Source: an uncultured bacterium (lineage in GTDB: Bacteria; Bacillota; Clostridia; Oscillospirales; Oscillospiraceae). From it: a DNA stretch of 64,000 nt. The stretch's first letter is position 1, and the number at the start of each line of letters is the position of its first letter. A model generated the notes under the pieces. The model was not told where the DNA came from. It did not search any database and worked only from the letters and a program-made list of their open reading frames with translations. The DNA is taken from NCBI GenBank assembly GCA_947176765.1, contig CAMWRX010000002.1:1-64000 (forward strand), in the 5' to 3' direction. The position numbers and the translations under genes are program-made. This document shows positions 1 through 64,000 of this stretch, piece by piece.

Positions 1-638
1 TTTACTACATTTTTTCCTCGGCGTTTTCTGACATTTTATCACTGGCGCTGACAGTTGGAGCTGCCGAAACCCAACCACGGGCAGCCGCACTTCGTTCAAT
101 ATCTTTCGATGCAGGTAATAGAGCCGATGAGGCGTATACGGCTGTCCCGTCTTGGCATCCAGGAAGGCTTCGGGGCTGTTCGGGTGCCGGGCGTGTTCCT
201 CCATCATCAGCTCCGTCGCTCGGGCCGACAGGCCCACCCATCGCTTTTCCAGCACCACCCGCCGTCCGCAGACGCCAACAGCGGCCCACGGCAGAGAGAT
301 CAATTCCCCTTGCCGCAGGCCGCTGGCCAGTCCGACATATAAAATTGGGTACGCGCTCAATCCTTGGGCCGCGTCCAGATACCGCTTGACCTGCCCGGAG
401 CGCAGACAACTGGGCTCCGGCGCTTCGCCATGCTCAACGCTGATATCCCACGCCGGGTTTTTCAAGATCAGCCCTTCCCGGCAGGCTTCGTCCAGGATTT
501 GCCGCAGGAGCAGATGGACGCACCACACGCTGCGGTCATTCAGCCCCGCCCCGGACAGCTTTCGGTAAAATGACCTGATCCGTTTTTCACTCAAATCGGT
601 GAGTGCTGCGCCGCCCATTCTTCCAACGTGATTTCCAT
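1..638 (-). pseudogene. Degenerate tyrosine recombinase/phage integrase remnant
   Basis: Minus strand reads MEITLEEWAAQHS, a frameshift, then ...RQILDEACREGLILKNPAWDI...GLASGLRQGELISLPW...; the tail ASDKMSENAEEKM is in another frame. The C-terminal R-H-x-x-Y catalytic block is not recognisable. Confidence 0.7.
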
Positions 639-722
639 GGCATTCCCTCCTCGCAGCACAAACATATACCACAGAAGGGCGGAAATATCCAGAGAAAAAA
701 TTGCACTCGTTTAGGAAATCGT

Positions 723-884
723 TCAAACCAGGCTCCACTCCAAGATCTCCCGCACCAGGCGGCTCCCCACAGTGGTGCCCTCCGGCAACAGGAACATCGC
801 CACCTGGTTTTCCACGCCGCTGTCGCTGACCATATGGGCGTAGTCCCCGTCGATTGAAGTCACGGTATAATGAACAGGTTCCAT
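723..884 (-). CDS. Small hypothetical protein (53 aa; MEPVHYTVTSIDGDYAHMVSDSG...)
   Basis: Open frame with ATG and an upstream GA-rich RBS-like stretch. Confidence 0.5.
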   Translation of the reverse strand: MEPVHYTVTSIDGDYAHMVSDSGVENQVAMFLLPEGTTVGSRLVREILEWSLV

Positions 885-899
885 CCAGATTTCCTCCTC

Positions 900-1304
900 T
901 CACCGGGCGGTATTTCCGCTCCGCAATTTTTGCAATATCGTCTCGTCCGCCGGGCAGAACTCATACCGAGGGATCTCCTCCACCGTAATCCAGCGGATGT
1001 CGTTGTGTTCCAGCATCTGCGGCGTTCCCTCCCGAATCACGGCATTGAACAGCGTCAGATGCACGTTCAGATCCGGGTAGTCGTGATCCACCTCCATGAA
1101 CACCTTGCCCACCGAAAGTGTGACGACCAGCTCCTCCCGGCACTCCCGGATCAGCGCCTGCTCCTTTGTCTCACCTGGCTCCACCTTTCCGCCTACGAAC
1201 TCCCACAGCAGGCCCCGGGCCTTGTGGGCGGGACGCTGGCAGATGAGGAATTTCTCCCCCTCCCAGATGAGGGCCGCCACCACTTCTGTCACCGTTTTCT
1301 CCAT
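900..1304 (-). CDS. NUDIX hydrolase, MutT-type (8-oxo-dGTP diphosphatase-like)
   Basis: Nudix box GGKVEPGETKEQALIRECREEL. Confidence 0.9.
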   Translation of the reverse strand: MEKTVTEVVAALIWEGEKFLICQRPAHKARGLLWEFVGGKVEPGETKEQALIRECREELVVTLSVGKVFMEVDHDYPDLNVHLTLFNAVIREGTPQMLEHNDIRWITVEEIPRYEFCPADETILQKLRSGNTAR

Positions 1305-1318
1305 GTCTGCCACCGTCC

Positions 1319-1609
1319 TCACATCAATTCGTCAATGCGGTCTTCCACCTCGCTGAGCAAGTCCTCCAGGCTCTCGTGGGCGTCCGCCCACTGCTCGAAC
1401 GCCTCGCCGGCCATGTCCTCCGGCTCGTCATCATCCATATCACACAGCCGGGCTTCCAGTTCTGCCCGGTACTCCTCCAGTTCCTCCAGGGACAGGCTGT
1501 CCAGTTCATCGCCCAGCGCCGCGAACCACTCCCCGTCCCGCTTGGTGAAGCGAACGGTCAGTTCTAAATCCAGCGCCTGCTCCATCAGCTTTTTGAAAAA
1601 GTCAATCAT
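1319..1609 (-). CDS. Hypothetical acidic protein
   Basis: ORF MIDFFKKLMEQALDLELTVRF... upstream of the NUDIX gene. Confidence 0.6.
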   Translation of the reverse strand: MIDFFKKLMEQALDLELTVRFTKRDGEWFAALGDELDSLSLEELEEYRAELEARLCDMDDDEPEDMAGEAFEQWADAHESLEDLLSEVEDRIDELM

Positions 1610-1733
1610 GATGCCACCTCCAAACACAGGAAGGATTTGCTTTCTTCCCCTGTTCATGGTATTTTATTTGGAGTATATCACAAATCCACCGCCGGGGAAA
1701 GTATCGGCGGCGATATTTTGGGAGTTGATTTCC

Positions 1734-2144
1734 ATGGTTCGCGAAATCATGCATGATGAAGCATTTTTAGCGCAGAAGGCCGAACCCGCCACAACCGAAG
1801 ACCTGCCCGTCGCCCAGGATCTGCTGGACACCCTCGCCGCCCACAAGGACGGCTGTGTGGGCATGGCGGCCAATATGATCGGCGTAAACAAACGCATCAT
1901 CGTCTTCGACAATGAGGGCGCTTATATGGTCATGTTCAACCCGGAAATCGTCAAGAAGTCCGGGCCCTACCAAGCGGAGGAAGGCTGTCTGTCCCTCACT
2001 GGTATCCGCAAGGCCAAGCGATGGAAATCCATCAAAGTTCAATATCAAAACGAGAAGTTCCAGACCCGCTTCAAAACCTTCACCGGCTGGACGGCCCAGA
2101 TCATCCAGCACGAGGTCGACCACTGCGAGGGGATTTTGATATGA
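1734..2144 (+). CDS. def: Peptide deformylase
   Basis: GMAANMIGV, EGCLS and QHEVDHCEG (HExxH) motifs. Confidence 0.9.
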   Translation: MVREIMHDEAFLAQKAEPATTEDLPVAQDLLDTLAAHKDGCVGMAANMIGVNKRIIVFDNEGAYMVMFNPEIVKKSGPYQAEEGCLSLTGIRKAKRWKSIKVQYQNEKFQTRFKTFTGWTAQIIQHEVDHCEGILI

Positions 2145-2606
2145 AGCGCATCGTTATCCTCTCGGACACCCATGGCCTGCTCCGCCCAGAGATGCTGGAT
2201 TACCTCGCCCAAGCGGACGCTATCATCCACGGCGGCGATATCAACACCAAGGCCATCGTCGATACTCTGCAAGGCTTCGCGCCCCTGCACATCGTCCGGG
2301 GCAACAACCAACGATAAAGAGTGGGCGGAAGGCCTGCCCCACAGCCTCACGTTTGCCATTGAGGGTATCCGCTTCTTTTTGGTTCACAACAAGCGGGATG
2401 TGCCCCCGAACCTGTCTGACGTGGACGTAGTGGTCTACGGCCATTCTCATAAGTATGCCTGCGAGGATCGGGGCGGCGTGCTCTGGCTCAACCCCGGAAG
2501 CTGCGGCAGGCGGCGTTTCGATCAGGAGATCACTTTTGCCGTCATGAGGGCAGAGGACGGGCAGTTCCAGGTAGAGAAGGTGACCATTCCCCATGAGCCG
2601 AAGTGA
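2141..2606 (+). pseudogene. YfcE-type metallophosphoesterase, frameshifted
   Basis: MKRIVILSDTHGLLRPE...HGGDI...VRGNN then a frameshift; continues DKEWAEGLP...VVVYGHSHKYACE...LNPGS in the +1 frame. ATGA overlap with def. Confidence 0.85.
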
Positions 2607-3117
2607 ACCGATTGAGCTGGGCCTGACCATTCCCCTCCAGCGGCATCTGCGCATCAAGGCCCTGCCTTACAGCCAGGAGCCAGACCGCCGCTTCTGCTGG
2701 GATCTCCACGTTATCCCCCTGCGGGGACGGCCCTCCCTGCTGGCCGTCCACTGCTACAGCCGGTATACCTTCATACTCAACGATTTGAGCCGCTTGGACT
2801 GGGAACGCTTGCCGGAAGTTTTCCGGAAAGGTTTGGAGCGCAGTCTGTCCGCCGCCGGGTTTCCGGCTGAAGCGGCAGATCTGCTGTGCGGTGACCGCCA
2901 GCCGCTGTTCACCAAGACCCATGGCCGCCGGGAGGTGGCATTTCTGAATCGCGCCTGGGACGACGCGATGGCCGCCGAACTGGCCCTGGATGAGAGCACC
3001 CAAAGCCAGCCCCTGCTGGATCAGGTCGTCAACGCCAATCCCAGCCGCTGTGTGGGCTTTGAGGGATTGGATTCAGCGTCGGAGCGGCTGGCAGATATAC
3101 TGCGCAAATTGATTTAG
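2593..3117 (+). CDS. DUF6933-like domain protein
   Basis: 174-aa ORF; pattern IKALPYSQEPDRRFCWDLHVIPLRGR...NRAWDDAM. Confidence 0.6.
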   Translation: MSRSEPIELGLTIPLQRHLRIKALPYSQEPDRRFCWDLHVIPLRGRPSLLAVHCYSRYTFILNDLSRLDWERLPEVFRKGLERSLSAAGFPAEAADLLCGDRQPLFTKTHGRREVAFLNRAWDDAMAAELALDESTQSQPLLDQVVNANPSRCVGFEGLDSASERLADILRKLI

Positions 3118-3147
3118 GCCGTATTCCAAATAGAACGGGGTGAGCAG

Positions 3148-3804
3148 ATGAAAACATTGACCTGCGGGCCTTATACGATTGAATTGTTCACGGAAGAAAC
3201 GTGCCGGGGCATCATATACGCAGTCATGGATCAGCAGGGCATCAAAGAGACCTGGCGCCTTTTAGAAGGACATAGCCTGGCCCTGGCGGCAATCTCCGGT
3301 GTGGACTGGAACCGGGAGTTGTCCCCATGGAAAGCACCCAAGGCGTTTCGCGGCGGCGAAGATTTTGGAGGCCAGGGACCTGCCCTGCTGGACACGCTGA
3401 CACAGCAAATAATACCGCTGACTGAAAATCACCTGGGATATGCGCCCGGGTTCCGCGGCATTGCGGGATACTCGCTGGCTGGCCTGTTCGCGCTGTGGGC
3501 AGTTTATCAGACCGATCTCTTTGACCGGGCCGCTTCCATTTCCGGCTCACTGTGGTTTGACGGATTTTTGGAGTTTATGAAAAGCGGCACACCCAAAGCA
3601 AAATTCGTATACCTTTCTTTAGGAGATAAAGAGAAGCTGGCTAAAAACCCCCGGCTGGCGGCGGTGGAGGACTGCACCCGCCAGGCCGCGGAGCTGCTGG
3701 GGGCACATAGTATTCCGGCGGTATTTGAGTTGAACCGCGGCGGACATTTTCAAGACATTCCGGCCCGGATCGCGCGGGGAATCAGTTCACTTGTGACACT
3801 GTGA
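3148..3804 (+). CDS. Alpha/beta hydrolase, esterase-like
   Basis: GYSLAGL nucleophile elbow, C-terminal GGHF. Confidence 0.75.
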   Translation: MKTLTCGPYTIELFTEETCRGIIYAVMDQQGIKETWRLLEGHSLALAAISGVDWNRELSPWKAPKAFRGGEDFGGQGPALLDTLTQQIIPLTENHLGYAPGFRGIAGYSLAGLFALWAVYQTDLFDRAASISGSLWFDGFLEFMKSGTPKAKFVYLSLGDKEKLAKNPRLAAVEDCTRQAAELLGAHSIPAVFELNRGGHFQDIPARIARGISSLVTL

Positions 3805-3820
3805 AAAGGAGTGCGAAGCT

Positions 3821-4264
3821 ATGACCAATGATAACGTGTTTCCGAGAGAATCTGCTCTGTGGGTATGTCCCCAATGCGGACGGTCATTTCGTAAGACCGG
3901 GCAAAGCCACTATTGCGGGAAAGCGCCGGCAACGATCGAGGAGTATATCCTCAGCCAGCCGGAGGAAACACAAACCTATCTTCGCCAGGTGAATGAAGCC
4001 ATCAAGGCCAGCATCCCGGAGGCGAAGGAGAAAATTTCCTGGAGTATGCCCACCTACTGGAAGGGCCACAACCTGATCCAGTTCGCGGCGGCGAAAAAGC
4101 ACATTGGCCTGTACCCAGGCCCGGAGGCTGTGAAGGCGTTTGCCGCACAGCTGGCGGAGTACAAGACCAGCAAGGGGGCCATTCAGTTCCCGTATCACAA
4201 ACCGCTTCCGCTGGAGTTGATCGCGGAAATCGCAAAGTGGTGCGAAGCGAACGCAGGAGGATGA
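3821..4264 (+). CDS. DUF1801/YdhG-like protein with N-terminal CxxC...C zinc-ribbon-like segment
   Basis: VCPQCGRSFRKTGQSHYCG; EAKEKISWSMPTYWKGHNLIQFAAAKKHIGLYPGPEA. Confidence 0.75.
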   Translation: MTNDNVFPRESALWVCPQCGRSFRKTGQSHYCGKAPATIEEYILSQPEETQTYLRQVNEAIKASIPEAKEKISWSMPTYWKGHNLIQFAAAKKHIGLYPGPEAVKAFAAQLAEYKTSKGAIQFPYHKPLPLELIAEIAKWCEANAGG

Positions 4265-4283
4265 CAAGAAGGGCGGGAAAACC

Positions 4284-4667
4284 ATGGACATCACAACAGA
4301 CGAGATCATGTTCTGGGATCAGTGGGTGCGGCTGCTTCCACTGTATGAAGCATTCAAAAATCGTTTGTCCGAAGCTTACCCGGATATGAAAATCAAGGTA
4401 TCAAAGTCGCAGATCTCATTTTACAACAGGCATATGTTTGCGATGGTTTCACCTCCTGTCCGGCGCCGGAAAGGCTGGCCGAAGGAGTTTATGCTGATCT
4501 CATTTGGATTGCCTTACCAGGTTATTTCACCGCGGATAGCCATGAGTACAGAAGCATATCCGAACCGTTGGACACACCATGTGATCGCAGAAAACGCAGA
4601 GGCTATTGATGAAACTTTACTGGCATGGATCGATGAGGCGTACTCTTTTTCGGAGAGCAAGCGATAA
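4284..4667 (+). CDS. DUF5655-like protein
   Basis: ORF with RBS; KVSKSQISFYNRHMFAMVSPP...NRWTHHVIAENAEAIDETLLAWIDEAY. Confidence 0.6.
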   Translation: MDITTDEIMFWDQWVRLLPLYEAFKNRLSEAYPDMKIKVSKSQISFYNRHMFAMVSPPVRRRKGWPKEFMLISFGLPYQVISPRIAMSTEAYPNRWTHHVIAENAEAIDETLLAWIDEAYSFSESKR

Positions 4668-4669
4668 AT

Positions 4670-4774
4670 CTGCCGGATCAGACCGTCAACGCCAAGCCCG
4701 GCCGGTGTGTTGGTTTTCAGGAACTGGATCCACTCCATACCGCTTGTGACAGGATGAAATCTGTGGTATCATAG
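4670..4774 (+). pseudogene. C-terminal fragment of a DUF6933-like gene
   Basis: LPDQTVNAKPGRCVGFQELDPLHTACDRMKSVVS* parallels the 2593-3117 C-terminus LLDQVVNANPSRCVGFEGLDSASERLADILRKLI. Confidence 0.75.
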
Positions 4775-4801
4775 ACTAAATTATGGAAGGGAGCGTTCAC
4801 C

Positions 4802-5329
4802 ATGAGTCAAGTGCTGGAACAAATCAAAAGCAGAAGAAGCATCCGTAAATACAAGCCGGACGATGTGCCCCAGGAGCTGCTGGATCAGATCATCGAGGCC
4901 GGGCTCTATGCCGCCAGCGGCAAGAATCTGCAGAGCGCCATCATCATCCAGGTGACCAACAAAGAGCTGCGCGATGAAATTTCCCGGATGAACGCCCAGA
5001 TCATGGGCCGGCCGGAGGGCCACGATCCGTTCTACGGCGCGCCCGCCATGCTGATTGTGCTCGGGAAGAAGGATCAGTCCAATCATGTGGCGGACGGCAG
5101 TCTGGTCATGGGCAACCTGATGCTAGCCGCCCACGAGCTGGGGCTGGGCAGCTGCTGGATCAACCGCGCAAAAGAAGAGTTCGACACCCAGTGGGGCAAG
5201 GATCTGCTGAAATCCCTGGGCATCGAGGGCGAGTATGAGGGAATCGGCCACTGTGCGCTGGGCTACATTGACGGTGATGTTCCGGAAGCCGCCCCCCGCA
5301 AAGAGAACCGGGTATTCTACATCAAGTGA
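4802..5329 (+). CDS. Nitroreductase family protein
   Basis: IKSRRSIRKYKPDDVPQELLDQIIEAGLYAASGKNLQ...HELGLGSCWI. Confidence 0.9.
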   Translation: MSQVLEQIKSRRSIRKYKPDDVPQELLDQIIEAGLYAASGKNLQSAIIIQVTNKELRDEISRMNAQIMGRPEGHDPFYGAPAMLIVLGKKDQSNHVADGSLVMGNLMLAAHELGLGSCWINRAKEEFDTQWGKDLLKSLGIEGEYEGIGHCALGYIDGDVPEAAPRKENRVFYIK

Positions 5330-5340
5330 GTGTTCTAACC

Positions 5341-5370
5341 AGGCGGCAGCCCACGCACCAGCTGCCGCCT
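5341..5370 (+). terminator. Stem-loop after the nitroreductase gene
   Basis: aggcggcagc/gctgccgcct perfect 10-bp inverted repeat followed by a T-rich stretch. Confidence 0.65.
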
Positions 5371-5501
5371 GATTTTCTGCCCGCCCCAATGGGACTTTCG
5401 AGGGACTCCCTATCTTGTTGTATGCGTCTTGTTGATATAGTTCCTCCCCAGATTTTGGGGAGGGGTGCTTCAAAAAACGTAGACAGAAAGGTCGGCAAAT
5501 C

Positions 5502-6251
5502 ATGCGGATCATCATCGCACCTGCCAAGAAAATGGTGATGGATACGGACAGCTTTGCCGTGGACGGACTGTCTCTCTTTCTGGAGCAGACAGAGCGACTG
5601 AAAGCCGCGCTCCAGGGAATGTCTCCAGCAGAATTGCAGGCCCTCTGGAAGTGCAATGACGTCATCACCAAGCTGAACGTGGAACGCCTGTCCGCCATGG
5701 ATCTGCGCCGGCGTCTCACCCCCGCTATTGTCTCCTACGAGGGCATTCAGTACCAGTACATGGCCCCAGGGGTGATGGAGACGGCCCAGCTGGACTATCT
5801 CCGGGAGCATCTGCGCATCCTGTCCGGCTTCTACGGCCTGCTGCGGCCCTTCGACGGCGTGACCCCCTACCGGCTGGAAATGCAGGCGAGACTGTCGGTG
5901 GATGGATGCCGCGATTTGTACGACTTCTGGGGCGACGCCCTGGCCTGCCGGCTTGCCGCCGAGACGGATTTCGTGCTCAACCTGGCCTCCAAGGAATACA
6001 GCCGTGCGGTGGAGCCCCATCTGCCAAAGTCCGTCCGCTTTCTCACCTGTACCTTCGGCGAGTGGAAGGGCGATAAGATTATCGAAAAGGGCACCATGTG
6101 CAAAATGGCCCGGGGCCAGATGGTGCGCTGGCTGGCGGAAAGCAATATCACGAATTTGGCAGATATCCGGGCCTTTGACCAGCTGGGGTATCGGTTCCAG
6201 CCGGAACTGTCCGATGAAAACCACGACGTGTTCCTCAAAAGCGGTACATAA
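5502..6251 (+). CDS. yaaA: Peroxide stress protein YaaA (DUF328/UPF0246)
   Basis: MRIIIAPAKKM...FYGLLRPFDGVTPYRLEMQ...LTCTFGEWKGDKIIEKGTMCKMARG. Confidence 0.9.
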   Translation: MRIIIAPAKKMVMDTDSFAVDGLSLFLEQTERLKAALQGMSPAELQALWKCNDVITKLNVERLSAMDLRRRLTPAIVSYEGIQYQYMAPGVMETAQLDYLREHLRILSGFYGLLRPFDGVTPYRLEMQARLSVDGCRDLYDFWGDALACRLAAETDFVLNLASKEYSRAVEPHLPKSVRFLTCTFGEWKGDKIIEKGTMCKMARGQMVRWLAESNITNLADIRAFDQLGYRFQPELSDENHDVFLKSGT

Positions 6252-6252
6252 A

Positions 6253-6286
6253 AACGAGCGCCCGCGGCTGACCGCAGGCGCTCGGG
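6253..6286. terminator. Convergent terminator hairpin between yaaA and bcp
   Basis: cgagcgcccgcgg ctga ccgcaggcgctcg between convergent genes. Confidence 0.65.
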
Positions 6287-6292
6287 TCGTAT

Positions 6293-6778
6293 TCAGTTGT
6301 CCCCTTTGAGATAAGCCAGGATCTCCGCCGCGTTGGTGTCCGGCTTCACCTTGGGCATGACCTTCTCGATGACGCCGCCTTCGTCGATGACGAAGGTGGA
6401 GCGCACCACGCCCATGCTCACCTTGCCGTACAGCTTTTTCTCCTGCCACACCCCGTAGGCCTGGATGGCGGCCAGCTCCGGGTCAGAGAGCAGGATGAAC
6501 GGCAGATCGTACTTTTCCGCAAACTTCTTGTGGGACGCTGCGGAGTCCTTGCTGATCCCGATGACCACCGCGTCGATCTGCTTGAATTCCTCAAACACCC
6601 CGGCAAAAGCGCACGCCTGCCGGGTACAGCCAGGGGTATTGTCTTTTGGATAAAAGTACAGCACCACCTTTTTCCCGGCGAAGTCCGACAGGGAAACGGA
6701 GTTCCCCTCTGCGTCCTGCAGCGTGAAATCAGGCGCTTTCGCGCCAACCTCCAGCAGCTTGTTTGTCTCCATACTCAA
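6293..6778 (-). CDS. bcp: Thioredoxin-dependent peroxiredoxin (BCP family)
   Basis: FYPKDNTPGCTRQACAF. Confidence 0.93.
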   Translation of the reverse strand: MSMETNKLLEVGAKAPDFTLQDAEGNSVSLSDFAGKKVVLYFYPKDNTPGCTRQACAFAGVFEEFKQIDAVVIGISKDSAASHKKFAEKYDLPFILLSDPELAAIQAYGVWQEKKLYGKVSMGVVRSTFVIDEGGVIEKVMPKVKPDTNAAEILAYLKGDN

Positions 6779-6898
6779 CAGCCTCCATTATGAAAATGTC
6801 AAAGGATTACATCTGTTCAGCAGTATACCGGAATAATCGGCCAATTTCAAGCATAGCCGGTGAAATCTCTTACCCTGATTTGACAGGAGTGGCTATTT

Positions 6899-7516
6899 AT
6901 GAAAAAGCACATTTTAATCGTCCAGGGCGGCGGCCGTCCCAAGGGCAACACCGCCCAGCTTATTTCCGCATTCACCCAAGGCGCTGAATCTGCGGGCCAC
7001 ACCGTGGAAACGGTCTCCCTTCTCAAAAACGAGGTGAAGGGCTGTCTGGGCTGCAACGCCTGCCGCTACGGAAAGCCCTGCGTCCAGAAGGACGCGTTCA
7101 ACGACCTCGTCCCCAAGATCAAGGCGGCGGACTGCATCGTGTTTGCCTCACCGCTGTATTTTTGGACCGTCTCCGCCCGGATCAAGGCGTTCATCGAGCG
7201 GTTCTACTGCATCGCAGGGGAAGACCCCGCGCCTCCGCTGGGCCGGTATGAAAAGTACCCGGTGAAAGACTGCGCCCTGCTCATGACAGCGGCGGATGAT
7301 TTCTTCTGGACGTTCCAGCAGGCACAGTCCTACTACCAGTTTGCCTTGGTGAATTACATCGGCTTCCATGACCAGGGAATGCTGCTGGCGGGCGGCTGCG
7401 GGGATACCAACGGCCCGCCCCAGATCGGCAAAACCGGGCATCTGGAACGGGCCTATGCCTTTGGGCAAGGGTTGTACTCTGCCGCGGCGGACGGGCAAAA
7501 CACACAAAAGGTCTGA
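6899..7516 (+). CDS. Flavodoxin-family NAD(P)H-dependent oxidoreductase
   Basis: GGGRPKGNTAQLISAF...CLGCNACRYGKPCVQKDAF...ASPLYFWTVSARIKAFIERF. Confidence 0.88.
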   Translation: MKKHILIVQGGGRPKGNTAQLISAFTQGAESAGHTVETVSLLKNEVKGCLGCNACRYGKPCVQKDAFNDLVPKIKAADCIVFASPLYFWTVSARIKAFIERFYCIAGEDPAPPLGRYEKYPVKDCALLMTAADDFFWTFQQAQSYYQFALVNYIGFHDQGMLLAGGCGDTNGPPQIGKTGHLERAYAFGQGLYSAAADGQNTQKV

Positions 7517-7528
7517 AAGGAGTCGGTC

Positions 7529-8008
7529 ATGGATCATTTAATGATTCGATACGCACAAGAGCATGATATTCCCCAAATCCTCCACTTCATCAAAGAGCTG
7601 GCCATTTATGAAGATATGCTGGATGATGTGGTAGCCACCGAAGACCTCCTGCGAGAGTGGATTTTTGAAAAGCAGAAGGCCGAGGTTCTCCTGGCCGAGG
7701 AGGACGGCATCCCCGTGGGCTTCGCCCTGTTCTTCCACAATTTCTCCACCTTTCTGGGCCGCGCCGGAATCTACCTGGAAGACCTGTTTGTCATGCCGGA
7801 GCACCGCGGCAAGGGGTACGGCAAAGCCCTCCTGCGGCGCTTGGCCCAAATCACCATGGAGCGGGGCTGCGGCAGGCTGGAATGGGCCTGTCTGGACTGG
7901 AACAAGCCCAGCATTGACTTCTACCTCTCTCTGGATGCCACGCCCATGGATCAATGGACCGTCTACCGCCTCACTGGGGACACACTGCGCAAAATGGCAG
8001 AGGGTTAA
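7529..8008 (+). CDS. GNAT family N-acetyltransferase (diamine acetyltransferase-like)
   Basis: YLEDLFVMPEHRGKGYGKALLRRLA...GRLEWACLDWNKPSIDFY. Confidence 0.9.
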   Translation: MDHLMIRYAQEHDIPQILHFIKELAIYEDMLDDVVATEDLLREWIFEKQKAEVLLAEEDGIPVGFALFFHNFSTFLGRAGIYLEDLFVMPEHRGKGYGKALLRRLAQITMERGCGRLEWACLDWNKPSIDFYLSLDATPMDQWTVYRLTGDTLRKMAEG

Positions 8009-8014
8009 CCGTCC

Positions 8015-8386
8015 TCAGTCCGGCTCATCCTGGTGGTCAAAATTGACCAGCCGAACTGCGTCGAGCGGCCCAACACAGAAGGTCATCGTTTCCAGTCCAT
8101 ATGGCGGATTATGGGGGCCAGAGAAGGTTTCCACCTGGATCACGACCTCGTAATATGGCGACTGTGGAACCTTTTGGACGCTGAGGACTTTCTGTTCCCA
8201 GTACTGTCTCGGCCCGTTGTAATAGTCATTCACAGCATCTTTGACCGGCTGGTGCAAAAGCCGCAAAATGACCTGTTCCATGGCGTCCTGCGGCAGCTCG
8301 CTTTTTGATTGCGCCGCGGCGCCTGTTGACAGCAGAATGGCCGCAGCGGCCATCAACCCGGCGGCAAGCAAAACGAATTTACGCAT
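8015..8386 (-). CDS. DUF3888-like exported protein
   Basis: Signal peptide; VNDYYNGPRQYWEQKVLSVQ...FSGPHNPPYGLETMTF. Confidence 0.75.
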   Translation of the reverse strand: MRKFVLLAAGLMAAAAILLSTGAAAQSKSELPQDAMEQVILRLLHQPVKDAVNDYYNGPRQYWEQKVLSVQKVPQSPYYEVVIQVETFSGPHNPPYGLETMTFCVGPLDAVRLVNFDHQDEPD

Positions 8387-8516
8387 CCCATCACCTCCCA
8401 GACAGGGTGCCCAAACCGCCGGTATTTCATAAATACGCAGAATTTTGACCCACTACCAGCCCCACGGGCGGACAGCGGCCAATGCACACGCCACCGCCGG
8501 ACAGTTCCAAACAGCA

Positions 8517-8550
8517 AACGCTGTTGGACAAAACACCGTCCAACAGCGTT
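8517..8550. repeat. Perfect 13-bp inverted repeat
   Basis: aacgctgttggac (aaaacacc) gtccaacagcgtt. Confidence 0.85.
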
Positions 8551-8580
8551 CAAAAGTGCCGCTTGAAAATTTTGACATCA

Positions 8581-8623
8581 GTTTGGGAGCAGGAGGTCGC
8601 ACGTTTAAATCGTGTCACCCGGA
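8581..8623 (+). other. tRNA-Pro(TGG)-like 3' fragment, possible attachment-site remnant
   Basis: gTTTGGGAGCAGGAGGTCGCACGTTTAAATCGTGTCACCCGGAC: anticodon-loop-like TTTGGGA, T-arm GCACG-TTTAAAT-CGTGT, acceptor 3' strand; no 5' half upstream. Confidence 0.65.
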
Positions 8624-8641
8624 CAATTTTTCTTCTGAAAT

Positions 8642-8656
8642 CCGCTATTTTAGCGG
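8642..8656 (+). terminator. Short terminator hairpin after the tRNA fragment
   Basis: ccgctattttagcggtttt. Confidence 0.5.
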
Positions 8657-8737
8657 TTTTCATCTTATCTTTATGGCTTTTTCACTCTTTTTATTTTTGG
8701 TTTTTTAGCGTGACCACATAAATGACCACAGACAAAA

Positions 8738-8763
8738 AACTGCCTCCGGCCGGAGGCAGTTTG
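8738..8763. terminator. Strong hairpin
   Basis: aaactgcctccggccggaggcagttt, perfect palindrome. Confidence 0.6.
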
Positions 8764-8902
8764 CTAAATTAGGTCAAAGGCGTTTCGGTTGAAAGGCTCT
8801 CTATGATTACACCGTAGTAGCTTTTTCCCGGTGGACGCTCTCGGGCCTGCGGACGATTATTTGGAGCCTGACCAAATCGGTGACGGTGGAATGAGCGGGG
8901 AT

Positions 8903-8944
8903 GGAAAAGGCGCAAGGACCATGTCGCCAGTCCTTGCGCCTTTT
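8903..8944 (-). terminator. Terminator of the GH32 lipoprotein gene
   Basis: gaaaaggcgcaaggac...gtccttgcgccttttc just after the minus-strand stop. Confidence 0.75.
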
Positions 8945-8969
8945 CACTTATGCTTTGAGGATCGGAAGG

Positions 8970-11342
8970 TTAATCAAAAATGGAACCCATGGACGCCACA
9001 TAGAGGCTCTCAATAGTTACATCGCCTGTGGCAAAGAGGTCGATGCCGTGGGAGTCGGGCTCCTCGGTATAGGCCCGGATGCTGATAGCCTTATAATCAT
9101 TGAAGAAGCCTTCCACCAGGGAACGGTCGATGTAAATCTCCATTGTGATCTTGCCATCTTCGCTGGGGAGCGCGCCGGAAACAGAGTTAGCCTTTGCGCC
9201 CTCGCCCTTATTCTCGGTTTTGCCATAGATGGTCTCGGCGGATACGTCATACCGGTAGGTGGTGCAGTCCCATTTGCCGCCCTGCTTCATATTGATACCG
9301 AATTCGTCCGCATTGCCGACATCGGCCACCAGCTTGATATACAGCATATCCTCGTCAACCGCGGCCAAAGCGTTGTTGGCGGCGTCCAGGGTGAGGTTGG
9401 TTTCATTGATGAGCACCTCCTCCTCCAGCTCGTGGAGGGTCTCAATGGGGGCGATCATCAGGTCGGTGCCGTCGTCATTGAGCCAGATCCGCCTGGCGAG
9501 GCCCACGGTGTGGGCCCAGCCGGACGCGCCCTGCTCCGCCGCGCCCCGCTGATCCTGCATGATGCTGAACATATAGATGTCGCCGCTGACCGGATCCACC
9601 AAGCAGCTGGGGCCGGTGAACACGTTGGCGCCATAGTCCAGCAGGTGGGGCTCGCCCTGGAATGCCTCGTCCGGGGTGAACTTGCCGGTTTCCAGATCGA
9701 AGTCGCCCAGCCAGTAGTAGACCTTGTTGTCGGCGATGCTGGCGGGGGCAGGGGAAATCTCAAAGAAGTACTTGGTGATGGTGCCCGCCTCGTTGGTGAC
9801 GGGCAGGATGATGGGCAGCTCCCAGGAGGTGCCGTACAGGGCGGACTGGTTCTCCATCTCATAGACCGGGCCCTTGTACTGCCAGTCCATATCGACGGTG
9901 CCGTCGTCCTTCAGCTCCAGCGTGTCTGTGGTGTACAGCAGGGCGGAGCCGCCGGTGGAAGAGGTGCTGCCGGAGCAGACCAGCATACACCAGATGTCCC
10001 CCTCTTTCCAGATGTGGGGGTCGCGGAACTCGCCGGCGCGGCCCTGGCCCTGCTTCTGGATGAGGCCCAGCTCGTCGCAGATAACCCAGTCGGTGAGTTC
10101 GGGGTCGGACAGGTCGGCGGGGTAGGCAATGCCGATGTTCTGGTTGGAGATCAGGCCCTCATATTCACGGAAGCTGTCATTGCCCGCGGTGAAGAACAGC
10201 AGGGGCACGCCGTTGGCGTCCAGGGTGGCACCGCCGGACCACACGCCGTCGGGGACTACGGAGCCCTCGGTGGGCACGATGGCCTCCTTGACGGGCTTCC
10301 AATTTACCATATCCGTGCTGACGTAGTGGCCCCAGCAGATGTTGCGCCAGTAGGAGCCGGTCATGTTGGCCTGGTAGAACAGGTGGTACATCCCGTTATA
10401 GTAGACGGGGCCGTGGGGCTCGTTCATCCAGAACTGGTAGGGGCCGCCGTGGAACTGGGTGCGGGTGTAGTCGTCCCCCAGGATGTTCTGGAGCCAGATC
10501 TCCGAGAATTCGATTTCCGGCACGGTGACGCTACCGTAGTACTTGGAGACTTCGTCGGCGCTCAGGGCGGTGCTGTATAGCTTGACCTCGTCGATGTAGC
10601 CGCTGGCCACATTCAGGAAGCCGGCGGTCAGGCGCTCAGCCTCAATATTGCGGCCCACCACCAGGGTCTTTTTTGCCCCGGCGATCGACCCGCCAGACGG
10701 GACGGACCGGGAGGCCACCAGGGTGTCGTTCAGGTACAGGCACATCTCGCCGGCATCGGCATCGAAGGTGGCGGTGACCAGATTCCACTCGTATTTCTTC
10801 AGGTTGTCGCCGTTGCTCCAGACGGTGAGCCACTCGTCGCCGATGCCCACCTGGAAGGTCAGGCGGCCAAAGCGCTCATAGCCCAGGAGGAAGCCCTTAT
10901 TGTTGGCCTTGTCGGACTGGCTGACAAGGCCAGTGGGGGAATCGGTGCCGTTGTCCGCGGCATGGGGGTCGTCCCATTCAAACATACGGGGCGCGATCCA
11001 GGCCTGGACGGTCAGGGCCTTGCCCTCCACCATGATATCGTTGCGGTTATAGGTGACATAGGTGCTGGTGCCGTCCAGGAGCAGACAGCCCCCGCTGATA
11101 CCCTTTTCGCGCCACTGGGGGGCCTGGCTGTCCATATAGGCGGCGTGGGAAAATTCGTAGTTCATGTCCACATCGGGGAGGTTCCCGGATGTGTCTTTTA
11201 CGGTCACGCCCTTCCCCTCATCAAAGGCCAGGTGCAGCAGCAGATCCTTCTTATGGGCGTCGGAGCCCCCGCAGGACGTCAGCGTCACGGCCATAACGAC
11301 AGCTATGAGCGCCGCCGTAATCATCGAGACCTTCTTTTTCAT
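8970..11342 (-). CDS. Secreted GH32 lipoprotein with N-terminal LamG-like domain (levanase/fructanase-like)
   Basis: Lipobox TSCGG; LamG-like N-terminus; WMNEPHGPVYYNGMYHLFYQAN, FRDPHIW, GTSWELP. Confidence 0.88.
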   Translation of the reverse strand: MKKKVSMITAALIAVVMAVTLTSCGGSDAHKKDLLLHLAFDEGKGVTVKDTSGNLPDVDMNYEFSHAAYMDSQAPQWREKGISGGCLLLDGTSTYVTYNRNDIMVEGKALTVQAWIAPRMFEWDDPHAADNGTDSPTGLVSQSDKANNKGFLLGYERFGRLTFQVGIGDEWLTVWSNGDNLKKYEWNLVTATFDADAGEMCLYLNDTLVASRSVPSGGSIAGAKKTLVVGRNIEAERLTAGFLNVASGYIDEVKLYSTALSADEVSKYYGSVTVPEIEFSEIWLQNILGDDYTRTQFHGGPYQFWMNEPHGPVYYNGMYHLFYQANMTGSYWRNICWGHYVSTDMVNWKPVKEAIVPTEGSVVPDGVWSGGATLDANGVPLLFFTAGNDSFREYEGLISNQNIGIAYPADLSDPELTDWVICDELGLIQKQGQGRAGEFRDPHIWKEGDIWCMLVCSGSTSSTGGSALLYTTDTLELKDDGTVDMDWQYKGPVYEMENQSALYGTSWELPIILPVTNEAGTITKYFFEISPAPASIADNKVYYWLGDFDLETGKFTPDEAFQGEPHLLDYGANVFTGPSCLVDPVSGDIYMFSIMQDQRGAAEQGASGWAHTVGLARRIWLNDDGTDLMIAPIETLHELEEEVLINETNLTLDAANNALAAVDEDMLYIKLVADVGNADEFGINMKQGGKWDCTTYRYDVSAETIYGKTENKGEGAKANSVSGALPSEDGKITMEIYIDRSLVEGFFNDYKAISIRAYTEEPDSHGIDLFATGDVTIESLYVASMGSIFD

Positions 11343-11414
11343 GGGTGCCTCCTTTCGGATTTGAAAGCTGGCCAGACAGGGGAGCTGCCCGGCCAGCGGT
11401 GGAACAATTGTTTC

Positions 11415-13586
11415 TTATTTCAAATTTTCAGCCAGCTGCCAGGGAATCTGAACCTCAGCGCCGCTGCCGCCGTCGGCCACAGTGTCGGCCTGATTGGCGT
11501 AATCGGGGGCGGTCTCGTAATAGGTCACGACCTCGTCGAAGAAGGCGTGGGCCCAGCCCTCGGCGGGCTCATCAGCCAGGACGATGTACATCTCCTGCCC
11601 CTTATAGGCGGACAGGTCCATCACATAGGTGCCCATATCTGCCCAGGAACCGGCGGCGACACTGGGGAAGCCCTCGTCCTTGAAGCGGGTCTGCTGGTAA
11701 TAGCCCACCTCGGTGCCGTTAGCCAGGTAAACATGAACCGCGGCTGCGTGGCCGCCCATCCGGACGGAGATGAAGCCAGAGCCGCCCAGGGTGAAGTTGG
11801 AGGACTGTACGGACCAGGTCGCGCCCTCGTCAAGACCATTGTTCCAGCCGTTCAAGTGGTAGCTGCCGGCCTGGTTGTAGGGCAGAGCCTCATCCCAATA
11901 GGAAACCGCGGAGATAACGCCGCCTGCCTGACCATCCACAACGCTCCAGCCGTCGGTCTGCACGGTCCAGCCGGCCAGGTTGCCGGCCTCGAAATCGCCG
12001 TTGGCCACAGAATTGCGGTTGGCCAGGGCCACTACGATGAAGGTGGCCTCAGCGGTCTTGCCCTCGTAGGAGGCGCCGTAAGTCACATGATAGTAGCCGG
12101 GCTCGCTCATGTTGAAGGAACTGAAGCCGTCGGTGGTCTCGGCGCCGTTGAAGGTCACCTTGGTGATGGCCAGATCGCTGATCGTCTCGCCGCCGAACGC
12201 AGCGGCGGCATCGCTGACAAACGCGGTCAGATCCACCGTGCCGCAGTCCACCACCTGGTTCTGGGCATAGGAGGTAATGGCCAGGGAGTTCAAGGGCACG
12301 GGGTAGGGGTAATTGTTGTAGTAATTCAGCAGGGAAGCCAGGTCGTCATAGGAAGCGGAGTTGTAGGTCTCGTTCTGAATCTTCTCCAGCTGCTCCACCT
12401 CCAGGGCGGAGACCTCGTCGGTGGTCATGGAGACCCGGAAGTCATCCACGTTGATGAAGGCAAAGCCGCCTTTGCTGCCGTCGTTGTCGTCCACCACCTT
12501 CAGATACACCACCTTGCCAACGTACTGGCTGGCGTCAACGTAGACGCGCAGGAGCGTGAGGGCCAGGGCGGGGTCGTTGAAGTAGTCGTTGTAGGTGACG
12601 ATGAGCTCCTCGTCGGTATTGCCGTCGCACAGGGCCACATAGGAGCCTCCGTTGCCCGCGCCGATCATGAAGGAGATGTAGCCGTCACCGCCAAGGGTGA
12701 ACTTGGTGGAACGGATGGAGCCGGTCAGGTTTTCCTGGGTGGCGCCGTTGTTGCTGCCGTCGAAGTAGTACTCGCCCTCGCCGTAGACAGCGCGGTCATC
12801 CCAGTAGCGCTGGCTGGTGGAGACTACGCCGGCCCGGGAAATGGCAGTTCCGTCCAGAATCAGCCAACCGGTCAGGTCGCCGGTCTCAAAGCCGCCGTTG
12901 ACGATGTCATTGGAGGTCTCGTCCTCTTCAAAGGGCTTCGGACCGTAGGCTTCGATCTGCTGAGCATACTCGGCCTGGGCGGCGGCCACTTCCTCGTCGG
13001 AGGCGCAGACGTGGAAGGCGTCCAGGTTCAGATAGGCGAAGTCGTTGCCGTCGTCGTTATCGGTGGCCACGATGTAAATGTTCTTACCGATATAGGCGGA
13101 CAGATCCACCACCTTGGTAATCAGATGCTCCGTGATGTACATGCCATCGCAGTCCTCATTGACCACATGGGCGATGGGGGTGTCGTTGCCTTCCTGGAAG
13201 AACTCTACGTAAACCTTCTCGGTGTTCTTGCCGGCACCCATCTTGAAGGTGATGAAGCCGTTGCCGCCCAGCTTGAACACATCGGAGGTCAGGGTGCCGC
13301 GCATAGGCGGGTTGCCGCCCACGGAACCGGCAAAGTAATACTCGCCGGACTTCTCCATCTCCACGCCGTTGATCTTCTCTTCGCTGACCACGCCGCGGAA
13401 GTTAAAGGCTGCGTCCTTGCGGGTCCAGCCGACCCACTCGCCGCTGGAAACATCCTCGAAATCTCCGTTGACAACGTCGTTGGCCGCATTGCTGCTGCCG
13501 GTATTACCGCAGGCTACAAGGCTCAACACCATGCATAGTGCAAGCAGAATGGAGAGCCATCTCCGTATATTCTTTTTCATAATCAT
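11415..13586 (-). CDS. Lipoprotein with three repeated putative carbohydrate-binding modules
   Basis: Signal/lipobox LSLVACG; VNGDFEDVSSGEWVGW, VNGGFETGDLTGW, ANGDFEAGNLAGW repeat starts; fructan-locus context. Confidence 0.7.
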   Translation of the reverse strand: MIMKKNIRRWLSILLALCMVLSLVACGNTGSSNAANDVVNGDFEDVSSGEWVGWTRKDAAFNFRGVVSEEKINGVEMEKSGEYYFAGSVGGNPPMRGTLTSDVFKLGGNGFITFKMGAGKNTEKVYVEFFQEGNDTPIAHVVNEDCDGMYITEHLITKVVDLSAYIGKNIYIVATDNDDGNDFAYLNLDAFHVCASDEEVAAAQAEYAQQIEAYGPKPFEEDETSNDIVNGGFETGDLTGWLILDGTAISRAGVVSTSQRYWDDRAVYGEGEYYFDGSNNGATQENLTGSIRSTKFTLGGDGYISFMIGAGNGGSYVALCDGNTDEELIVTYNDYFNDPALALTLLRVYVDASQYVGKVVYLKVVDDNDGSKGGFAFINVDDFRVSMTTDEVSALEVEQLEKIQNETYNSASYDDLASLLNYYNNYPYPVPLNSLAITSYAQNQVVDCGTVDLTAFVSDAAAAFGGETISDLAITKVTFNGAETTDGFSSFNMSEPGYYHVTYGASYEGKTAEATFIVVALANRNSVANGDFEAGNLAGWTVQTDGWSVVDGQAGGVISAVSYWDEALPYNQAGSYHLNGWNNGLDEGATWSVQSSNFTLGGSGFISVRMGGHAAAVHVYLANGTEVGYYQQTRFKDEGFPSVAAGSWADMGTYVMDLSAYKGQEMYIVLADEPAEGWAHAFFDEVVTYYETAPDYANQADTVADGGSGAEVQIPWQLAENLK

Positions 13587-13646
13587 GCCCTTCCATTGTT
13601 ATTTTGGTTTGCTTGGGTCGTAGTCTGTGCGGTGGTTGGCCGCGCT

Positions 13647-13660
13647 CAAAATATCGTTTC
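13647..13660. promoter_or_regulatory. Putative LacI-family operator copy 1 (caaaatatcgtttc)
   Basis: 14-mer identical to 18747-18760; downstream of a minus-strand promoter TTGACA(13706-13701)-17-TATACT(13683-13678). Confidence 0.6.
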
Positions 13661-13677
13661 ATGCAGGAGATGGTTTT

Positions 13678-13706
13678 AGTATAAAATCGTATGCGGCATT
13701 TGTCAA
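13678..13706 (-). promoter_or_regulatory. Promoter for the 13586 lipoprotein/GH32 transcript
   Basis: TTGACA-17 bp-TATACT on the minus strand. Confidence 0.7.
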
Positions 13707-13942
13707 GGCGGAATGCTTTGTCAATGTAATTTTCGGCAGTTATGCTATTTTTTCTCATCTGTATTTGTGCAATATTGTCATACCATTTTGGCATAAAATG
13801 GTATATAACGATTTTTACATAGTTGATGCCTTCGGCGGCCCGCTCATTCCGCACACCCAATCGCCGCCCCGGCGGACGGGGAGCGCCCCCTCCCCCGTCC
13901 GCCCTACCAATTTCCTGAAGCGGAACGGGCGGCGGCAAACGA

Positions 13943-13979
13943 AAGCGGCCATTGTCCGATGAGGACAATGGCCGCTTTA
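13943..13979. terminator. Hairpin terminator after fructokinase
   Basis: aaagcggccattgtcc gatga ggacaatggccgcttt, perfect stem. Confidence 0.75.
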
Positions 13980-13989
13980 TCTGCCCGCT

Positions 13990-14928
13990 TCAGCCGTCGA
14001 CCTCCGCCAAGGTCGGCATGGCCGGAATGGCCCCATGCCGGCTGGTAGTGAGGCTGGCGGCTTTGTTGGCAAAGGCAATGATACGCTCTAATTCGGCAGC
14101 AGTAATATTCTTCAAACTCTCATGCTTCACAAGCTGAGACAGCGCCGCCCCGAAGAAAGTGTCGCCCGCGCCATTGGTGTCGCCCACTTTGCAGGGGACT
14201 CCATCCACGTGGCCCGTCTGCCCCTGGAAGCGGTAGAAGGCGCCGTTGGGGCCAAGGGTCACAAAGATCAGGGAGATACCCTTTTCCGCCAGCATCGCGG
14301 AGCCCGCCTCCAAGTCGTCCGTGCCGGTGAGCAGGGGCAGCTCCTCGTCCGATACCTTCAGTATGTCCACCATCTCCAAGGGCTCCAGCATCCGGGCAAC
14401 AGCGGTCTCTTGATTCGGCCAGAGGCTGGCGCGATAGTTGGGGTCATAGCTGATGACTGCCCCCATCTCTTTGGCAGTCTTTGCCGCATAGAGCGTTGCG
14501 CTGCGGGCAGGCTCCGCCGTCAGGCTCACGCTTCCGAAGTGGAGAATACGCGTGTTTTTAAGCTGCTCCGGCGAGATGTCCTGTACCGATAAATTCACAT
14601 CGGCGCTGGGGTCTCGATAAAAGCTGAAGGTTCTCTCGCCGGCAGCATCTAAGGCTACCACCGCCAAGGTTGTGTGCTGAATGGGGTCGGTCATAAGTCC
14701 TGTTACATCGACGCCGTTTTCTGCGAGGCAATCTCTCAGAAATGTACCAAAGCTGTCAACTCCTACTTTCCCGATAAAAGCGGTTTTCGCGCCCAGGCGC
14801 GAGGCCGCCACGGCCAGATTGGCCGGTGCGCCGCCGGGATTGGCGTCAAATCGGGGGATGCCCTGCCCGGTGGTTTCGGATTGCGTAAGATCGATCAGAA
14901 TTTCGCCTACGGCCAGTATGTCAGTCAT
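13990..14928 (-). CDS. Fructokinase, PfkB-family carbohydrate kinase
   Basis: FDANPGGAPANLAVAASRLG; GDTNGAGDTFFGAAL. Confidence 0.88.
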   Translation of the reverse strand: MTDILAVGEILIDLTQSETTGQGIPRFDANPGGAPANLAVAASRLGAKTAFIGKVGVDSFGTFLRDCLAENGVDVTGLMTDPIQHTTLAVVALDAAGERTFSFYRDPSADVNLSVQDISPEQLKNTRILHFGSVSLTAEPARSATLYAAKTAKEMGAVISYDPNYRASLWPNQETAVARMLEPLEMVDILKVSDEELPLLTGTDDLEAGSAMLAEKGISLIFVTLGPNGAFYRFQGQTGHVDGVPCKVGDTNGAGDTFFGAALSQLVKHESLKNITAAELERIIAFANKAASLTTSRHGAIPAMPTLAEVDG

Positions 14929-15457
14929 GCTCATTCTCCTCCATTGCTGCATTTTTGATCAGCTCCCGCACAGCAGCCTCGCCTCCGCGTGTGAAGCCGT
15001 CAAGTTTTAACAATAAACCTGTTTTGCCCTCGGTGACCAGCACCAAAAGGCGCTTTGAGCGCAGAATCTGGCTGATCTCGGAATAGGGCACCACAATCTG
15101 ATATCCAGAAGCCTCTACCTCCAGCCGCTCCTCGTAGAAGCGGGTAATACGCTCCAAATCGCCGCCATATTTTGCTTCCATTTTCTTGAAAGCACTTGCC
15201 GCCTTGCTTCGGGGCATCAATATGTATATCCATAGTGCAACCAGGCACAAAACGACAAACTCTATTACCACATATCCAAGACTTTGACTGTTCCACAGTG
15301 TCACAGCCGTCAGCGCCAGCCAAGCTATCCCCAAAAAGGCGACGGCCTTTTTAGCCAATTTTCCATAGCTCTCAGCAGATACGCACAGCATCCCCTCATA
15401 AAAAAGTTTTTTTGTAATGGTAAAGCGGTTTTCGGCCAGAATCTCCACGTCATCCAT
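14921..15457 (-). CDS. YcxB-like membrane protein
   Basis: Two TM segments then RFYEERLEVEASGYQIVVPYSEISQI. Confidence 0.55.
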   Translation of the reverse strand: MDDVEILAENRFTITKKLFYEGMLCVSAESYGKLAKKAVAFLGIAWLALTAVTLWNSQSLGYVVIEFVVLCLVALWIYILMPRSKAASAFKKMEAKYGGDLERITRFYEERLEVEASGYQIVVPYSEISQILRSKRLLVLVTEGKTGLLLKLDGFTRGGEAAVRELIKNAAMEENEHD

Positions 15458-16233
15458 CCTCCCTTTCCTGGATCTGCCCGGGGAAACGCTCGTTGATCTG
15501 ATCCTCTATATGGAATGCTTCATCCATCGGGCGGTAGAGGATGAACACCGCGAGGTACAGGATATACCACATACTGAGGAAGGGGATCAGGAAGGCCGTC
15601 CAAGGCAGGAACAGAAACATAATCACCCACCAAGCCACCTGCAGTACCGCCGCCCCCAGAACACGTCCTAAATGAAAGAGGATAAAGAACATCGCGTTTT
15701 TCAGCTGCAAACCTGCCCGTTGGTCGAACAACACGACCTGAGGCCACCAAACAGAGAGTACCATCATAAAGAAGATGGCGGAAAGGCTCAGTATGGCAAT
15801 GGTTCCGATTGTAATCGGCTGCTTGGCCCACCATAAGAGCGCGCCGCTGAAAATAAGGAAGCCCAGAAATACGCACTGAACCACACCTGGGAGAATGGCA
15901 GCGCGCCAATTTTGACGCATGGACTTCTTATAACATACCCACCAGTCGCTTTTGTCGTTTCTAAGCCGCCGCAGGATAATATCATACATACAGGCGACGC
16001 CGGGGCCAGAGATCGCGCCGCCAATGACAGCCGCCGCCAGCATCACAAGGGCGCTGGTTGTCAGTATCGCATATACCATACCAAGTCCGAAGGGGATCAG
16101 AAATACAAGCGTAATAAAGCCCACCAGAAAAAACTCTTTGAAGCTTTTCTCCAAAACCTCGCGATACCGGGCAAAACCTATAGCGCGGCCATATGTGAAA
16201 CGATTTTCGTCATCTGGAAAAAAAAGGCCCATT
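15450..16233 (-). CDS. DUF624/YesL-like membrane protein
   Basis: Multi-TM protein MGLFFPDDENRFTYG... next to an LplB/YtcP transporter. Confidence 0.7.
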
Positions 16234-16243
16234 TTTCGCCCTC

Positions 16244-16834
16244 CTATGTTTCGTTGTAGTGGAAGCCGGACAGGAACTGCTCGAGGAGCGTCTGAGGTTC
16301 CCCCGTGAAGCTGTCCGTACACATGAACTCCACGCTGATGGCCCATTGATCCCGGGCCGCAAACGCCGCTGTGCCGTGGGTATAGGGGTTGTCCTCGCCT
16401 CCAGAAATGAGGGGCATAATTTCATAGCTCTGAGTGCCAAAGGATTTTGTGTAAGTTCCTTCCGCCCCATATGACTGCTTTTCACGCGCAATCCAAGCGC
16501 CTACCGCCTCCTGTGCAGCGTCCGCACTGCGGCATTCCTCCAAAAGTACATAGATTTGTGCGTCATAGACGATGGCCTCATCACCATCAGCGTTGACAAA
16601 ATCCTGCCCGTCACCAGCGGTCCAGGTGGCGTAATAGAGCCCTGATATGGACAGGAGGTCGTTACTCTCGTTCAGCGTGAACCCATCCAGCGGTTCCACG
16701 CCGACATACTCCGCAATCCTGACCCAGCTCTCATCCCAGCCGGCAGGCAGCTCCTGACCTGACGCGGAACAGCCGGCAAGCGCCAGCGCCATCAGCAGCG
16801 CAAATATCCAAATCAGTTTCACCGTGCGTTTCAT
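16244..16834 (-). CDS. Hypothetical lipoprotein
   Basis: Lipobox LALAGCSA; operonic position. Confidence 0.6.
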   Translation of the reverse strand: MKRTVKLIWIFALLMALALAGCSASGQELPAGWDESWVRIAEYVGVEPLDGFTLNESNDLLSISGLYYATWTAGDGQDFVNADGDEAIVYDAQIYVLLEECRSADAAQEAVGAWIAREKQSYGAEGTYTKSFGTQSYEIMPLISGGEDNPYTHGTAAFAARDQWAISVEFMCTDSFTGEPQTLLEQFLSGFHYNET

Positions 16835-17523
16835 CGCCGCGCTCCTTTTGTGATCACATTCCAGAGGGAATCATTTGCGTCCTGGTTTTTGGCCTGCTTT
16901 TCATCATAAAAACACCTTCTGCCAATATAAAGGCTCTCCAGCGGCTCCTGGTCCACGGCAAGCCCCGCCAGGACAGGGCAGTCGCTCCACTGGAACACCT
17001 TGTCGTCCACCCTGAGGTCGTCCTCTTCCGGCGGGGTCCCGTCCGCTTGGGCAAAGATCTGGTACGCGCTCTGGACGCCGGCAGGGTCCTCCACGATAAA
17101 GAAGTAACTTTCCGCCTCGGTGATGTCGGCTATCAACACCACATCCGCAGCGTAGTTGTAGGACAGGGCGGTCTCCGCATCGCCGCCGCGATTTGTAGCG
17201 TATTCACGCACCTCCGCCGTGACGCGCCCGTCGCCGTTCACATCCTCGCCCAGGGCGGCCAGCTCCCGCTCCAGGGCCTCAACGCAGTCCCCGGGCAGGG
17301 GGTCCGCCCCCACATAGGCGAAGATATAGTCCGGCCTAATCCGCCCGATCCCCAGCATATTCCAAACAATGCTGCCGACGATGGACAGGATGACCGCCCA
17401 GACCACAATCCACAGCTTATTATAGTGGAACCAGTTGGCCAACCGCTTTTTCCCGGTGAGGGGCGGAGGCGGCTCGTTTGGCTTGACATCCTGGTATTTC
17501 TGTTTCAAGTACTCACTGGCCAT
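16831..17523 (-). CDS. Hypothetical single-TM membrane protein
   Basis: LWIVVWAVILSIVGSIVWNMLG TM segment; stop/start overlap with the next gene. Confidence 0.6.
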   Translation of the reverse strand: MASEYLKQKYQDVKPNEPPPPLTGKKRLANWFHYNKLWIVVWAVILSIVGSIVWNMLGIGRIRPDYIFAYVGADPLPGDCVEALERELAALGEDVNGDGRVTAEVREYATNRGGDAETALSYNYAADVVLIADITEAESYFFIVEDPAGVQSAYQIFAQADGTPPEEDDLRVDDKVFQWSDCPVLAGLAVDQEPLESLYIGRRCFYDEKQAKNQDANDSLWNVITKGARR

Positions 17524-17532
17524 AAGTACCCC

Positions 17533-18522
17533 CTACTTCCAGGTGGTCCCGCCGTACGCGTAGCTGACAGGCAGGCACAGGAGAGATGGAGCCTGGAGGA
17601 GGTTCTTCTCCAAAATCATGCTGACGCACGTTTCGGCGATCTCCTCTACGGGCTGGACGATGGTGGAGCAGTACAGCTCCATGTCCCCAAAATGCCGCGA
17701 CCCGTCAAAGCCGATGATCTGCACATCTTCCGGCACGCGCAGGCCCATACCCTTCAGGGAATTGATGATTTGGTAGGCCAGCGAATCCGTGACGCAGAAA
17801 ATACCGTCGAAATCCAGCTTGCCGTCGTGCAGATGCTCCTGAAGGAATTCCTCAAAGGCGGAATAGGGCGTGCCGTCATCCACGATTTTCAGCGTGTAGG
17901 GGACGTCCAGCGCCTCGCAGGCGCTGATGAAACCGTCCTTGCGCTTGTTGGGCTCGTTGGTCAGTTTGGAGCCGATCCGAAGAAACGCCAGATTTTTGCA
18001 GCCATTCTCCACAAGCTTCTCGGCGGCAAGGCGGCCCCCGCCGTAGTTGTCGCTGGACACGCAGGAGATGAGGGCGCCGAAGTATCGGTCGATCGAGATC
18101 AGCGGTATGTTGGCGGGGATCTTCAAATTGGGATTGTAGGACAGGCAGATGATCCCATCCACCTTCTGCTGCTCGGCCAGTAAGACGACCTCCTGCTCCT
18201 GCTGGGGGTCGAAATCGGTGGCGTAGAAAAGCATCCGATACGACCGCATCGCCAGCGCCTTGTTGATGCAGTTGACCAGCCTGATGAAGAAGGGGTTGAC
18301 CAGGTTTGGCATGATCACCGCCACCAAGAAGGTCTTGTTGCTCCGAAGGCCCTTGGCGTAGCTGTTGACGCGGTAGTCCAGTTCTTTGATGGCCTTTTCC
18401 ACCCGCACGCGGTATTCCTCCCCCACCGGGAGCCCGTTTACCACCTTTGATACCGTGCCCAGCGCCACGCCCGCCTCGCGCGCAACGTCTTTCATGGTAG
18501 GGACTGGTTTTTGTTCTGACAT
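17533..18522 (-). CDS. LacI family transcriptional regulator
   Basis: MKDVAREAGVALGTVSKVVNGLPVGEEYRVRVEKAIKELDYRVNSYAKGL. Confidence 0.93.
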   Translation of the reverse strand: MSEQKPVPTMKDVAREAGVALGTVSKVVNGLPVGEEYRVRVEKAIKELDYRVNSYAKGLRSNKTFLVAVIMPNLVNPFFIRLVNCINKALAMRSYRMLFYATDFDPQQEQEVVLLAEQQKVDGIICLSYNPNLKIPANIPLISIDRYFGALISCVSSDNYGGGRLAAEKLVENGCKNLAFLRIGSKLTNEPNKRKDGFISACEALDVPYTLKIVDDGTPYSAFEEFLQEHLHDGKLDFDGIFCVTDSLAYQIINSLKGMGLRVPEDVQIIGFDGSRHFGDMELYCSTIVQPVEEIAETCVSMILEKNLLQAPSLLCLPVSYAYGGTTWK

Positions 18523-18570
18523 GGTGCCACCTCGGTTTCATGAATTCAGCGGTGAAATATCGTTATATTC

Positions 18571-18599
18571 AGTATAACCGAACCCACACGGTTTGTAAA
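18571..18599 (-). promoter_or_regulatory. Promoter of the lacI operon with adjacent operator-like gaatataacgatatttc (18554-18570)
   Basis: TTTACA-17 bp-TATACT on the minus strand. Confidence 0.65.
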
Positions 18600-18746
18600 G
18601 GGATTCATGAAATAATCCCGGGAGCATAGTATACAAAATGAATCGTTATTTTTTGTGCAGATAAACAATTCTTAAGACTTATAGCAACATTATACGAAAA
18701 ACCCGTTGACTTTCCAGGGGGATGTGTGCTACTGTTATCTCGCTTG

Positions 18747-18760
18747 CAAAATATCGTTTC
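18747..18760. promoter_or_regulatory. Putative LacI-family operator copy 2 (caaaatatcgtttc)
   Basis: Identical 14-mer to 13647-13660, upstream of the ABC operon. Confidence 0.6.
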
Positions 18761-18859
18761 TCCGTAGAGCTGAATTCGGGCACAGGCTGGTGACCCGACC
18801 TGGGTTCGGCGCCCAACCTAAACCCTGAGAACAACGATTCAAGAGGAGGGATACCCCGC

Positions 18860-19813
18860 GTGAGTAACTCGACAAAAACAGCAAGGCGCACGGCGTCTGA
18901 AGGCGCAGTCAGGCTCCACAAGAAAACGCTCGGGACGCGTGTCGCCGAGAACTGGCAGTTGTATCTGCTGCTGGTGATCCCCGTCGTCATCACCATCATC
19001 TATAAGTACATCCCTATGTACGGCGTGCAGATCGCCTTCCGCAATTACAAGCCCGCTCAGGGTTTCTTCGGAAGCAAGTGGGTAGGCTTTGACTGGTTTG
19101 AGCGGTTCTTCACCGCCCCCACCTTCCGGCGGATGATCATCAACACCGTCAAGCTCAGTCTGTTCAGCCTGCTGTGGAGCTTCCCGGTGCCCATTATCCT
19201 GTCCCTGGCGATCAACCAGCTGCGGTTCAAGGGCTTCAGGAAGGTTGTCCAGACCATCCTGTACGCCCCGCACTTTATCTCCATCATGGTCGTCTGCGGT
19301 ATGATCCGCATCTTCCTGAGCCCTTACGGCGGCCTCATCAACCTGCTGCTCGGCCAGTCCATTGACTTCATGACCGTGCCCGGGGCGTTCCGCACGATTT
19401 ACATTGCCTCCGGCATCTGGCAGGACGCCGGCTGGGGCTGCATCATCTATCTGGCCACCCTGTCCGCGGTGGACCCCGGCCTCTATGAGGCGGCCAAGAT
19501 CGACGGCGCGTCCATGTTCCAGCGTATCCTCAACATCGACGTGCCCGAGCTGCTGCCCATGATTATCCTCCAGCTCATCATGGCTGCCAGCGGCATCATG
19601 AGCGTAGGCTTCGAGAAAGTCTTCCTGCTCCAGACCCAGCTCAACAAGGTCACCAGCGACGTCATCGCGGTGTACGTCTACGAACAAGGTATCGTTGACC
19701 ACGCATACAGCTATTCGACGGCAATCGGCCTCTTTAACACGGTCATCAACATCATCCTGCTGGTTATCGTGAACAACATCGCCAAGAAGGCCGCCGATGT
19801 CAGCTTCGTTTAA
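18860..19813 (+). CDS. Sugar ABC transporter permease (LplB-like)
   Basis: VIPVVITIIYKYIPMYGVQIAFRNY...; EAAKIDGASMFQRILNIDVPELLPMI. Confidence 0.9.
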   Translation: MSNSTKTARRTASEGAVRLHKKTLGTRVAENWQLYLLLVIPVVITIIYKYIPMYGVQIAFRNYKPAQGFFGSKWVGFDWFERFFTAPTFRRMIINTVKLSLFSLLWSFPVPIILSLAINQLRFKGFRKVVQTILYAPHFISIMVVCGMIRIFLSPYGGLINLLLGQSIDFMTVPGAFRTIYIASGIWQDAGWGCIIYLATLSAVDPGLYEAAKIDGASMFQRILNIDVPELLPMIILQLIMAASGIMSVGFEKVFLLQTQLNKVTSDVIAVYVYEQGIVDHAYSYSTAIGLFNTVINIILLVIVNNIAKKAADVSFV

Positions 19814-19826
19814 GGAGGTGCGGGGA

Positions 19827-20714
19827 ATGAAAAGTAAAACCGGTACCGGCCTGTCTGACAAGGCCAGCGACATTATCCTGGTGGTTTTGTGTACGGTGAT
19901 CATGCTGGTCATCGCCTATCCCCTGTACTACGTCATCGTCGCCTCTGTGTCCGACCCCTACGACGTGTACGCCGGCAAGACCTTCCTGCTGCCCAGCAAG
20001 TTCACGCTGGAGGGCTACAGCGCCGTCTTTGCCAACTCCAACCTGTTCAACGGCTTTATCAACTCCGTGAAATACACCATTGTGGGCACCCTCTACTCGG
20101 TGGTCACCGTGTACATCACCGCCTATCCCCTCAGCCAGAAGAACCTGCCCGGCCGTAAGTGGATCAGCATCTTCTTCGTCATCACCATGTACTTCGGCGG
20201 CGGCCTGATCCCCACCTACCTGGTGGTCCGGGACACCGGCCTGCTGAACAATATGTGGGCGCTGTTTCTTCCCGGCGGCGTGGGCATGGGCAACGTCATC
20301 ATCGTGCGCAACTTCTTTGAGAACAACGTACCCAAGGAGCTCACCGAGGCGGCGGAGATTGACGGCGCCAGCAAGATGACCGTTTTCCTGCGGGTGGTGG
20401 TCCCCCTGAGCCGCTCCATCATGGCCGTGATCGTGGTGTTCTCCATGGTGGCCTTCTGGAACGACTGGTTCACCGCCCTGATCTACCTGCAGAAGGATCA
20501 GTACCCCTTCCCGCTGGTGCTGCGCGGCATCCTGATCACCACCGAGGCCATGAGCAGCATGACCGACGGCATGGGTTATGCCGAGGCAAACCGTATGACC
20601 GAGCTGGTCAAGTTCGCCTCCATGATCGTGGCGGCCGCCCCCATGCTGGCCATCTACCCCTTCGTCCAGAAGTACTTCGAGCAGGGTTTCATGACCGGCG
20701 CGGTCAAGGGGTGA
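19827..20714 (+). CDS. Carbohydrate ABC transporter permease (YtcP-like)
   Basis: YPLYYVIVASVSDP...; LTEAAEIDGASKMTVFLRVVVPLS. Confidence 0.9.
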   Translation: MKSKTGTGLSDKASDIILVVLCTVIMLVIAYPLYYVIVASVSDPYDVYAGKTFLLPSKFTLEGYSAVFANSNLFNGFINSVKYTIVGTLYSVVTVYITAYPLSQKNLPGRKWISIFFVITMYFGGGLIPTYLVVRDTGLLNNMWALFLPGGVGMGNVIIVRNFFENNVPKELTEAAEIDGASKMTVFLRVVVPLSRSIMAVIVVFSMVAFWNDWFTALIYLQKDQYPFPLVLRGILITTEAMSSMTDGMGYAEANRMTELVKFASMIVAAAPMLAIYPFVQKYFEQGFMTGAVKG

Positions 20715-20835
20715 GGCGGCGCAAGCGCCGCCGGGCCGGTCGTTGGGCCGCAAAGCGGCCCAATGACGGCCCCAGGGCAGCGCACCCGCGCTGCCGGACC
20801 AGTCGTTGGGCCACAGAGTGGCCCAATGACGGTCC
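20715..20835 (+). repeat. Duplicated two-hairpin intercistronic module (A1-B1-A2-B2)
   Basis: A1 20715-20732, B1 20733-20772, A2 20776-20795, B2 20796-20835; B1 and B2 share gtcgttgggcc...ggcccaatgacgg with paired substitutions. Confidence 0.85.
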
Positions 20836-20889
20836 CTGTCTGAAAATCATCAAAGATTTTAAATTGTTATAAAAGGAGCGTCGAACCAT

Positions 20890-22539
20890 ATGAAAATGAA
20901 CGTAAAGCGGATCATGGCCTCCGCCTTGGCGGCGGCCATGGCCCTGAGCCTTGCTGCCTGCAGCAAGGGCGCCGAGAAGCGCGGCGACGAGAACCAGAAC
21001 GAGTTCCTCATCGTGGGCGGTATGTCCACCCTGAGCAGCGGCAACGACAGCAACCCCGTCCTGATGGAGCTGGCAGAGAACGCCGGTGTTGAGATCGAGT
21101 GGGACCTCATGAGCGACTCCCTGGGCGAAAAGGTGGGCGTGCTCATCGGCGGCAACCAACTGCCCGATGCCTTCATCGCCGTGAACTTCAGTGCCACCGA
21201 TATTAATGATTACGGCGAGGACGGCACCTTTATCGACCTGACCGACTACATCACCCCCGAGATTATGCCCAACCTGTCCGCCATTCTGGAGGAGCATCCC
21301 GAGATTAAGTCCGCCATCACCCAGGCCGACGGCAAGATTTACGGCCTGCCCTCCGCCGAGATGATGGGCACTGCTGCCGTGGGTGCCAGCGATGACATGA
21401 GCATCTATTCCATCCCCGAGTTCTCCATGATCAACAAGACCTGGCTGGATGAGCTGGGCCTGGACATCCCCACCAACCTGACCGAGCTCCACGACGCCCT
21501 GGTCGCCTTCAAGGACAATGATATGGCCACCCGCAACGGCAACGCTGCCGGTTCCACCATTCCCATGTCCACTGGCTATGACCAGTGGTGCTGGGGCCAG
21601 GAGATCTTCTACGCCGGCTTCGGTTTCACCAACTTTACCAGCGACGTCTGCGCCGACCTGGTGGCCAACCCCGATGGCTCCGTGGAGTTCGTCAGCGCCA
21701 CCGACAAGTACCGCGACGCGGTCTCCTACTTCCACGACTGGTACGCCGAGGGCCTGATGGATCTGGAGATGTTCTCCCAGAGCACCAGCCAGCTCATCGC
21801 CAAGGTGTCCCAGGGCCGCGTGGGTGTGACCACTTGGTGGTACATTGAGGAGATTGCCGGCGAGCATTCCGACGATTTTGTATTCCTGCCCCCGATGTAC
21901 GGCCCCGAGGGCACCGAGTATGCCAACACCCGCAACGTCACTGTCCGCGCCGGTACGCCCATCTCTTCCGGCAACCTGAACATCACCAGCGCCTGCGGCA
22001 ACCCCGAGCTGCTGTGCAAGTACTTCGACCAGTGGTATGATCCCGAGATCGTCATGCAGCTCCAGTACGCCCCCATCGGCATCTACTTCTCTGAGAAGGA
22101 TGCCAACGGTGTGTGGCAGGTCATCTCCGAGGATGCCGCCCAGGCTCAGTTTGGCAAGAGCTCCGGCGAGCTGAAGGGCCAGTATGAGGTCTACGGCCCC
22201 CGCCTGATCCTGCCTGAGTACTACAACAGCGTGTTCTATATGGAGGACCGTGCCACCGAGCGTCTGGAGAACCTGATGAACGAGTGGATGCCCTATGTGG
22301 ACAACACCGTGTATTACCCCGCCGACGTCACCTTCACCAACGATGAGCTGGAGACCATCAGCCGCTATAAGGCCGACTTTGTCAGCCAGGTCGCGGAGTA
22401 TGAGGGCACTTGGCTGAAGAACGGCGGCCCCACCGACGACGAGTGGAACGCCTACCTTCAGATGCTGGAGGACAGCTGCGGCATGAGCCGTCTGCTGGAT
22501 GTGTATCAGGCGGCCTACGACCGCTACATGGGCAAGTAA
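20890..22539 (+). CDS. Extracellular solute-binding lipoprotein of the sugar ABC transporter
   Basis: Lipobox LSLAACSK; long SBP with LplA/LipO-like style, directly after two permeases. Confidence 0.88.
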   Translation: MKMNVKRIMASALAAAMALSLAACSKGAEKRGDENQNEFLIVGGMSTLSSGNDSNPVLMELAENAGVEIEWDLMSDSLGEKVGVLIGGNQLPDAFIAVNFSATDINDYGEDGTFIDLTDYITPEIMPNLSAILEEHPEIKSAITQADGKIYGLPSAEMMGTAAVGASDDMSIYSIPEFSMINKTWLDELGLDIPTNLTELHDALVAFKDNDMATRNGNAAGSTIPMSTGYDQWCWGQEIFYAGFGFTNFTSDVCADLVANPDGSVEFVSATDKYRDAVSYFHDWYAEGLMDLEMFSQSTSQLIAKVSQGRVGVTTWWYIEEIAGEHSDDFVFLPPMYGPEGTEYANTRNVTVRAGTPISSGNLNITSACGNPELLCKYFDQWYDPEIVMQLQYAPIGIYFSEKDANGVWQVISEDAAQAQFGKSSGELKGQYEVYGPRLILPEYYNSVFYMEDRATERLENLMNEWMPYVDNTVYYPADVTFTNDELETISRYKADFVSQVAEYEGTWLKNGGPTDDEWNAYLQMLEDSCGMSRLLDVYQAAYDRYMGK

Positions 22540-22578
22540 GTAATTCCCTTTACGCAAAGGAATAGCCTTTGCCCGCTT

Positions 22579-22619
22579 TCAGCCCGCCGGGCCGGTTCCC
22601 CGGTCCGACGGGCTCTTTT
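22579..22619 (+). terminator. Intrinsic terminator after the SBP gene
   Basis: agcccgccgggccgg ttcc ccggtccgacgggct cttttt. Confidence 0.8.
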
Positions 22620-22752
22620 TGCCCAACAATTTGAAAGGGATTAGGCGGGTTTTCAGTTTTTACCATTAAAGGATAGAAATATGTTACCATAATGATTACA
22701 TATTTGTGTGCTTTAATTTGACTGCTATTTTGCCAAATGGAGGACGATTCAG

Positions 22753-24243
22753 ATGATCAGTGAAACCTTGCAGAAAGCCCGGGAATTTGAATCCCATTAT
22801 GGTTCTTTCATCCCGGCAGACCAGCGTCCCGCTTTCCATGTTACCCCTACCATCGGTTGGATGAACGACCCAAACGGCTTCTCCCCCTATAAAGGGGAGT
22901 ACCATCTGTTCTACCAGTATCATCCCTACTCCAACGAGTGGGGGCCCATGCATTGGGGACATCTGAAAACAAAGGATTTCATCGCCTGGGAGCGGCTGCC
23001 CGTGGCTATAGCCCCGGACGAGTCCTACGATGCCTCCGGCTGTTTCTCCGGCAGCGCCATTGAGCTGCCCGATGGGCGTCAGCTGTTGCTGTACACCGGC
23101 GTGCAGCGGCATCATAATAAAGAGGGCTTTATCCAGGACATCCAGGCCCAGTGCGTGGCCATCGGGGACGGGGTAGACTATGAGAAATGTGGAGAGAACC
23201 CGGTGCTGGGGGCAGCGGATTTACCGGAAGGCGGCAGCTTCATCGACTTCCGGGACCCCAAGATCTGGCAGGAGGCGGACGGAACCTACTATGCTGTCAT
23301 CGGAAACCGCACGGAGGACACCAGCGGCGCGATCCTGCTGTACTGCAGCACCGACGGGTTGAAGTGGGAGCTTGCCCGCACTCTGGACCGTTGCAACAAC
23401 CAGTATGGGAAGATGTGGGAGTGCCCGGATTTCTTCGTCCTGGACGGTGTACACGTCCTGCTTACCAGCCCCCAGGAGATGAGCCCCATCGGCTTGGAAT
23501 TCCATGCGGGCAACGGCACTGTGTGCCTCATCGGGGACTACGATCCCGCTGGGAAAGGCTTTGTTCGGCGGTATGCGCAGGCTATTGACTACGGTCTGGA
23601 CTTCTACGCGCCTCAGACCCTGCTGACTCCTGATGGGCGGCGGGTAATGATCGCCTGGATGCAGAACTGGAGTACTGTGGGGGCAAAGCCTTACAACTGC
23701 CGCTGGTTTGGCCAGATGACCCTGCCCCGTGAGCTGTCGGTGAAGAATGGGCGGCTTTACCAGAACCCGGTGCGGGAGTTCGAGGGCTACCGGGAGCGCT
23801 GTGTCATACACAACAACATTCCTGTATGCAGTGAGGTGAATCTGCCCGGTATCCAGGGCCGGATGCTGGACATGACTGTGACGGTCCGGCCCACCGGCAG
23901 CGAGCCCTACCGCTGGTTCCGCGTCCGGGTGGCAAAGGACGGCGAGCATGAGACCATCATCCGCTACCGTCCGGATCAGGGCACCATCAAGATTGATCGT
24001 ACCCGCAGCGGCTTGCCCCACGACATCGTCCATACCCGCAGCTTCCTGGTGTCCTATCGGGAGGGCGAAATCAAGCTGCGCATTATCCTGGACCGGTTCA
24101 GCCTGGAGGTATTCGTCAACGACGGCGAGCAGGCCGCCAGCACGGTCATTTACACCCGCCAGGAGGCGGATGCCATCACCTTTGAGGCCGGCGGGGCCGC
24201 GCTGATGGATGTGGAAAAGTATGATATTGTTCTAGATCAGTGA
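22753..24243 (+). CDS. GH32 beta-fructofuranosidase / sucrose-6-phosphate hydrolase-like, cytoplasmic
   Basis: GWMNDPNGFSPYKGEYHLFYQYHP, FRDPKIW, WECPDFF; no signal peptide. Confidence 0.93.
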   Translation: MISETLQKAREFESHYGSFIPADQRPAFHVTPTIGWMNDPNGFSPYKGEYHLFYQYHPYSNEWGPMHWGHLKTKDFIAWERLPVAIAPDESYDASGCFSGSAIELPDGRQLLLYTGVQRHHNKEGFIQDIQAQCVAIGDGVDYEKCGENPVLGAADLPEGGSFIDFRDPKIWQEADGTYYAVIGNRTEDTSGAILLYCSTDGLKWELARTLDRCNNQYGKMWECPDFFVLDGVHVLLTSPQEMSPIGLEFHAGNGTVCLIGDYDPAGKGFVRRYAQAIDYGLDFYAPQTLLTPDGRRVMIAWMQNWSTVGAKPYNCRWFGQMTLPRELSVKNGRLYQNPVREFEGYRERCVIHNNIPVCSEVNLPGIQGRMLDMTVTVRPTGSEPYRWFRVRVAKDGEHETIIRYRPDQGTIKIDRTRSGLPHDIVHTRSFLVSYREGEIKLRIILDRFSLEVFVNDGEQAASTVIYTRQEADAITFEAGGAALMDVEKYDIVLDQ

Positions 24244-24362
24244 TCTTCGATCCAGAACAGATAGGGTATACTTCTTTGGGGTATCCTATCTAATAGGCAT
24301 GCAATGTGTATTCATGGTATATATACTACAAACAAGTATATCTCGATCATGGATTCTGATAA

Positions 24363-24390
24363 CGGATTTGCGACTGTTGCCGCAAATCCG
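24363..24390. repeat. Perfect 10-bp hairpin in an AT-rich intergenic segment
   Basis: cggatttgcg actgttgc cgcaaatccg. Confidence 0.7.
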
Positions 24391-24516
24391 AATTCCGAAA
24401 ATGGAGCAGGATATTGTTCGTATACCTGTTATGCTACAACCCCTGGATACTATACTACGCTATTCGATGCTATTTACTCCACGTCGTTTTCCTGATAATA
24501 TAAGGGGAGAGAAGCT

Positions 24517-24921
24517 ATGAAGGAAGTGAGTAAATGGGTATTAGGAATCGTAGTGCTATTGATCGTAACGATAGTGATTGTCCGCTTCGTATTCATACAA
24601 AGACAAGGTCCGGTGAATAAGCTGTTTGGGCGGCTCTCTTCATCTACAGTTTCTTCCCTCAGCGTTCAGTCAGTCGCCCGCCCGCTGAAGGAAATTGTGC
24701 TTGAAGAAGATGATCAAAATAAACTCATCAAGCTTTTGCGCAAAGAGCATTACGAAGGGCATGACGATCCGGATTTCGCTTCTATGACAGGGGGGCCAAA
24801 AGCAAACTGTAAAAATAACACAGGAGAAAATCAAACGGCCCTGACCTTCACAAGTCAGGGCCGGAATCTCGATGGGCATATGATGCATGGCCGGCAGACC
24901 ATAGGCCCCTTTGGGTTATAG
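24517..24921 (+). CDS. Small TM-anchored hypothetical protein, probably 3'-truncated
   Basis: RBS aggggag; N-terminal TM; ORF reads through a terminator-like hairpin ggccctgac...gtcagggcc. Confidence 0.4.
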   Translation: MKEVSKWVLGIVVLLIVTIVIVRFVFIQRQGPVNKLFGRLSSSTVSSLSVQSVARPLKEIVLEEDDQNKLIKLLRKEHYEGHDDPDFASMTGGPKANCKNNTGENQTALTFTSQGRNLDGHMMHGRQTIGPFGL

Positions 24922-24935
24922 GGGAGCATCTTCAT

Positions 24936-25445
24936 CTACCCGTTTCTGCGCCTATGCCATTCATTCCAAAATGCTGCATAACCATTTTTGGAAAATTCGT
25001 CCTCTGGAATAACTTTAGGCTGGCACGCTTTATAATATGCTTCTATCTTATCCGCAAAGCGGAACACTTCCGCCTGATAATCAGGAAAAGCCACCTGCTC
25101 CTCTGCTCCGAATGGCAGAATAATTTTAATTCCTCCATCACTATGGAGAATAGACCAGTCTGTCCCGGTATCGCAGCCACTGATCGTTACCTCAGATAAA
25201 TCTCCATTCGCGATCAAAAAATGGCCGCAGCAGGGTATCATCTGAATATCATATCGGCTCATGATTTTATCTTTTTCCAATGATTTCAGGAGGTATAGCG
25301 CTGTTGCGCTGACTGTTCCAACATCCTCAAAAAAATTTGCGCCCACCTGCACCATAACATGGCCATGCAGACAGAGGTCATTCGGGTCATCTTCCGGCCC
25401 ATTGATCCATTGAAATTGGTCCGCATCAATTTTAAATACACCCAT
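24936..25445 (-). CDS. Hypothetical protein (Imm-like size, unassigned)
   Basis: 169-aa ORF MGVFKIDADQFQWINGPEDDPNDLCLHGHVMVQVG. Confidence 0.6.
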   Translation of the reverse strand: MGVFKIDADQFQWINGPEDDPNDLCLHGHVMVQVGANFFEDVGTVSATALYLLKSLEKDKIMSRYDIQMIPCCGHFLIANGDLSEVTISGCDTGTDWSILHSDGGIKIILPFGAEEQVAFPDYQAEVFRFADKIEAYYKACQPKVIPEDEFSKNGYAAFWNEWHRRRNG

Positions 25446-25584
25446 AATCAGGCTGCTCCATTCTGCCCGGAATTTGTGCTTGACTGATCCATCTTTGCTA
25501 TGTGTTTATAGTGTAGCACAGCGGCGTAAGCAGTTCAACCAGCCAAGGCAGAAATTCTTAAATTAGAACAGAGGAACCGTTAAT

Positions 25585-26211
25585 ATGAAAACAAGAAAAC
25601 TCGGTGAACTGACCGTATCGGAAGTCGGCATGGGCTGCATGGCCTTTTCCCATGGCTACGGCCAGATTCCTCCGGAACAGTACAGCATCGAGGCCATCCA
25701 GAACGTCTGCCACCACGGCTGCACCTTCTTTGACACAGCAGAGGTCTACAGCCCCAATCTGTCCGGCATCGGGCACAACGAACGCATTGTGGGCGAGGCC
25801 CTGCGGGATGTACGTGGGGAGGTGGTGCTGGCCACGAAGCTGTTTTTAGACAGGTCGGAGGTTCATCAGGACGGCTCCGTCTATGACACAGTGCGGCGGC
25901 ATCTGCAAGCCTCTATGGAGCGGCTCCAGACAGATATGGTGGATCTCTACTATCTCCACCGTACCAGCGGCGGCGTGTCCGTGGAGGAAGTGGCAGAGGC
26001 CATGGGACGGCTCATCGACGACGGGTTAATCCGGGGCTGGGGGCTGTCCCAGGTGGATGTGGGCGTCATTGACCGGGCCCAACGGGTTACGCCTCTCACC
26101 GCCATCCAGAACATCTACTCCCTGGTGGAGCTGACGGATGAGGAGTTCCACTCGCTGGAGGAAGCACTCAACCAGTGTAAAGTCTATGGGCACCGGGGGT
26201 TTACACGTTAA
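25585..26211 (+). pseudogene. Aldo/keto reductase with a large internal in-frame deletion
   Basis: N-terminal AKR core to TAIQNIYSLVE joins directly to the family C-terminus LTDEEFHSLEEALNQCKVYGHRG; 208 aa instead of ~320. Confidence 0.75.
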
Positions 26212-26270
26212 AAGCCCCATATCCCAAACGCAACAAGGACGCTGCCAGCGATACGCAGACAGCGTCCTTG

Positions 26271-27008
26271 CTATGATAGGAGCTTTTTCGCCGCCTGGAT
26301 GAATTTCCTGACCGCGGGCGAGGGATCAACGGAATAAACCAGTCCATAGGGCAGTGCGTACTCCGTTTCCAGCGGGATGCTCACCAGATTGGGATGGATA
26401 TCGGAATACACGGGCTGGGTAATCAGCACATAGGGATTCAGCTCACACATGGTAAAGGTATCCAGGCCATAGTAGCTGGAATCAATGATCTGCACCGTGG
26501 GATAGCGGCCTGTGACCTCCGCGCGGAAATCGTCCAGCTCCCGGGAGACATTGGATATCGGCATCACCAGATATTCCCCGTTCAGATCGTCCAGCGTCAG
26601 CTTTTGAGCGCCGCCCAGTCTCTCTCTGATGGGGATCAGCTCAATTTTCAGTTCCGGGCACCGCTCGGAAACCTTTGTCCAAATGTCTGGTATCATCCGG
26701 CACTTGAATAGCAGCGAAGTTCCGACCCGCACCGTAGTCTCGGCGGCATCGGCCAGCTTGCGGGCCTTGCCCAGCGCATCCTCTGACAAGCGGATGATCG
26801 TCTTTGCGTCCTCAAAGAAGGATGTTCCCGCCGCCGTCAGCTTCACGCCCCGGTGGGAGCGGGTAAACAGCGCGAATCCGCAGCTGGCCTCCAGCAGATT
26901 GACCTGCTGAATAACTGCCGTGGACGAGATGAACATGGCCTCCGCCGCCTTGTTAAAGCTGCCCAGCTCCGCAACTTTTACAAAAGCGTCCAACTGATGA
27001 TTGTACAT
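26271..27008 (-). CDS. LysR family regulator, shortened effector domain
   Basis: N-terminal HTH LDAFVKVAELGSFNKAAEAMFISSTAVIQQVNLLE; 245 aa. Confidence 0.8.
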   Translation of the reverse strand: MYNHQLDAFVKVAELGSFNKAAEAMFISSTAVIQQVNLLEASCGFALFTRSHRGVKLTAAGTSFFEDAKTIIRLSEDALGKARKLADAAETTVRVGTSLLFKCRMIPDIWTKVSERCPELKIELIPIRERLGGAQKLTLDDLNGEYLVMPISNVSRELDDFRAEVTGRYPTVQIIDSSYYGLDTFTMCELNPYVLITQPVYSDIHPNLVSIPLETEYALPYGLVYSVDPSPAVRKFIQAAKKLLS

Positions 27009-27122
27009 GATTTCGCCTCCAGTGCCAAGTTATAACTTGGCACTATTATAACAAATCCATACTTCTCCCGCAACGGGAATTCGTTTATGCTAAATGTATC
27101 ATAAAAATGAAAAGGAGCCTTT

Positions 27123-28241
27123 TTGATGAAAAAGCTGGGTTTTGGTCTGATGCGCCTGCCCCTGCTGGACGCCAGCGATTACAGCAGCGTGGATGTGGAG
27201 CGGGTCAAGGGCATGGTGGATCAGTTTATGGAAAACGGTTTCACCTACTTCGACACCGCCGCCCCCTACCACCGGGGCAACAGCGAGGAGGCCTTCCGGG
27301 AGGCGATTGCCAAACGGTATCCCCGTACGGCCTACACCATCACGGACAAGCTGTCCCTATTCATGATCCGGGACAAGTCGGAGTTTCCCGCCTTTTTCCA
27401 GGACCAGCTGGAGCGGCTGGGTGTGGACTATGTGGACTACTACTGGCTTCACGGCCTGGGCGGGCCGTCTTACCGGCAGGCGGAGGAATGGGGCGCGTTT
27501 GAGTTTGTCCAGAAGCTGAAAGCGGAGGGAAAAGTCAAGCACATCGGCCTGTCCTTCCACGACAAGGCGGCGCTGCTGGACGAGATTTTGACCAAGCACC
27601 CGGAGATGGAGTATGCCCAGCTCCAGCTCAACTACCTGGACTGGGAGGACGCCACCGTGGAATCCCGGAAGTGCTATGAGGTGGCCTACAAACACCTTAA
27701 GCCGGTGATCGTCATGGAGCCCATCAAAGGCGGCAGTCTGGTCAACATCCCGGAGGAGGCCCATCAGCTGTTCCACGACTATGCTCCCGACCGCTCGGAC
27801 GCCTCCTGGGCCATCCGCTTCGCGGCCAGCCCCGCCAATGTGATGATGGTTCTCTCCGGTATGAGCGATGAGGAACAGATGACGGATAACATCAGCTACA
27901 TGAAGCAGTTCCAGCCCCTCAGCGAAAAGGAGCAGAAGATCGTGGCCCAGGCTGCCGAAATCATCAAGGCCAGCATCACCATTCCCTGCACCGCCTGCCG
28001 GTACTGCGTGGACGACTGCCCCAAGAAGATCGCCATCCCCGATTACTTTGCTATTTACAACAACCTGAAACGGTTCGGCGGCCCTCAGGGCATGGTGGCC
28101 CGGACCTACTACGGAAACCTGACCCAGACCCACGGCAAGGCGTCCGACTGCGTCAAGTGCGGAAAGTGCGAACAGCGATGCCCCCAGCACCTGCCCATCC
28201 GGGACTACCTGAAGGACATCACGGAGGAGCTGGAAGGATGA
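27123..28241 (+). CDS. Aldo/keto reductase with C-terminal ferredoxin-type clusters
   Basis: MKKLGFGLMRLPLLD...; CTACRYCVDDCP; CVKCGKCEQRCPQ. Confidence 0.9.
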   Translation: MMKKLGFGLMRLPLLDASDYSSVDVERVKGMVDQFMENGFTYFDTAAPYHRGNSEEAFREAIAKRYPRTAYTITDKLSLFMIRDKSEFPAFFQDQLERLGVDYVDYYWLHGLGGPSYRQAEEWGAFEFVQKLKAEGKVKHIGLSFHDKAALLDEILTKHPEMEYAQLQLNYLDWEDATVESRKCYEVAYKHLKPVIVMEPIKGGSLVNIPEEAHQLFHDYAPDRSDASWAIRFAASPANVMMVLSGMSDEEQMTDNISYMKQFQPLSEKEQKIVAQAAEIIKASITIPCTACRYCVDDCPKKIAIPDYFAIYNNLKRFGGPQGMVARTYYGNLTQTHGKASDCVKCGKCEQRCPQHLPIRDYLKDITEELEG

Positions 28242-28963
28242 AGCAAATTATGAAACGAATTGCCGCATTACTGCTTACCCTGGTGATGACCGTCTCCTTG
28301 GCCGCCTGCGGCGGGGCCCCCGCGCAGGATGCACAGCCCACCGGCGGGATGTCGGGAACAACCACTGAACCGAATACCCCGGCTGGCAGCGCGGCGGCAG
28401 ACAACACCTCCGAACCTGTGGAGGACAAAATAGGAGGAATCAAAATGCTGGTAGCAGTTTTTTCCCTGCCCGGTGAGCAGTACGAGGTGAGCGTGATTGA
28501 GGAGGGCAACACCGCCATCATCGCCGATATGATTGTGGAGCAGACCGGGGCCGACTTGTTCCGCATTGAAAATGTCACGCCCTACCCGGACACCTACAAT
28601 GGTCTGCTGGAGATCTCCCGACAGGAGGAAGCGGCGGACACCCGCCCGGAAATTGCCGGGACGGTGGAAAACATGGCGGACTACGACGTGGTTTTCCTGG
28701 GCTTCCCCAACTGGTGGGGCGATATGCCCATGATCGTCTATGGCTTCCTGGAGAGTTATGATTTTTCCGGTAAAACCATCGTCCCCTTCTGCACCCATGG
28801 CGGCAGCGGCCTGTCCAACACGCCCCGGCACATTGCGGACGCCTGTCCGGGGGCAACGGTGGCGGACGGTCTGGCTATCCGGGGCAAGACCGCCCAGGAG
28901 CAGAGAGACGAGGCCAGAGAGGCCGTCACCAGCTGGCTGAGAGAGGGCGCCTTCATTGAATAG
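28238..28963 (+). CDS. Flavodoxin-domain lipoprotein
   Basis: Lipobox SLAACGG; flavodoxin-like VFLGFPNWWGDMPMIVYGFLESYDFSGKTIVPFCTHGGSGLS. Confidence 0.85.
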   Translation: MKQIMKRIAALLLTLVMTVSLAACGGAPAQDAQPTGGMSGTTTEPNTPAGSAAADNTSEPVEDKIGGIKMLVAVFSLPGEQYEVSVIEEGNTAIIADMIVEQTGADLFRIENVTPYPDTYNGLLEISRQEEAADTRPEIAGTVENMADYDVVFLGFPNWWGDMPMIVYGFLESYDFSGKTIVPFCTHGGSGLSNTPRHIADACPGATVADGLAIRGKTAQEQRDEAREAVTSWLREGAFIE

Positions 28964-29624
28964 GAAGAACAAGCAGGCCCTCAAAATGGCAGTTGACTGC
29001 GGTATGATGATCCTCCTGCCGCTGCTGATGGCCTACTCCCCGCTGGGTGAAGCTGTCCACGAATGGCTGGGGATCGCCATAACGGCGCTGCTTGTCATCC
29101 ATCATGCGCTAAACCGAAACTGGTATCGGACCCTGTTCAGGGGGCGGTACAGCGGCATCCGTGTTCTGGGGACTGTGACCAATATGCTTTTGCTGGCGGA
29201 TATGATCGCCCTGCCGGTCAGCGGCATCCTTATGTCGCGCCATGTATTTGTCTTTTTGGATGTAAAAGCCGGAATGTCATTTGCCCGGACCGTTCACCTG
29301 CTGGCTTCCCATTGGGGCTTGATACTCATGAGTTTCCATATTGGCGTACATGGCGGAGCCCGCAGCAAGGCAGCGGCTCGAAAAGAAGCCTCTGCCGTGC
29401 GAACGGTCATCCCGCGTATTGCCATTGCGCTGCTGGGATTTTGGGGTGTTTTTGCGTTCATCCGGCAGGAAATCGGAAGCTATCTGTTCCTGCGAAACCA
29501 GTTTGTATTTTATGATTTCAGCCGGCCGCTGGTCTACTTCCTGGCGGATGTTATCGCTGTGATGGTATTGTTTTCCATGGCTGGCTATTATACCGCGAAA
29601 GGATTGAAACACCGCAGCTCATAA
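28956..29624 (+). CDS. DUF4405/cytochrome b-like membrane protein
   Basis: Four or more TM segments with His residues: ITALLVIHHALNRNWY...HLLASHWGLILMSFHIGVH. Confidence 0.7.
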   Translation: MNRKNKQALKMAVDCGMMILLPLLMAYSPLGEAVHEWLGIAITALLVIHHALNRNWYRTLFRGRYSGIRVLGTVTNMLLLADMIALPVSGILMSRHVFVFLDVKAGMSFARTVHLLASHWGLILMSFHIGVHGGARSKAAARKEASAVRTVIPRIAIALLGFWGVFAFIRQEIGSYLFLRNQFVFYDFSRPLVYFLADVIAVMVLFSMAGYYTAKGLKHRSS

Positions 29625-29638
29625 GGAGTTCAGATTTT

Positions 29639-30307
29639 TTGAGAATTGAATGGAGAACAGCGGCGGCAGAGTATAAGGTTCTGGAAGAACGGAACATCCC
29701 CGTCATGGTCATGGAGCCGGTGCGGGGCGGGCGGCTGACCCAGCTCTCCAGCGACGCGGAGGCCATTTTGAAAGACGCCCACCCCGATTGGAGCATGGCG
29801 TCCTGGGCCCTGCGCTGGGCAAGGCGTCTGCCCCAGGTGCAGGTGATTTTGAGCGGTATGTCTACCATGGATCAGATCAAAGACAACGTGGCCACCTTTG
29901 AGGAACCGGACGAGCTCTCCGATGCCGATGCCGAAACCCTGATGCGTGCGGCGGAAGCGTTCAAGAAGCAGGTCAGCGTCCCCTGCACCGCCAGCCGCTA
30001 CTGCTGCGATGCCAGCACCGGGCACTGCCCCCAGAGCACCACCGTGCCGGAGATCATGGCGGAGGATCACGGCTTCACCGCCTTCAAAGGCCACGCCATG
30101 GCCGGCTTCGGCGGGGCCATCAAGAACATCTCCATCGGACTGGGCTCTGCCGAGGGCAAATGCTGGATTCACTCCGCCGGAACAAGCCGCACCAGTCCCT
30201 GGGGCGGTGAACAGGACGCTTTTCTGGAATCCACGGGAGCGGCGGAACCATCCCGCCAATGCGAAACCAAAGGTGTTGCCATACAATCAAAATGGGAGGA
30301 ATATAAA
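29639..30307 (+). pseudogene. C-terminal half of an aldo/keto reductase (paralogue of 27123-28241)
   Basis: YKVLEERNIPVMVMEPVRGGRL...VILSGMSTMDQIKDNV...CTASRYCCDASTGHCPQ; no N-terminal half and no stop before the next gene. Confidence 0.75.
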
Positions 30308-30868
30308 ATGGAGTATGCAGAAAAACGGGTGGATTTGCGAGAGACTCGCCCGGAGGACACGGAACGAGGAATGCGGCAGACTCAGCTGCTGTTCCGGCTG
30401 AACCATACGGTGCCCATGTCTCAGGAGTATGCGGCAGTGCTGGGCGAGCTGTTTGAGGGTCGGATCGGTGAGGGCAGCTTCGTAGCGGCCCCTTTACAGG
30501 GCGTCTGCTTCGACCAGGTCTCTATCGGTAAAAACGTTATTGTCAACAGCAATTGTTTGATGATGTCCAGGGGTGGGATCACCATTGAGGACGATGCGCA
30601 AATTGCCGCCAACGTCTCTCTTCTCTCCAACAATCATGATCTGTATGAGAGGATGGTGCTGACCTGTAAGCCCATTCGGATCAAACAAGGGGCGTGGATT
30701 GGCGCGGGGGCCACGATCCTTCCCGGCGTGACGGTAGGCCGATACGCTGTGGTGGGCGCGGCCTCCGTCGTCACCCATGATGTGCCGGACTTTGCCGTGG
30801 CCGTTGGGAACCCCGCGAGGGTGACAAAGATGCTGGATTCGTCGAAATTTCCTGACGGGACGGACTGA
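30308..30868 (+). CDS. Sugar O-acetyltransferase (left-handed beta-helix)
   Basis: RBS gggagg and ATG; hexapeptide repeats ISIGKNVIVNSNCL...IKQGAWIGAGATILPGVTVGRYAVVGAASVVTHDVP. Confidence 0.85.
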   Translation: MEYAEKRVDLRETRPEDTERGMRQTQLLFRLNHTVPMSQEYAAVLGELFEGRIGEGSFVAAPLQGVCFDQVSIGKNVIVNSNCLMMSRGGITIEDDAQIAANVSLLSNNHDLYERMVLTCKPIRIKQGAWIGAGATILPGVTVGRYAVVGAASVVTHDVPDFAVAVGNPARVTKMLDSSKFPDGTD

Positions 30869-30988
30869 ACCCGGAGAGGCTTTTCATTGAAAAGAGTGCA
30901 CCCTTTTTACATAAGGGCTGGTGTCAACAAACCGTTGTGCCGCAGGTTACGGGACCACATCTTTTTGGTCAACACAAGACAACGATAT

Positions 30989-31021
30989 AAATCGACAGGT
31001 TTCGACAAAGCCTGTCGATTT
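30989..31021 (+). terminator. Hairpin with TTCGACA loop
   Basis: aaatcgacagg tttcgacaaag cctgtcgattt attttgc. Confidence 0.7.
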
Positions 31022-31032
31022 ATTTTGCATAA

Positions 31033-31902
31033 CTAACGCCCTTTCATCTCACTCAGCAGCAGTTCCGCGGCCGGACTGAACACCTGGTACTTTTTCCAGA
31101 CGACATACAGCTTCGTCTCCAGCGTAGGTGTCAGCGGGCGAAAGCACAATTCGCTCCGCTCACTGGTATCCACCAGCTTGTCAAAGGTCAGGACGTACCC
31201 CAGCCCCTCCCGGGCCAGGACGCTGCCATTATAGGTCAAATTGAGGGTAGCCGTGATATGCAGCCGGTCTACCGCCTCTCCAAAGAGCTTGGGTATATCC
31301 TCCCGGAGTCCCTGCCGGGAAAGAATCAGCGGCAGATCCAGAAGGTCGTCAATGCAGACGGCCTCTTTTTGCGCCAACGGGGCATCCTTCCGCATGACCA
31401 CCCCCCAGATATCCGCCCCCGGCAGTTCTATATAATTGTACTTGGACAGATCCACCGCCTGGGCAATCACCGCAAAATCCAACAGCCCCTGATCCAGCCG
31501 TTCCGCCAGATCATTGGTATCCCCGCTGTATAAATGCACCCGGATCCCCGGAACCTGGGCCTGCACTGCCTTAATGCGCCGTGCCAAATGTTTGATCCCG
31601 TCCGACTCCGCGCAGCCGATATGGATGTCCCCACCCGTAATCTCATCCAGGGCTTTGAACTCCGCCGCCGTCTTGTCCACCATTTCCAGGATGTCCTCCG
31701 CCCGTTTGCGCAGCAGCATCCCTTCGTCTGTCAGCCGGACGCTGAAGCTGCTGCGGACAAAGAGCTTCTTCCCCAGCTCGGCCTCCAGATCTTTCAGCTG
31801 CTTGGACAGGGTGGGCTGGGAGATGTGCAGCCGCTCCGCCGCGTGGGTCACGCTCCCCTCCCGCGCCACTTCCAGAAAATAACGCAACACCCGGATCTCC
31901 AT
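31033..31902 (-). CDS. LysR family transcriptional regulator
   Basis: MEIRVLRYFLEVAREGSVTHAAERLHISQPTLSKQLKDLEAELGKKLFVR. Confidence 0.93.
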   Translation of the reverse strand: MEIRVLRYFLEVAREGSVTHAAERLHISQPTLSKQLKDLEAELGKKLFVRSSFSVRLTDEGMLLRKRAEDILEMVDKTAAEFKALDEITGGDIHIGCAESDGIKHLARRIKAVQAQVPGIRVHLYSGDTNDLAERLDQGLLDFAVIAQAVDLSKYNYIELPGADIWGVVMRKDAPLAQKEAVCIDDLLDLPLILSRQGLREDIPKLFGEAVDRLHITATLNLTYNGSVLAREGLGYVLTFDKLVDTSERSELCFRPLTPTLETKLYVVWKKYQVFSPAAELLLSEMKGR

Positions 31903-32019
31903 ATCATCACCTCTGCCAACAGGATACCACGCCATGTTATTCCTTTCAAGAATAACATGATATAGAAATCAAGTATTTGCTATTTTGCTGTCCGCGATTT
32001 ATCATGGAAACATCGGGAG

Positions 32020-32271
32020 GTGAGGACAGTGCCGGAAGCATCGGACGCACAGGCCATCCTACGGGAAAACCTGAAGGACGCGGGCTGCGACCAGGAAACA
32101 ATCTGCCGCTGTGAGGTCTTGGCCCGGGGTGAAAAGAAGGCTGAGCTGATGCGGGCCCTTTCCCTGCACAGGCGGGCGCTGCTGGACGCCGTCCATGAAA
32201 ACCAGCGGCGGATCGACTGCCTGGACTACCTCATCTATCAAATCGAGAAGCAAGGCAAGAAAACCAGTTAA
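32020..32271 (+). CDS. Small hypothetical protein
   Basis: 83-aa ORF with RBS directly before the hydrolase gene. Confidence 0.55.
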   Translation: MRTVPEASDAQAILRENLKDAGCDQETICRCEVLARGEKKAELMRALSLHRRALLDAVHENQRRIDCLDYLIYQIEKQGKKTS

Positions 32272-32286
32272 CAGGAGGAATTTCTC

Positions 32287-33267
32287 ATGGAAGAAACGCT
32301 GAATCTGACCCAGGAGTGGGATAAGACGTTCCCCAAAAGTGATAAGGTGGAGCACCGCAAGGTGACATTCCACAACCGCTACGGCATCACCCTGGCGGCG
32401 GATCTGTACCAACCCCGTGGCGCGTCCGGGAAACTGGCGGCCATCGCCGTGTGCGGCCCCTTCGGCGCGGTGAAGGAGCAGGCGGCCGGTCTGTACGCCC
32501 AGACCATGGCGGAGCGGGGGTTCCTCACCATTGCCTTCGACCCGTCCTTCACCGGCGAGAGCGGCGGCACGCCCCGGTATATGGCCTCCCCCGACATCAA
32601 TACCGAGGACTTCCAGGCGGCGGTAGACTTCCTCTCCGTCCAGGACAACGTGGATCCGGAAAAAATCGGCATCATCGGCATCTGCGGCTGGGGCGGCATG
32701 GCGCTGAACACGGCGGCGCTGGACACCCGCGTCAAGGCCACGGTGGCCTCCACCATGTATGACATGAGCCGGGTGAACGCCCAGGGCTATTTTGACGCCG
32801 AGAACAGCGAGGAAGCCCGCTATGAAAAGCGGAAGGCCATGAACGCCCAGCGCACCGCCGACTACAAAAGCGGCAACTATGAACTGGGCGGCGGCGTGGT
32901 GGACCCCTTGCCGGATGACGCCCCCTTCTTTGTGAAAGACTACTATGACTACTACAAAACGTCCAGGGGCTACCACCTCCGCTCCCTCAACTCCAATGGC
33001 GGGTGGAACAAGATCGGCTGTATGTCCTTCCTCAACCAGCCCATCCTGTGCTACGCGGACGAAATCCGCAGCGCGGTGCTGGTCGTGCACGGAGAGAAGG
33101 CCCATTCCTGCTACTTCAGCAAGGATGCTTTCGCCAAACTGACAGGCGATAACAAAGAGTTGCTCATCATCCCGGACACGGTGCATACTGACCTGTATGA
33201 CGGCGGCGGGAAGGGCGCAATCCCCTTCGACAAGCTGGAGGATTTCTTCCAGACTCATTTGAACTGA
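32287..33267 (+). CDS. Alpha/beta hydrolase (YcjY/dienelactone hydrolase-like)
   Basis: IGICGWGGMALNTAA; DEIRSAVLVVHGEKAHSCYFS. Confidence 0.85.
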   Translation: MEETLNLTQEWDKTFPKSDKVEHRKVTFHNRYGITLAADLYQPRGASGKLAAIAVCGPFGAVKEQAAGLYAQTMAERGFLTIAFDPSFTGESGGTPRYMASPDINTEDFQAAVDFLSVQDNVDPEKIGIIGICGWGGMALNTAALDTRVKATVASTMYDMSRVNAQGYFDAENSEEARYEKRKAMNAQRTADYKSGNYELGGGVVDPLPDDAPFFVKDYYDYYKTSRGYHLRSLNSNGGWNKIGCMSFLNQPILCYADEIRSAVLVVHGEKAHSCYFSKDAFAKLTGDNKELLIIPDTVHTDLYDGGGKGAIPFDKLEDFFQTHLN

Positions 33268-33285
33268 TCTGGAGGGGGCCATCCA

Positions 33286-35040
33286 ATGAAACGAACCGGG
33301 CCCATCGCCATGTTTATGGCCCTGCTGCTGGCGCTGTCTGCCTGCGGCGCGGGGCTGGCGGCGGAGAACACAACGATTGGCGCAGAACCTTTGGATGCGG
33401 CGCAACACAGCCAGACCGCCGCGGCCTCCCCCAATGCCGAAGGAGAAGACGCTATGGACAAAATCACCCTTTCATTCAACGGCCGCGCCTACACCGCAAC
33501 GCTGGCGGATAATCCCTCGGCGAAGGCTTTTGCCGCGCTGTTGAAAGATGGCCCGTTGACCGTTTCCACCCGTGACTACGGAAATTTTGAAAAGGTTGGT
33601 TCCCTGGGGACAGAGCTGCCCCGCACAGATGAGCAAATCACCACCGCTCCCGGGGATATCATCCTCTATCAGGGAAATCAAATCACAGTCTACTATGCCC
33701 AAAACACCTGGAACTTCACCCGTCTGGGCCGGATCGACGACCCCAGCGGCCTGCGGGAAGCCCTGGGCAGCGGGGATGTGGAGATCACCTTTCAGCTTGC
33801 CGAGCCCCTCCCCTATGACGGCGTCTATCCACAGCATGAGCCCTACGGGACTGGGATCGGAGCCATGCCCGGGCGTGTAGTCTGGGCTCACAACCCGGAT
33901 TGTGTAGAATGGGACGGAGACGGCTGGTGGTGGGAATTGAGCCACTTTGACGCTACCGCCATTCAGAGCATGGTGGATGACAGCATCGCCTCCCTGGGCG
34001 GGCAGGAAACTGCCCAGGCGGGCTGGGAGGCACTGTTCCTGGCCCACAACCAAAGCCGGGGAAAGACGGGTGGCTATGCCGCCGGGGAGAAAATCGCCAT
34101 CAAGGCCAACATCAACGGCTCCGCCGTCATGGACGACGACACCTCCGGGGAAACAAAGATGAGCTACACCAATTCGGTGCTGCTCAAGGCCCTGCTCACT
34201 TCTCTGGTGGAGGAAGCCGGGGTTAAACCCAGTGATATTACCGTCTATGACGTGTCCCGGCTGTTCCCGGACTATATGGTGGAGCTGTGTACTCAAGGCA
34301 ATTTGGACGGTATCCGCTTCGTGGGCCGGAACAACGGCGTGGCCGACGAGAGCGCCCCAATCCAATGGTCGTACCAGTTCAGCGGGAAGGTGAATTATCT
34401 GCCCACCTGTGTCACCGAGGCGGAGTATATCATTAACCTTGCCAACCTGAAGGGCCACAGCTACGGCATCACCCTCTGCGGGAAAAACCACTTTGGCTCC
34501 TTTATCAACGGCAATACGATGCGGCCCCCGGAGGGGGCCAACCTCCACCAGTGGCTGACACGAAACGAGATGGGCATTTACAGCCCGCTGGTGGACCTGA
34601 TGGCAAACACCGATCTGGGCGGCAAAACCGTCCTCTATATGCTGGACGCCATCATCTGCGCCCCCTCTGAAGGCGCGTCTATCACCGGGGACAACTCCCG
34701 TTGGCAGCAGGCCCCCTTCAACGGCCACTATACCGCCAGCGTCTTTGTGTCCCAGGATCCGGTGGCCATCGACAGCGTAGGCGCGGATTTTCTGATGAAC
34801 GAGCCGACAGTGACCAGCCGAAATGGGGCGCTGAAAGATAATCCCACTGTGGAGAACTATCTCCATGAGGCAGGGCTTGTGGCAGACGCACCCTCCGGCA
34901 CAGTCTATACGGACAGTCGCGGGAATGCGGTCACCAACTTGGGCGTTCATGAGCATTGGAGCAACTCCGTGGACAAGCAATACAGCCGCAATTTGGGGAA
35001 GGACGAGGGGATTGAACTGATCTGCCTCAAATGGAATTGA
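33286..35040 (+). CDS. Lipoprotein: cyclophilin-like domain fused to a DUF362-like domain
   Basis: Lipobox LSACGA; KITLSFNGRAYTATLADNPSAKAFAALLKDGPL...PGDIILYQGNQI; then GRVVWAHNPDCVEWDGDGWWW...YIINLANLKGHSYGITLCGKNHFGSF. Confidence 0.75.
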   Translation: MKRTGPIAMFMALLLALSACGAGLAAENTTIGAEPLDAAQHSQTAAASPNAEGEDAMDKITLSFNGRAYTATLADNPSAKAFAALLKDGPLTVSTRDYGNFEKVGSLGTELPRTDEQITTAPGDIILYQGNQITVYYAQNTWNFTRLGRIDDPSGLREALGSGDVEITFQLAEPLPYDGVYPQHEPYGTGIGAMPGRVVWAHNPDCVEWDGDGWWWELSHFDATAIQSMVDDSIASLGGQETAQAGWEALFLAHNQSRGKTGGYAAGEKIAIKANINGSAVMDDDTSGETKMSYTNSVLLKALLTSLVEEAGVKPSDITVYDVSRLFPDYMVELCTQGNLDGIRFVGRNNGVADESAPIQWSYQFSGKVNYLPTCVTEAEYIINLANLKGHSYGITLCGKNHFGSFINGNTMRPPEGANLHQWLTRNEMGIYSPLVDLMANTDLGGKTVLYMLDAIICAPSEGASITGDNSRWQQAPFNGHYTASVFVSQDPVAIDSVGADFLMNEPTVTSRNGALKDNPTVENYLHEAGLVADAPSGTVYTDSRGNAVTNLGVHEHWSNSVDKQYSRNLGKDEGIELICLKWN

Positions 35041-35063
35041 TTATTTTTGCAATATTAAGCCAT

Positions 35064-35095
35064 AACTCGACGGATTTCGACAAATCTGTCGAGTT
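35064..35095 (+). terminator. Hairpin with TTCGACA loop
   Basis: aactcgacggatttcgacaaatctgtcgagttattttttgc. Confidence 0.75.
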
Positions 35096-35122
35096 ATTTT
35101 TTGCACTTCATTCCAAAAGTGC

Positions 35123-35260
35123 ATTGACGGTATCATCGTAGAGGGCAGCTCCAGCCTGAACACCAGCGCCCTGCCCGGCGAGAGTTTGCCCCGTGAGGCC
35201 AAGGGGGAAGACGAGATCATCAATGACTGTATCAACATGACCGGCGTGCTGAGGATGTAG
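35123..35260 (+). pseudogene. Fossil fragment of a heavy-metal P-type ATPase (A-domain)
   Basis: IDGIIVEGSSSLNTSALPGESLPREAKGEDEIINDCINMTGVLRM*. Confidence 0.75.
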
Positions 35261-35354
35261 AATATCGTATATTTTATCTACATCACAATTAGAAACTCGG
35301 CATGGCATACCCTTTTGGGGACACTCAAAGGCACAATGTAGTCCTAAGATACTC

Positions 35355-35513
35355 ATGGAGGGCTGCGTGGAATTGAGGGCGCGCGTGTCGTCCGAACGGC
35401 GTGACGAAATTCAAGCCCATGCCGCTGCCTGCGGCGAGAGCATTAACACGTTCATCAACCGGGCAATCCGTGAGGCAATGGAAAAAGACAATGAAGAACG
35501 GGCCGGGGAATAA
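35355..35513 (+). CDS. Short ribbon-helix-helix / Arc-like protein (52 aa)
   Basis: MEGCVELRARVSSERRDEIQAHAAACGESINTFINRAIREAMEKDNEERAGE. Confidence 0.55.
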   Translation: MEGCVELRARVSSERRDEIQAHAAACGESINTFINRAIREAMEKDNEERAGE

Positions 35514-35523
35514 TCCCCGGCCC
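35500..35523 (+). terminator. Terminator
   Basis: gggccgggga ataa tccccggccc ttcttttt. Confidence 0.8.
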
Positions 35524-35872
35524 TTCTTTTTCTTAAAATCCCACGCGCCTGGGATTTTGCTCACTCCTTGCGCTGCATCCCCCGCAGCACCATGATGGCC
35601 GCCCCTCGCTGGAATCCGTCCTGGTGGCAGATTACCACCTCGTCGGCCAACGGATCAAGGCTGTACTCCTTGCACAGCATACAATATGCCCAAAAGGCTG
35701 CATACAGATACCACAATACTCCGTTAAAGCGAGTGCCGCAGAGTAGTATCCTAACCGGATATTTGAAGACGGACAGTCCAGTTAAGTAATCAATAACGCC
35801 GATTTTATCAAACAACAAGGTATATATAGGCAGTCCCACAATCCATAGCGCGGAGAGATGGATTTGTTTGTA

Positions 35873-35897
35873 AAGCCGCCCAAATGGGCGGCTTTAT
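35873..35897. terminator. Hairpin terminator
   Basis: aaagccgcccaaatgggcggcttta. Confidence 0.7.
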
Positions 35898-35924
35898 TTC
35901 TGGATACTACCATGAGGGAGCTAC

Positions 35925-36965
35925 CTATGCGCCGACTGCCCAGGGAAAATATCTTCGTGTAAACCACGCCGGCCAGGCCAGCAAAACAGCTGTCAGTAAA
36001 ACGCAGACAAGCGGCTGTATGTATATATCCGAAATGTTGAAATGATTTAACACACTATAAAGCAGAATACGTACAATCCCTGCGAAAGAATAATAAAAAA
36101 GGGTATTTCTCCCTATAAAAGCAAGATATCTGTTCCACCGAAATCTGCTTATTCTTTTGGCTAAATATACTATCGGAAACAGAATCAGAATAGATGACGC
36201 GAAAAATAGCACCGGGTAAGAAAACTTTTCCAAATGAATATCCACATCATTGGGAACCAAAAAAACAAGTATAAAATAGATTCCTGTGAGTCCGGACAAC
36301 CATAGAGGCCGATTTAACCATTTTTCCAGGTAAGCTTGTTTTTTTCTGGCTAAATAACCCAGACCCATATAAAAACTCATCATACAGGCAATTTCAGCTT
36401 CCCATATCAATTTAAATCTCCAGATACACATATCTGCCATGCCAAGCGCCGTAAAAACCAATGAAATTCCCAAAACAACATAATTATCCCATTTAGAATC
36501 AATATGTTCACTTATTCTCACAATCAGATAAAACAGCAGTGAGCAGGTAAAAAGACATGAAACAAACCACATTTCGTCATACATACAACTTCTCTGCAAT
36601 ACGAATCCTATTAAGCGTTTAGTAAAGCTGCCTCCCTCCAGTATGTAAGCCATCAAAACACGAACTAATCCAAGAGTAAAAAAGGGGCATAATAAACGCT
36701 TCCATTTGCTTTTCAGAAACATCCGAAAATTTTCTTTGGGTGAAAAAGTATATCCTGATGCAAAAAAGAACATAGTCAGAAAAAAGGGAGTGTACATCCT
36801 CCGATAAATCTCTGCAGGATAACTATGATGAAGAATCACGAATAAAATCAGAATTCCTTTTAAAGAATCTAACCATTGTATCCTGCCGGAACCCTGGATT
36901 TGAGACATTTCTTTTAAAAAATCAATCTGGCGGTTTCTTTGGGTAGTTGTCTGTGTGTCCACCAC
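35925..36965 (-). CDS. Acyltransferase family (acyltransferase 3) membrane protein
   Basis: WLDSLKGILILFVILHHSYPAE...FFLTMFFFASGYTFSPKE; ~10 TM segments. Confidence 0.85.
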   Translation of the reverse strand: MVDTQTTTQRNRQIDFLKEMSQIQGSGRIQWLDSLKGILILFVILHHSYPAEIYRRMYTPFFLTMFFFASGYTFSPKENFRMFLKSKWKRLLCPFFTLGLVRVLMAYILEGGSFTKRLIGFVLQRSCMYDEMWFVSCLFTCSLLFYLIVRISEHIDSKWDNYVVLGISLVFTALGMADMCIWRFKLIWEAEIACMMSFYMGLGYLARKKQAYLEKWLNRPLWLSGLTGIYFILVFLVPNDVDIHLEKFSYPVLFFASSILILFPIVYLAKRISRFRWNRYLAFIGRNTLFYYSFAGIVRILLYSVLNHFNISDIYIQPLVCVLLTAVLLAWPAWFTRRYFPWAVGA

Positions 36966-37109
36966 GCGGCCTCCTTCCCATGTTCTTTAAACGTAAATTC
37001 ATTAATATGACTTGATATAAGCCGTTTTGCCCGCCGTCTCTTAATTCGCATTGATTATATCACGAAATCGTGCCGTTAGCAAGGCACCTATATGCAGCGT
37101 ACAGCAAAC

Positions 37110-37140
37110 GGAGGCAGCACTGTTCCCCAGTCCTGCCTCC
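37110..37140. terminator. Hairpin downstream of the flavodoxin-family gene
   Basis: ggaggcag...ctgcctcc. Confidence 0.5.
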
Positions 37141-37204
37141 ATAGACCTTTTATTCGTCTGGGCAACCTGACCCAACGCAAGCCACTGATTTGCCCTCCGT
37201 GTTC

Positions 37205-37750
37205 TCAGAATTTATCCGCCAGGGCTGCCGCCTGGGCACAGCCGTCCGTCTTTTCAATGGCACCAACATTCAACACACCGGGGATAAGCACTTCGCCTAC
37301 CATCTTCCACTTCAGCAGTGCGGCGGTACGCTCCATGGGAATGCGGACACCGTCCATAACGGACATATCCTCCTCCTCGCAGCAGGTAATCAGCGCGCAC
37401 TCCTTACCTGCGTAATCCTTGCCGCCCACCACCAGGGAAAAGAGCCTGTCGATGACCCCCTTGACCTGTGCGGGGATAGAATACCAGTAGACCGGCATAG
37501 TGAACACCACAGCATCAGCCTCCAAAATGGCGGGGGCAATGGCGTTGAAATCATCGTCAAAGGAACAGGCTTTCCCAGTTTTGTAGCAGGTTTCGCAAGC
37601 GTGACAGCCGCCAATCTTCATCACAGCGGCATCGAAGCGTGTAACCGTGTGGCCCTTTGCCTCCGCCGCTTTGATAAATGCGTCCGTCATAGCAAAGCTG
37701 TTGCCGTTCTTCCGGGGACTGCCGGTGATGACTACGATTTTCTTACTCAT
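37205..37750 (-). CDS. Flavodoxin-family NAD(P)H-dependent oxidoreductase
   Basis: VVITGSPRKNGNSFAMTDAF...GGCHACETCYKTGKACSFDDDF. Confidence 0.9.
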   Translation of the reverse strand: MSKKIVVITGSPRKNGNSFAMTDAFIKAAEAKGHTVTRFDAAVMKIGGCHACETCYKTGKACSFDDDFNAIAPAILEADAVVFTMPVYWYSIPAQVKGVIDRLFSLVVGGKDYAGKECALITCCEEEDMSVMDGVRIPMERTAALLKWKMVGEVLIPGVLNVGAIEKTDGCAQAAALADKF

Positions 37751-37874
37751 GATGTTGTCCTCCAATTCTGCGGGCTTGACTTCCCCCACATCTGATAGTA
37801 TTATCATAGCAAGAACAACGGAAACGTCAAGTACACACATTGAGGTGCGATACTTACCTAAAGGAGAGCGTAAA

Positions 37875-38207
37875 ATGAGCAGCCGCTGTATCTCAAATGA
37901 ATGCCTCAGCGGAACAGGGTTCAGCTATACCCTATCGCTGATCAATGGGAAGTACAAAATGACCATCCTGTACACACTGATGGAATTTGGGGTCGTCCGG
38001 TTCAATGAAATGAAAAAGTACATCGGTGAGATTTCCTACAAGACCCTGAGCGTCACATTGAAGGAGCTGGAGGCGGACGGGCTGGTACACCGGGAGGAGT
38101 ACCCCCAAATTCCACCCAAGGTTGAGTACAGTCTGACGGAACGAGGGAAATCACTCATTCCCATTTTGGACGCTATGTGCGAGTGGGGAGACAATCATCG
38201 AGTTTGA
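37875..38207 (+). CDS. HxlR family transcriptional regulator
   Basis: LINGKYKMTILYTLMEFGVVRFNEMKKYIGEISYKTLSVTLKELEADGLVHREEYPQIPPKVEYSLTERGKSL. Confidence 0.93.
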   Translation: MSSRCISNECLSGTGFSYTLSLINGKYKMTILYTLMEFGVVRFNEMKKYIGEISYKTLSVTLKELEADGLVHREEYPQIPPKVEYSLTERGKSLIPILDAMCEWGDNHRV

Positions 38208-38221
38208 TGGAGGTAAGCAAT

Positions 38222-38833
38222 ATGAACTTTGATGTCAACAAATTGAAGTGGGTCAGGGAACCCAAGCAGTACACCATCCAGCGCGAAAAAATTGAGATCA
38301 CCACTATGCCCGGAACCGATCTCTGGCAGCGGACCTACTACCATTTCCGAAATGACAACGCCCCTGTCCTCCAGATGGAAACGGACGAAACGTTTTTCTC
38401 ATTCATCGTGCGTACTGATTTCACTGGCGCCCACCACCGCTTCGATCAGTGCGGCATTGTGATGTACCTGGACAGTGAGAACTGGCTCAAGGGGTCTGTG
38501 GAATATGAGAACGAGGAGTTCCAGCACCTGGGCAGCGTGGTGACCAATCATGGCTACTCGGACTGGGCCACCACCGCCATCCCCGCCCAAGTGAAAACCA
38601 TGTGGTACCGCTTCAGCCGCCGGGAGGATGATTACTGCATTGAATGCTCCCAAGATGGTGAGCATTTTTCGCAAATGCGGGTGTGCCATATGCGGGAGGG
38701 AGCGGGCAGGATCAGGTTTGGCATCTATGCCTGCAGCCCGGAGGATTCATCTTTTACGGCCGTTTTTGACCATATGGAACTCACTGAGTGCAAGTGGCCG
38801 CCCCATAACGGGCAGGCTCCTGACAAAGACTGA
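38222..38833 (+). CDS. DUF1349 domain-containing protein
   Basis: FDQCGIVMYLDSENWLKGSVEYENEEFQHLGSVVTNHGYSDWAT. Confidence 0.88.
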   Translation: MNFDVNKLKWVREPKQYTIQREKIEITTMPGTDLWQRTYYHFRNDNAPVLQMETDETFFSFIVRTDFTGAHHRFDQCGIVMYLDSENWLKGSVEYENEEFQHLGSVVTNHGYSDWATTAIPAQVKTMWYRFSRREDDYCIECSQDGEHFSQMRVCHMREGAGRIRFGIYACSPEDSSFTAVFDHMELTECKWPPHNGQAPDKD

Positions 38834-38979
38834 ACCAAGCGGCCTGGAGGGCAGATTTTTCTGTTCAGCAGAGCCTAAATGGGAGCGGCCTTTTTTAGAA
38901 AATATTTTCACATCAATGCCAAAAACCCGGAAAACAGGCACAGGAAGAAAATAGAAATTGGAGGGTTTTACAAAAATTT

Positions 38980-38993
38980 CGAAAGAACTTTCG
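38980..38993. promoter_or_regulatory. Palindrome, candidate RpiR operator upstream of nanE
   Basis: cgaaag aa ctttcg, just upstream of the promoter at 39010-39038. Confidence 0.4.
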
Positions 38994-39009
38994 CGATTAA
39001 ATCAATCTG

Positions 39010-39038
39010 TTGCAATTATTTTCTTCCTTGTATATAAT
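39010..39038 (+). promoter_or_regulatory. Promoter of the nanE-PTS operon
   Basis: TTGCAA-17 bp-TATAAT. Confidence 0.65.
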
Positions 39039-39104
39039 TGCATTGTACCTCTTGATTTGGTAAATAGCGCTGTTTACCAACCGGATGTAGAAAGGGAGGA
39101 AAAC

Positions 39105-39797
39105 ATGGTTGATGAAAAGGTAAAACAGATGGGAGGCAAGCTGATCGTATCCTGTCAAGCGCTCCCGGCTGAGCCGCTGCATTCTTCATTTATCATGGGA
39201 AGGATGGCAAGAGCGGCCGCCGAGGGCGGCGCACAGGGCATCCGTGCCAACACACCGGAGGACATCGAGGAGATCAAGCGCTGCGTGGACCTGCCGGTCA
39301 TCGGCATCTGGAAAAAGGATTTCCCTGACAGCAAGGTTTATATCACGCCCACCATGGACGAGATTGACGCGCTTGTGAAGGTCGGAGTGGAAATCATCGC
39401 GCTGGACGCCACCGTGGCCCTGCGTCCGGGCGGGAAAACGCTGGACGAGTTCTACCGCGAAATCAGGGAGAAGCATCCCCAGCAGCTGCTGATGGCGGAC
39501 TGCTCCACAGTGGAGGAGGCTGTGCACGCGGACGAGCTTGGCTTTGACTTCATCGGAACCACTCTGGTGGGGTACACCGACCAGAGCCGGGGGGATAAAA
39601 TCGAGGCGGAGGATTTCCAGATCATCCGGGAGATTCTGAGCAAGGTTTCCCACCCGGTGGTAGCGGAGGGCAACATCGACACTCCGCAGAAGGCAAAGCG
39701 GGTCATTGAGCTGGGCTGTTACTGCGTTGTCGTGGGTTCGATCATCACAAGACCGCAGATCATCACCAAAAAATTTGCGACCGCACTTGATGCGTAG
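39105..39797 (+). CDS. nanE: N-acetylmannosamine-6-phosphate 2-epimerase
   Basis: [18 protein letters not shown]...[13 protein letters not shown]...PVIGIWKKD...[33 protein letters not shown]. Confidence 0.93.
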
Positions 39798-39811
39798 AGA
39801 GGGAGAAAAAT

Positions 39812-41317
39812 ATGTTTAAAAAATTGCAAAAGCTGGGCAAAGCATTTATGCTGCCCATCGCCATCCTGCCGGCGGCGGGCCTCCTGCTGGGTATCGGCAG
39901 CTCGCTGTCCAACCCGACGACGGTGGCGGCCTATCCCATCCTGAACCAGCCGTGGCTCCAGGTCATCTTCCAGATCATGGGCGCGGCGGGCAACGTGGTG
40001 TTCGGCAACCTGATGCTGCTGCTGTGCGTGGGCCTGTGCGTGGGCCTGGCCAAAAAAGACAAGGGTACCGCAGCGCTGGCCGGCGTGGTGGGCTACCTGG
40101 TCATGAACGCCACCATCAGCGTCATGGTCTCCATCTTCATGTCCGAGGGCAGCTCCATCGACACCGGCGCCATCGGCGCTATCGTGGTGGGCTGCGTCAC
40201 CGTCTGGCTGCACAACCGCTACCATAACATCCAGCTGCCCCAGGTGCTGGGCTTCTTCGGCGGCTCCCGCTTCGTGCCCATCGCCACCGCCCTGGTCTCC
40301 ATCTTCATCGGCATGGCCTTCTTCGTGGTCTGGCCCCCGATCCAAAACCTGCTGGTCGCTGCCGGCGAGTATATCGCCGTGGCCGGCCCCATCGGCACCT
40401 TCTTCTACGGCTTCCTGATGCGCCTGTGCGGCGCGGTGGGTCTGCACCACATGATCTACCCCATGTTCTGGTACACCGAGCTGGGCGGCGTTGAGATGGT
40501 GGCGGGCGCCCAGATCGCCGGCGCGCAGAACATCTTCTTCGCCCAGCTGGCCGATCCCAGCCACGTGGGCCTGTTCACCGAGGGCACCAAGTTCTTCGCC
40601 GGCCGTTTTGCCACCATGATGTTCGGCCTGCCCGGCGCGGCCATGGCCATGTACCACTGCGTGCCCAAGGAGAAGCGCAAGGCCTTCGGCGGCCTGTTCC
40701 TGGGCGTGGCGCTGACCTCCTTCATCACCGGCATCACCGAACCGCTGGAGTTCATGTTCCTGTTCGTGTGCCCCCCGCTGTACATATTCCATTCCTTCCT
40801 GGACGGCGTGTCCTTCTTCATCGCCGACATCCTGAATATCTCCATCGGCAACACCTTCTCCGGCGGCTGCATTGACTTTACCCTGTTCGGCATCCTCCAG
40901 GGCAACGCCAAGACCAACTGGCTGCTGGTGATTCCGGTGGGCATCGCGTGGTTCGCTCTGTACTACTTCTCTTTCCGGTTCTTTATCACCAAGTTCAACA
41001 TCATGACCCCGGGCCGGAGCGACGAGGAGGACGTGGAGTCCACCAAGAGCTCCCTGACCACCAAGGACTCCCTGAAAGAGGAGGCCGTCCAGATCATCGA
41101 GGCCCTGGGCACGGAGGCCAACATCGAGGAAGTGGACGCCTGCATCACCCGCCTGCGCGTGTCCGTAAAGGACAAAGACAAGGTGGACCGGGACAAACTG
41201 AAGGCCATCGGCGCCACAGGCGTCCTGGAGGTGTCCGGCGGCGTTCAGGCCATCTTCGGAGCCAAAGCCATCCTGTATAAAAACATCATTGTGGATATGC
41301 TGAACATCGACGACTGA
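39812..41317 (+). CDS. PTS transporter, EIIC-EIIB fusion (glucose/GlcNAc/maltose superfamily)
   Basis: LQKLGKAFMLPIAILPAAGLLLGIG; GITEPLEFMFLF; EIIB CITRLRVSVKDKDKV. Confidence 0.93.
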   Translation: MFKKLQKLGKAFMLPIAILPAAGLLLGIGSSLSNPTTVAAYPILNQPWLQVIFQIMGAAGNVVFGNLMLLLCVGLCVGLAKKDKGTAALAGVVGYLVMNATISVMVSIFMSEGSSIDTGAIGAIVVGCVTVWLHNRYHNIQLPQVLGFFGGSRFVPIATALVSIFIGMAFFVVWPPIQNLLVAAGEYIAVAGPIGTFFYGFLMRLCGAVGLHHMIYPMFWYTELGGVEMVAGAQIAGAQNIFFAQLADPSHVGLFTEGTKFFAGRFATMMFGLPGAAMAMYHCVPKEKRKAFGGLFLGVALTSFITGITEPLEFMFLFVCPPLYIFHSFLDGVSFFIADILNISIGNTFSGGCIDFTLFGILQGNAKTNWLLVIPVGIAWFALYYFSFRFFITKFNIMTPGRSDEEDVESTKSSLTTKDSLKEEAVQIIEALGTEANIEEVDACITRLRVSVKDKDKVDRDKLKAIGATGVLEVSGGVQAIFGAKAILYKNIIVDMLNIDD

Positions 41318-41328
41318 GCATAGGAAAA

Positions 41329-41364
41329 GGGCAGATGCGCCGGAATGCATCTGCCCTTTTTTTA
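41329..41364 (+). terminator. Terminator after the PTS gene
   Basis: gggcagatgc...gcatctgcccttttttt. Confidence 0.85.
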
Positions 41365-41427
41365 AAAGTATGCTATCATATTAAAAAACCGCGCTTCACG
41401 CGGCGGGAACAGTTAGGTGGCGCAGCC

Positions 41428-42264
41428 ATGCGGTTTGAGAAAAACATCGGTCCGCTGATAGAACTGAATTATGGCAATTTTACACCTGCGGAAAAGGGAA
41501 TTGCCGATTTTTTCCTGCAAAATACAGAATTAGCGGACTTTTCCGCAAAGAATATTGCCAAGAGGCTGTTTACCTCGGAGGCCACGTTGTCCCGCTTTGC
41601 GCAGAAATGCGGATTTGACGGCTACCGCCAGTTTGTTTACCGCTACCGGGAGGGGCTGCAGCAGGAGAAGGATTCCCAGGTGGGCGGAGAGTCCAGACAT
41701 ATTCTGGAAACCTACCAGGAGCTGCTGAACAAGTCCTACGCGCTGGTGGACGAGAGCCAAATCAAGCGGGTCTCCAAGCTGATCGCGGAAAAGCGGCGGA
41801 TCTTTGTGTATGGAAAGGGTTCCTCCGGCATTGCCGCGGGAGAGCTCAAGATGCGGCTCATGCGGCTGGGCATCGACATTGAGAGCATAACAGACAGCCA
41901 TATCATGACGATGAGCTCCGCCATTGTCAACGAGGACGCGCTGGCCATAGGTATCACGGTGAGCGGCAGAACCAACGAGGTCGTGCGGTCGGTAAAGACC
42001 GCCAAGAGCAAGGGCGCCTCCACCGCCATCATCAGCTCGGTGCACCTCAGGGAATGGGATGCGTACTGCGACGAGGTGCTGCCCCTTCCCACCAAGGAGA
42101 AGCTGGTTCTGGGCAAGCTGATCTCGCCGCAGTTCCCGGTGCTGGTGCTCTGCGACCTGCTGTTTACCAATGTGCTGCAATATGACCGGATGAACAAGGA
42201 AGCCCTGCATGAGCTGACGCTCTCCGAGTTGAACATGATTGCACCAACGGATAAGATCATTTAG
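41428..42264 (+). CDS. MurR/RpiR family transcriptional regulator
   Basis: FTPAEKGIADFFLQNTELADFSAKNIAKRLFTSEATLSRFAQKCGFDGYRQF; SIS domain GKGSSGIAAGE. Confidence 0.92.
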   Translation: MRFEKNIGPLIELNYGNFTPAEKGIADFFLQNTELADFSAKNIAKRLFTSEATLSRFAQKCGFDGYRQFVYRYREGLQQEKDSQVGGESRHILETYQELLNKSYALVDESQIKRVSKLIAEKRRIFVYGKGSSGIAAGELKMRLMRLGIDIESITDSHIMTMSSAIVNEDALAIGITVSGRTNEVVRSVKTAKSKGASTAIISSVHLREWDAYCDEVLPLPTKEKLVLGKLISPQFPVLVLCDLLFTNVLQYDRMNKEALHELTLSELNMIAPTDKII

Positions 42265-42300
42265 GGCCTACCGAGAAGCGGATTGGCATCAACCAAAAAA

Positions 42301-42337
42301 CAGGACGGCAGGGATCTTTGTCCCTGCCGTCCTGCTT
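42301..42337. terminator. Convergent terminator
   Basis: caggacggcaggga...tccctgccgtcctg. Confidence 0.8.
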
Positions 42338-42345
42338 TTATCACT

Positions 42346-45300
42346 TTACTGCCTTTCCATGAAGTTTTTCAGCATCTGCGCCGTCTCTGCGCGGGTGGCC
42401 AGTCCGGTGGGATCCAGGATGCCGTTGCCCTTGCCGTTGATAATGCCGTTCTGGGTAGCCCAGCGCAGGGCCTCCAGCGCCCAATCACTGGCCCGGTATG
42501 CATCGGCAAAGTACAGACTCCGGCTCGTGGCGGCAGGCTTTCCGGCATACCGCCACAGCATGACGGCCAACTGCTCCCGCGTGATATTATCGTTGGGGCC
42601 AAACTGTCCATTACCGTAACCGGTCACGATACCATTGGCCGCGGCCCAGGCCACGCCCTCGGCATACCATGCGCCGCTGCTCACGTCGGCAAATACACCG
42701 GTGAACGGTTGGTAGGGATTGCTCTCCAGGTTGTGGAGGACGGTTGCCAACATACCCCGGCTCATGGGCAGATTGGGTGAGAACTGATTCGCGCCGGTGC
42801 CGTTGAACAACTCGCGGGAACTGGCAAAGGCCACAGCGTCAGCCGCCCAGCTCGTAGCGGGCACATCGTAGAAATACTTGCTGTTGTCCACGATTTCCAG
42901 CTTGGCTGAGCCGTTCAGCGGGATCGTCACACTGCCATTGGCCGTCACGGACTTCCGCACGACTCTCCGTGTACCGTTGTCATGAACCAGCACGGCCACG
43001 GTGCCGGGGGCAGCGTAGTACATTGGAACAGTGAGGGTCAGACCGCCGGGAACGCTTGCCACGGTTCTGCCGCCTGCCGTCACGGACAGCTCCACAGTGT
43101 TGCCCATCTTTTCGGCGGTGACGGTGACGGCGCCGCCCGTGCTGGACAAGCTCCCCAACCCGCCGTTAGGGATGGTCACATTGGCCACAGGAGTGGCAAT
43201 GGTCAGGCTGGCGTTGGTCTGTCTTCCGATTTGGCCTACCGTGGCGGCGGGGATAGAAACTTCGCTCTTGGTCACGCTCCCAGTGACTTTGGGTGCGATC
43301 ACCACGTCCTCGCTCTTGTTTGCCACGGCCTGCTTCACAATCTCATTTCCCGTGGCCGTGTCAACGGTAGTTGTGGCCTTGCCCCCCTGGGTGCTGGCCG
43401 TGGGAGCGGCCGTGGTCGTGGTGGTTACAGCGAAACTATTCTGCCCGGTGGTGGTTACGGGAAGGCTGGACGTACCGGAAGAGCCGGAAGTGCCGGGGGT
43501 AGACGGCACATAGCCGCCCGAAGAACTCTGCCACAGGGTAATAGAGCCGCTGATCGTGTTATAGTTGGCATTGTCTGGGGTAAATGTCCACTGGTAAGCG
43601 GTATTGGCTGTCACCCCGGTATCTGTGGGCAGTTCCCAGGCGAGGGTGCCCGCAGGCCAGCCGTCCGGGGCGGTCAGCGCCGCATCGACCAGCGTTTTTC
43701 CGCTGGCAGAGATAGCGGTGTACTTGGGTGCGCCGGTTGGGGTGGCCTTGTTGATGGTTACCGTGACGGTACCTTCAACTTCCGCATACATGACCGCATC
43801 ATTGGGCGTGAATATCACGGTTTTGACGCCGCTGTCCGCCGCGTTGGTAAGGCCCTGACCGGCGGCAAAAGCCCAAGTTCCGGGCACGGTGATACTGCCT
43901 GCCTTGGCAGTGCCTCTGATGGCGGTGCTGGGAACGGCCTCGCCATTATAGGTGACGGTGATTGCGCTGACGGTCAGCGTGGGCACATCTTTGTCCGCCA
44001 CGGTAACCGTGATCGTCAAATTGAACCCATTGTAATTCGTGGAGGTCACAGGTATCGTGATCGTGCCGGTGCTATTCACCGCGGCATCCGCTTTCAGCTT
44101 GTAGGACAGAGCGCCGCCGCTGATGCTGGGAGTCTCCTCGAAAATACTGCCGCTCACGGAAACCGTCCCGGGTACGCCCCACTCCGGCAGCAGCGCCGTG
44201 AGGGCATAAGTGGCTGTGCCGCCGGATTTGGCGGAAGTTTTGGCGGTCTTTGCACCGCTGTAGTCCGTTTTGGCGATACTCAGCTTCACTGGAGCAGTCA
44301 GCGTATTATAGTTGCCCGCGCCGCTGGTGGGAGTGAAGGTCGCGGTGTAGGTGCCAGCATCGCCCACATTGGGGACCGCGCTGCCGGTGAGCTTCCAGGT
44401 GCCCGCTACCGGCGTGTCACCCAGCTTGGCGGTCAGGCCCGCAATGGTCAGGTCGGACAACTTAGCCTCATAGGTGCCGCTGGCAATGCCGGTGCCATCC
44501 GCTATCAGGGTCGCCTTTGCGATGGTGAAGGTCTTTTTTACCTCGCCGGTATAGTTGCCCTTGCCGGTAATGGTAATGGTGGCCGTGCCGGCGTTCGTAT
44601 TGCCGGCATAGCCCACGGTATAGTCGGTGTCCTTCACCAGCGTTTTCCCGCCCAGGGTCACGGTGGGCGCCGGGGTATGCGCGGCCCCGGTGTAGCTGAA
44701 TGTGCCGGAAACATTGACCGCGGCCCCGGTAAGCGGCCTCTCGGTGATGGTAAAGGTGGCGCTGCCGCTGACGTTGTAGTTGCCCGCCACATTCTTGATC
44801 GTGACAGTGGCCGTGCCAACGTCAGTATTGTCCTCATAGACCACCTCGTATTCGCTGGCCGGGATCACCTTGCCGCCGTCCCTGATGGTGACGGTGGGCG
44901 TCTTGGGCTGGCCGTCATACACAAAGGTGCTGGCAGACAGGGTAATGACGGGGCTGCCCACCGTCTTTGGGCTGATGGTCAGCGCCATATCCGCGCTGGC
45001 GGCGGTCAGGTTGCCGCTCTCCGCGATACTGGCCCGCACGGTATAAGTCCCCGCATTGGTGGGCAGGCCAGAGGTAAAGGTACTGCCGCCCTCCGCCGCA
45101 TAGGAATACTTCGGGGTCACACTGACGGTCACGTCGTTCTGAGCGCTCACCGTGGGCGCGGAAATGACGGCCTGGCTGCCGGTGTAGCCCACAGTCTGGG
45201 TCTGCGCCTCACTGGCCCAAGCGATGGTGACAGTGGCCCTGGTGATGTTCGCGGTGGTGGTCGCCGGGATGGTAACCGTATAGTTGCCCACGCCATCGCC

Positions 45301-48300
45301 GGTAATGCTGGCGTTGGTTTTGTTCACTGTCACGGACTTGTTCGTCCCGGCGTTGGCGTTGTTGAACGTCCCCGTCAGGCCGGCAATGGTAATGCTGTCA
45401 CCGCTTGCCAAGTCGCTCTCCTTCACCGCGGCGGTGACGTCGGCGCTGTTGGTGCCGTCATAAACCTTATTTCCAGCGGTGACAACAGCGGTAACAGCTT
45501 TGGGGTTGATCACAAAGGTGGCGCTCTTCGAGCCGTGGTAATTGCCGTCCTCCTTTGCGCTCACAGTCACGGTGACAGTGCCGGCATTGGTGTGGTTGCC
45601 CGCCCCGCCGTTGGTATTGGAGTAGGTAATGACGTATTCGCCGGCGTCAACGGTCTGAGTACCCTTTTTCACCGTGACGGCCGGAGTCTTGGCGGCGCCG
45701 TCATAGATATAGCTGCTCGCGGACAGCGTGACTGTGGCGTTCTCCAGGGTGGGCTTTGTGATCTCGAACATAACGCCGGAAGCCACCGTCAGCGTGTAGT
45801 TGGCCGTGGCGGCGAGGGTGCCCTGCGTGATCGCGTACTTACCCACGTTCGCGCCCTCATAGGCAAGCTTGCCGGTCAGCTTATCGCTGCCAAACAGCTG
45901 CCCGCCGGTGATCTTGTAGGTCAGCGTCGGGTCGGCCGCGCCGTATTCCTTATGCTGGCCCGCGTCCGGCGTGACGGTGATCGCCGCCTTGCTGATGACC
46001 ACTTCTTTTGTGACCGATACCGCCGCAGTGTTGGCCGTTTCCGCGATGCTGGCGGTGAGGGTGTACGTTCCCGCGTTGGTGGGGGTCGCGGCTTTGCCGT
46101 CCTGCGTCCAGGCAAACTTCACAGCGCTGAACTGCGCGCCGGTAACCGTCAGGTCGGCGGCCGTCGGGTTCGCGATCGCCGCGCCGCTATAGTCTCTGTC
46201 AGGCTTATAGCTGTCCTTGAACGTAATCGTAGGCGCGGACTTTTTGATGGTCAGGGCCAGCGTGTTCGTGCTCTGGGCGGCGGAATAATTCCCGTTTGCC
46301 GCAATGCTGGCTTTGATGGTGTAGGTTCCCGCGTTGGTGGGCAGGCCGGTGGTATAGGAGGTCGAAGTGCCCGCCGCATAGGAGTAGGTAATCGTGCCGC
46401 TGAATTCCTCGTCCTTTACCAGTGCCACAGTGGGGGCGGTAATTGCCGCCGGGCTCCCGCTGTAAGTCAACTCCTGGGCCGTAGTACCCCATGAGATCAC
46501 GGGCGTGGCCGGGGAGATGGTGAATGTCCCGCTGGCGCTGCCGGAGTAGTTGCCGCTGCCAGCAGCGGTAATGGTCACGGTGGCCGTGCCCGCGTTGATA
46601 TTGTTGCTGGCGCTGATGGTGTACTGGCCGGAGGCAATCGTAACGCTGCCCAGCTTGACCGTCACCTGCTCCGCCGCCGGAGTCTGCGCCGCGCCGTTGT
46701 AGGTAAATGTGCCGCTAACGGTCACGGTGGCACCGCTCAGCAGGGTTTTCTTGGTGGTGATTTTTGTTCCAGCGCTGCTGTCAGACGCGGTGTGGTTGTT
46801 GTCCGCTTTCAGGCGGGCGTAGAAGGTGTACTCCGTATTGGGCGACAGACCGGTAAAGGTGGGGCTGGTCTGCCAATTCGTGCCGTCCCTGCTGTACTCC
46901 GCGCCCGGAATCGTTGTCAGCGTGATGCTGGTGTCCTTGATGTCCGCGTCTACTGCCGTAGGAGCGGAAGGAGCATCCTGAGCTTTTGCGGTAATCGTTC
47001 CGCTGGCCGTAGCAGTGGTTTGGGACAGACTGTAGTTCCCCGATTTTTCGCCGGTCAGCGTGATATTGCTGGCGGTGATGGTGCGCGCTCCAACATTGGC
47101 GCTGTCGTAGGCGAAGCTCGCCGTGGCGGTCACATCGTCGCTACCTATTATGCCGGTCAAAACGATGGCCGCGTCGGGGGCGTTTGTCGTGCTGTCATAG
47201 ACCTTCGTGAGTATGCCGCCAATAGACGGGGTCAGCGTGGCCTTGGCAATGGTGAACGTCTTTGCGGCCGTCCCCATGTAGCTGCCCTTACCTGTCACTG
47301 TGGCGGTAGCTGTGCCGGCGTTCCTGTTGTCGGTATAGGACACGGTATAGTCGGTGTCCTTCACCAGCGTTTTCGTGCCCAGCTTCACAGCCACAGCGGG
47401 TGTTTGCTCAGAACCGTTATAGGTGTAGGTTCCTGTGACGGTAACCGTCGCGCCCGTGATGCTCGCCTGACTGACGGTCAGCTTGTAGCTGGCCGTCGTC
47501 GCCGCATGGGCTGCGGTGCCCGCAATCGTCGCGGTAATGGTCGTCTCGCCGGCCCCGACGATGGTCACCGCACCGGTGCTGGCGTCCACCGTGGCGACGC
47601 TCGTATTACTGCTGGAATAGGCAGCGGCCGTCCCGCAGCACGTATGGCTCACCTTCTGAGTGAATCCCGCACTGCCGAATGTGACGGCCCTATCGGTCAT
47701 CGCCGTAAAGGTGTGCTGGGGGAGCTTGTTGACGCTGATCTGGATGGAGCCGCTCTTACCTCCAACCGTGGCGGTCAGGGTGGCTGTCTGACTGTCTGCC
47801 GCGCCGGCGGCAACACTGACCGTACTGCCATTCAAAGTAATGTCCGAACCACCGCCGGAAATTCCCCAGCTAACGGTCTGCCCGGTCATCTCCGCGCCGT
47901 ATTGGTCATACACCTTGGCGGTGTAAACGGCGGTGCCGCCCGGGGCGATGGCATCGGTGTCAATGGGGGTCGTTCCGCTGAGGATCTGGACAAATTTAGG
48001 AGTCCTGTATCCAACATAGATCCACAAATCCTGCGTCGCTGATGTTGTGCCGCATCTGGCAGTTACCGTGACTATCGGCCCGGTAAGCTCATTTGCTGCG
48101 CCCGGATTCTTACCTGCCGCAGCAAAATTTTTAATGGTCAGCTTCGCGGTGTTATTTTCGCCCGGAGTCAAAGTGATCCCGGCGTCGCTGCTGCTGAGCG
48201 ACCACTCAACTTGTTGAGATGTCCCGCCGGTCACGGCAGCGGTAAGCGTGACTACCGTCTCTGCGTTCTCTCCCATTTGGCCGATTGTGGGAACAGCAAA

Positions 48301-49737
48301 TCCGGGCACGTCTTTACTAGAAACTGCCGTGTGGGACGGGCTATACGAAATCGAAATGTCGGTGGGTGAGCCCGAATCTTTGTAGCGCGTTTGGTTCAGC
48401 TCAGGATAGGCAAACGCGTAAATTGAGTACAACGTACCTTCTTTACGGGTAGCAGAGAATTCCTTTCCGCCGATCAATAGATATGTATAGTCGATCCATG
48501 TGCTCTGATCGCCCCAGGTACAGTCAATGCCATACCACTTCCCATCATCCATCTGGACATAGTTCCAGGCATGGGGTCCCCAGTCTTGCGGCAGACCAGA
48601 TCCCCCGGCGTTTCCGGTAATAATGGCGCAGGGAATGCCGTACGCATCGCACAGCAGCTTGAACGCCTTGGAATAGCCCGCGCAGACGGTCACGCGCTCC
48701 ACCAGCGCGCTGTAGGCCGTCTGGTAACCGCGCCAGCCATTCGCGAACTTGGCCGCTTCCTCCGCATTATAACCTGCCGTTCCCACTCTATAATGCGCAT
48801 ATTCCACGTTGTTGCAGACCCAGTCGTACAGGGCCTTGACCTTCTCATACCTGGATGCGCCGGTGAGCTCGCCAATCTCGCCCTTCGCCGCAGCGATCGC
48901 CGCATCGATTGCCGCCTTGTCCCTGGTGTTGGCCTGGTCGTAGTTCGGAGCCGTACTGTTAAATGGGGTAGTGGCATCGCTGTAGCCCTGGGCGCTCATA
49001 CCATAGGCAATTTCGGCAAGCGTTACAGTTTGATTGGTATAAGTTCGCGATCCTCCCACCTCTATAGACTCATAACCGCTGGGATATTCAAATTCACCCG
49101 CGGTTGTATAATTATAGCTATACTGTGTATTGACCAGCCAGGACAGCTCCGGATGGTCGTACAGCAGTGCACCGAGTGCCGCTAATATGGTGTCATTGAT
49201 ATATTCAGCGGGAGATCCAGAATAAGAGATGGAGTAGCTGTTCGTTCCTGTTCTTTTTAGTGTAAGAGTCGCGTCCGTAAACGTTCTATCTTTCACATCG
49301 ATCTCAGTGAGATCGGCCTCGACACGAACCTCAGAGATAGGACGAGGCCCGTTTGCAAGATCACTCGCCAGTATCGCGGTATAGAGGGCTTTCGAAGAAT
49401 CATCCAGCTGCTCAAAATAGCTTCCGCCGTATGTTGAACTTTCACCAACGCCAAAGAAGCCGGGCAAAACAAAGACGTCCTCGATGCTGCCAATGCCCTC
49501 ATGGATCTCAGGCTCAATGACCAACGTGGGTGCCCCTGTCTCCGGGGGCTCCGCCTCTTCGGCTTCAGGCTCTTCGGTTTCAGGCTCTTCCGCTTCAGCC
49601 TCCTCCGTTTTCGGCTCTTCCATTTCCACCGTTTCAGCCTGCTCCGGCTCCGCCAGGTCCGTCGCCAGCGCGGATGCTGGCAGCAGGCTCGTCAACAGCG
49701 CCAGAACCAGCAGCGCCGACAAAACTCGTTTTTTCAT
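42346..49737 (-). CDS. Giant secreted protein (~2460 aa): transglutaminase-like domain, Ig-like/MBG/YDG repeats, C-terminal SLH domains
   Basis: Signal MKKRVLSALLVLALLTSLLPASALA; RVTVCAGYSKAFKLLCDAYGIPC...HAWNYVQMDDGKWYGIDCTWGD; many YNG/YDG...NAGTATVT repeats; SLH FADVSSGAWYAEGVAWAAANGIVTGYGNGQFGPNDNITREQLAVMLWR. Confidence 0.92.
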   Translation of the reverse strand: MKKRVLSALLVLALLTSLLPASALATDLAEPEQAETVEMEEPKTEEAEAEEPETEEPEAEEAEPPETGAPTLVIEPEIHEGIGSIEDVFVLPGFFGVGESSTYGGSYFEQLDDSSKALYTAILASDLANGPRPISEVRVEADLTEIDVKDRTFTDATLTLKRTGTNSYSISYSGSPAEYINDTILAALGALLYDHPELSWLVNTQYSYNYTTAGEFEYPSGYESIEVGGSRTYTNQTVTLAEIAYGMSAQGYSDATTPFNSTAPNYDQANTRDKAAIDAAIAAAKGEIGELTGASRYEKVKALYDWVCNNVEYAHYRVGTAGYNAEEAAKFANGWRGYQTAYSALVERVTVCAGYSKAFKLLCDAYGIPCAIITGNAGGSGLPQDWGPHAWNYVQMDDGKWYGIDCTWGDQSTWIDYTYLLIGGKEFSATRKEGTLYSIYAFAYPELNQTRYKDSGSPTDISISYSPSHTAVSSKDVPGFAVPTIGQMGENAETVVTLTAAVTGGTSQQVEWSLSSSDAGITLTPGENNTAKLTIKNFAAAGKNPGAANELTGPIVTVTARCGTTSATQDLWIYVGYRTPKFVQILSGTTPIDTDAIAPGGTAVYTAKVYDQYGAEMTGQTVSWGISGGGSDITLNGSTVSVAAGAADSQTATLTATVGGKSGSIQISVNKLPQHTFTAMTDRAVTFGSAGFTQKVSHTCCGTAAAYSSSNTSVATVDASTGAVTIVGAGETTITATIAGTAAHAATTASYKLTVSQASITGATVTVTGTYTYNGSEQTPAVAVKLGTKTLVKDTDYTVSYTDNRNAGTATATVTGKGSYMGTAAKTFTIAKATLTPSIGGILTKVYDSTTNAPDAAIVLTGIIGSDDVTATASFAYDSANVGARTITASNITLTGEKSGNYSLSQTTATASGTITAKAQDAPSAPTAVDADIKDTSITLTTIPGAEYSRDGTNWQTSPTFTGLSPNTEYTFYARLKADNNHTASDSSAGTKITTKKTLLSGATVTVSGTFTYNGAAQTPAAEQVTVKLGSVTIASGQYTISASNNINAGTATVTITAAGSGNYSGSASGTFTISPATPVISWGTTAQELTYSGSPAAITAPTVALVKDEEFSGTITYSYAAGTSTSYTTGLPTNAGTYTIKASIAANGNYSAAQSTNTLALTIKKSAPTITFKDSYKPDRDYSGAAIANPTAADLTVTGAQFSAVKFAWTQDGKAATPTNAGTYTLTASIAETANTAAVSVTKEVVISKAAITVTPDAGQHKEYGAADPTLTYKITGGQLFGSDKLTGKLAYEGANVGKYAITQGTLAATANYTLTVASGVMFEITKPTLENATVTLSASSYIYDGAAKTPAVTVKKGTQTVDAGEYVITYSNTNGGAGNHTNAGTVTVTVSAKEDGNYHGSKSATFVINPKAVTAVVTAGNKVYDGTNSADVTAAVKESDLASGDSITIAGLTGTFNNANAGTNKSVTVNKTNASITGDGVGNYTVTIPATTTANITRATVTIAWASEAQTQTVGYTGSQAVISAPTVSAQNDVTVSVTPKYSYAAEGGSTFTSGLPTNAGTYTVRASIAESGNLTAASADMALTISPKTVGSPVITLSASTFVYDGQPKTPTVTIRDGGKVIPASEYEVVYEDNTDVGTATVTIKNVAGNYNVSGSATFTITERPLTGAAVNVSGTFSYTGAAHTPAPTVTLGGKTLVKDTDYTVGYAGNTNAGTATITITGKGNYTGEVKKTFTIAKATLIADGTGIASGTYEAKLSDLTIAGLTAKLGDTPVAGTWKLTGSAVPNVGDAGTYTATFTPTSGAGNYNTLTAPVKLSIAKTDYSGAKTAKTSAKSGGTATYALTALLPEWGVPGTVSVSGSIFEETPSISGGALSYKLKADAAVNSTGTITIPVTSTNYNGFNLTITVTVADKDVPTLTVSAITVTYNGEAVPSTAIRGTAKAGSITVPGTWAFAAGQGLTNAADSGVKTVIFTPNDAVMYAEVEGTVTVTINKATPTGAPKYTAISASGKTLVDAALTAPDGWPAGTLAWELPTDTGVTANTAYQWTFTPDNANYNTISGSITLWQSSSGGYVPSTPGTSGSSGTSSLPVTTTGQNSFAVTTTTTAAPTASTQGGKATTTVDTATGNEIVKQAVANKSEDVVIAPKVTGSVTKSEVSIPAATVGQIGRQTNASLTIATPVANVTIPNGGLGSLSSTGGAVTVTAEKMGNTVELSVTAGGRTVASVPGGLTLTVPMYYAAPGTVAVLVHDNGTRRVVRKSVTANGSVTIPLNGSAKLEIVDNSKYFYDVPATSWAADAVAFASSRELFNGTGANQFSPNLPMSRGMLATVLHNLESNPYQPFTGVFADVSSGAWYAEGVAWAAANGIVTGYGNGQFGPNDNITREQLAVMLWRYAGKPAATSRSLYFADAYRASDWALEALRWATQNGIINGKGNGILDPTGLATRAETAQMLKNFMERQ

Positions 49738-50080
49738 ATTGAACTTACCTCCTCTGAACCTTATCGATACCAAAGTCACTTAAACCTGTTATTATGCCGG
49801 AATCTATACGTCTTCTCCCCCAAATAATCACAATGTATACAGACGAAGAATACCACACAAACGGCTGATTTTCAATACCTCAACAACATTTTTTAAGTCA
49901 ATGAAATCACTTTTTGGATGGAGCGCGCAAAAAAGTGCACAGTTTTGGAAAAGTGGGCCGAAAAGCATTGATACCCCTTGAAAAGAAAGGGTGTACATCA
50001 ATGACAAGCCGCTCGACATCGACTATCCGGTATGATATAATAATAAAAAGAGTAAATTATCGGCAAAAAGAGGTGCAGAT

Positions 50081-50743
50081 ATGGTCAAGGCAGTCTTTAT
50101 CGACTACATGGGAACTACCGTGGAGGAGCGCAGCCCGGAGATGGCGGAAATCGTTCGGCGCATCTGCAAAAACAGCAGCGTCCACGATCCCAAACAGGTC
50201 CAGCGGTTCATTTTAAACATCCGCCGCGGCTATGAGGCGGACAGCTATTTGGAGGCGTATCTCACCGAAGACGAAATCGTGGACCGGCTGATTGCGGATA
50301 TGGTGGAGCAGATCGGCCTGACCGATGAACCCTCCGCGCTGTTTGATCTGATCCATGGTCATTGGGTCAACGCCCCTGTGTTTCCGGACGCCCGCGCCTT
50401 TTTCGAGCAATGTCCCGTCCCTATCTATATCATTACAAATAACGGACTTCCTTATATGGAGCAAGCCCTGGGCTGCAACGGGCTGAAGGCGGCGGGTGTG
50501 GTCAGCGCGGATACTGCACGGGCCTACAAACCCCACCGGGAGATTTTCGACGAAGCTCTGCGGCTCAGCGGCTGTATGCCGGACGAGGTTGTCCACATCG
50601 GTGACTCCTATGACACCGACGTGGTCGGGGCGCGCAGCGCAGGAATCAGGCCGGTGCTGCTCCTTCGGGGGCATGAGAGGCGATGCGACAACGTAGACAC
50701 CGCAAACGATCTGGCGCAGGCGCTGGAGCTGCTTTTCAAGTAA
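50081..50743 (+). CDS. HAD family hydrolase
   Basis: FIDYMGTTVEE; ITNNG; KPHREIFDEAL; HIGDSYDTDVVGARSAGI. Confidence 0.9.
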   Translation: MVKAVFIDYMGTTVEERSPEMAEIVRRICKNSSVHDPKQVQRFILNIRRGYEADSYLEAYLTEDEIVDRLIADMVEQIGLTDEPSALFDLIHGHWVNAPVFPDARAFFEQCPVPIYIITNNGLPYMEQALGCNGLKAAGVVSADTARAYKPHREIFDEALRLSGCMPDEVVHIGDSYDTDVVGARSAGIRPVLLLRGHERRCDNVDTANDLAQALELLFK

Positions 50744-50880
50744 GCGCATCAAAAAAGGTCGAAAACGCCCCAGCACAGCCCCATCAAGGCGGCATCGCAG
50801 AGGAACGGCAGCGGCAGGATCAGGGTGAAGCCCCCCAACACTTTATTTATGAAGAACAGGAAGCGTCCAGGAAGGAGCGG

Positions 50881-51888
50881 ATGCGCATGAAGAAAAAGTA
50901 TTGGGCCGCTGCGGCGGGCGCGGCGGCGGGCGCGTGGTGTATCCACCGCAACAGGAAGTACCCCGTCTGTCCGGAGCTGCGATTTGCCAATAAACTGGCC
51001 GTCCCCGGCTGGACGCTAAACCTGAACACGGCACGGCTGGCAAACCGCTCCTTGGCCTGGATAGGCTTAAAGCAGCCCGCACCACCCCAGGGAATCGAGC
51101 GCCGGGGCACTCAGATCCCGTCTGAGGATGGAACGGCGATCCGCCTGACTATCTACCGGCCCGAAGCCCTTGACTGGGCTGCCCCCTGCCTGGTCTATTT
51201 CCATGGCGGCGGGTTTTGCCTGGGGGATGCGGGCTACATCCACCGCTATGCGGCCCAATATGCGGAAGGCGCCCGGTGCATGGTGGTGTTCGTCCACTAC
51301 CGCACGTCCGAGGCCGCCCCCTTCCCTACCCCGTTCCAGGACTGCTATGCCGCCCTCCGTTGGGTGTGGGATAACGCCCCAAGCCTGCGAGTAGACCGGG
51401 CGCGCCTCGCCGTGGGCGGGGACAGCGCCGGGGGCGCCCTGGCCGCCGCCTGCGCCCTGCGGGCCAGAGACGAAAATGGGCCGCGGCTGTGCTTCCAGCT
51501 GCTGGTCTACCCTGTGACCGACTGCCGGATGGAAACGGTCTCTATGAAAAAATACACGGACAGCCCGCTGTGGAACGCAGGGCTGAACCGAAAAATGTGG
51601 GAACTGTATCTCCGGGATGGGGACTGCGGGATACCGGAGTACGCCGCACCCATGCTGGCCCATGATTTTTCGGGCCTGCCGCCCACCTATGTGGAAGTGG
51701 AGGAGTTTGACTGCCTCCATGATGAGGGTGCCGCCTATGCACAGGCGCTTCAATCGGCGGGGGTGGATGTTCAGTTGGAAGATATACCCGGAACCTTCCA
51801 CGGATTCGATTTTTTCTCTAACAAGGAGGTCTCGAAGGCGATACTCCGAAAAAGGACGCAGGCACTCCAGCTAGTTTTCTGGCGCTGA
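50881..51888 (+). CDS. Alpha/beta hydrolase, HSL-type esterase
   Basis: YFHGGGFCLG; VGGDSAGGALA; C-terminal D/H motifs. Confidence 0.9.
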   Translation: MRMKKKYWAAAAGAAAGAWCIHRNRKYPVCPELRFANKLAVPGWTLNLNTARLANRSLAWIGLKQPAPPQGIERRGTQIPSEDGTAIRLTIYRPEALDWAAPCLVYFHGGGFCLGDAGYIHRYAAQYAEGARCMVVFVHYRTSEAAPFPTPFQDCYAALRWVWDNAPSLRVDRARLAVGGDSAGGALAAACALRARDENGPRLCFQLLVYPVTDCRMETVSMKKYTDSPLWNAGLNRKMWELYLRDGDCGIPEYAAPMLAHDFSGLPPTYVEVEEFDCLHDEGAAYAQALQSAGVDVQLEDIPGTFHGFDFFSNKEVSKAILRKRTQALQLVFWR

Positions 51889-51969
51889 ACGGAGCAAAGC
51901 CGGATTCTGTCCTCGAAAACCGTTGTGCCACAATACTTCCGAAATGGTGATTTTGTAGTGGTAAACCAT

Positions 51970-52004
51970 AAACCGGCAGGCTTCGACATGGAGCCTGCCG
52001 GTTT
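51970..52004 (+). terminator. Hairpin with TTCGACA loop
   Basis: aaaccggcaggct tcgacatgg agcctgccggttt. Confidence 0.7.
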
Positions 52005-52072
52005 AACTTTGAATGGGCGAGAGCATTGGGGACAGTTTTTTCCGGGCTGTCCAAAGCGCCCCTCTTTATATC

Positions 52073-52921
52073 TCACTCACTGAGGAAAGGAGCGATTTTC
52101 GCCCCGTCCCCGTAGCCTTTCTCATATAGCTTTCGCATATTGTCAGCGTCCCGTTTCAACGTGCTGACGCCGCAGGTGTCGTCAGGGGCAACGATCAGCA
52201 CCTTCCCCTGCGCCGCATAGCGGCGGGCGAGGGCCACGCTCTCATTATAACGCTGTGCCCGCCGCTCCAGCGCCGCCGCGGACAGTGGATACTGTTTTCG
52301 GATGCCTCTGGCCAATCGCTGGTCTTTATCAGGTTTTCTCACGGTATCCACCGGCAGGGTCAGGAGAAGCACCACCTTGTCACAGCCCATCTCAAACGCC
52401 TTTTCAATGGGAATCGGGTCTCCCAACGCCCCGTCGTAGTATGGGACTCCCCCCACTTCGTTGGGGCGGCACACATATGGGATCGCGCTGGAGGCTTTCA
52501 TGATACTGTAGTCGTCCTGGGAAATGTCGCGTTTATCAAAATAGTGGGCCTTCCCTGTCTCCGCCTCGGTGGCCACCACCACAAACTCCATAGGGTTCCG
52601 GGCAAGGGTGACATAGTCCACGGGGTATTCCCCGTAGGAATTGCTCAGTGTGCCATAGACGTAGTCCAAATCAACAAAACTTCTCTTGGCGATATAATTC
52701 CCGATCCCTGCGTATTCCTTGCGCAGTCCATACTCTGTGTAGAACCTCAAATTGCGCCGGGCCTGTTTGGCTGCGTAAGAGGTCAAATTTGCGCTCCCGG
52801 CGGAAACCCCGATCCCCAGGTCGAAACAAATGCCATGATCCAGGCAATAATCCAACACTCCCGCGGCGTAGACGCCCCGGTATCCGCCGCCTACATCAAC
52901 AACGCCGATTTTTGAACCCAT
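52073..52921 (-). CDS. Patatin-like phospholipase family protein
   Basis: VDVGGGYRGVYAAGVLDY; GVSAGSAN; DGALGDPIP. Confidence 0.92.
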   Translation of the reverse strand: MGSKIGVVDVGGGYRGVYAAGVLDYCLDHGICFDLGIGVSAGSANLTSYAAKQARRNLRFYTEYGLRKEYAGIGNYIAKRSFVDLDYVYGTLSNSYGEYPVDYVTLARNPMEFVVVATEAETGKAHYFDKRDISQDDYSIMKASSAIPYVCRPNEVGGVPYYDGALGDPIPIEKAFEMGCDKVVLLLTLPVDTVRKPDKDQRLARGIRKQYPLSAAALERRAQRYNESVALARRYAAQGKVLIVAPDDTCGVSTLKRDADNMRKLYEKGYGDGAKIAPFLSE

Positions 52922-52933
52922 TTTGTATCACCC

Positions 52934-53692
52934 TCATAAGTATAGCTCATTGCCCTTTCTCACGGAACACACCTTTTTCATCGCCAACGACGCAGCGGCA
53001 ACCATCGCGCCGTTTACCTTCCTGGCCGACTGGGGACACCGCGTGACGCACCGCATACAGGAGATGCACAGCTTGGAGTCGGCAGTCTTTATATTATCCA
53101 TGCGGATGGCCTGGGCGGGACAGCTTTTCGCACATAGACCGCACCCGGTGCAGTTTTTACCCGCCTTGGGGACCATTCCCACCCCGCCCGATTTCTTATA
53201 GGGGCGGTTGCCTGGAAGCGTCCCCACGGGTGAGCAGGCTCCCTCACTGATTTTTTCCAAAATTCTCGACCCGTAACCCTTCAGCTCTTCCTGATCCTGC
53301 TGGTCAGGCCGTCCAGCGGCATACTGGTGCATGATGGAGTGCTCCGCCACTGCGGTGACGGCGGCAATGACTTGGAAACCGCTCTGCCTTGCCAGATCCT
53401 CCAGCTCCACCAGCGTGTCCTCATAAGCCCGGTTGCCGTATACGCACATGACTACGCATCGTGCCTGGTTTCCGTGAATCTTGGCAATCCTTTGGGCCGC
53501 CAGAGCCGGAACACGTCCGCCAAAAGAGGGTACGGCAATCACAGCAAGGTCATTGTCATCTAAATCGGTGCTTTGAAGCGCCGCATCAGTCAGGTCAATC
53601 ATTCGAATGGTATCTCCCAATTCTTTTGAGAGCAGATCCGCCGCCCGCTTAGTCCCTCCGGTTGGGCTGAATACAAGCTGGACAATATTCAT
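52934..53692 (-). CDS. EFR1 family ferrodoxin (flavodoxin-like plus 2x[4Fe-4S])
   Basis: QLVFSPTGGTKRAADLL; CTGCGLCAKSCPAQAI; CISCMRCVTRCP. Confidence 0.9.
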   Translation of the reverse strand: MNIVQLVFSPTGGTKRAADLLSKELGDTIRMIDLTDAALQSTDLDDNDLAVIAVPSFGGRVPALAAQRIAKIHGNQARCVVMCVYGNRAYEDTLVELEDLARQSGFQVIAAVTAVAEHSIMHQYAAGRPDQQDQEELKGYGSRILEKISEGACSPVGTLPGNRPYKKSGGVGMVPKAGKNCTGCGLCAKSCPAQAIRMDNIKTADSKLCISCMRCVTRCPQSARKVNGAMVAAASLAMKKVCSVRKGNELYL

Positions 53693-53719
53693 GGCTGGTT
53701 CCCCCTGTAATATTTAAGC

Positions 53720-53753
53720 TTACACCTCTGATTATAGCGCGCAAAAGGTGTAA
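53720..53753. promoter_or_regulatory. Inverted repeat, candidate Rrf2 operator between divergent genes
   Basis: ttacacct-N18-aggtgtaa. Confidence 0.5.
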
Positions 53754-53761
53754 TGTCAACA

Positions 53762-53790
53762 TTTACAGCAAGTTTCATTTGTGCTATAAT
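53762..53790 (+). promoter_or_regulatory. Promoter of the Rrf2 gene
   Basis: TTTACA-17 bp-TATAAT. Confidence 0.65.
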
Positions 53791-53815
53791 GATTACGATT
53801 GAGAGGAGGGATACC

Positions 53816-54259
53816 ATGCATATCAGCGCAAAATGCTCTGTCGCCGTGCATTGCCTGATTTTTATTGCTGAATACGGTGAGAGCAACAAGGTGACCAGTG
53901 AGCTTCTCTCCCGTTCCACCGGAATAAACCCGGTCACGATCCGTAATGTCCTCAGCGCATTGAAAAAAGATGGGATCATTTCCATCAAGCCGGGGACAGG
54001 CGGGGCGGCGCTGGCCTGCCCTCTAGAAGGCGTCAGCTTATACCGTATTTGCCAGGCAATCGAACCGGCCTTCCTCTCAAAACTGTTTGGCGTACATCCC
54101 GCGCCGTCTCACCTCTGCCCCATTGGGCAAAACATCCATCAGGTGCTGGATGTCTCTTATCAAAAAGTAACGGACGAGTTTTCCAACAGCCTGCGGAGCA
54201 TAACATTAGCAGACATGATCGCCGAGTACCACAGCGCCGCATGGAGGCAATCGGTCTGA
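53816..54259 (+). CDS. Rrf2 family transcriptional regulator
   Basis: MHISAKCSVAVHCLIFIAEYG...TSELLSRSTGINPVTIRNVLSALKKDGIISIKPGTGGAALACP. Confidence 0.92.
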   Translation: MHISAKCSVAVHCLIFIAEYGESNKVTSELLSRSTGINPVTIRNVLSALKKDGIISIKPGTGGAALACPLEGVSLYRICQAIEPAFLSKLFGVHPAPSHLCPIGQNIHQVLDVSYQKVTDEFSNSLRSITLADMIAEYHSAAWRQSV

Positions 54260-54454
54260 TTTGGCCAAATGCGCGAGACTCAGTCTCCCATCTGGTGTGA
54301 TGATTATCCTGTGTCATGCTGGGAAAAGGGTGGATCGCATCACCATTTTTCTAAAAAATGGCTTTGACGCGCTGGACACTTGGCGCCTGAGAACCGTTGC
54401 CCTGCATCGCTTTCCAGAAATAGTGATTTCATAAAGGAATCGGAGGAACGCAAT

Positions 54455-56935
54455 ATGCCGAAACAGATCCAGGTACGCGGCGCACGGGTGCATAACCTAA
54501 AAAACATCGACGTGGACGTGCCGCTGAATCAAATCGTGGCGATTGCCGGGATGTCTGGCTCGGGGAAGTCGTCGTTGGCCCTGGGCGTACTGTACGCCGA
54601 GGGTTCCCGTCGCTATTTAGAGGCCCTGTCCACCTATACCCGGCGGCGGATGACCCAGGCCGCCCGGGCCCAGGTGGATGAGGTGCTCTATGTCCCCGCC
54701 GCCCTGGCCCTGCACCAGCGGCCCAGCGTCCCCGGCGTCCGCTCCACCTTCGGCACCGGCACCGAGCTGCTCAACAGCCTGCGGCTGATGTTTTCCCGAT
54801 TGGCCAGCCACCGCTGCCCCAACGGACACTATCTGCCTCCCACTCTGGCCGTTGCTGCCGAGCAGCCGATTTTTTGTCCGGAGTGCGGCGCGCAGGTCCA
54901 GGCTCCTGGGGCAGAAGAGCTGGCCTTCAACAGCCAGGGAGCCTGCCCCACCTGTGACGGCACGGGGGTCGTGCGCACGGTGGACGAGTCCACCCTGGTG
55001 CCGGATGAGTCGCTGTCCATCGACCAGGGGGCGGTGGCCCCGTGGCAGACCCTGATGTGGTCGCTGATGAAGGACATCGCCCGGGAGATGGGGGTGCGGA
55101 CCGACGTGCCGTTCCGCCAGCTGACGGCGGAGGAACGGGACATCGTGTTCCACGGCCCCGCCGTGAAAAAGAATATCATCTATCAAAATAAGACCAGCGG
55201 CGCGGCGGGAGATATGGACTTCACCTACTTCAACGCCACATATACCGTGGAGAACGCTTTGTCCAAGGTAAAGGACGAAAAGGGCATGAAGCGGGTGGAA
55301 AAATTCCTCAAGCAGGGCGTATGCCCGGACTGCGGCGGCACCCGGCTGTCGGCGGCGGCGCGGGCGCCCAAGCTGCGGGGCATCTCCCTGGACGAAGCCT
55401 GCAAGATGTCCCTTTCAGAGTTGGTGGAGTGGGTGGCGGCCGTACCCGCCTCCCTTCCCCCGGAGATGCGGCCCATGGCGGAGAGCATCTGCCAGTCCTT
55501 CCAGGCCACGGCCAAGCGGCTCCTGGATCTTGGCCTGGGCTACCTGGCCCTGGACCGGGCGGCGTCCACCCTGTCCACCGGGGAACGCCAGCGGATGCAG
55601 CTGGCCCGGGCGGTGCGCAACCGCACCACCGGGGTGCTCTACGTGTTGGACGAGCCTTCCATCGGTCTGCACCCCTCCAATATCGTGGGGCTGACCGGGG
55701 TCATGCACGATCTGGTGGCGGATGGCAACTCGGTCATCCTGGTGGATCACGACACGCAAATCCTTTCCCAGGCGGACTGGCTGATCGAAATGGGCCCCGA
55801 AGCCGGGGCAAAGGGCGGTCAAGTCGTGGCCCAGGGGACGATCCCGGAGATTGCCCAGAACAAGGCGTCTCAGATCGGCCCGTTCCTGGCCGGGGCGGCG
55901 GATGTTTATGTCCGGGATCGGGCCAAGTCCGGCGAGTTGTTTGATATGGGAACCATCCACCTCTCCACGGCGGCGATCCACACGGTGAAGCCCCTGACGG
56001 TGGACATCCCAAAAGGGCGGCTGACGGTGGTGACCGGCGTGTCCGGCTCCGGCAAAACCACACTGATCCTGGAGAGCCTGGTTCCCGGATTGACGGCGGC
56101 GATAGACGGACAAACGCTGCCGGAGCATATTCTGAGTCTGGAAGCCGGGGGCGTCCGGCAGGTGAAGCTGATCGATGCCACACCCATCGGCACCAATGTC
56201 CGCTCCACGGTGGCCACCTATGCCAACGTCCACGATGAATTGCGAAAGATCTTTGCCCGGACCCCAGACGCAAAAGAACTGGGGTTCAAGGCCGGGGACT
56301 TTTCCTACAATACCGGGAGGCTGCGCTGTCCGGTGTGTGACGGCACGGGGGCCATCAACCTGGACATACAGTTTCTGCCCGACGTGACCATCCCCTGCCC
56401 GGAGTGCCGGGGATCGCGGTACGGGAAGGACGCAAGCCGCATTCGGTATCAATGCAGACAGGGCGCTTACTTCTCTCTGCCCGAATTGATGGACATGGAT
56501 GTGAGCACAGCGCTGTCCGCCTGCGGGGATCTGAAGGTAGTCAGCCAACGGCTGAAGGTCTTGCAGGATCTGGGTCTGGGCTACCTGACCCTGGGCGAGG
56601 AGACCCCCAGCCTGTCCGGCGGCGAGGCCCAGCGGCTGAAGCTGGCCAGCGAGATGGGCAAACCCCAGTCGGATTCGGTATTCGTGTTCGACGAGCCCAC
56701 CATCGGCCTGCACCCCCTGGATGTGCGCACCCTGCTGGGTGTGTTCCAGACGCTGATTGAGCACGGGGCCACAGTGATCGTGATCGAGCATGATCTGGAC
56801 GTGATCCGCAGCGCCGACTATATCATCGACATGGGCCCCGGCGGCGGCGAGGCAGGCGGGCGCGTGGTCGCGGCGGGAACGCCGGAGGAGGTCGCGGAAA
56901 ACTTGAACAGCTTGACCGGCCAATACTTGAAATAG
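54455..56935 (+). CDS. UvrA-like ABC ATPase lacking the UvrB-binding region
   Basis: IAGMSGSGKSSLALGVLYAEGSRRYLEALS; GVSGSGKTTLILESL; two signature/Walker B sets; zinc-finger CPTCDGTG, CPECRG; 827 aa. Confidence 0.9.
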   Translation: MPKQIQVRGARVHNLKNIDVDVPLNQIVAIAGMSGSGKSSLALGVLYAEGSRRYLEALSTYTRRRMTQAARAQVDEVLYVPAALALHQRPSVPGVRSTFGTGTELLNSLRLMFSRLASHRCPNGHYLPPTLAVAAEQPIFCPECGAQVQAPGAEELAFNSQGACPTCDGTGVVRTVDESTLVPDESLSIDQGAVAPWQTLMWSLMKDIAREMGVRTDVPFRQLTAEERDIVFHGPAVKKNIIYQNKTSGAAGDMDFTYFNATYTVENALSKVKDEKGMKRVEKFLKQGVCPDCGGTRLSAAARAPKLRGISLDEACKMSLSELVEWVAAVPASLPPEMRPMAESICQSFQATAKRLLDLGLGYLALDRAASTLSTGERQRMQLARAVRNRTTGVLYVLDEPSIGLHPSNIVGLTGVMHDLVADGNSVILVDHDTQILSQADWLIEMGPEAGAKGGQVVAQGTIPEIAQNKASQIGPFLAGAADVYVRDRAKSGELFDMGTIHLSTAAIHTVKPLTVDIPKGRLTVVTGVSGSGKTTLILESLVPGLTAAIDGQTLPEHILSLEAGGVRQVKLIDATPIGTNVRSTVATYANVHDELRKIFARTPDAKELGFKAGDFSYNTGRLRCPVCDGTGAINLDIQFLPDVTIPCPECRGSRYGKDASRIRYQCRQGAYFSLPELMDMDVSTALSACGDLKVVSQRLKVLQDLGLGYLTLGEETPSLSGGEAQRLKLASEMGKPQSDSVFVFDEPTIGLHPLDVRTLLGVFQTLIEHGATVIVIEHDLDVIRSADYIIDMGPGGGEAGGRVVAAGTPEEVAENLNSLTGQYLK

Positions 56936-57020
56936 ATCGCAGCCTTGCTTTGATTGGGTTTTGCAAATCCTATATAGGTGACATTGATAAAGAAATCTAA
57001 ACAGGAAGATTGGTGAGTTG

Positions 57021-57680
57021 ATGGAACGCTATGAGCAAATCCGCGAAGAAATCTGCCAGGTCTGCCGCCTGCTCTACGACCGGGGCTATGTAGTGAGCAA
57101 CGATGGGAATGTGTCTGTCCGGGCAGCCCCGGACAGGATCCTCATTACCCCCTCCGGGGTGGGCAAGGGCCGGATGACCCCGGAGATGCTGGTTTTGTGT
57201 GATCTTCAGGGCAATATCCTGGACGGGGAGCGCTACCCCTCCTCTGAAAGTAAGATGCACCTGATGGTCTACCGGGAGCGGGATGATGTTATGAGCGTGG
57301 TCCACGCGCATCCGCCCATCTCCACAGCTTTTGCCATCTGCCGCCGTCCCCTGAAAGAGCGGTATTTGTCCGAGACGGTGTCAGGGTTAGGGGAGATTCC
57401 CGTCACTGAGTTCGCCATGCCCTCCACCAACGAGGTGCCGGAAAGTGTGCGGCCCTTTGTCCACAGCCATAACGCTGTGCTGTTGGCCAATCATGGCGCG
57501 CTTACCTGGGGGCCCACCCTCCTGGCCGCCTTTGACCGGCTGGAGACAGTGGAGCAGACCGCCAAAGTATACTACTATGTCTCCCAGCTGGGGGGCGGTG
57601 TGGAGATCACCCGGGAGCAGGCGGACACTCTGCGTTCCATGACCGGCTTCTACCAGAAGCTGGCCGACAAGCGGAGTTGA
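57021..57680 (+). CDS. Class II aldolase/adducin family protein
   Basis: SNDGNVSVRAAPDRILITPSGVGKGRM; VVHAHPP; ANHGALTWG. Confidence 0.9.
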   Translation: MERYEQIREEICQVCRLLYDRGYVVSNDGNVSVRAAPDRILITPSGVGKGRMTPEMLVLCDLQGNILDGERYPSSESKMHLMVYRERDDVMSVVHAHPPISTAFAICRRPLKERYLSETVSGLGEIPVTEFAMPSTNEVPESVRPFVHSHNAVLLANHGALTWGPTLLAAFDRLETVEQTAKVYYYVSQLGGGVEITREQADTLRSMTGFYQKLADKRS

Positions 57681-57744
57681 CCGTGGCCGACGGGGCTGTC
57701 TCAGTGATTGATCCGCCAAATTTGATAGCCAAGGAGTGGTTTTT

Positions 57745-58815
57745 ATGCTCGACCAGCTTCAGCAAGTGACCCATATCGACAACGTACGCCTGGGAGACGA
57801 CGGGAAAAGCGTGGTCATTATTGACCAGACCCAGCTGCCCAACCGGACGGTATACCTGACCCTGCGCACGCCGGAAGAGATGTACGACGCCATCAAACTC
57901 CTCCAGGTTCGCGGCGCGCCGGCCATCGGCATCTGCGCCGGCTACAGCATCTACGCCCTGGCCTGCCAGTGGGATCTCACCAACACCGCCGCCTTTGCCG
58001 CCAGGTTCCATGAACAGAAAGAGTACCTCAACTCCTCCCGCCCCACCGCGGTGAACCTAAGCTGGGCGCTGGAGCGGATGGAGGGCGTGGTGAAGGCCAA
58101 CGCCAATCGAACCGTGCCCGAACTGCTGGAGCTGCTGGGCAGGGAGTGCCGGGCCATCCATGAGGAGGACATTGCCATGTGCCGGGCCATCTCGGAGTAC
58201 GGCCTGACCCTCATCAAAGACGGCGACGGGGTGCTCACCCACTGCAATGCCGGCCCCCTGGCCACCTCCCGGTATGGCACCGCCCTGGGCCCCCTGTTTC
58301 TGGGCAGGGAACGGGGCATGGCGTTCAAGGTGTTCTCCGACGAGACCCGTCCCCTGCTCCAGGGCGCGCGGCTTACCTCCTATGAGCTGCAAAAGGCGGG
58401 CATCGACGTGACGCTGATCTGCGACAATATGGCGTCCATCGTCATGAAGAACGGCTGGGTGCAGGCCTGCTTCGTGGGCTGCGACCGGGTAGCCGCCAAC
58501 GGCGACGCCGCCAACAAGATCGGTACCAGCGGCGTAGCCATCCTGGCCAAGCACTACGGCATCCCCTTCTACGTGCTGGGCCCCACCTCCACCATTGATC
58601 TGAACTGCCCCGATGGGGATCACATCCCCATTGAGCTGCGGGATCCGGACGAGATCAGGGAGAAATGGTATGCAGAGCCCATGGCCCTGCCCGAGGTGAA
58701 GTGCTATAACCCCGCCTTCGATGTCACCGACCACAGCCTGATTACCGGCATTGTCACTGAGAAGGGCATTTGCCGCGCCCCCTATACCAAGAGCCTGGCC
58801 GCCCTTTTCAAATGA
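57745..58815 (+). CDS. mtnA: S-methyl-5-thioribose-1-phosphate isomerase (or 5-deoxyribose-1-P isomerase homologue)
   Basis: [53 protein letters not shown]. Confidence 0.93.
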
Positions 58816-58855
58816 AATATCAAGGAAAATCAGCACGTTCAAGGAGACGGAACCA

Positions 58856-59311
58856 ATGGTAAAAATTTTATTCGTGTGCCACGGAAATATATGCCGCAGC
58901 CCAATGGCCGAATTCGTGATGAAGGATTTGGTAAAGGCAGCCGGACTGGAAAGCCAATTCCACATCGAGTCCGCTGCCACCAGCACCGAGGAAATCGGCA
59001 GCCCGGTCTATCCCCCGGCGAGGCGCAAGCTGGCCGAGCACGGAATCGACTGCACGGGTAAGACCGCCCGCCAGCTCAAAAACAGCGACTATGAAAAATA
59101 CGACCTGCTGATTGGGATGGATCGGGCCAACCTGCGGAATATGCACCGTATCTGTGGCGGCGATTTTGCCAACAAGATGCACCTGCTAATGGATTTTACA
59201 GACCGCCCTGGCGATGTGACCGATCCGTGGTACACGGATGACTTTGAAACCACCTGGCGGGATGTGCTGGCCGGGTGCCGGGGGCTGTTGGACGCCTGTA
59301 AAAAATCCTGA
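58856..59311 (+). CDS. Low-molecular-weight protein-tyrosine phosphatase
   Basis: ILFVCHGNICRSPMAEF; DFTDRPGDVTDPWYTDDFE. Confidence 0.95.
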   Translation: MVKILFVCHGNICRSPMAEFVMKDLVKAAGLESQFHIESAATSTEEIGSPVYPPARRKLAEHGIDCTGKTARQLKNSDYEKYDLLIGMDRANLRNMHRICGGDFANKMHLLMDFTDRPGDVTDPWYTDDFETTWRDVLAGCRGLLDACKKS

Positions 59312-59325
59312 AAGGGGTGCTCCCG

Positions 59326-59547
59326 ATGTTTGGCAGACGGAAAAAGCCAGCGGCGATCCCCTATGACAAGCGTGGAAAAGTTCCCGTCATCCGATGCAGT
59401 ATCTGCACTGGCGAGCAGGTCGCGGGCTTCAAAGACCCGGTCAGCGGCAAATTCGAGGAATTAATGCTGCTCCGAAACGACAGAGATCTTTCAGAGTTTC
59501 TCCAACGGTATCAGGTCGAGGAAAACGAGATCAAGCGGGAGTGGTGA
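59326..59547 (+). CDS. Small hypothetical protein with CxxC
   Basis: MFGRRKKPAAIPYDKRGKVPVIRCSICTGEQVAGFKD. Confidence 0.65.
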   Translation: MFGRRKKPAAIPYDKRGKVPVIRCSICTGEQVAGFKDPVSGKFEELMLLRNDRDLSEFLQRYQVEENEIKREW

Positions 59548-59689
59548 AACCGTAACCGTGGTGCTGGCTATCGTAATGGGATTTATCATGGCCTTGGCCA
59601 TCATCGTAATTCACTGGAAAAACTCTCCCCATTCCCTCGACAATGTGATATACTAATCACAACAACTAACTTGAGGAGGCACGATCCCT

Positions 59690-60307
59690 ATGAAAGTCCT
59701 TATGCTCAATGGCAGCCCCCGGCCCGAGGGGAACACATCCATTGCCCTGCGGGAGATGGAGCAGACCTTCCAGGCGGAGGGTGTGGAAACTGAGATGATT
59801 CAGGTAGGCAGCCGCGATATTCGCGGCTGTGTGGCCTGCGGCGGCTGCGCCAAACTGGGCAGGTGCGTGTTCGACGATATTGTCAACGAGCTGGCACCCA
59901 AGTTCGAGGCCAGCGACGGCCTGGTGGTGGGCAGTCCGGTGTACTATGCCTCGGCCAACGCCACCCTGGTGGCCCTGCTCACCCGGCTGTTCTACAGCAC
60001 CCCCTTCGACAAGACCATGAAGGTTGGCGCCAGCGTGGTGGTGGCCCGCCGGGGCGGGCTGTCCGCCACCTTCGACGAGCTGAACAAATTCTTCACCATC
60101 TCCGGGATGCCGGTGGCCTCCAGCCAGTATTGGAACAGCGTCCACGGCAGGCTGCCCGGTGAGGCCGCCCAGGACGCAGAGGGGCTCCAGACCATGCGCG
60201 CCCTGGCCCGGAACATGACGTTCCTGATGAAAAGCATTGCCCTGGGCAAAGAGAAGTACGGCCTGCCGGCGCAGGAACCACGCCAGGTTACCAACTTCAT
60301 TCGATAA
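59690..60307 (+). CDS. Flavodoxin-family NAD(P)H-dependent oxidoreductase
   Basis: MLNGSPRPEGNTSIALREM...CVACGGCAKLGRCVFDDI. Confidence 0.92.
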   Translation: MKVLMLNGSPRPEGNTSIALREMEQTFQAEGVETEMIQVGSRDIRGCVACGGCAKLGRCVFDDIVNELAPKFEASDGLVVGSPVYYASANATLVALLTRLFYSTPFDKTMKVGASVVVARRGGLSATFDELNKFFTISGMPVASSQYWNSVHGRLPGEAAQDAEGLQTMRALARNMTFLMKSIALGKEKYGLPAQEPRQVTNFIR

Positions 60308-60321
60308 CGGAGGAACATATC

Positions 60322-60882
60322 ATGCGGAAAAACTTTGGAGCGAAGCCCTACACCTATCCCCAGCCGGTCTTCATCATCGCCACCTACGGCGAGGACGGCG
60401 CCCCGGACGCTATGAACGCCGCCTGGGGCGGCATCAGCGAGGCCAATGAGATCTCCATGTGCATCAGCGCGGGCCATAAGACGACGAAGAATATTTTGGC
60501 CCGGAAAGCTTTCACCGTGAGCATGGCCGACGCCGCCCACGTGGTGGAGTGCGACTATGTGGGCGTAGTGTCCGCCAACGATGTGCCTGATAAGCTGGCA
60601 AAGGCCGGGTTCCACACCACGAAAAGCGAGTTCGTGGACGCGCCCCTCATCGACGAGCTGGCCATGGCGGTGGAATGCCGGCTCATCAGCTATGATCCTG
60701 ACAGCTGCCGCCTGGTGGGCGAGATCGTGAACGTCAGCGTGGACGAGAGCGTACTCGGCCCGGATGGCAAAGTGGACGTGTCCAAACTGGGCCCCATCGT
60801 GTTTGACCCGGTGAACAGCGCCTATCACAAGCTGGGCGTGAAGGTGGGCAACGCATTCCAAGACGGGCTGAGGCTGAAATGA
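60322..60882 (+). CDS. Flavin reductase family protein
   Basis: PQPVFIIATYGEDGAPDAMNAAWGGI...HKTTKNILARKAFTVSMAD. Confidence 0.92.
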   Translation: MRKNFGAKPYTYPQPVFIIATYGEDGAPDAMNAAWGGISEANEISMCISAGHKTTKNILARKAFTVSMADAAHVVECDYVGVVSANDVPDKLAKAGFHTTKSEFVDAPLIDELAMAVECRLISYDPDSCRLVGEIVNVSVDESVLGPDGKVDVSKLGPIVFDPVNSAYHKLGVKVGNAFQDGLRLK

Positions 60883-61337
60883 TGACGGACTATCAAACGC
60901 TGGGCAAACAGCTTTTCTCACTGGTTCACAGCGTGCCCCATCGGATCGCAAATCTGGCCAATGCCGCAGCATTGCTCTATCACACAATGGAGGGCCTCAA
61001 CTGGGCGGGGTTTTATCTATTGGAAAACGGCATTCTGGTACTGGGCCCGTTCCAAGGAAAGCACGCCTGCATCGAGATCCCCGTAGGGTGCGGCGTGTGT
61101 GGGACAGCCGTTTCAGAGGACAGAACGCAGCTTGTCCACGATGTCCATCAATTCCCCGGCCACATCGCCTGCGACAGCGCGTCCAACTCGGAAATTGTCG
61201 TTCCCATCCACATGGGCGGACAAATCGTTGGCGTGCTGGACATCGACAGCCCTCACATTGGACGCTTTACCGAGGAGGACCGCACCGGGCTGGAGGAATT
61301 CGTGCGTATCCTGGAAGCAGAAGTTTGGGGGAAATGA
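60879..61337 (+). CDS. GAF-domain free methionine-(R)-sulfoxide reductase
   Basis: NWAGFYLLENGILVLGPFQGKHACIEIPVGCGVCGTAV...HIACDSASNSEIVVPI. Confidence 0.92.
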   Translation: MMTDYQTLGKQLFSLVHSVPHRIANLANAAALLYHTMEGLNWAGFYLLENGILVLGPFQGKHACIEIPVGCGVCGTAVSEDRTQLVHDVHQFPGHIACDSASNSEIVVPIHMGGQIVGVLDIDSPHIGRFTEEDRTGLEEFVRILEAEVWGK

Positions 61338-61489
61338 AATACCGGCCCACGGGTGGGTTGAGCCGATTGTCTGTGTTGTCGTCATTGCACTGGCTCGCCT
61401 CGCCCAGCAGTACCGGGCCGCTGCCCTTGCCCGCTTTATCAGCGTTATTAACAACTCGCACAAAAATTTTGTGAAATAAGCGTCAAAAC

Positions 61490-61518
61490 TTGACAGAGTG
61501 CCTGAAGTAGTGTAAAAT
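61490..61518 (+). promoter_or_regulatory. Promoter of the Fe(III)-type ABC operon
   Basis: TTGACA-17 bp-TAAAAT. Confidence 0.75.
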
Positions 61519-61581
61519 ATTCCTTAGCAAAAACCTGAAGGGTTGGAAGAAAACCACAAAAGCTTTTTTGGAGGAATGAAC

Positions 61582-62742
61582 ATGAAAAAGAAGACACTGG
61601 CCGTATTGCTGGCGCTGGTTATGCTGCTGGGCCTGTTGGCTGGCTGCAGCGGCAAGGCGGATCCCACCAATCCCCCCGCGAACAATCCCTCCGCCGACAA
61701 TGACGACGGAAATAAGCCCGATAATCCCCCCGCCGCCGACCCCATGGCTGACCTGATCGCCGCAGCCAAGGCCGAGGGCGAGCTGGTGGTGTATGGCTCC
61801 TGCGAGGAGGAGTATCTGTCCGCCGCCTGCGCGAACTTTGAGAAGCTGTACGGCATCAAGACCAGCTACCAGCGCCTGTCCACCGGCGAGGTGCAGGCCA
61901 AGATCGAGGAGGAGAACGGCAACCCCTCCGCCGACGTCTGGTTCGGCGGCACCACCGATCCCTACAACGTCGTGGCCGCCGAGGGTCTGCTGGAGGCCTA
62001 CGAGGCCATGAACGCCTCCCACATCTCCAAGGACGTGTACAAGCACAAGGGCAATATGTGGCACGGCATCTATACCGGCATCCTGGGCTTCATGGTCAAC
62101 AAGGACGAGCTGGCCCGCATGGGCCTGGACGCTCCCCAGGACTGGGCCGACCTGACCGACTCCAAGTATGAAGGGCTGATTTGGCTGTCCAACTACAACA
62201 CCGCCGGCACCGCCAAGCTGGTCATCAACACCATGATCCAGAAGTACGGCCACGACGAGGGTATCCAGTACCTGGTGGATCTGGACAAGAACATCGAGGT
62301 GTACACCAAGTCCGGCTCCGGCCCGTCCAAGAACGTGGGCACCGGCGAGTGCGTCATCGGCATCGGCTTCCTGCATGATGGCATCACCCAGATCCTGGAC
62401 AACGGCTATGACAACATTGAGCTGATCATCCCCTCCAGCGGCACCTCCTGCGAGATCGGCGCCACCGCCATCTTCAAGGGCGCGTCCCATCCCAACGCCG
62501 CCAAGCTGTGGATTGAGTACGCTCTGTCCCCCGACTGCGTGGATCTGGCCCAGGATCACGGCTCCTACCAGTTCCTGGTCATCGACAACGGCAACCAGCC
62601 CCAGGCCGCCAAGGACTTCGGCCTGGACCCCAACAACGTGATGGACTATGACTTTGACGATGCCACCGAAAATATCGGCACCTATATTGAGGAAGTCATG
62701 AACGCCCTGGGCGGCGGCGACGACCGCTTCAAGACGGAGTAA
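61582..62742 (+). CDS. ABC transporter substrate-binding lipoprotein, iron(III) type
   Basis: Lipobox LLAGCSG; AKAEGELVVYGSCEEEYLSAACANFEKLYGIKTSYQRLSTGEVQAKIEEENGNPSADVWFGG. Confidence 0.9.
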   Translation: MKKKTLAVLLALVMLLGLLAGCSGKADPTNPPANNPSADNDDGNKPDNPPAADPMADLIAAAKAEGELVVYGSCEEEYLSAACANFEKLYGIKTSYQRLSTGEVQAKIEEENGNPSADVWFGGTTDPYNVVAAEGLLEAYEAMNASHISKDVYKHKGNMWHGIYTGILGFMVNKDELARMGLDAPQDWADLTDSKYEGLIWLSNYNTAGTAKLVINTMIQKYGHDEGIQYLVDLDKNIEVYTKSGSGPSKNVGTGECVIGIGFLHDGITQILDNGYDNIELIIPSSGTSCEIGATAIFKGASHPNAAKLWIEYALSPDCVDLAQDHGSYQFLVIDNGNQPQAAKDFGLDPNNVMDYDFDDATENIGTYIEEVMNALGGGDDRFKTE

Positions 62743-62775
62743 TCCGCCTCACAATCCTAACGAGCTGACCGGAAT

Positions 62776-62800
62776 GGGGGATGGCAAGCCGCCATCCCCC
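62776..62800 (+). terminator. Intercistronic hairpin / attenuator
   Basis: gggggatggc aagcc gccatccccc. Confidence 0.65.
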
Positions 62801-62859
62801 GTTTCGTTTCCCGCGTTCTGTGCGGCCCGCGGGCCGCAAGAGAGAAAGGAGGCTCCCCT

Positions 62860-64000
62860 ATGGCAAAAAAAGGCCAAGGCGCTGCGCTGGACCGGAAAAA
62901 GCTGATGGCCGACCCCATCATGGTGGGTACCATCGTCGTTCTGGTCACATTCCTGACCGTATTCATCCTGTATCCCCTGGCGATCCTGCTGGTGGACAGC
63001 TTCGTGGGGGACGGAGGCTTCTCCCTGAGCGTGTTCAAGCGGATCTTCGCCATGCCTACATTTACCAAGGCCATCACCAACACCCTGAAGGTGGGCTTCC
63101 TGGTGGGCATCCTGTCCACCATCGTGGGCTTGCTGTTCGCCTATGTGGAGGTCTACGTCCGGGTGGGCCGGGGGGTGGGCGGCCTGTTCAAGGTGGTGTC
63201 CATGCTGCCGGTGGTGTCGCCCCCCTTTGTGCTCTCCCTGTCCATGATTATGCTCTTCGGCAAGGCGGGACTCATCACCCGGGAACTGCTGAAGATCTAT
63301 GACAACAGCGTGTACGGCTTCTGGGGCATCGTCATTGTACAGTCCCTCACCTTCTTCCCGGTGTGCTACATGATGCTCAAGGGCCTGCTGAAGAACATCG
63401 ACCCCTCCCTGGAGGAGGCCGCCCGGGATATGGGCGCTTCCCGGGGCAAGGTGTTCATGACCGTTACCCTGCCGTTGCTGCTGCCCGGTCTGGGCAACGC
63501 CTTCCTGGTGACCTTCATCGAGTCCATTGCCGACTTCGCCAACCCCATGATTATCGGCGGCTCCTATGACACCCTGGCCACCACCATCTACCTCCAGATC
63601 ACCGGCGCCTACGACAAGGCGGGGGCCGCGGCCATGGCCGTGGTGCTGCTGTCCATCACCCTGCTGATGTTCGCGGTGCAGAAGTATTACTTGGAGGCCA
63701 AGACCGCCGCCACCCTCACGGGCAAGGCGTCCCGGGGGCGTATGCTCATCGAGGAGCGCAGCGTCACCATCCCCCTCACCATCCTGTGCGCTCTGGCCGC
63801 CTTCTTTGTCATCATGATGTACCTGTGCGTGCCCATCGGGGCGCTGTTCCCCACCTGGGGCTACAAATACACCCCCCTTACCTTTAAGTGGTTTGGACAG
63901 GTGTTCACCAAGTACAAGGGCTTGAAGGCATTCCGGGACTCCTTCGTGCTGTCCCTGATTGCCTCCCCCATCACCGCCCTGCTGTCCATGATTATCTCCT
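62860..64000 (+). CDS. ABC transporter permease, iron(III) type (runs off the window)
   Basis: LYPLAILLVDSFVGDGGFSLSVFKRIF...; EEAARDMGASRGKVFMTVTLPLLLPGL; no stop before 64000. Confidence 0.9.
   Translation, partial: MAKKGQGAALDRKKLMADPIMVGTIVVLVTFLTVFILYPLAILLVDSFVGDGGFSLSVFKRIFAMPTFTKAITNTLKVGFLVGILSTIVGLLFAYVEVYVRVGRGVGGLFKVVSMLPVVSPPFVLSLSMIMLFGKAGLITRELLKIYDNSVYGFWGIVIVQSLTFFPVCYMMLKGLLKNIDPSLEEAARDMGASRGKVFMTVTLPLLLPGLGNAFLVTFIESIADFANPMIIGGSYDTLATTIYLQITGAYDKAGAAAMAVVLLSITLLMFAVQKYYLEAKTAATLTGKASRGRMLIEERSVTIPLTILCALAAFFVIMMYLCVPIGALFPTWGYKYTPLTFKWFGQVFTKYKGLKAFRDSFVLSLIASPITALLSMIIS

Follow-up and report, generated by a model that had tools for sequence, protein, structure and literature searches.

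The double-hairpin module lies in the window, the whole 64,000-nucleotide stretch of DNA that was analysed, in the gap between the genes for an ABC transporter permease and a solute-binding protein (Table 1). The TGA codon of the permease gene immediately precedes the first base of hairpin A1. From the GH32 enzyme, the LacI-type regulator and the permeases in the context, this is probably a fructan/sucrose utilisation locus.

Table 1 Features of the host locus and of the units on viral contigs.
Feature	Position	Strand	Remarks
LacI-type regulator	17533-18522	-	context
Other permease	18860-19813	+	context
ABC transporter permease (upstream host gene)	19797..20714	+	BPD_transp_1, PF00528
Hairpin A, unit 1 (GGCGGCGCAAGCGCCGCC)	20715..20732	+	R1 match 20715-20773, 70.1 bits
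Hairpin B, unit 1	20733..20772	+	outer GGGCC/GGCCC, unpaired purine, GTCGTT/AATGAC core with G·U wobble, variable inner stem
Linker CAG between units, 3 nt	20773..20775	+	
Hairpin A, unit 2 (GGCAGCGCACCCGCGCTGCC)	20776..20795	+	R1 match 20776-20836, 61.4 bits
Hairpin B, unit 2	20796..20835	+	compensated pairs set B2 apart from B1
Shine-Dalgarno AGGAG of the binding-protein gene	20874-20878		
549-aa lipoprotein-like solute-binding protein (downstream host gene)	20890..22539	+	role from operon context; no Pfam match
GH32 enzyme	22753..24243	+	operon context
Phage-contig unit	L304:5039-5092		inside ParB-like gene, antisense, in frame
Phage-contig units	L305:5298-5357 and 7283-7337		
Phage-contig unit	L306:5186-5239		

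All four hairpins of the original prediction (A1, B1, A2 and B2) were confirmed at their sites within 20715-20835, as were the compensatory differences it described between B1 and B2, which are changes from G-C to A-T at the third pair and at the loop-closing pair of hairpin B. A further compensatory change from G-C to A-T, at the fourth pair of hairpin A, is not listed in that prediction, and three pairs are thus changed on both sides between unit 1 and unit 2. The unpaired purine of hairpin B is G in B1 and A in B2, and a purine is conserved at this position family-wide, as is the internal G·U pair in the B core (5′ TCGTT / 3′ AATGA). The folding energy of the module sense strand is −103.7 kcal/mol versus −60.3 ± 3.7 kcal/mol for 200 shuffles (z = −11.7), and the core pattern occurs twice in the 64 kb and in none of 100 shuffles. 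An Rfam scan of the window gave no covariance-model match at gathering score. The true repeat unit is A plus B, with a length of about 55–61 nt, and the module therefore consists of two head-to-tail copies of one repeat.

A DNA search revealed more copies in the own genome and copies in 9 of the 60 genomes searched. A covariance model, designated R1, was built after aligning 22 copies with MAFFT. In this alignment, hairpin A (GGCNGC..GCNGCC) is followed without a spacer by hairpin B, which is composed of GGNNC, an unpaired purine, GTCGTT, a variable inner stem, AATGAC and GNNCC. The core motif is invariant in the 22 copies because they were picked by this motif, and R1 removes most of that bias. 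The genome-wide covariance-model search called for by the original prediction was conducted with R1 and found 32 copies in the own genome and 4–26 copies each in 6 of 41 congeners; carriers within the genus, all of them draft genomes, hence number 7 of 42 with the own genome included (4–32 copies each). The remaining 35 genomes gave no copy with a sensitive R1 setting, in a run that held no positive control inside, and the same model detects all carriers in the genus search. Among 394 genomes sampled from the order under stricter filters, the own genome was the only match, and none was found outside the genus. The repeat is restricted to one sublineage within a genus of gut Clostridia.

The fold is preserved by covariation throughout the family, as the original prediction had proposed from the two window units. 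In the 22 MAFFT-aligned copies, 95.7% of the cells are paired and 55 cells are changed on both sides of the pair versus 13 in shuffles. The corresponding values for 120 distinct rows aligned with the covariance model, an alignment that is fitted to the structure, are 97.0% and 382 versus 102. Both-side changes are present at 20 pairs in these rows, and the core G·U pair is kept in 111 of the 120. In 140 of 145 copies, the sense strand folds more stably than its complement. The element thus has polarity, given by the conserved G·U wobble, as expected if it is read as single-stranded DNA or RNA.

The original prediction likened the module to intercistronic stabilisers of the malE-malF type, which raise the dosage of the binding protein. 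In the mal operon of Escherichia coli, malE is upstream of the REP, and the REP protects the upstream message. The window module is similar in that its hairpins lie within the gap of a sugar ABC operon, but the binding-protein gene is downstream of them. The protected gene would thus differ and the dosage logic does not carry over; a comparable effect on the 3′ side would concern the permease. A dedicated stabiliser setting the ratio of binding protein to permease would agree with the very stable hairpins in the gap and their exact placement after the permease stop, as well as with the unrelated hairpins that a few relatives have in the same gap. It would also agree with other copies located directly behind ABC permease stop codons in G033, G005 and G016 (L160/L226, L256); in G016, the next gene is lipoprotein-like and resembles a binding protein. 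Because of this repeated placement, a local function is retained as a minor component. However, the unit is missing at the orthologous position from all 80 loci that have a relative of the binding protein, and the gap between the permease and binding-protein genes is 64 nt or less in 61 of 78 loci, which are those of the 80 with a permease end placeable directly upstream. The window insert is therefore lineage-specific and outside the conserved operon. The gaps listed for the related loci are unrelated in sequence. Together with the reversed gene order and the copies of this repeat that lie within coding genes, sense as well as antisense (see below), the absence from the 80 loci speaks against the proposed dosage effect, and we consider a dedicated stabiliser of this type unlikely.

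An unrelated multi-hairpin set of about 200–225 nt was observed in the same operon gap of the MAG relatives labelled Lapin (L063, L065, L066, and L068), and it is probably another repeat family.

Nearly all copies of the seven carriers were retrieved, and the genomic sites of 146 of them were classed with ARAGORN and our own codon-usage gene finder; the counts include orthologous copies, and single-linkage clustering, which over-merges, gave 67 clusters. Fourteen copies start no more than 3 nt from a tRNA 3′ end (CCA), all on the same strand as the tRNA (Leu, Ser, Gly, Arg, Tyr, and Ala), where about 0.01 would be expected by chance assuming about 45 tRNA genes per genome, and 11 of the 14 run into a T-tract. 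Eight of the 146 start directly after a same-strand stop codon. Predicted coding genes contain 38 copies, of which 15 are sense and 23 antisense. Copies arranged in tandem, head to tail, also occur. At the 5′ end of the tmRNA gene (recognised by eye), an antisense unit is present at the same base in five carriers, with stems that differ and are always paired; the tmRNA 5′ ends of G022 and G003 have no unit. Behind tRNA-Tyr, the own genome has a unit plus TTTTGTTTT, and the non-carriers have ordinary terminators that are unrelated to one another.

This distribution bears on the possibility that the repeats are a portable intrinsic terminator family for tRNA and protein genes, of which the window copy would be a decayed or attenuating member. 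Six or more T within the eight downstream bases were found for 24 of the 146 copies, and 11 of these immediately follow tRNAs, at places that hold ordinary terminators in the non-carriers. Most copies, in contrast, are without a T-tract and 38 are inside coding genes, which makes a terminator family improbable as the general explanation. At the window copy, at most three T are present in the eight bases downstream, short of the U-tract of an intrinsic terminator, so efficient termination is unlikely there.

Many of the T-tract copies (L177:3984-4038, L180:2961-3048, L230, L234, L249, and L264) have longer flanks in common, with GGGTACCA upstream after another terminator and TTTTGTTTTCCC..AGAAAAGCATTTTTGCCACA downstream, which suggests that they belong to a composite repeat of greater length in the vicinity of tRNA clusters. 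Decayed B-hairpin fragments at L177:3272-3390, behind the tRNA-Arg copy, suggest an old array.

Insertions that keep the reading frame were found in genes for AddA (L142, L194, and L251), AddB (L170), homocysteine methyltransferase, TrmD-GNAT, SWIM and DUF5682 proteins. The host proteins are real Pfam families that stay open through the insert, and AddB was named from its sequence without a Pfam run. In three species, units lie in the homocysteine methyltransferase gene, each time at a different position (L122, L179, and L238). Orthologous sites were sought by flank searches in 12 congeners. The homocysteine methyltransferase site is without the unit in G005 and G016, and G027 retains hairpin A only. 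The latter site (L298, G027:C34), which is orthologous to L122, lacks B and suggests that the two hairpins may be gained and lost independently. Empty sites were also found for AddA (G005, G027, G016, G030, and G022), the DUF5682 protein (G033 and G005), the SWIM protein (G027) and the TrmD-GNAT fusion (G033). No clean target-site duplication was seen at the orthologous sites compared, where the insertion boundaries are blurred because the empty sites lie in fast-evolving linkers. Full units are also carried by three IMG/VR viral contigs (Table 1), whose phage proteins (terminase, portal, and ParB-like) were named by reading the sequences.

About a dozen units are located in their entirety inside the terminal loop of hairpin B of another unit (L136, L142, L153, L166, L177, L220, L222, L225, L253, and L260, and in reversed orientation L176 and L140). 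For 11 copies, the flanks pair with each other over at least 8 bases; 200 re-pairings gave 2.9 such copies on average and 8 at most. A general preference for any hairpin loop was rejected since the flanks are rarely complementary outside the nested copies. Left-over 3′ halves at L117, L179, and L223 match the remnant expected from recombination of the outer with the inner 5′ half, and L223 and L235 represent one site with and without this type of loss.

Among the enzymes considered as mobilisers, the RAYT-type Y1, IS110 and reverse-transcriptase families, none is common to all seven carriers. IS110 is absent from five of them and the reverse transcriptase (RVT_1) from two, absences that are weakened by the incomplete assemblies. 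A larger autonomous partner with the repeat as its ends was also rejected, as no gene-sized insert is present in any B loop of the fetched loci; matched B arms are at most 77 nt apart, and the single exception, in L177, is an 816-nt chance pairing across separate copies. A RAYT (Y1_Tnp, PF01797) was rejected because it is absent from six of the seven carriers, and the single Y1_Tnp match of the own genome (L114, G000:C90:5660-6013) looks degenerate, with no clear HUH motif, has flanks without the repeat, and adjoins what reads as a tRNA 3′ end. These results largely refute a REPIN population mobilised by a RAYT (IS200-like Y1 transposase), and we regard it as very improbable: the REP-like placement and the imperfect palindrome with polarity would fit it, but no RAYT gene flanked by the repeat was found and the units are head-to-tail pairs of hairpins (A plus B), not inverted REP doublets. 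The two units lying side by side might suggest that an ordinary hairpin was duplicated locally in tandem and pairs by chance, but this is refuted by the fold (z = −11.7) and by the covarying dispersed family, which leaves the reading a negligible probability.

Copies that lie within coding genes in either orientation, follow tRNAs or occupy the loops of their own kind fit a mobile repeat. The window module is thus very probably a tandem pair of short mobile elements of about 55 nt, non-autonomous and built of two hairpins, that are of the REP/RPE kind, belong to one Clostridia sublineage and are also carried by phages. We infer that the folded strand, either single-stranded DNA or RNA copied back, would be recognised by a trans-acting enzyme that inserts the new copy and has B loops among its preferred sites. 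Tandem arrays and trimmed nested copies may then arise as direct repeats recombine. Landing places would persist only where they are tolerated, namely at gene ends, protein linkers and tRNA ends, and at the last of these, hairpin B plus a T-tract could take over as the terminator. Any local effect of the window copy is most likely incidental; it may protect the permease message against exonucleases at its 3′ end, slow the polymerase, or shield the 5′ end of the binding-protein message. The near-perfect placement after CCA and stop codons could reflect a selected function there and not tolerance only. A bolder proposal, which we put forward tentatively and consider somewhat doubtful, is a previously undescribed class of mobile element: two-hairpin and polarity-bearing, targeting the loops of its own kind and the ends of RNA genes (tRNA CCA and tmRNA 5′ end), spread by an enzyme as well as by phages, and taken up repeatedly as a tRNA terminator.

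Most of the catalogued REP-like families come from Proteobacteria, Cyanobacteria and a few other phyla. The clostridial family makes the spread of transposase-less palindromic repeats testable through the empty sites of sister species, self-nesting, AddAB insertions, carriage by phages and copies recruited behind tRNA genes. It also gives a caution that an isolated covarying hairpin in an operon need not be a dedicated regulatory RNA.

Known REPs are short imperfect palindromes in tens of copies that sit just after genes and inside repair genes (recBCD and UvrD-type), and the CGTC class has no dedicated transposase (PMC3733652). The present family resembles CGTC- and GTAG-tagged REPs in its short imperfect palindromes, copy number in the tens, placement at gene 3′ ends and intragenic copies, including those in repair genes (PMC3733652), and, like the CGTC class, no dedicated transposase was found for it. 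The reverse strand of hairpin B in this family carries CGTCATT, which resembles the CGTC head of REPs. However, REPs are single hairpins of 20–40 bp with an unpaired tetranucleotide tag and are mostly arranged as inverted dimers (PMC3733652), whereas the present unit is a 55-nt two-hairpin element arranged head to tail. In place of the unpaired CGTC tag, 8–9 bp stem, 4–5 nt loop and CCA-like tail of CGTC-REPs, the reverse-strand CGTC is paired within a 16-pair stem and there is no CCA tail. The REP-like character noted in the original prediction is supported. The words Firmicutes and Clostridia are absent from the main text of the REP survey (PMC3733652), a literature search on REP/RAYT in Firmicutes found no paper, and one on palindromic repeats with Faecalibacterium gave nothing relevant.

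WPE-like inserts of Wolbachia lie in frame in addA and addB, according to the cited part of their description (PMC4224334). In-frame palindromes within protein genes, with AddA and AddB also hit, are thus shared with the palindromic elements of Rickettsia and Wolbachia (RPE/WPE) as far as the cited parts describe them (PMC4224334, PMC3733652). As in RPEs, the coding genes with insertions have orthologues without the insert, a likeness at the level of description. The two-hairpin unit, loop nesting and placement at tRNA ends are not described for RPE/WPE in the cited parts, and the hosts are unrelated (PMC4224334, PMC3733652). Mitochondrial double-hairpin or repetitive hairpin-forming elements are tandem hairpin pairs with complementary substitutions and are potentially mobile; they likewise insert in genes and stay in the transcript, but they are organellar, those of keratose sponges are AT-rich, and there is no known relation (PMC2800124). 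Pneumococcal BOX, RUP and SPRITE are modular folded repeats that insert into one another (PMC3049150). They resemble the present family in their Firmicutes hosts, modularity, self-insertion and intergenic operon effects, and BOX and RUP differ, in a comparison by description only, by their terminal inverted repeats and target duplications (PMC3049150). The family works like REP, RPE/WPE, mitochondrial and pneumococcal repeats but fails the REPIN and CGTC-REP structures, and is best read as a new REP/RPE-like family of non-autonomous mobile palindromes in Clostridia.
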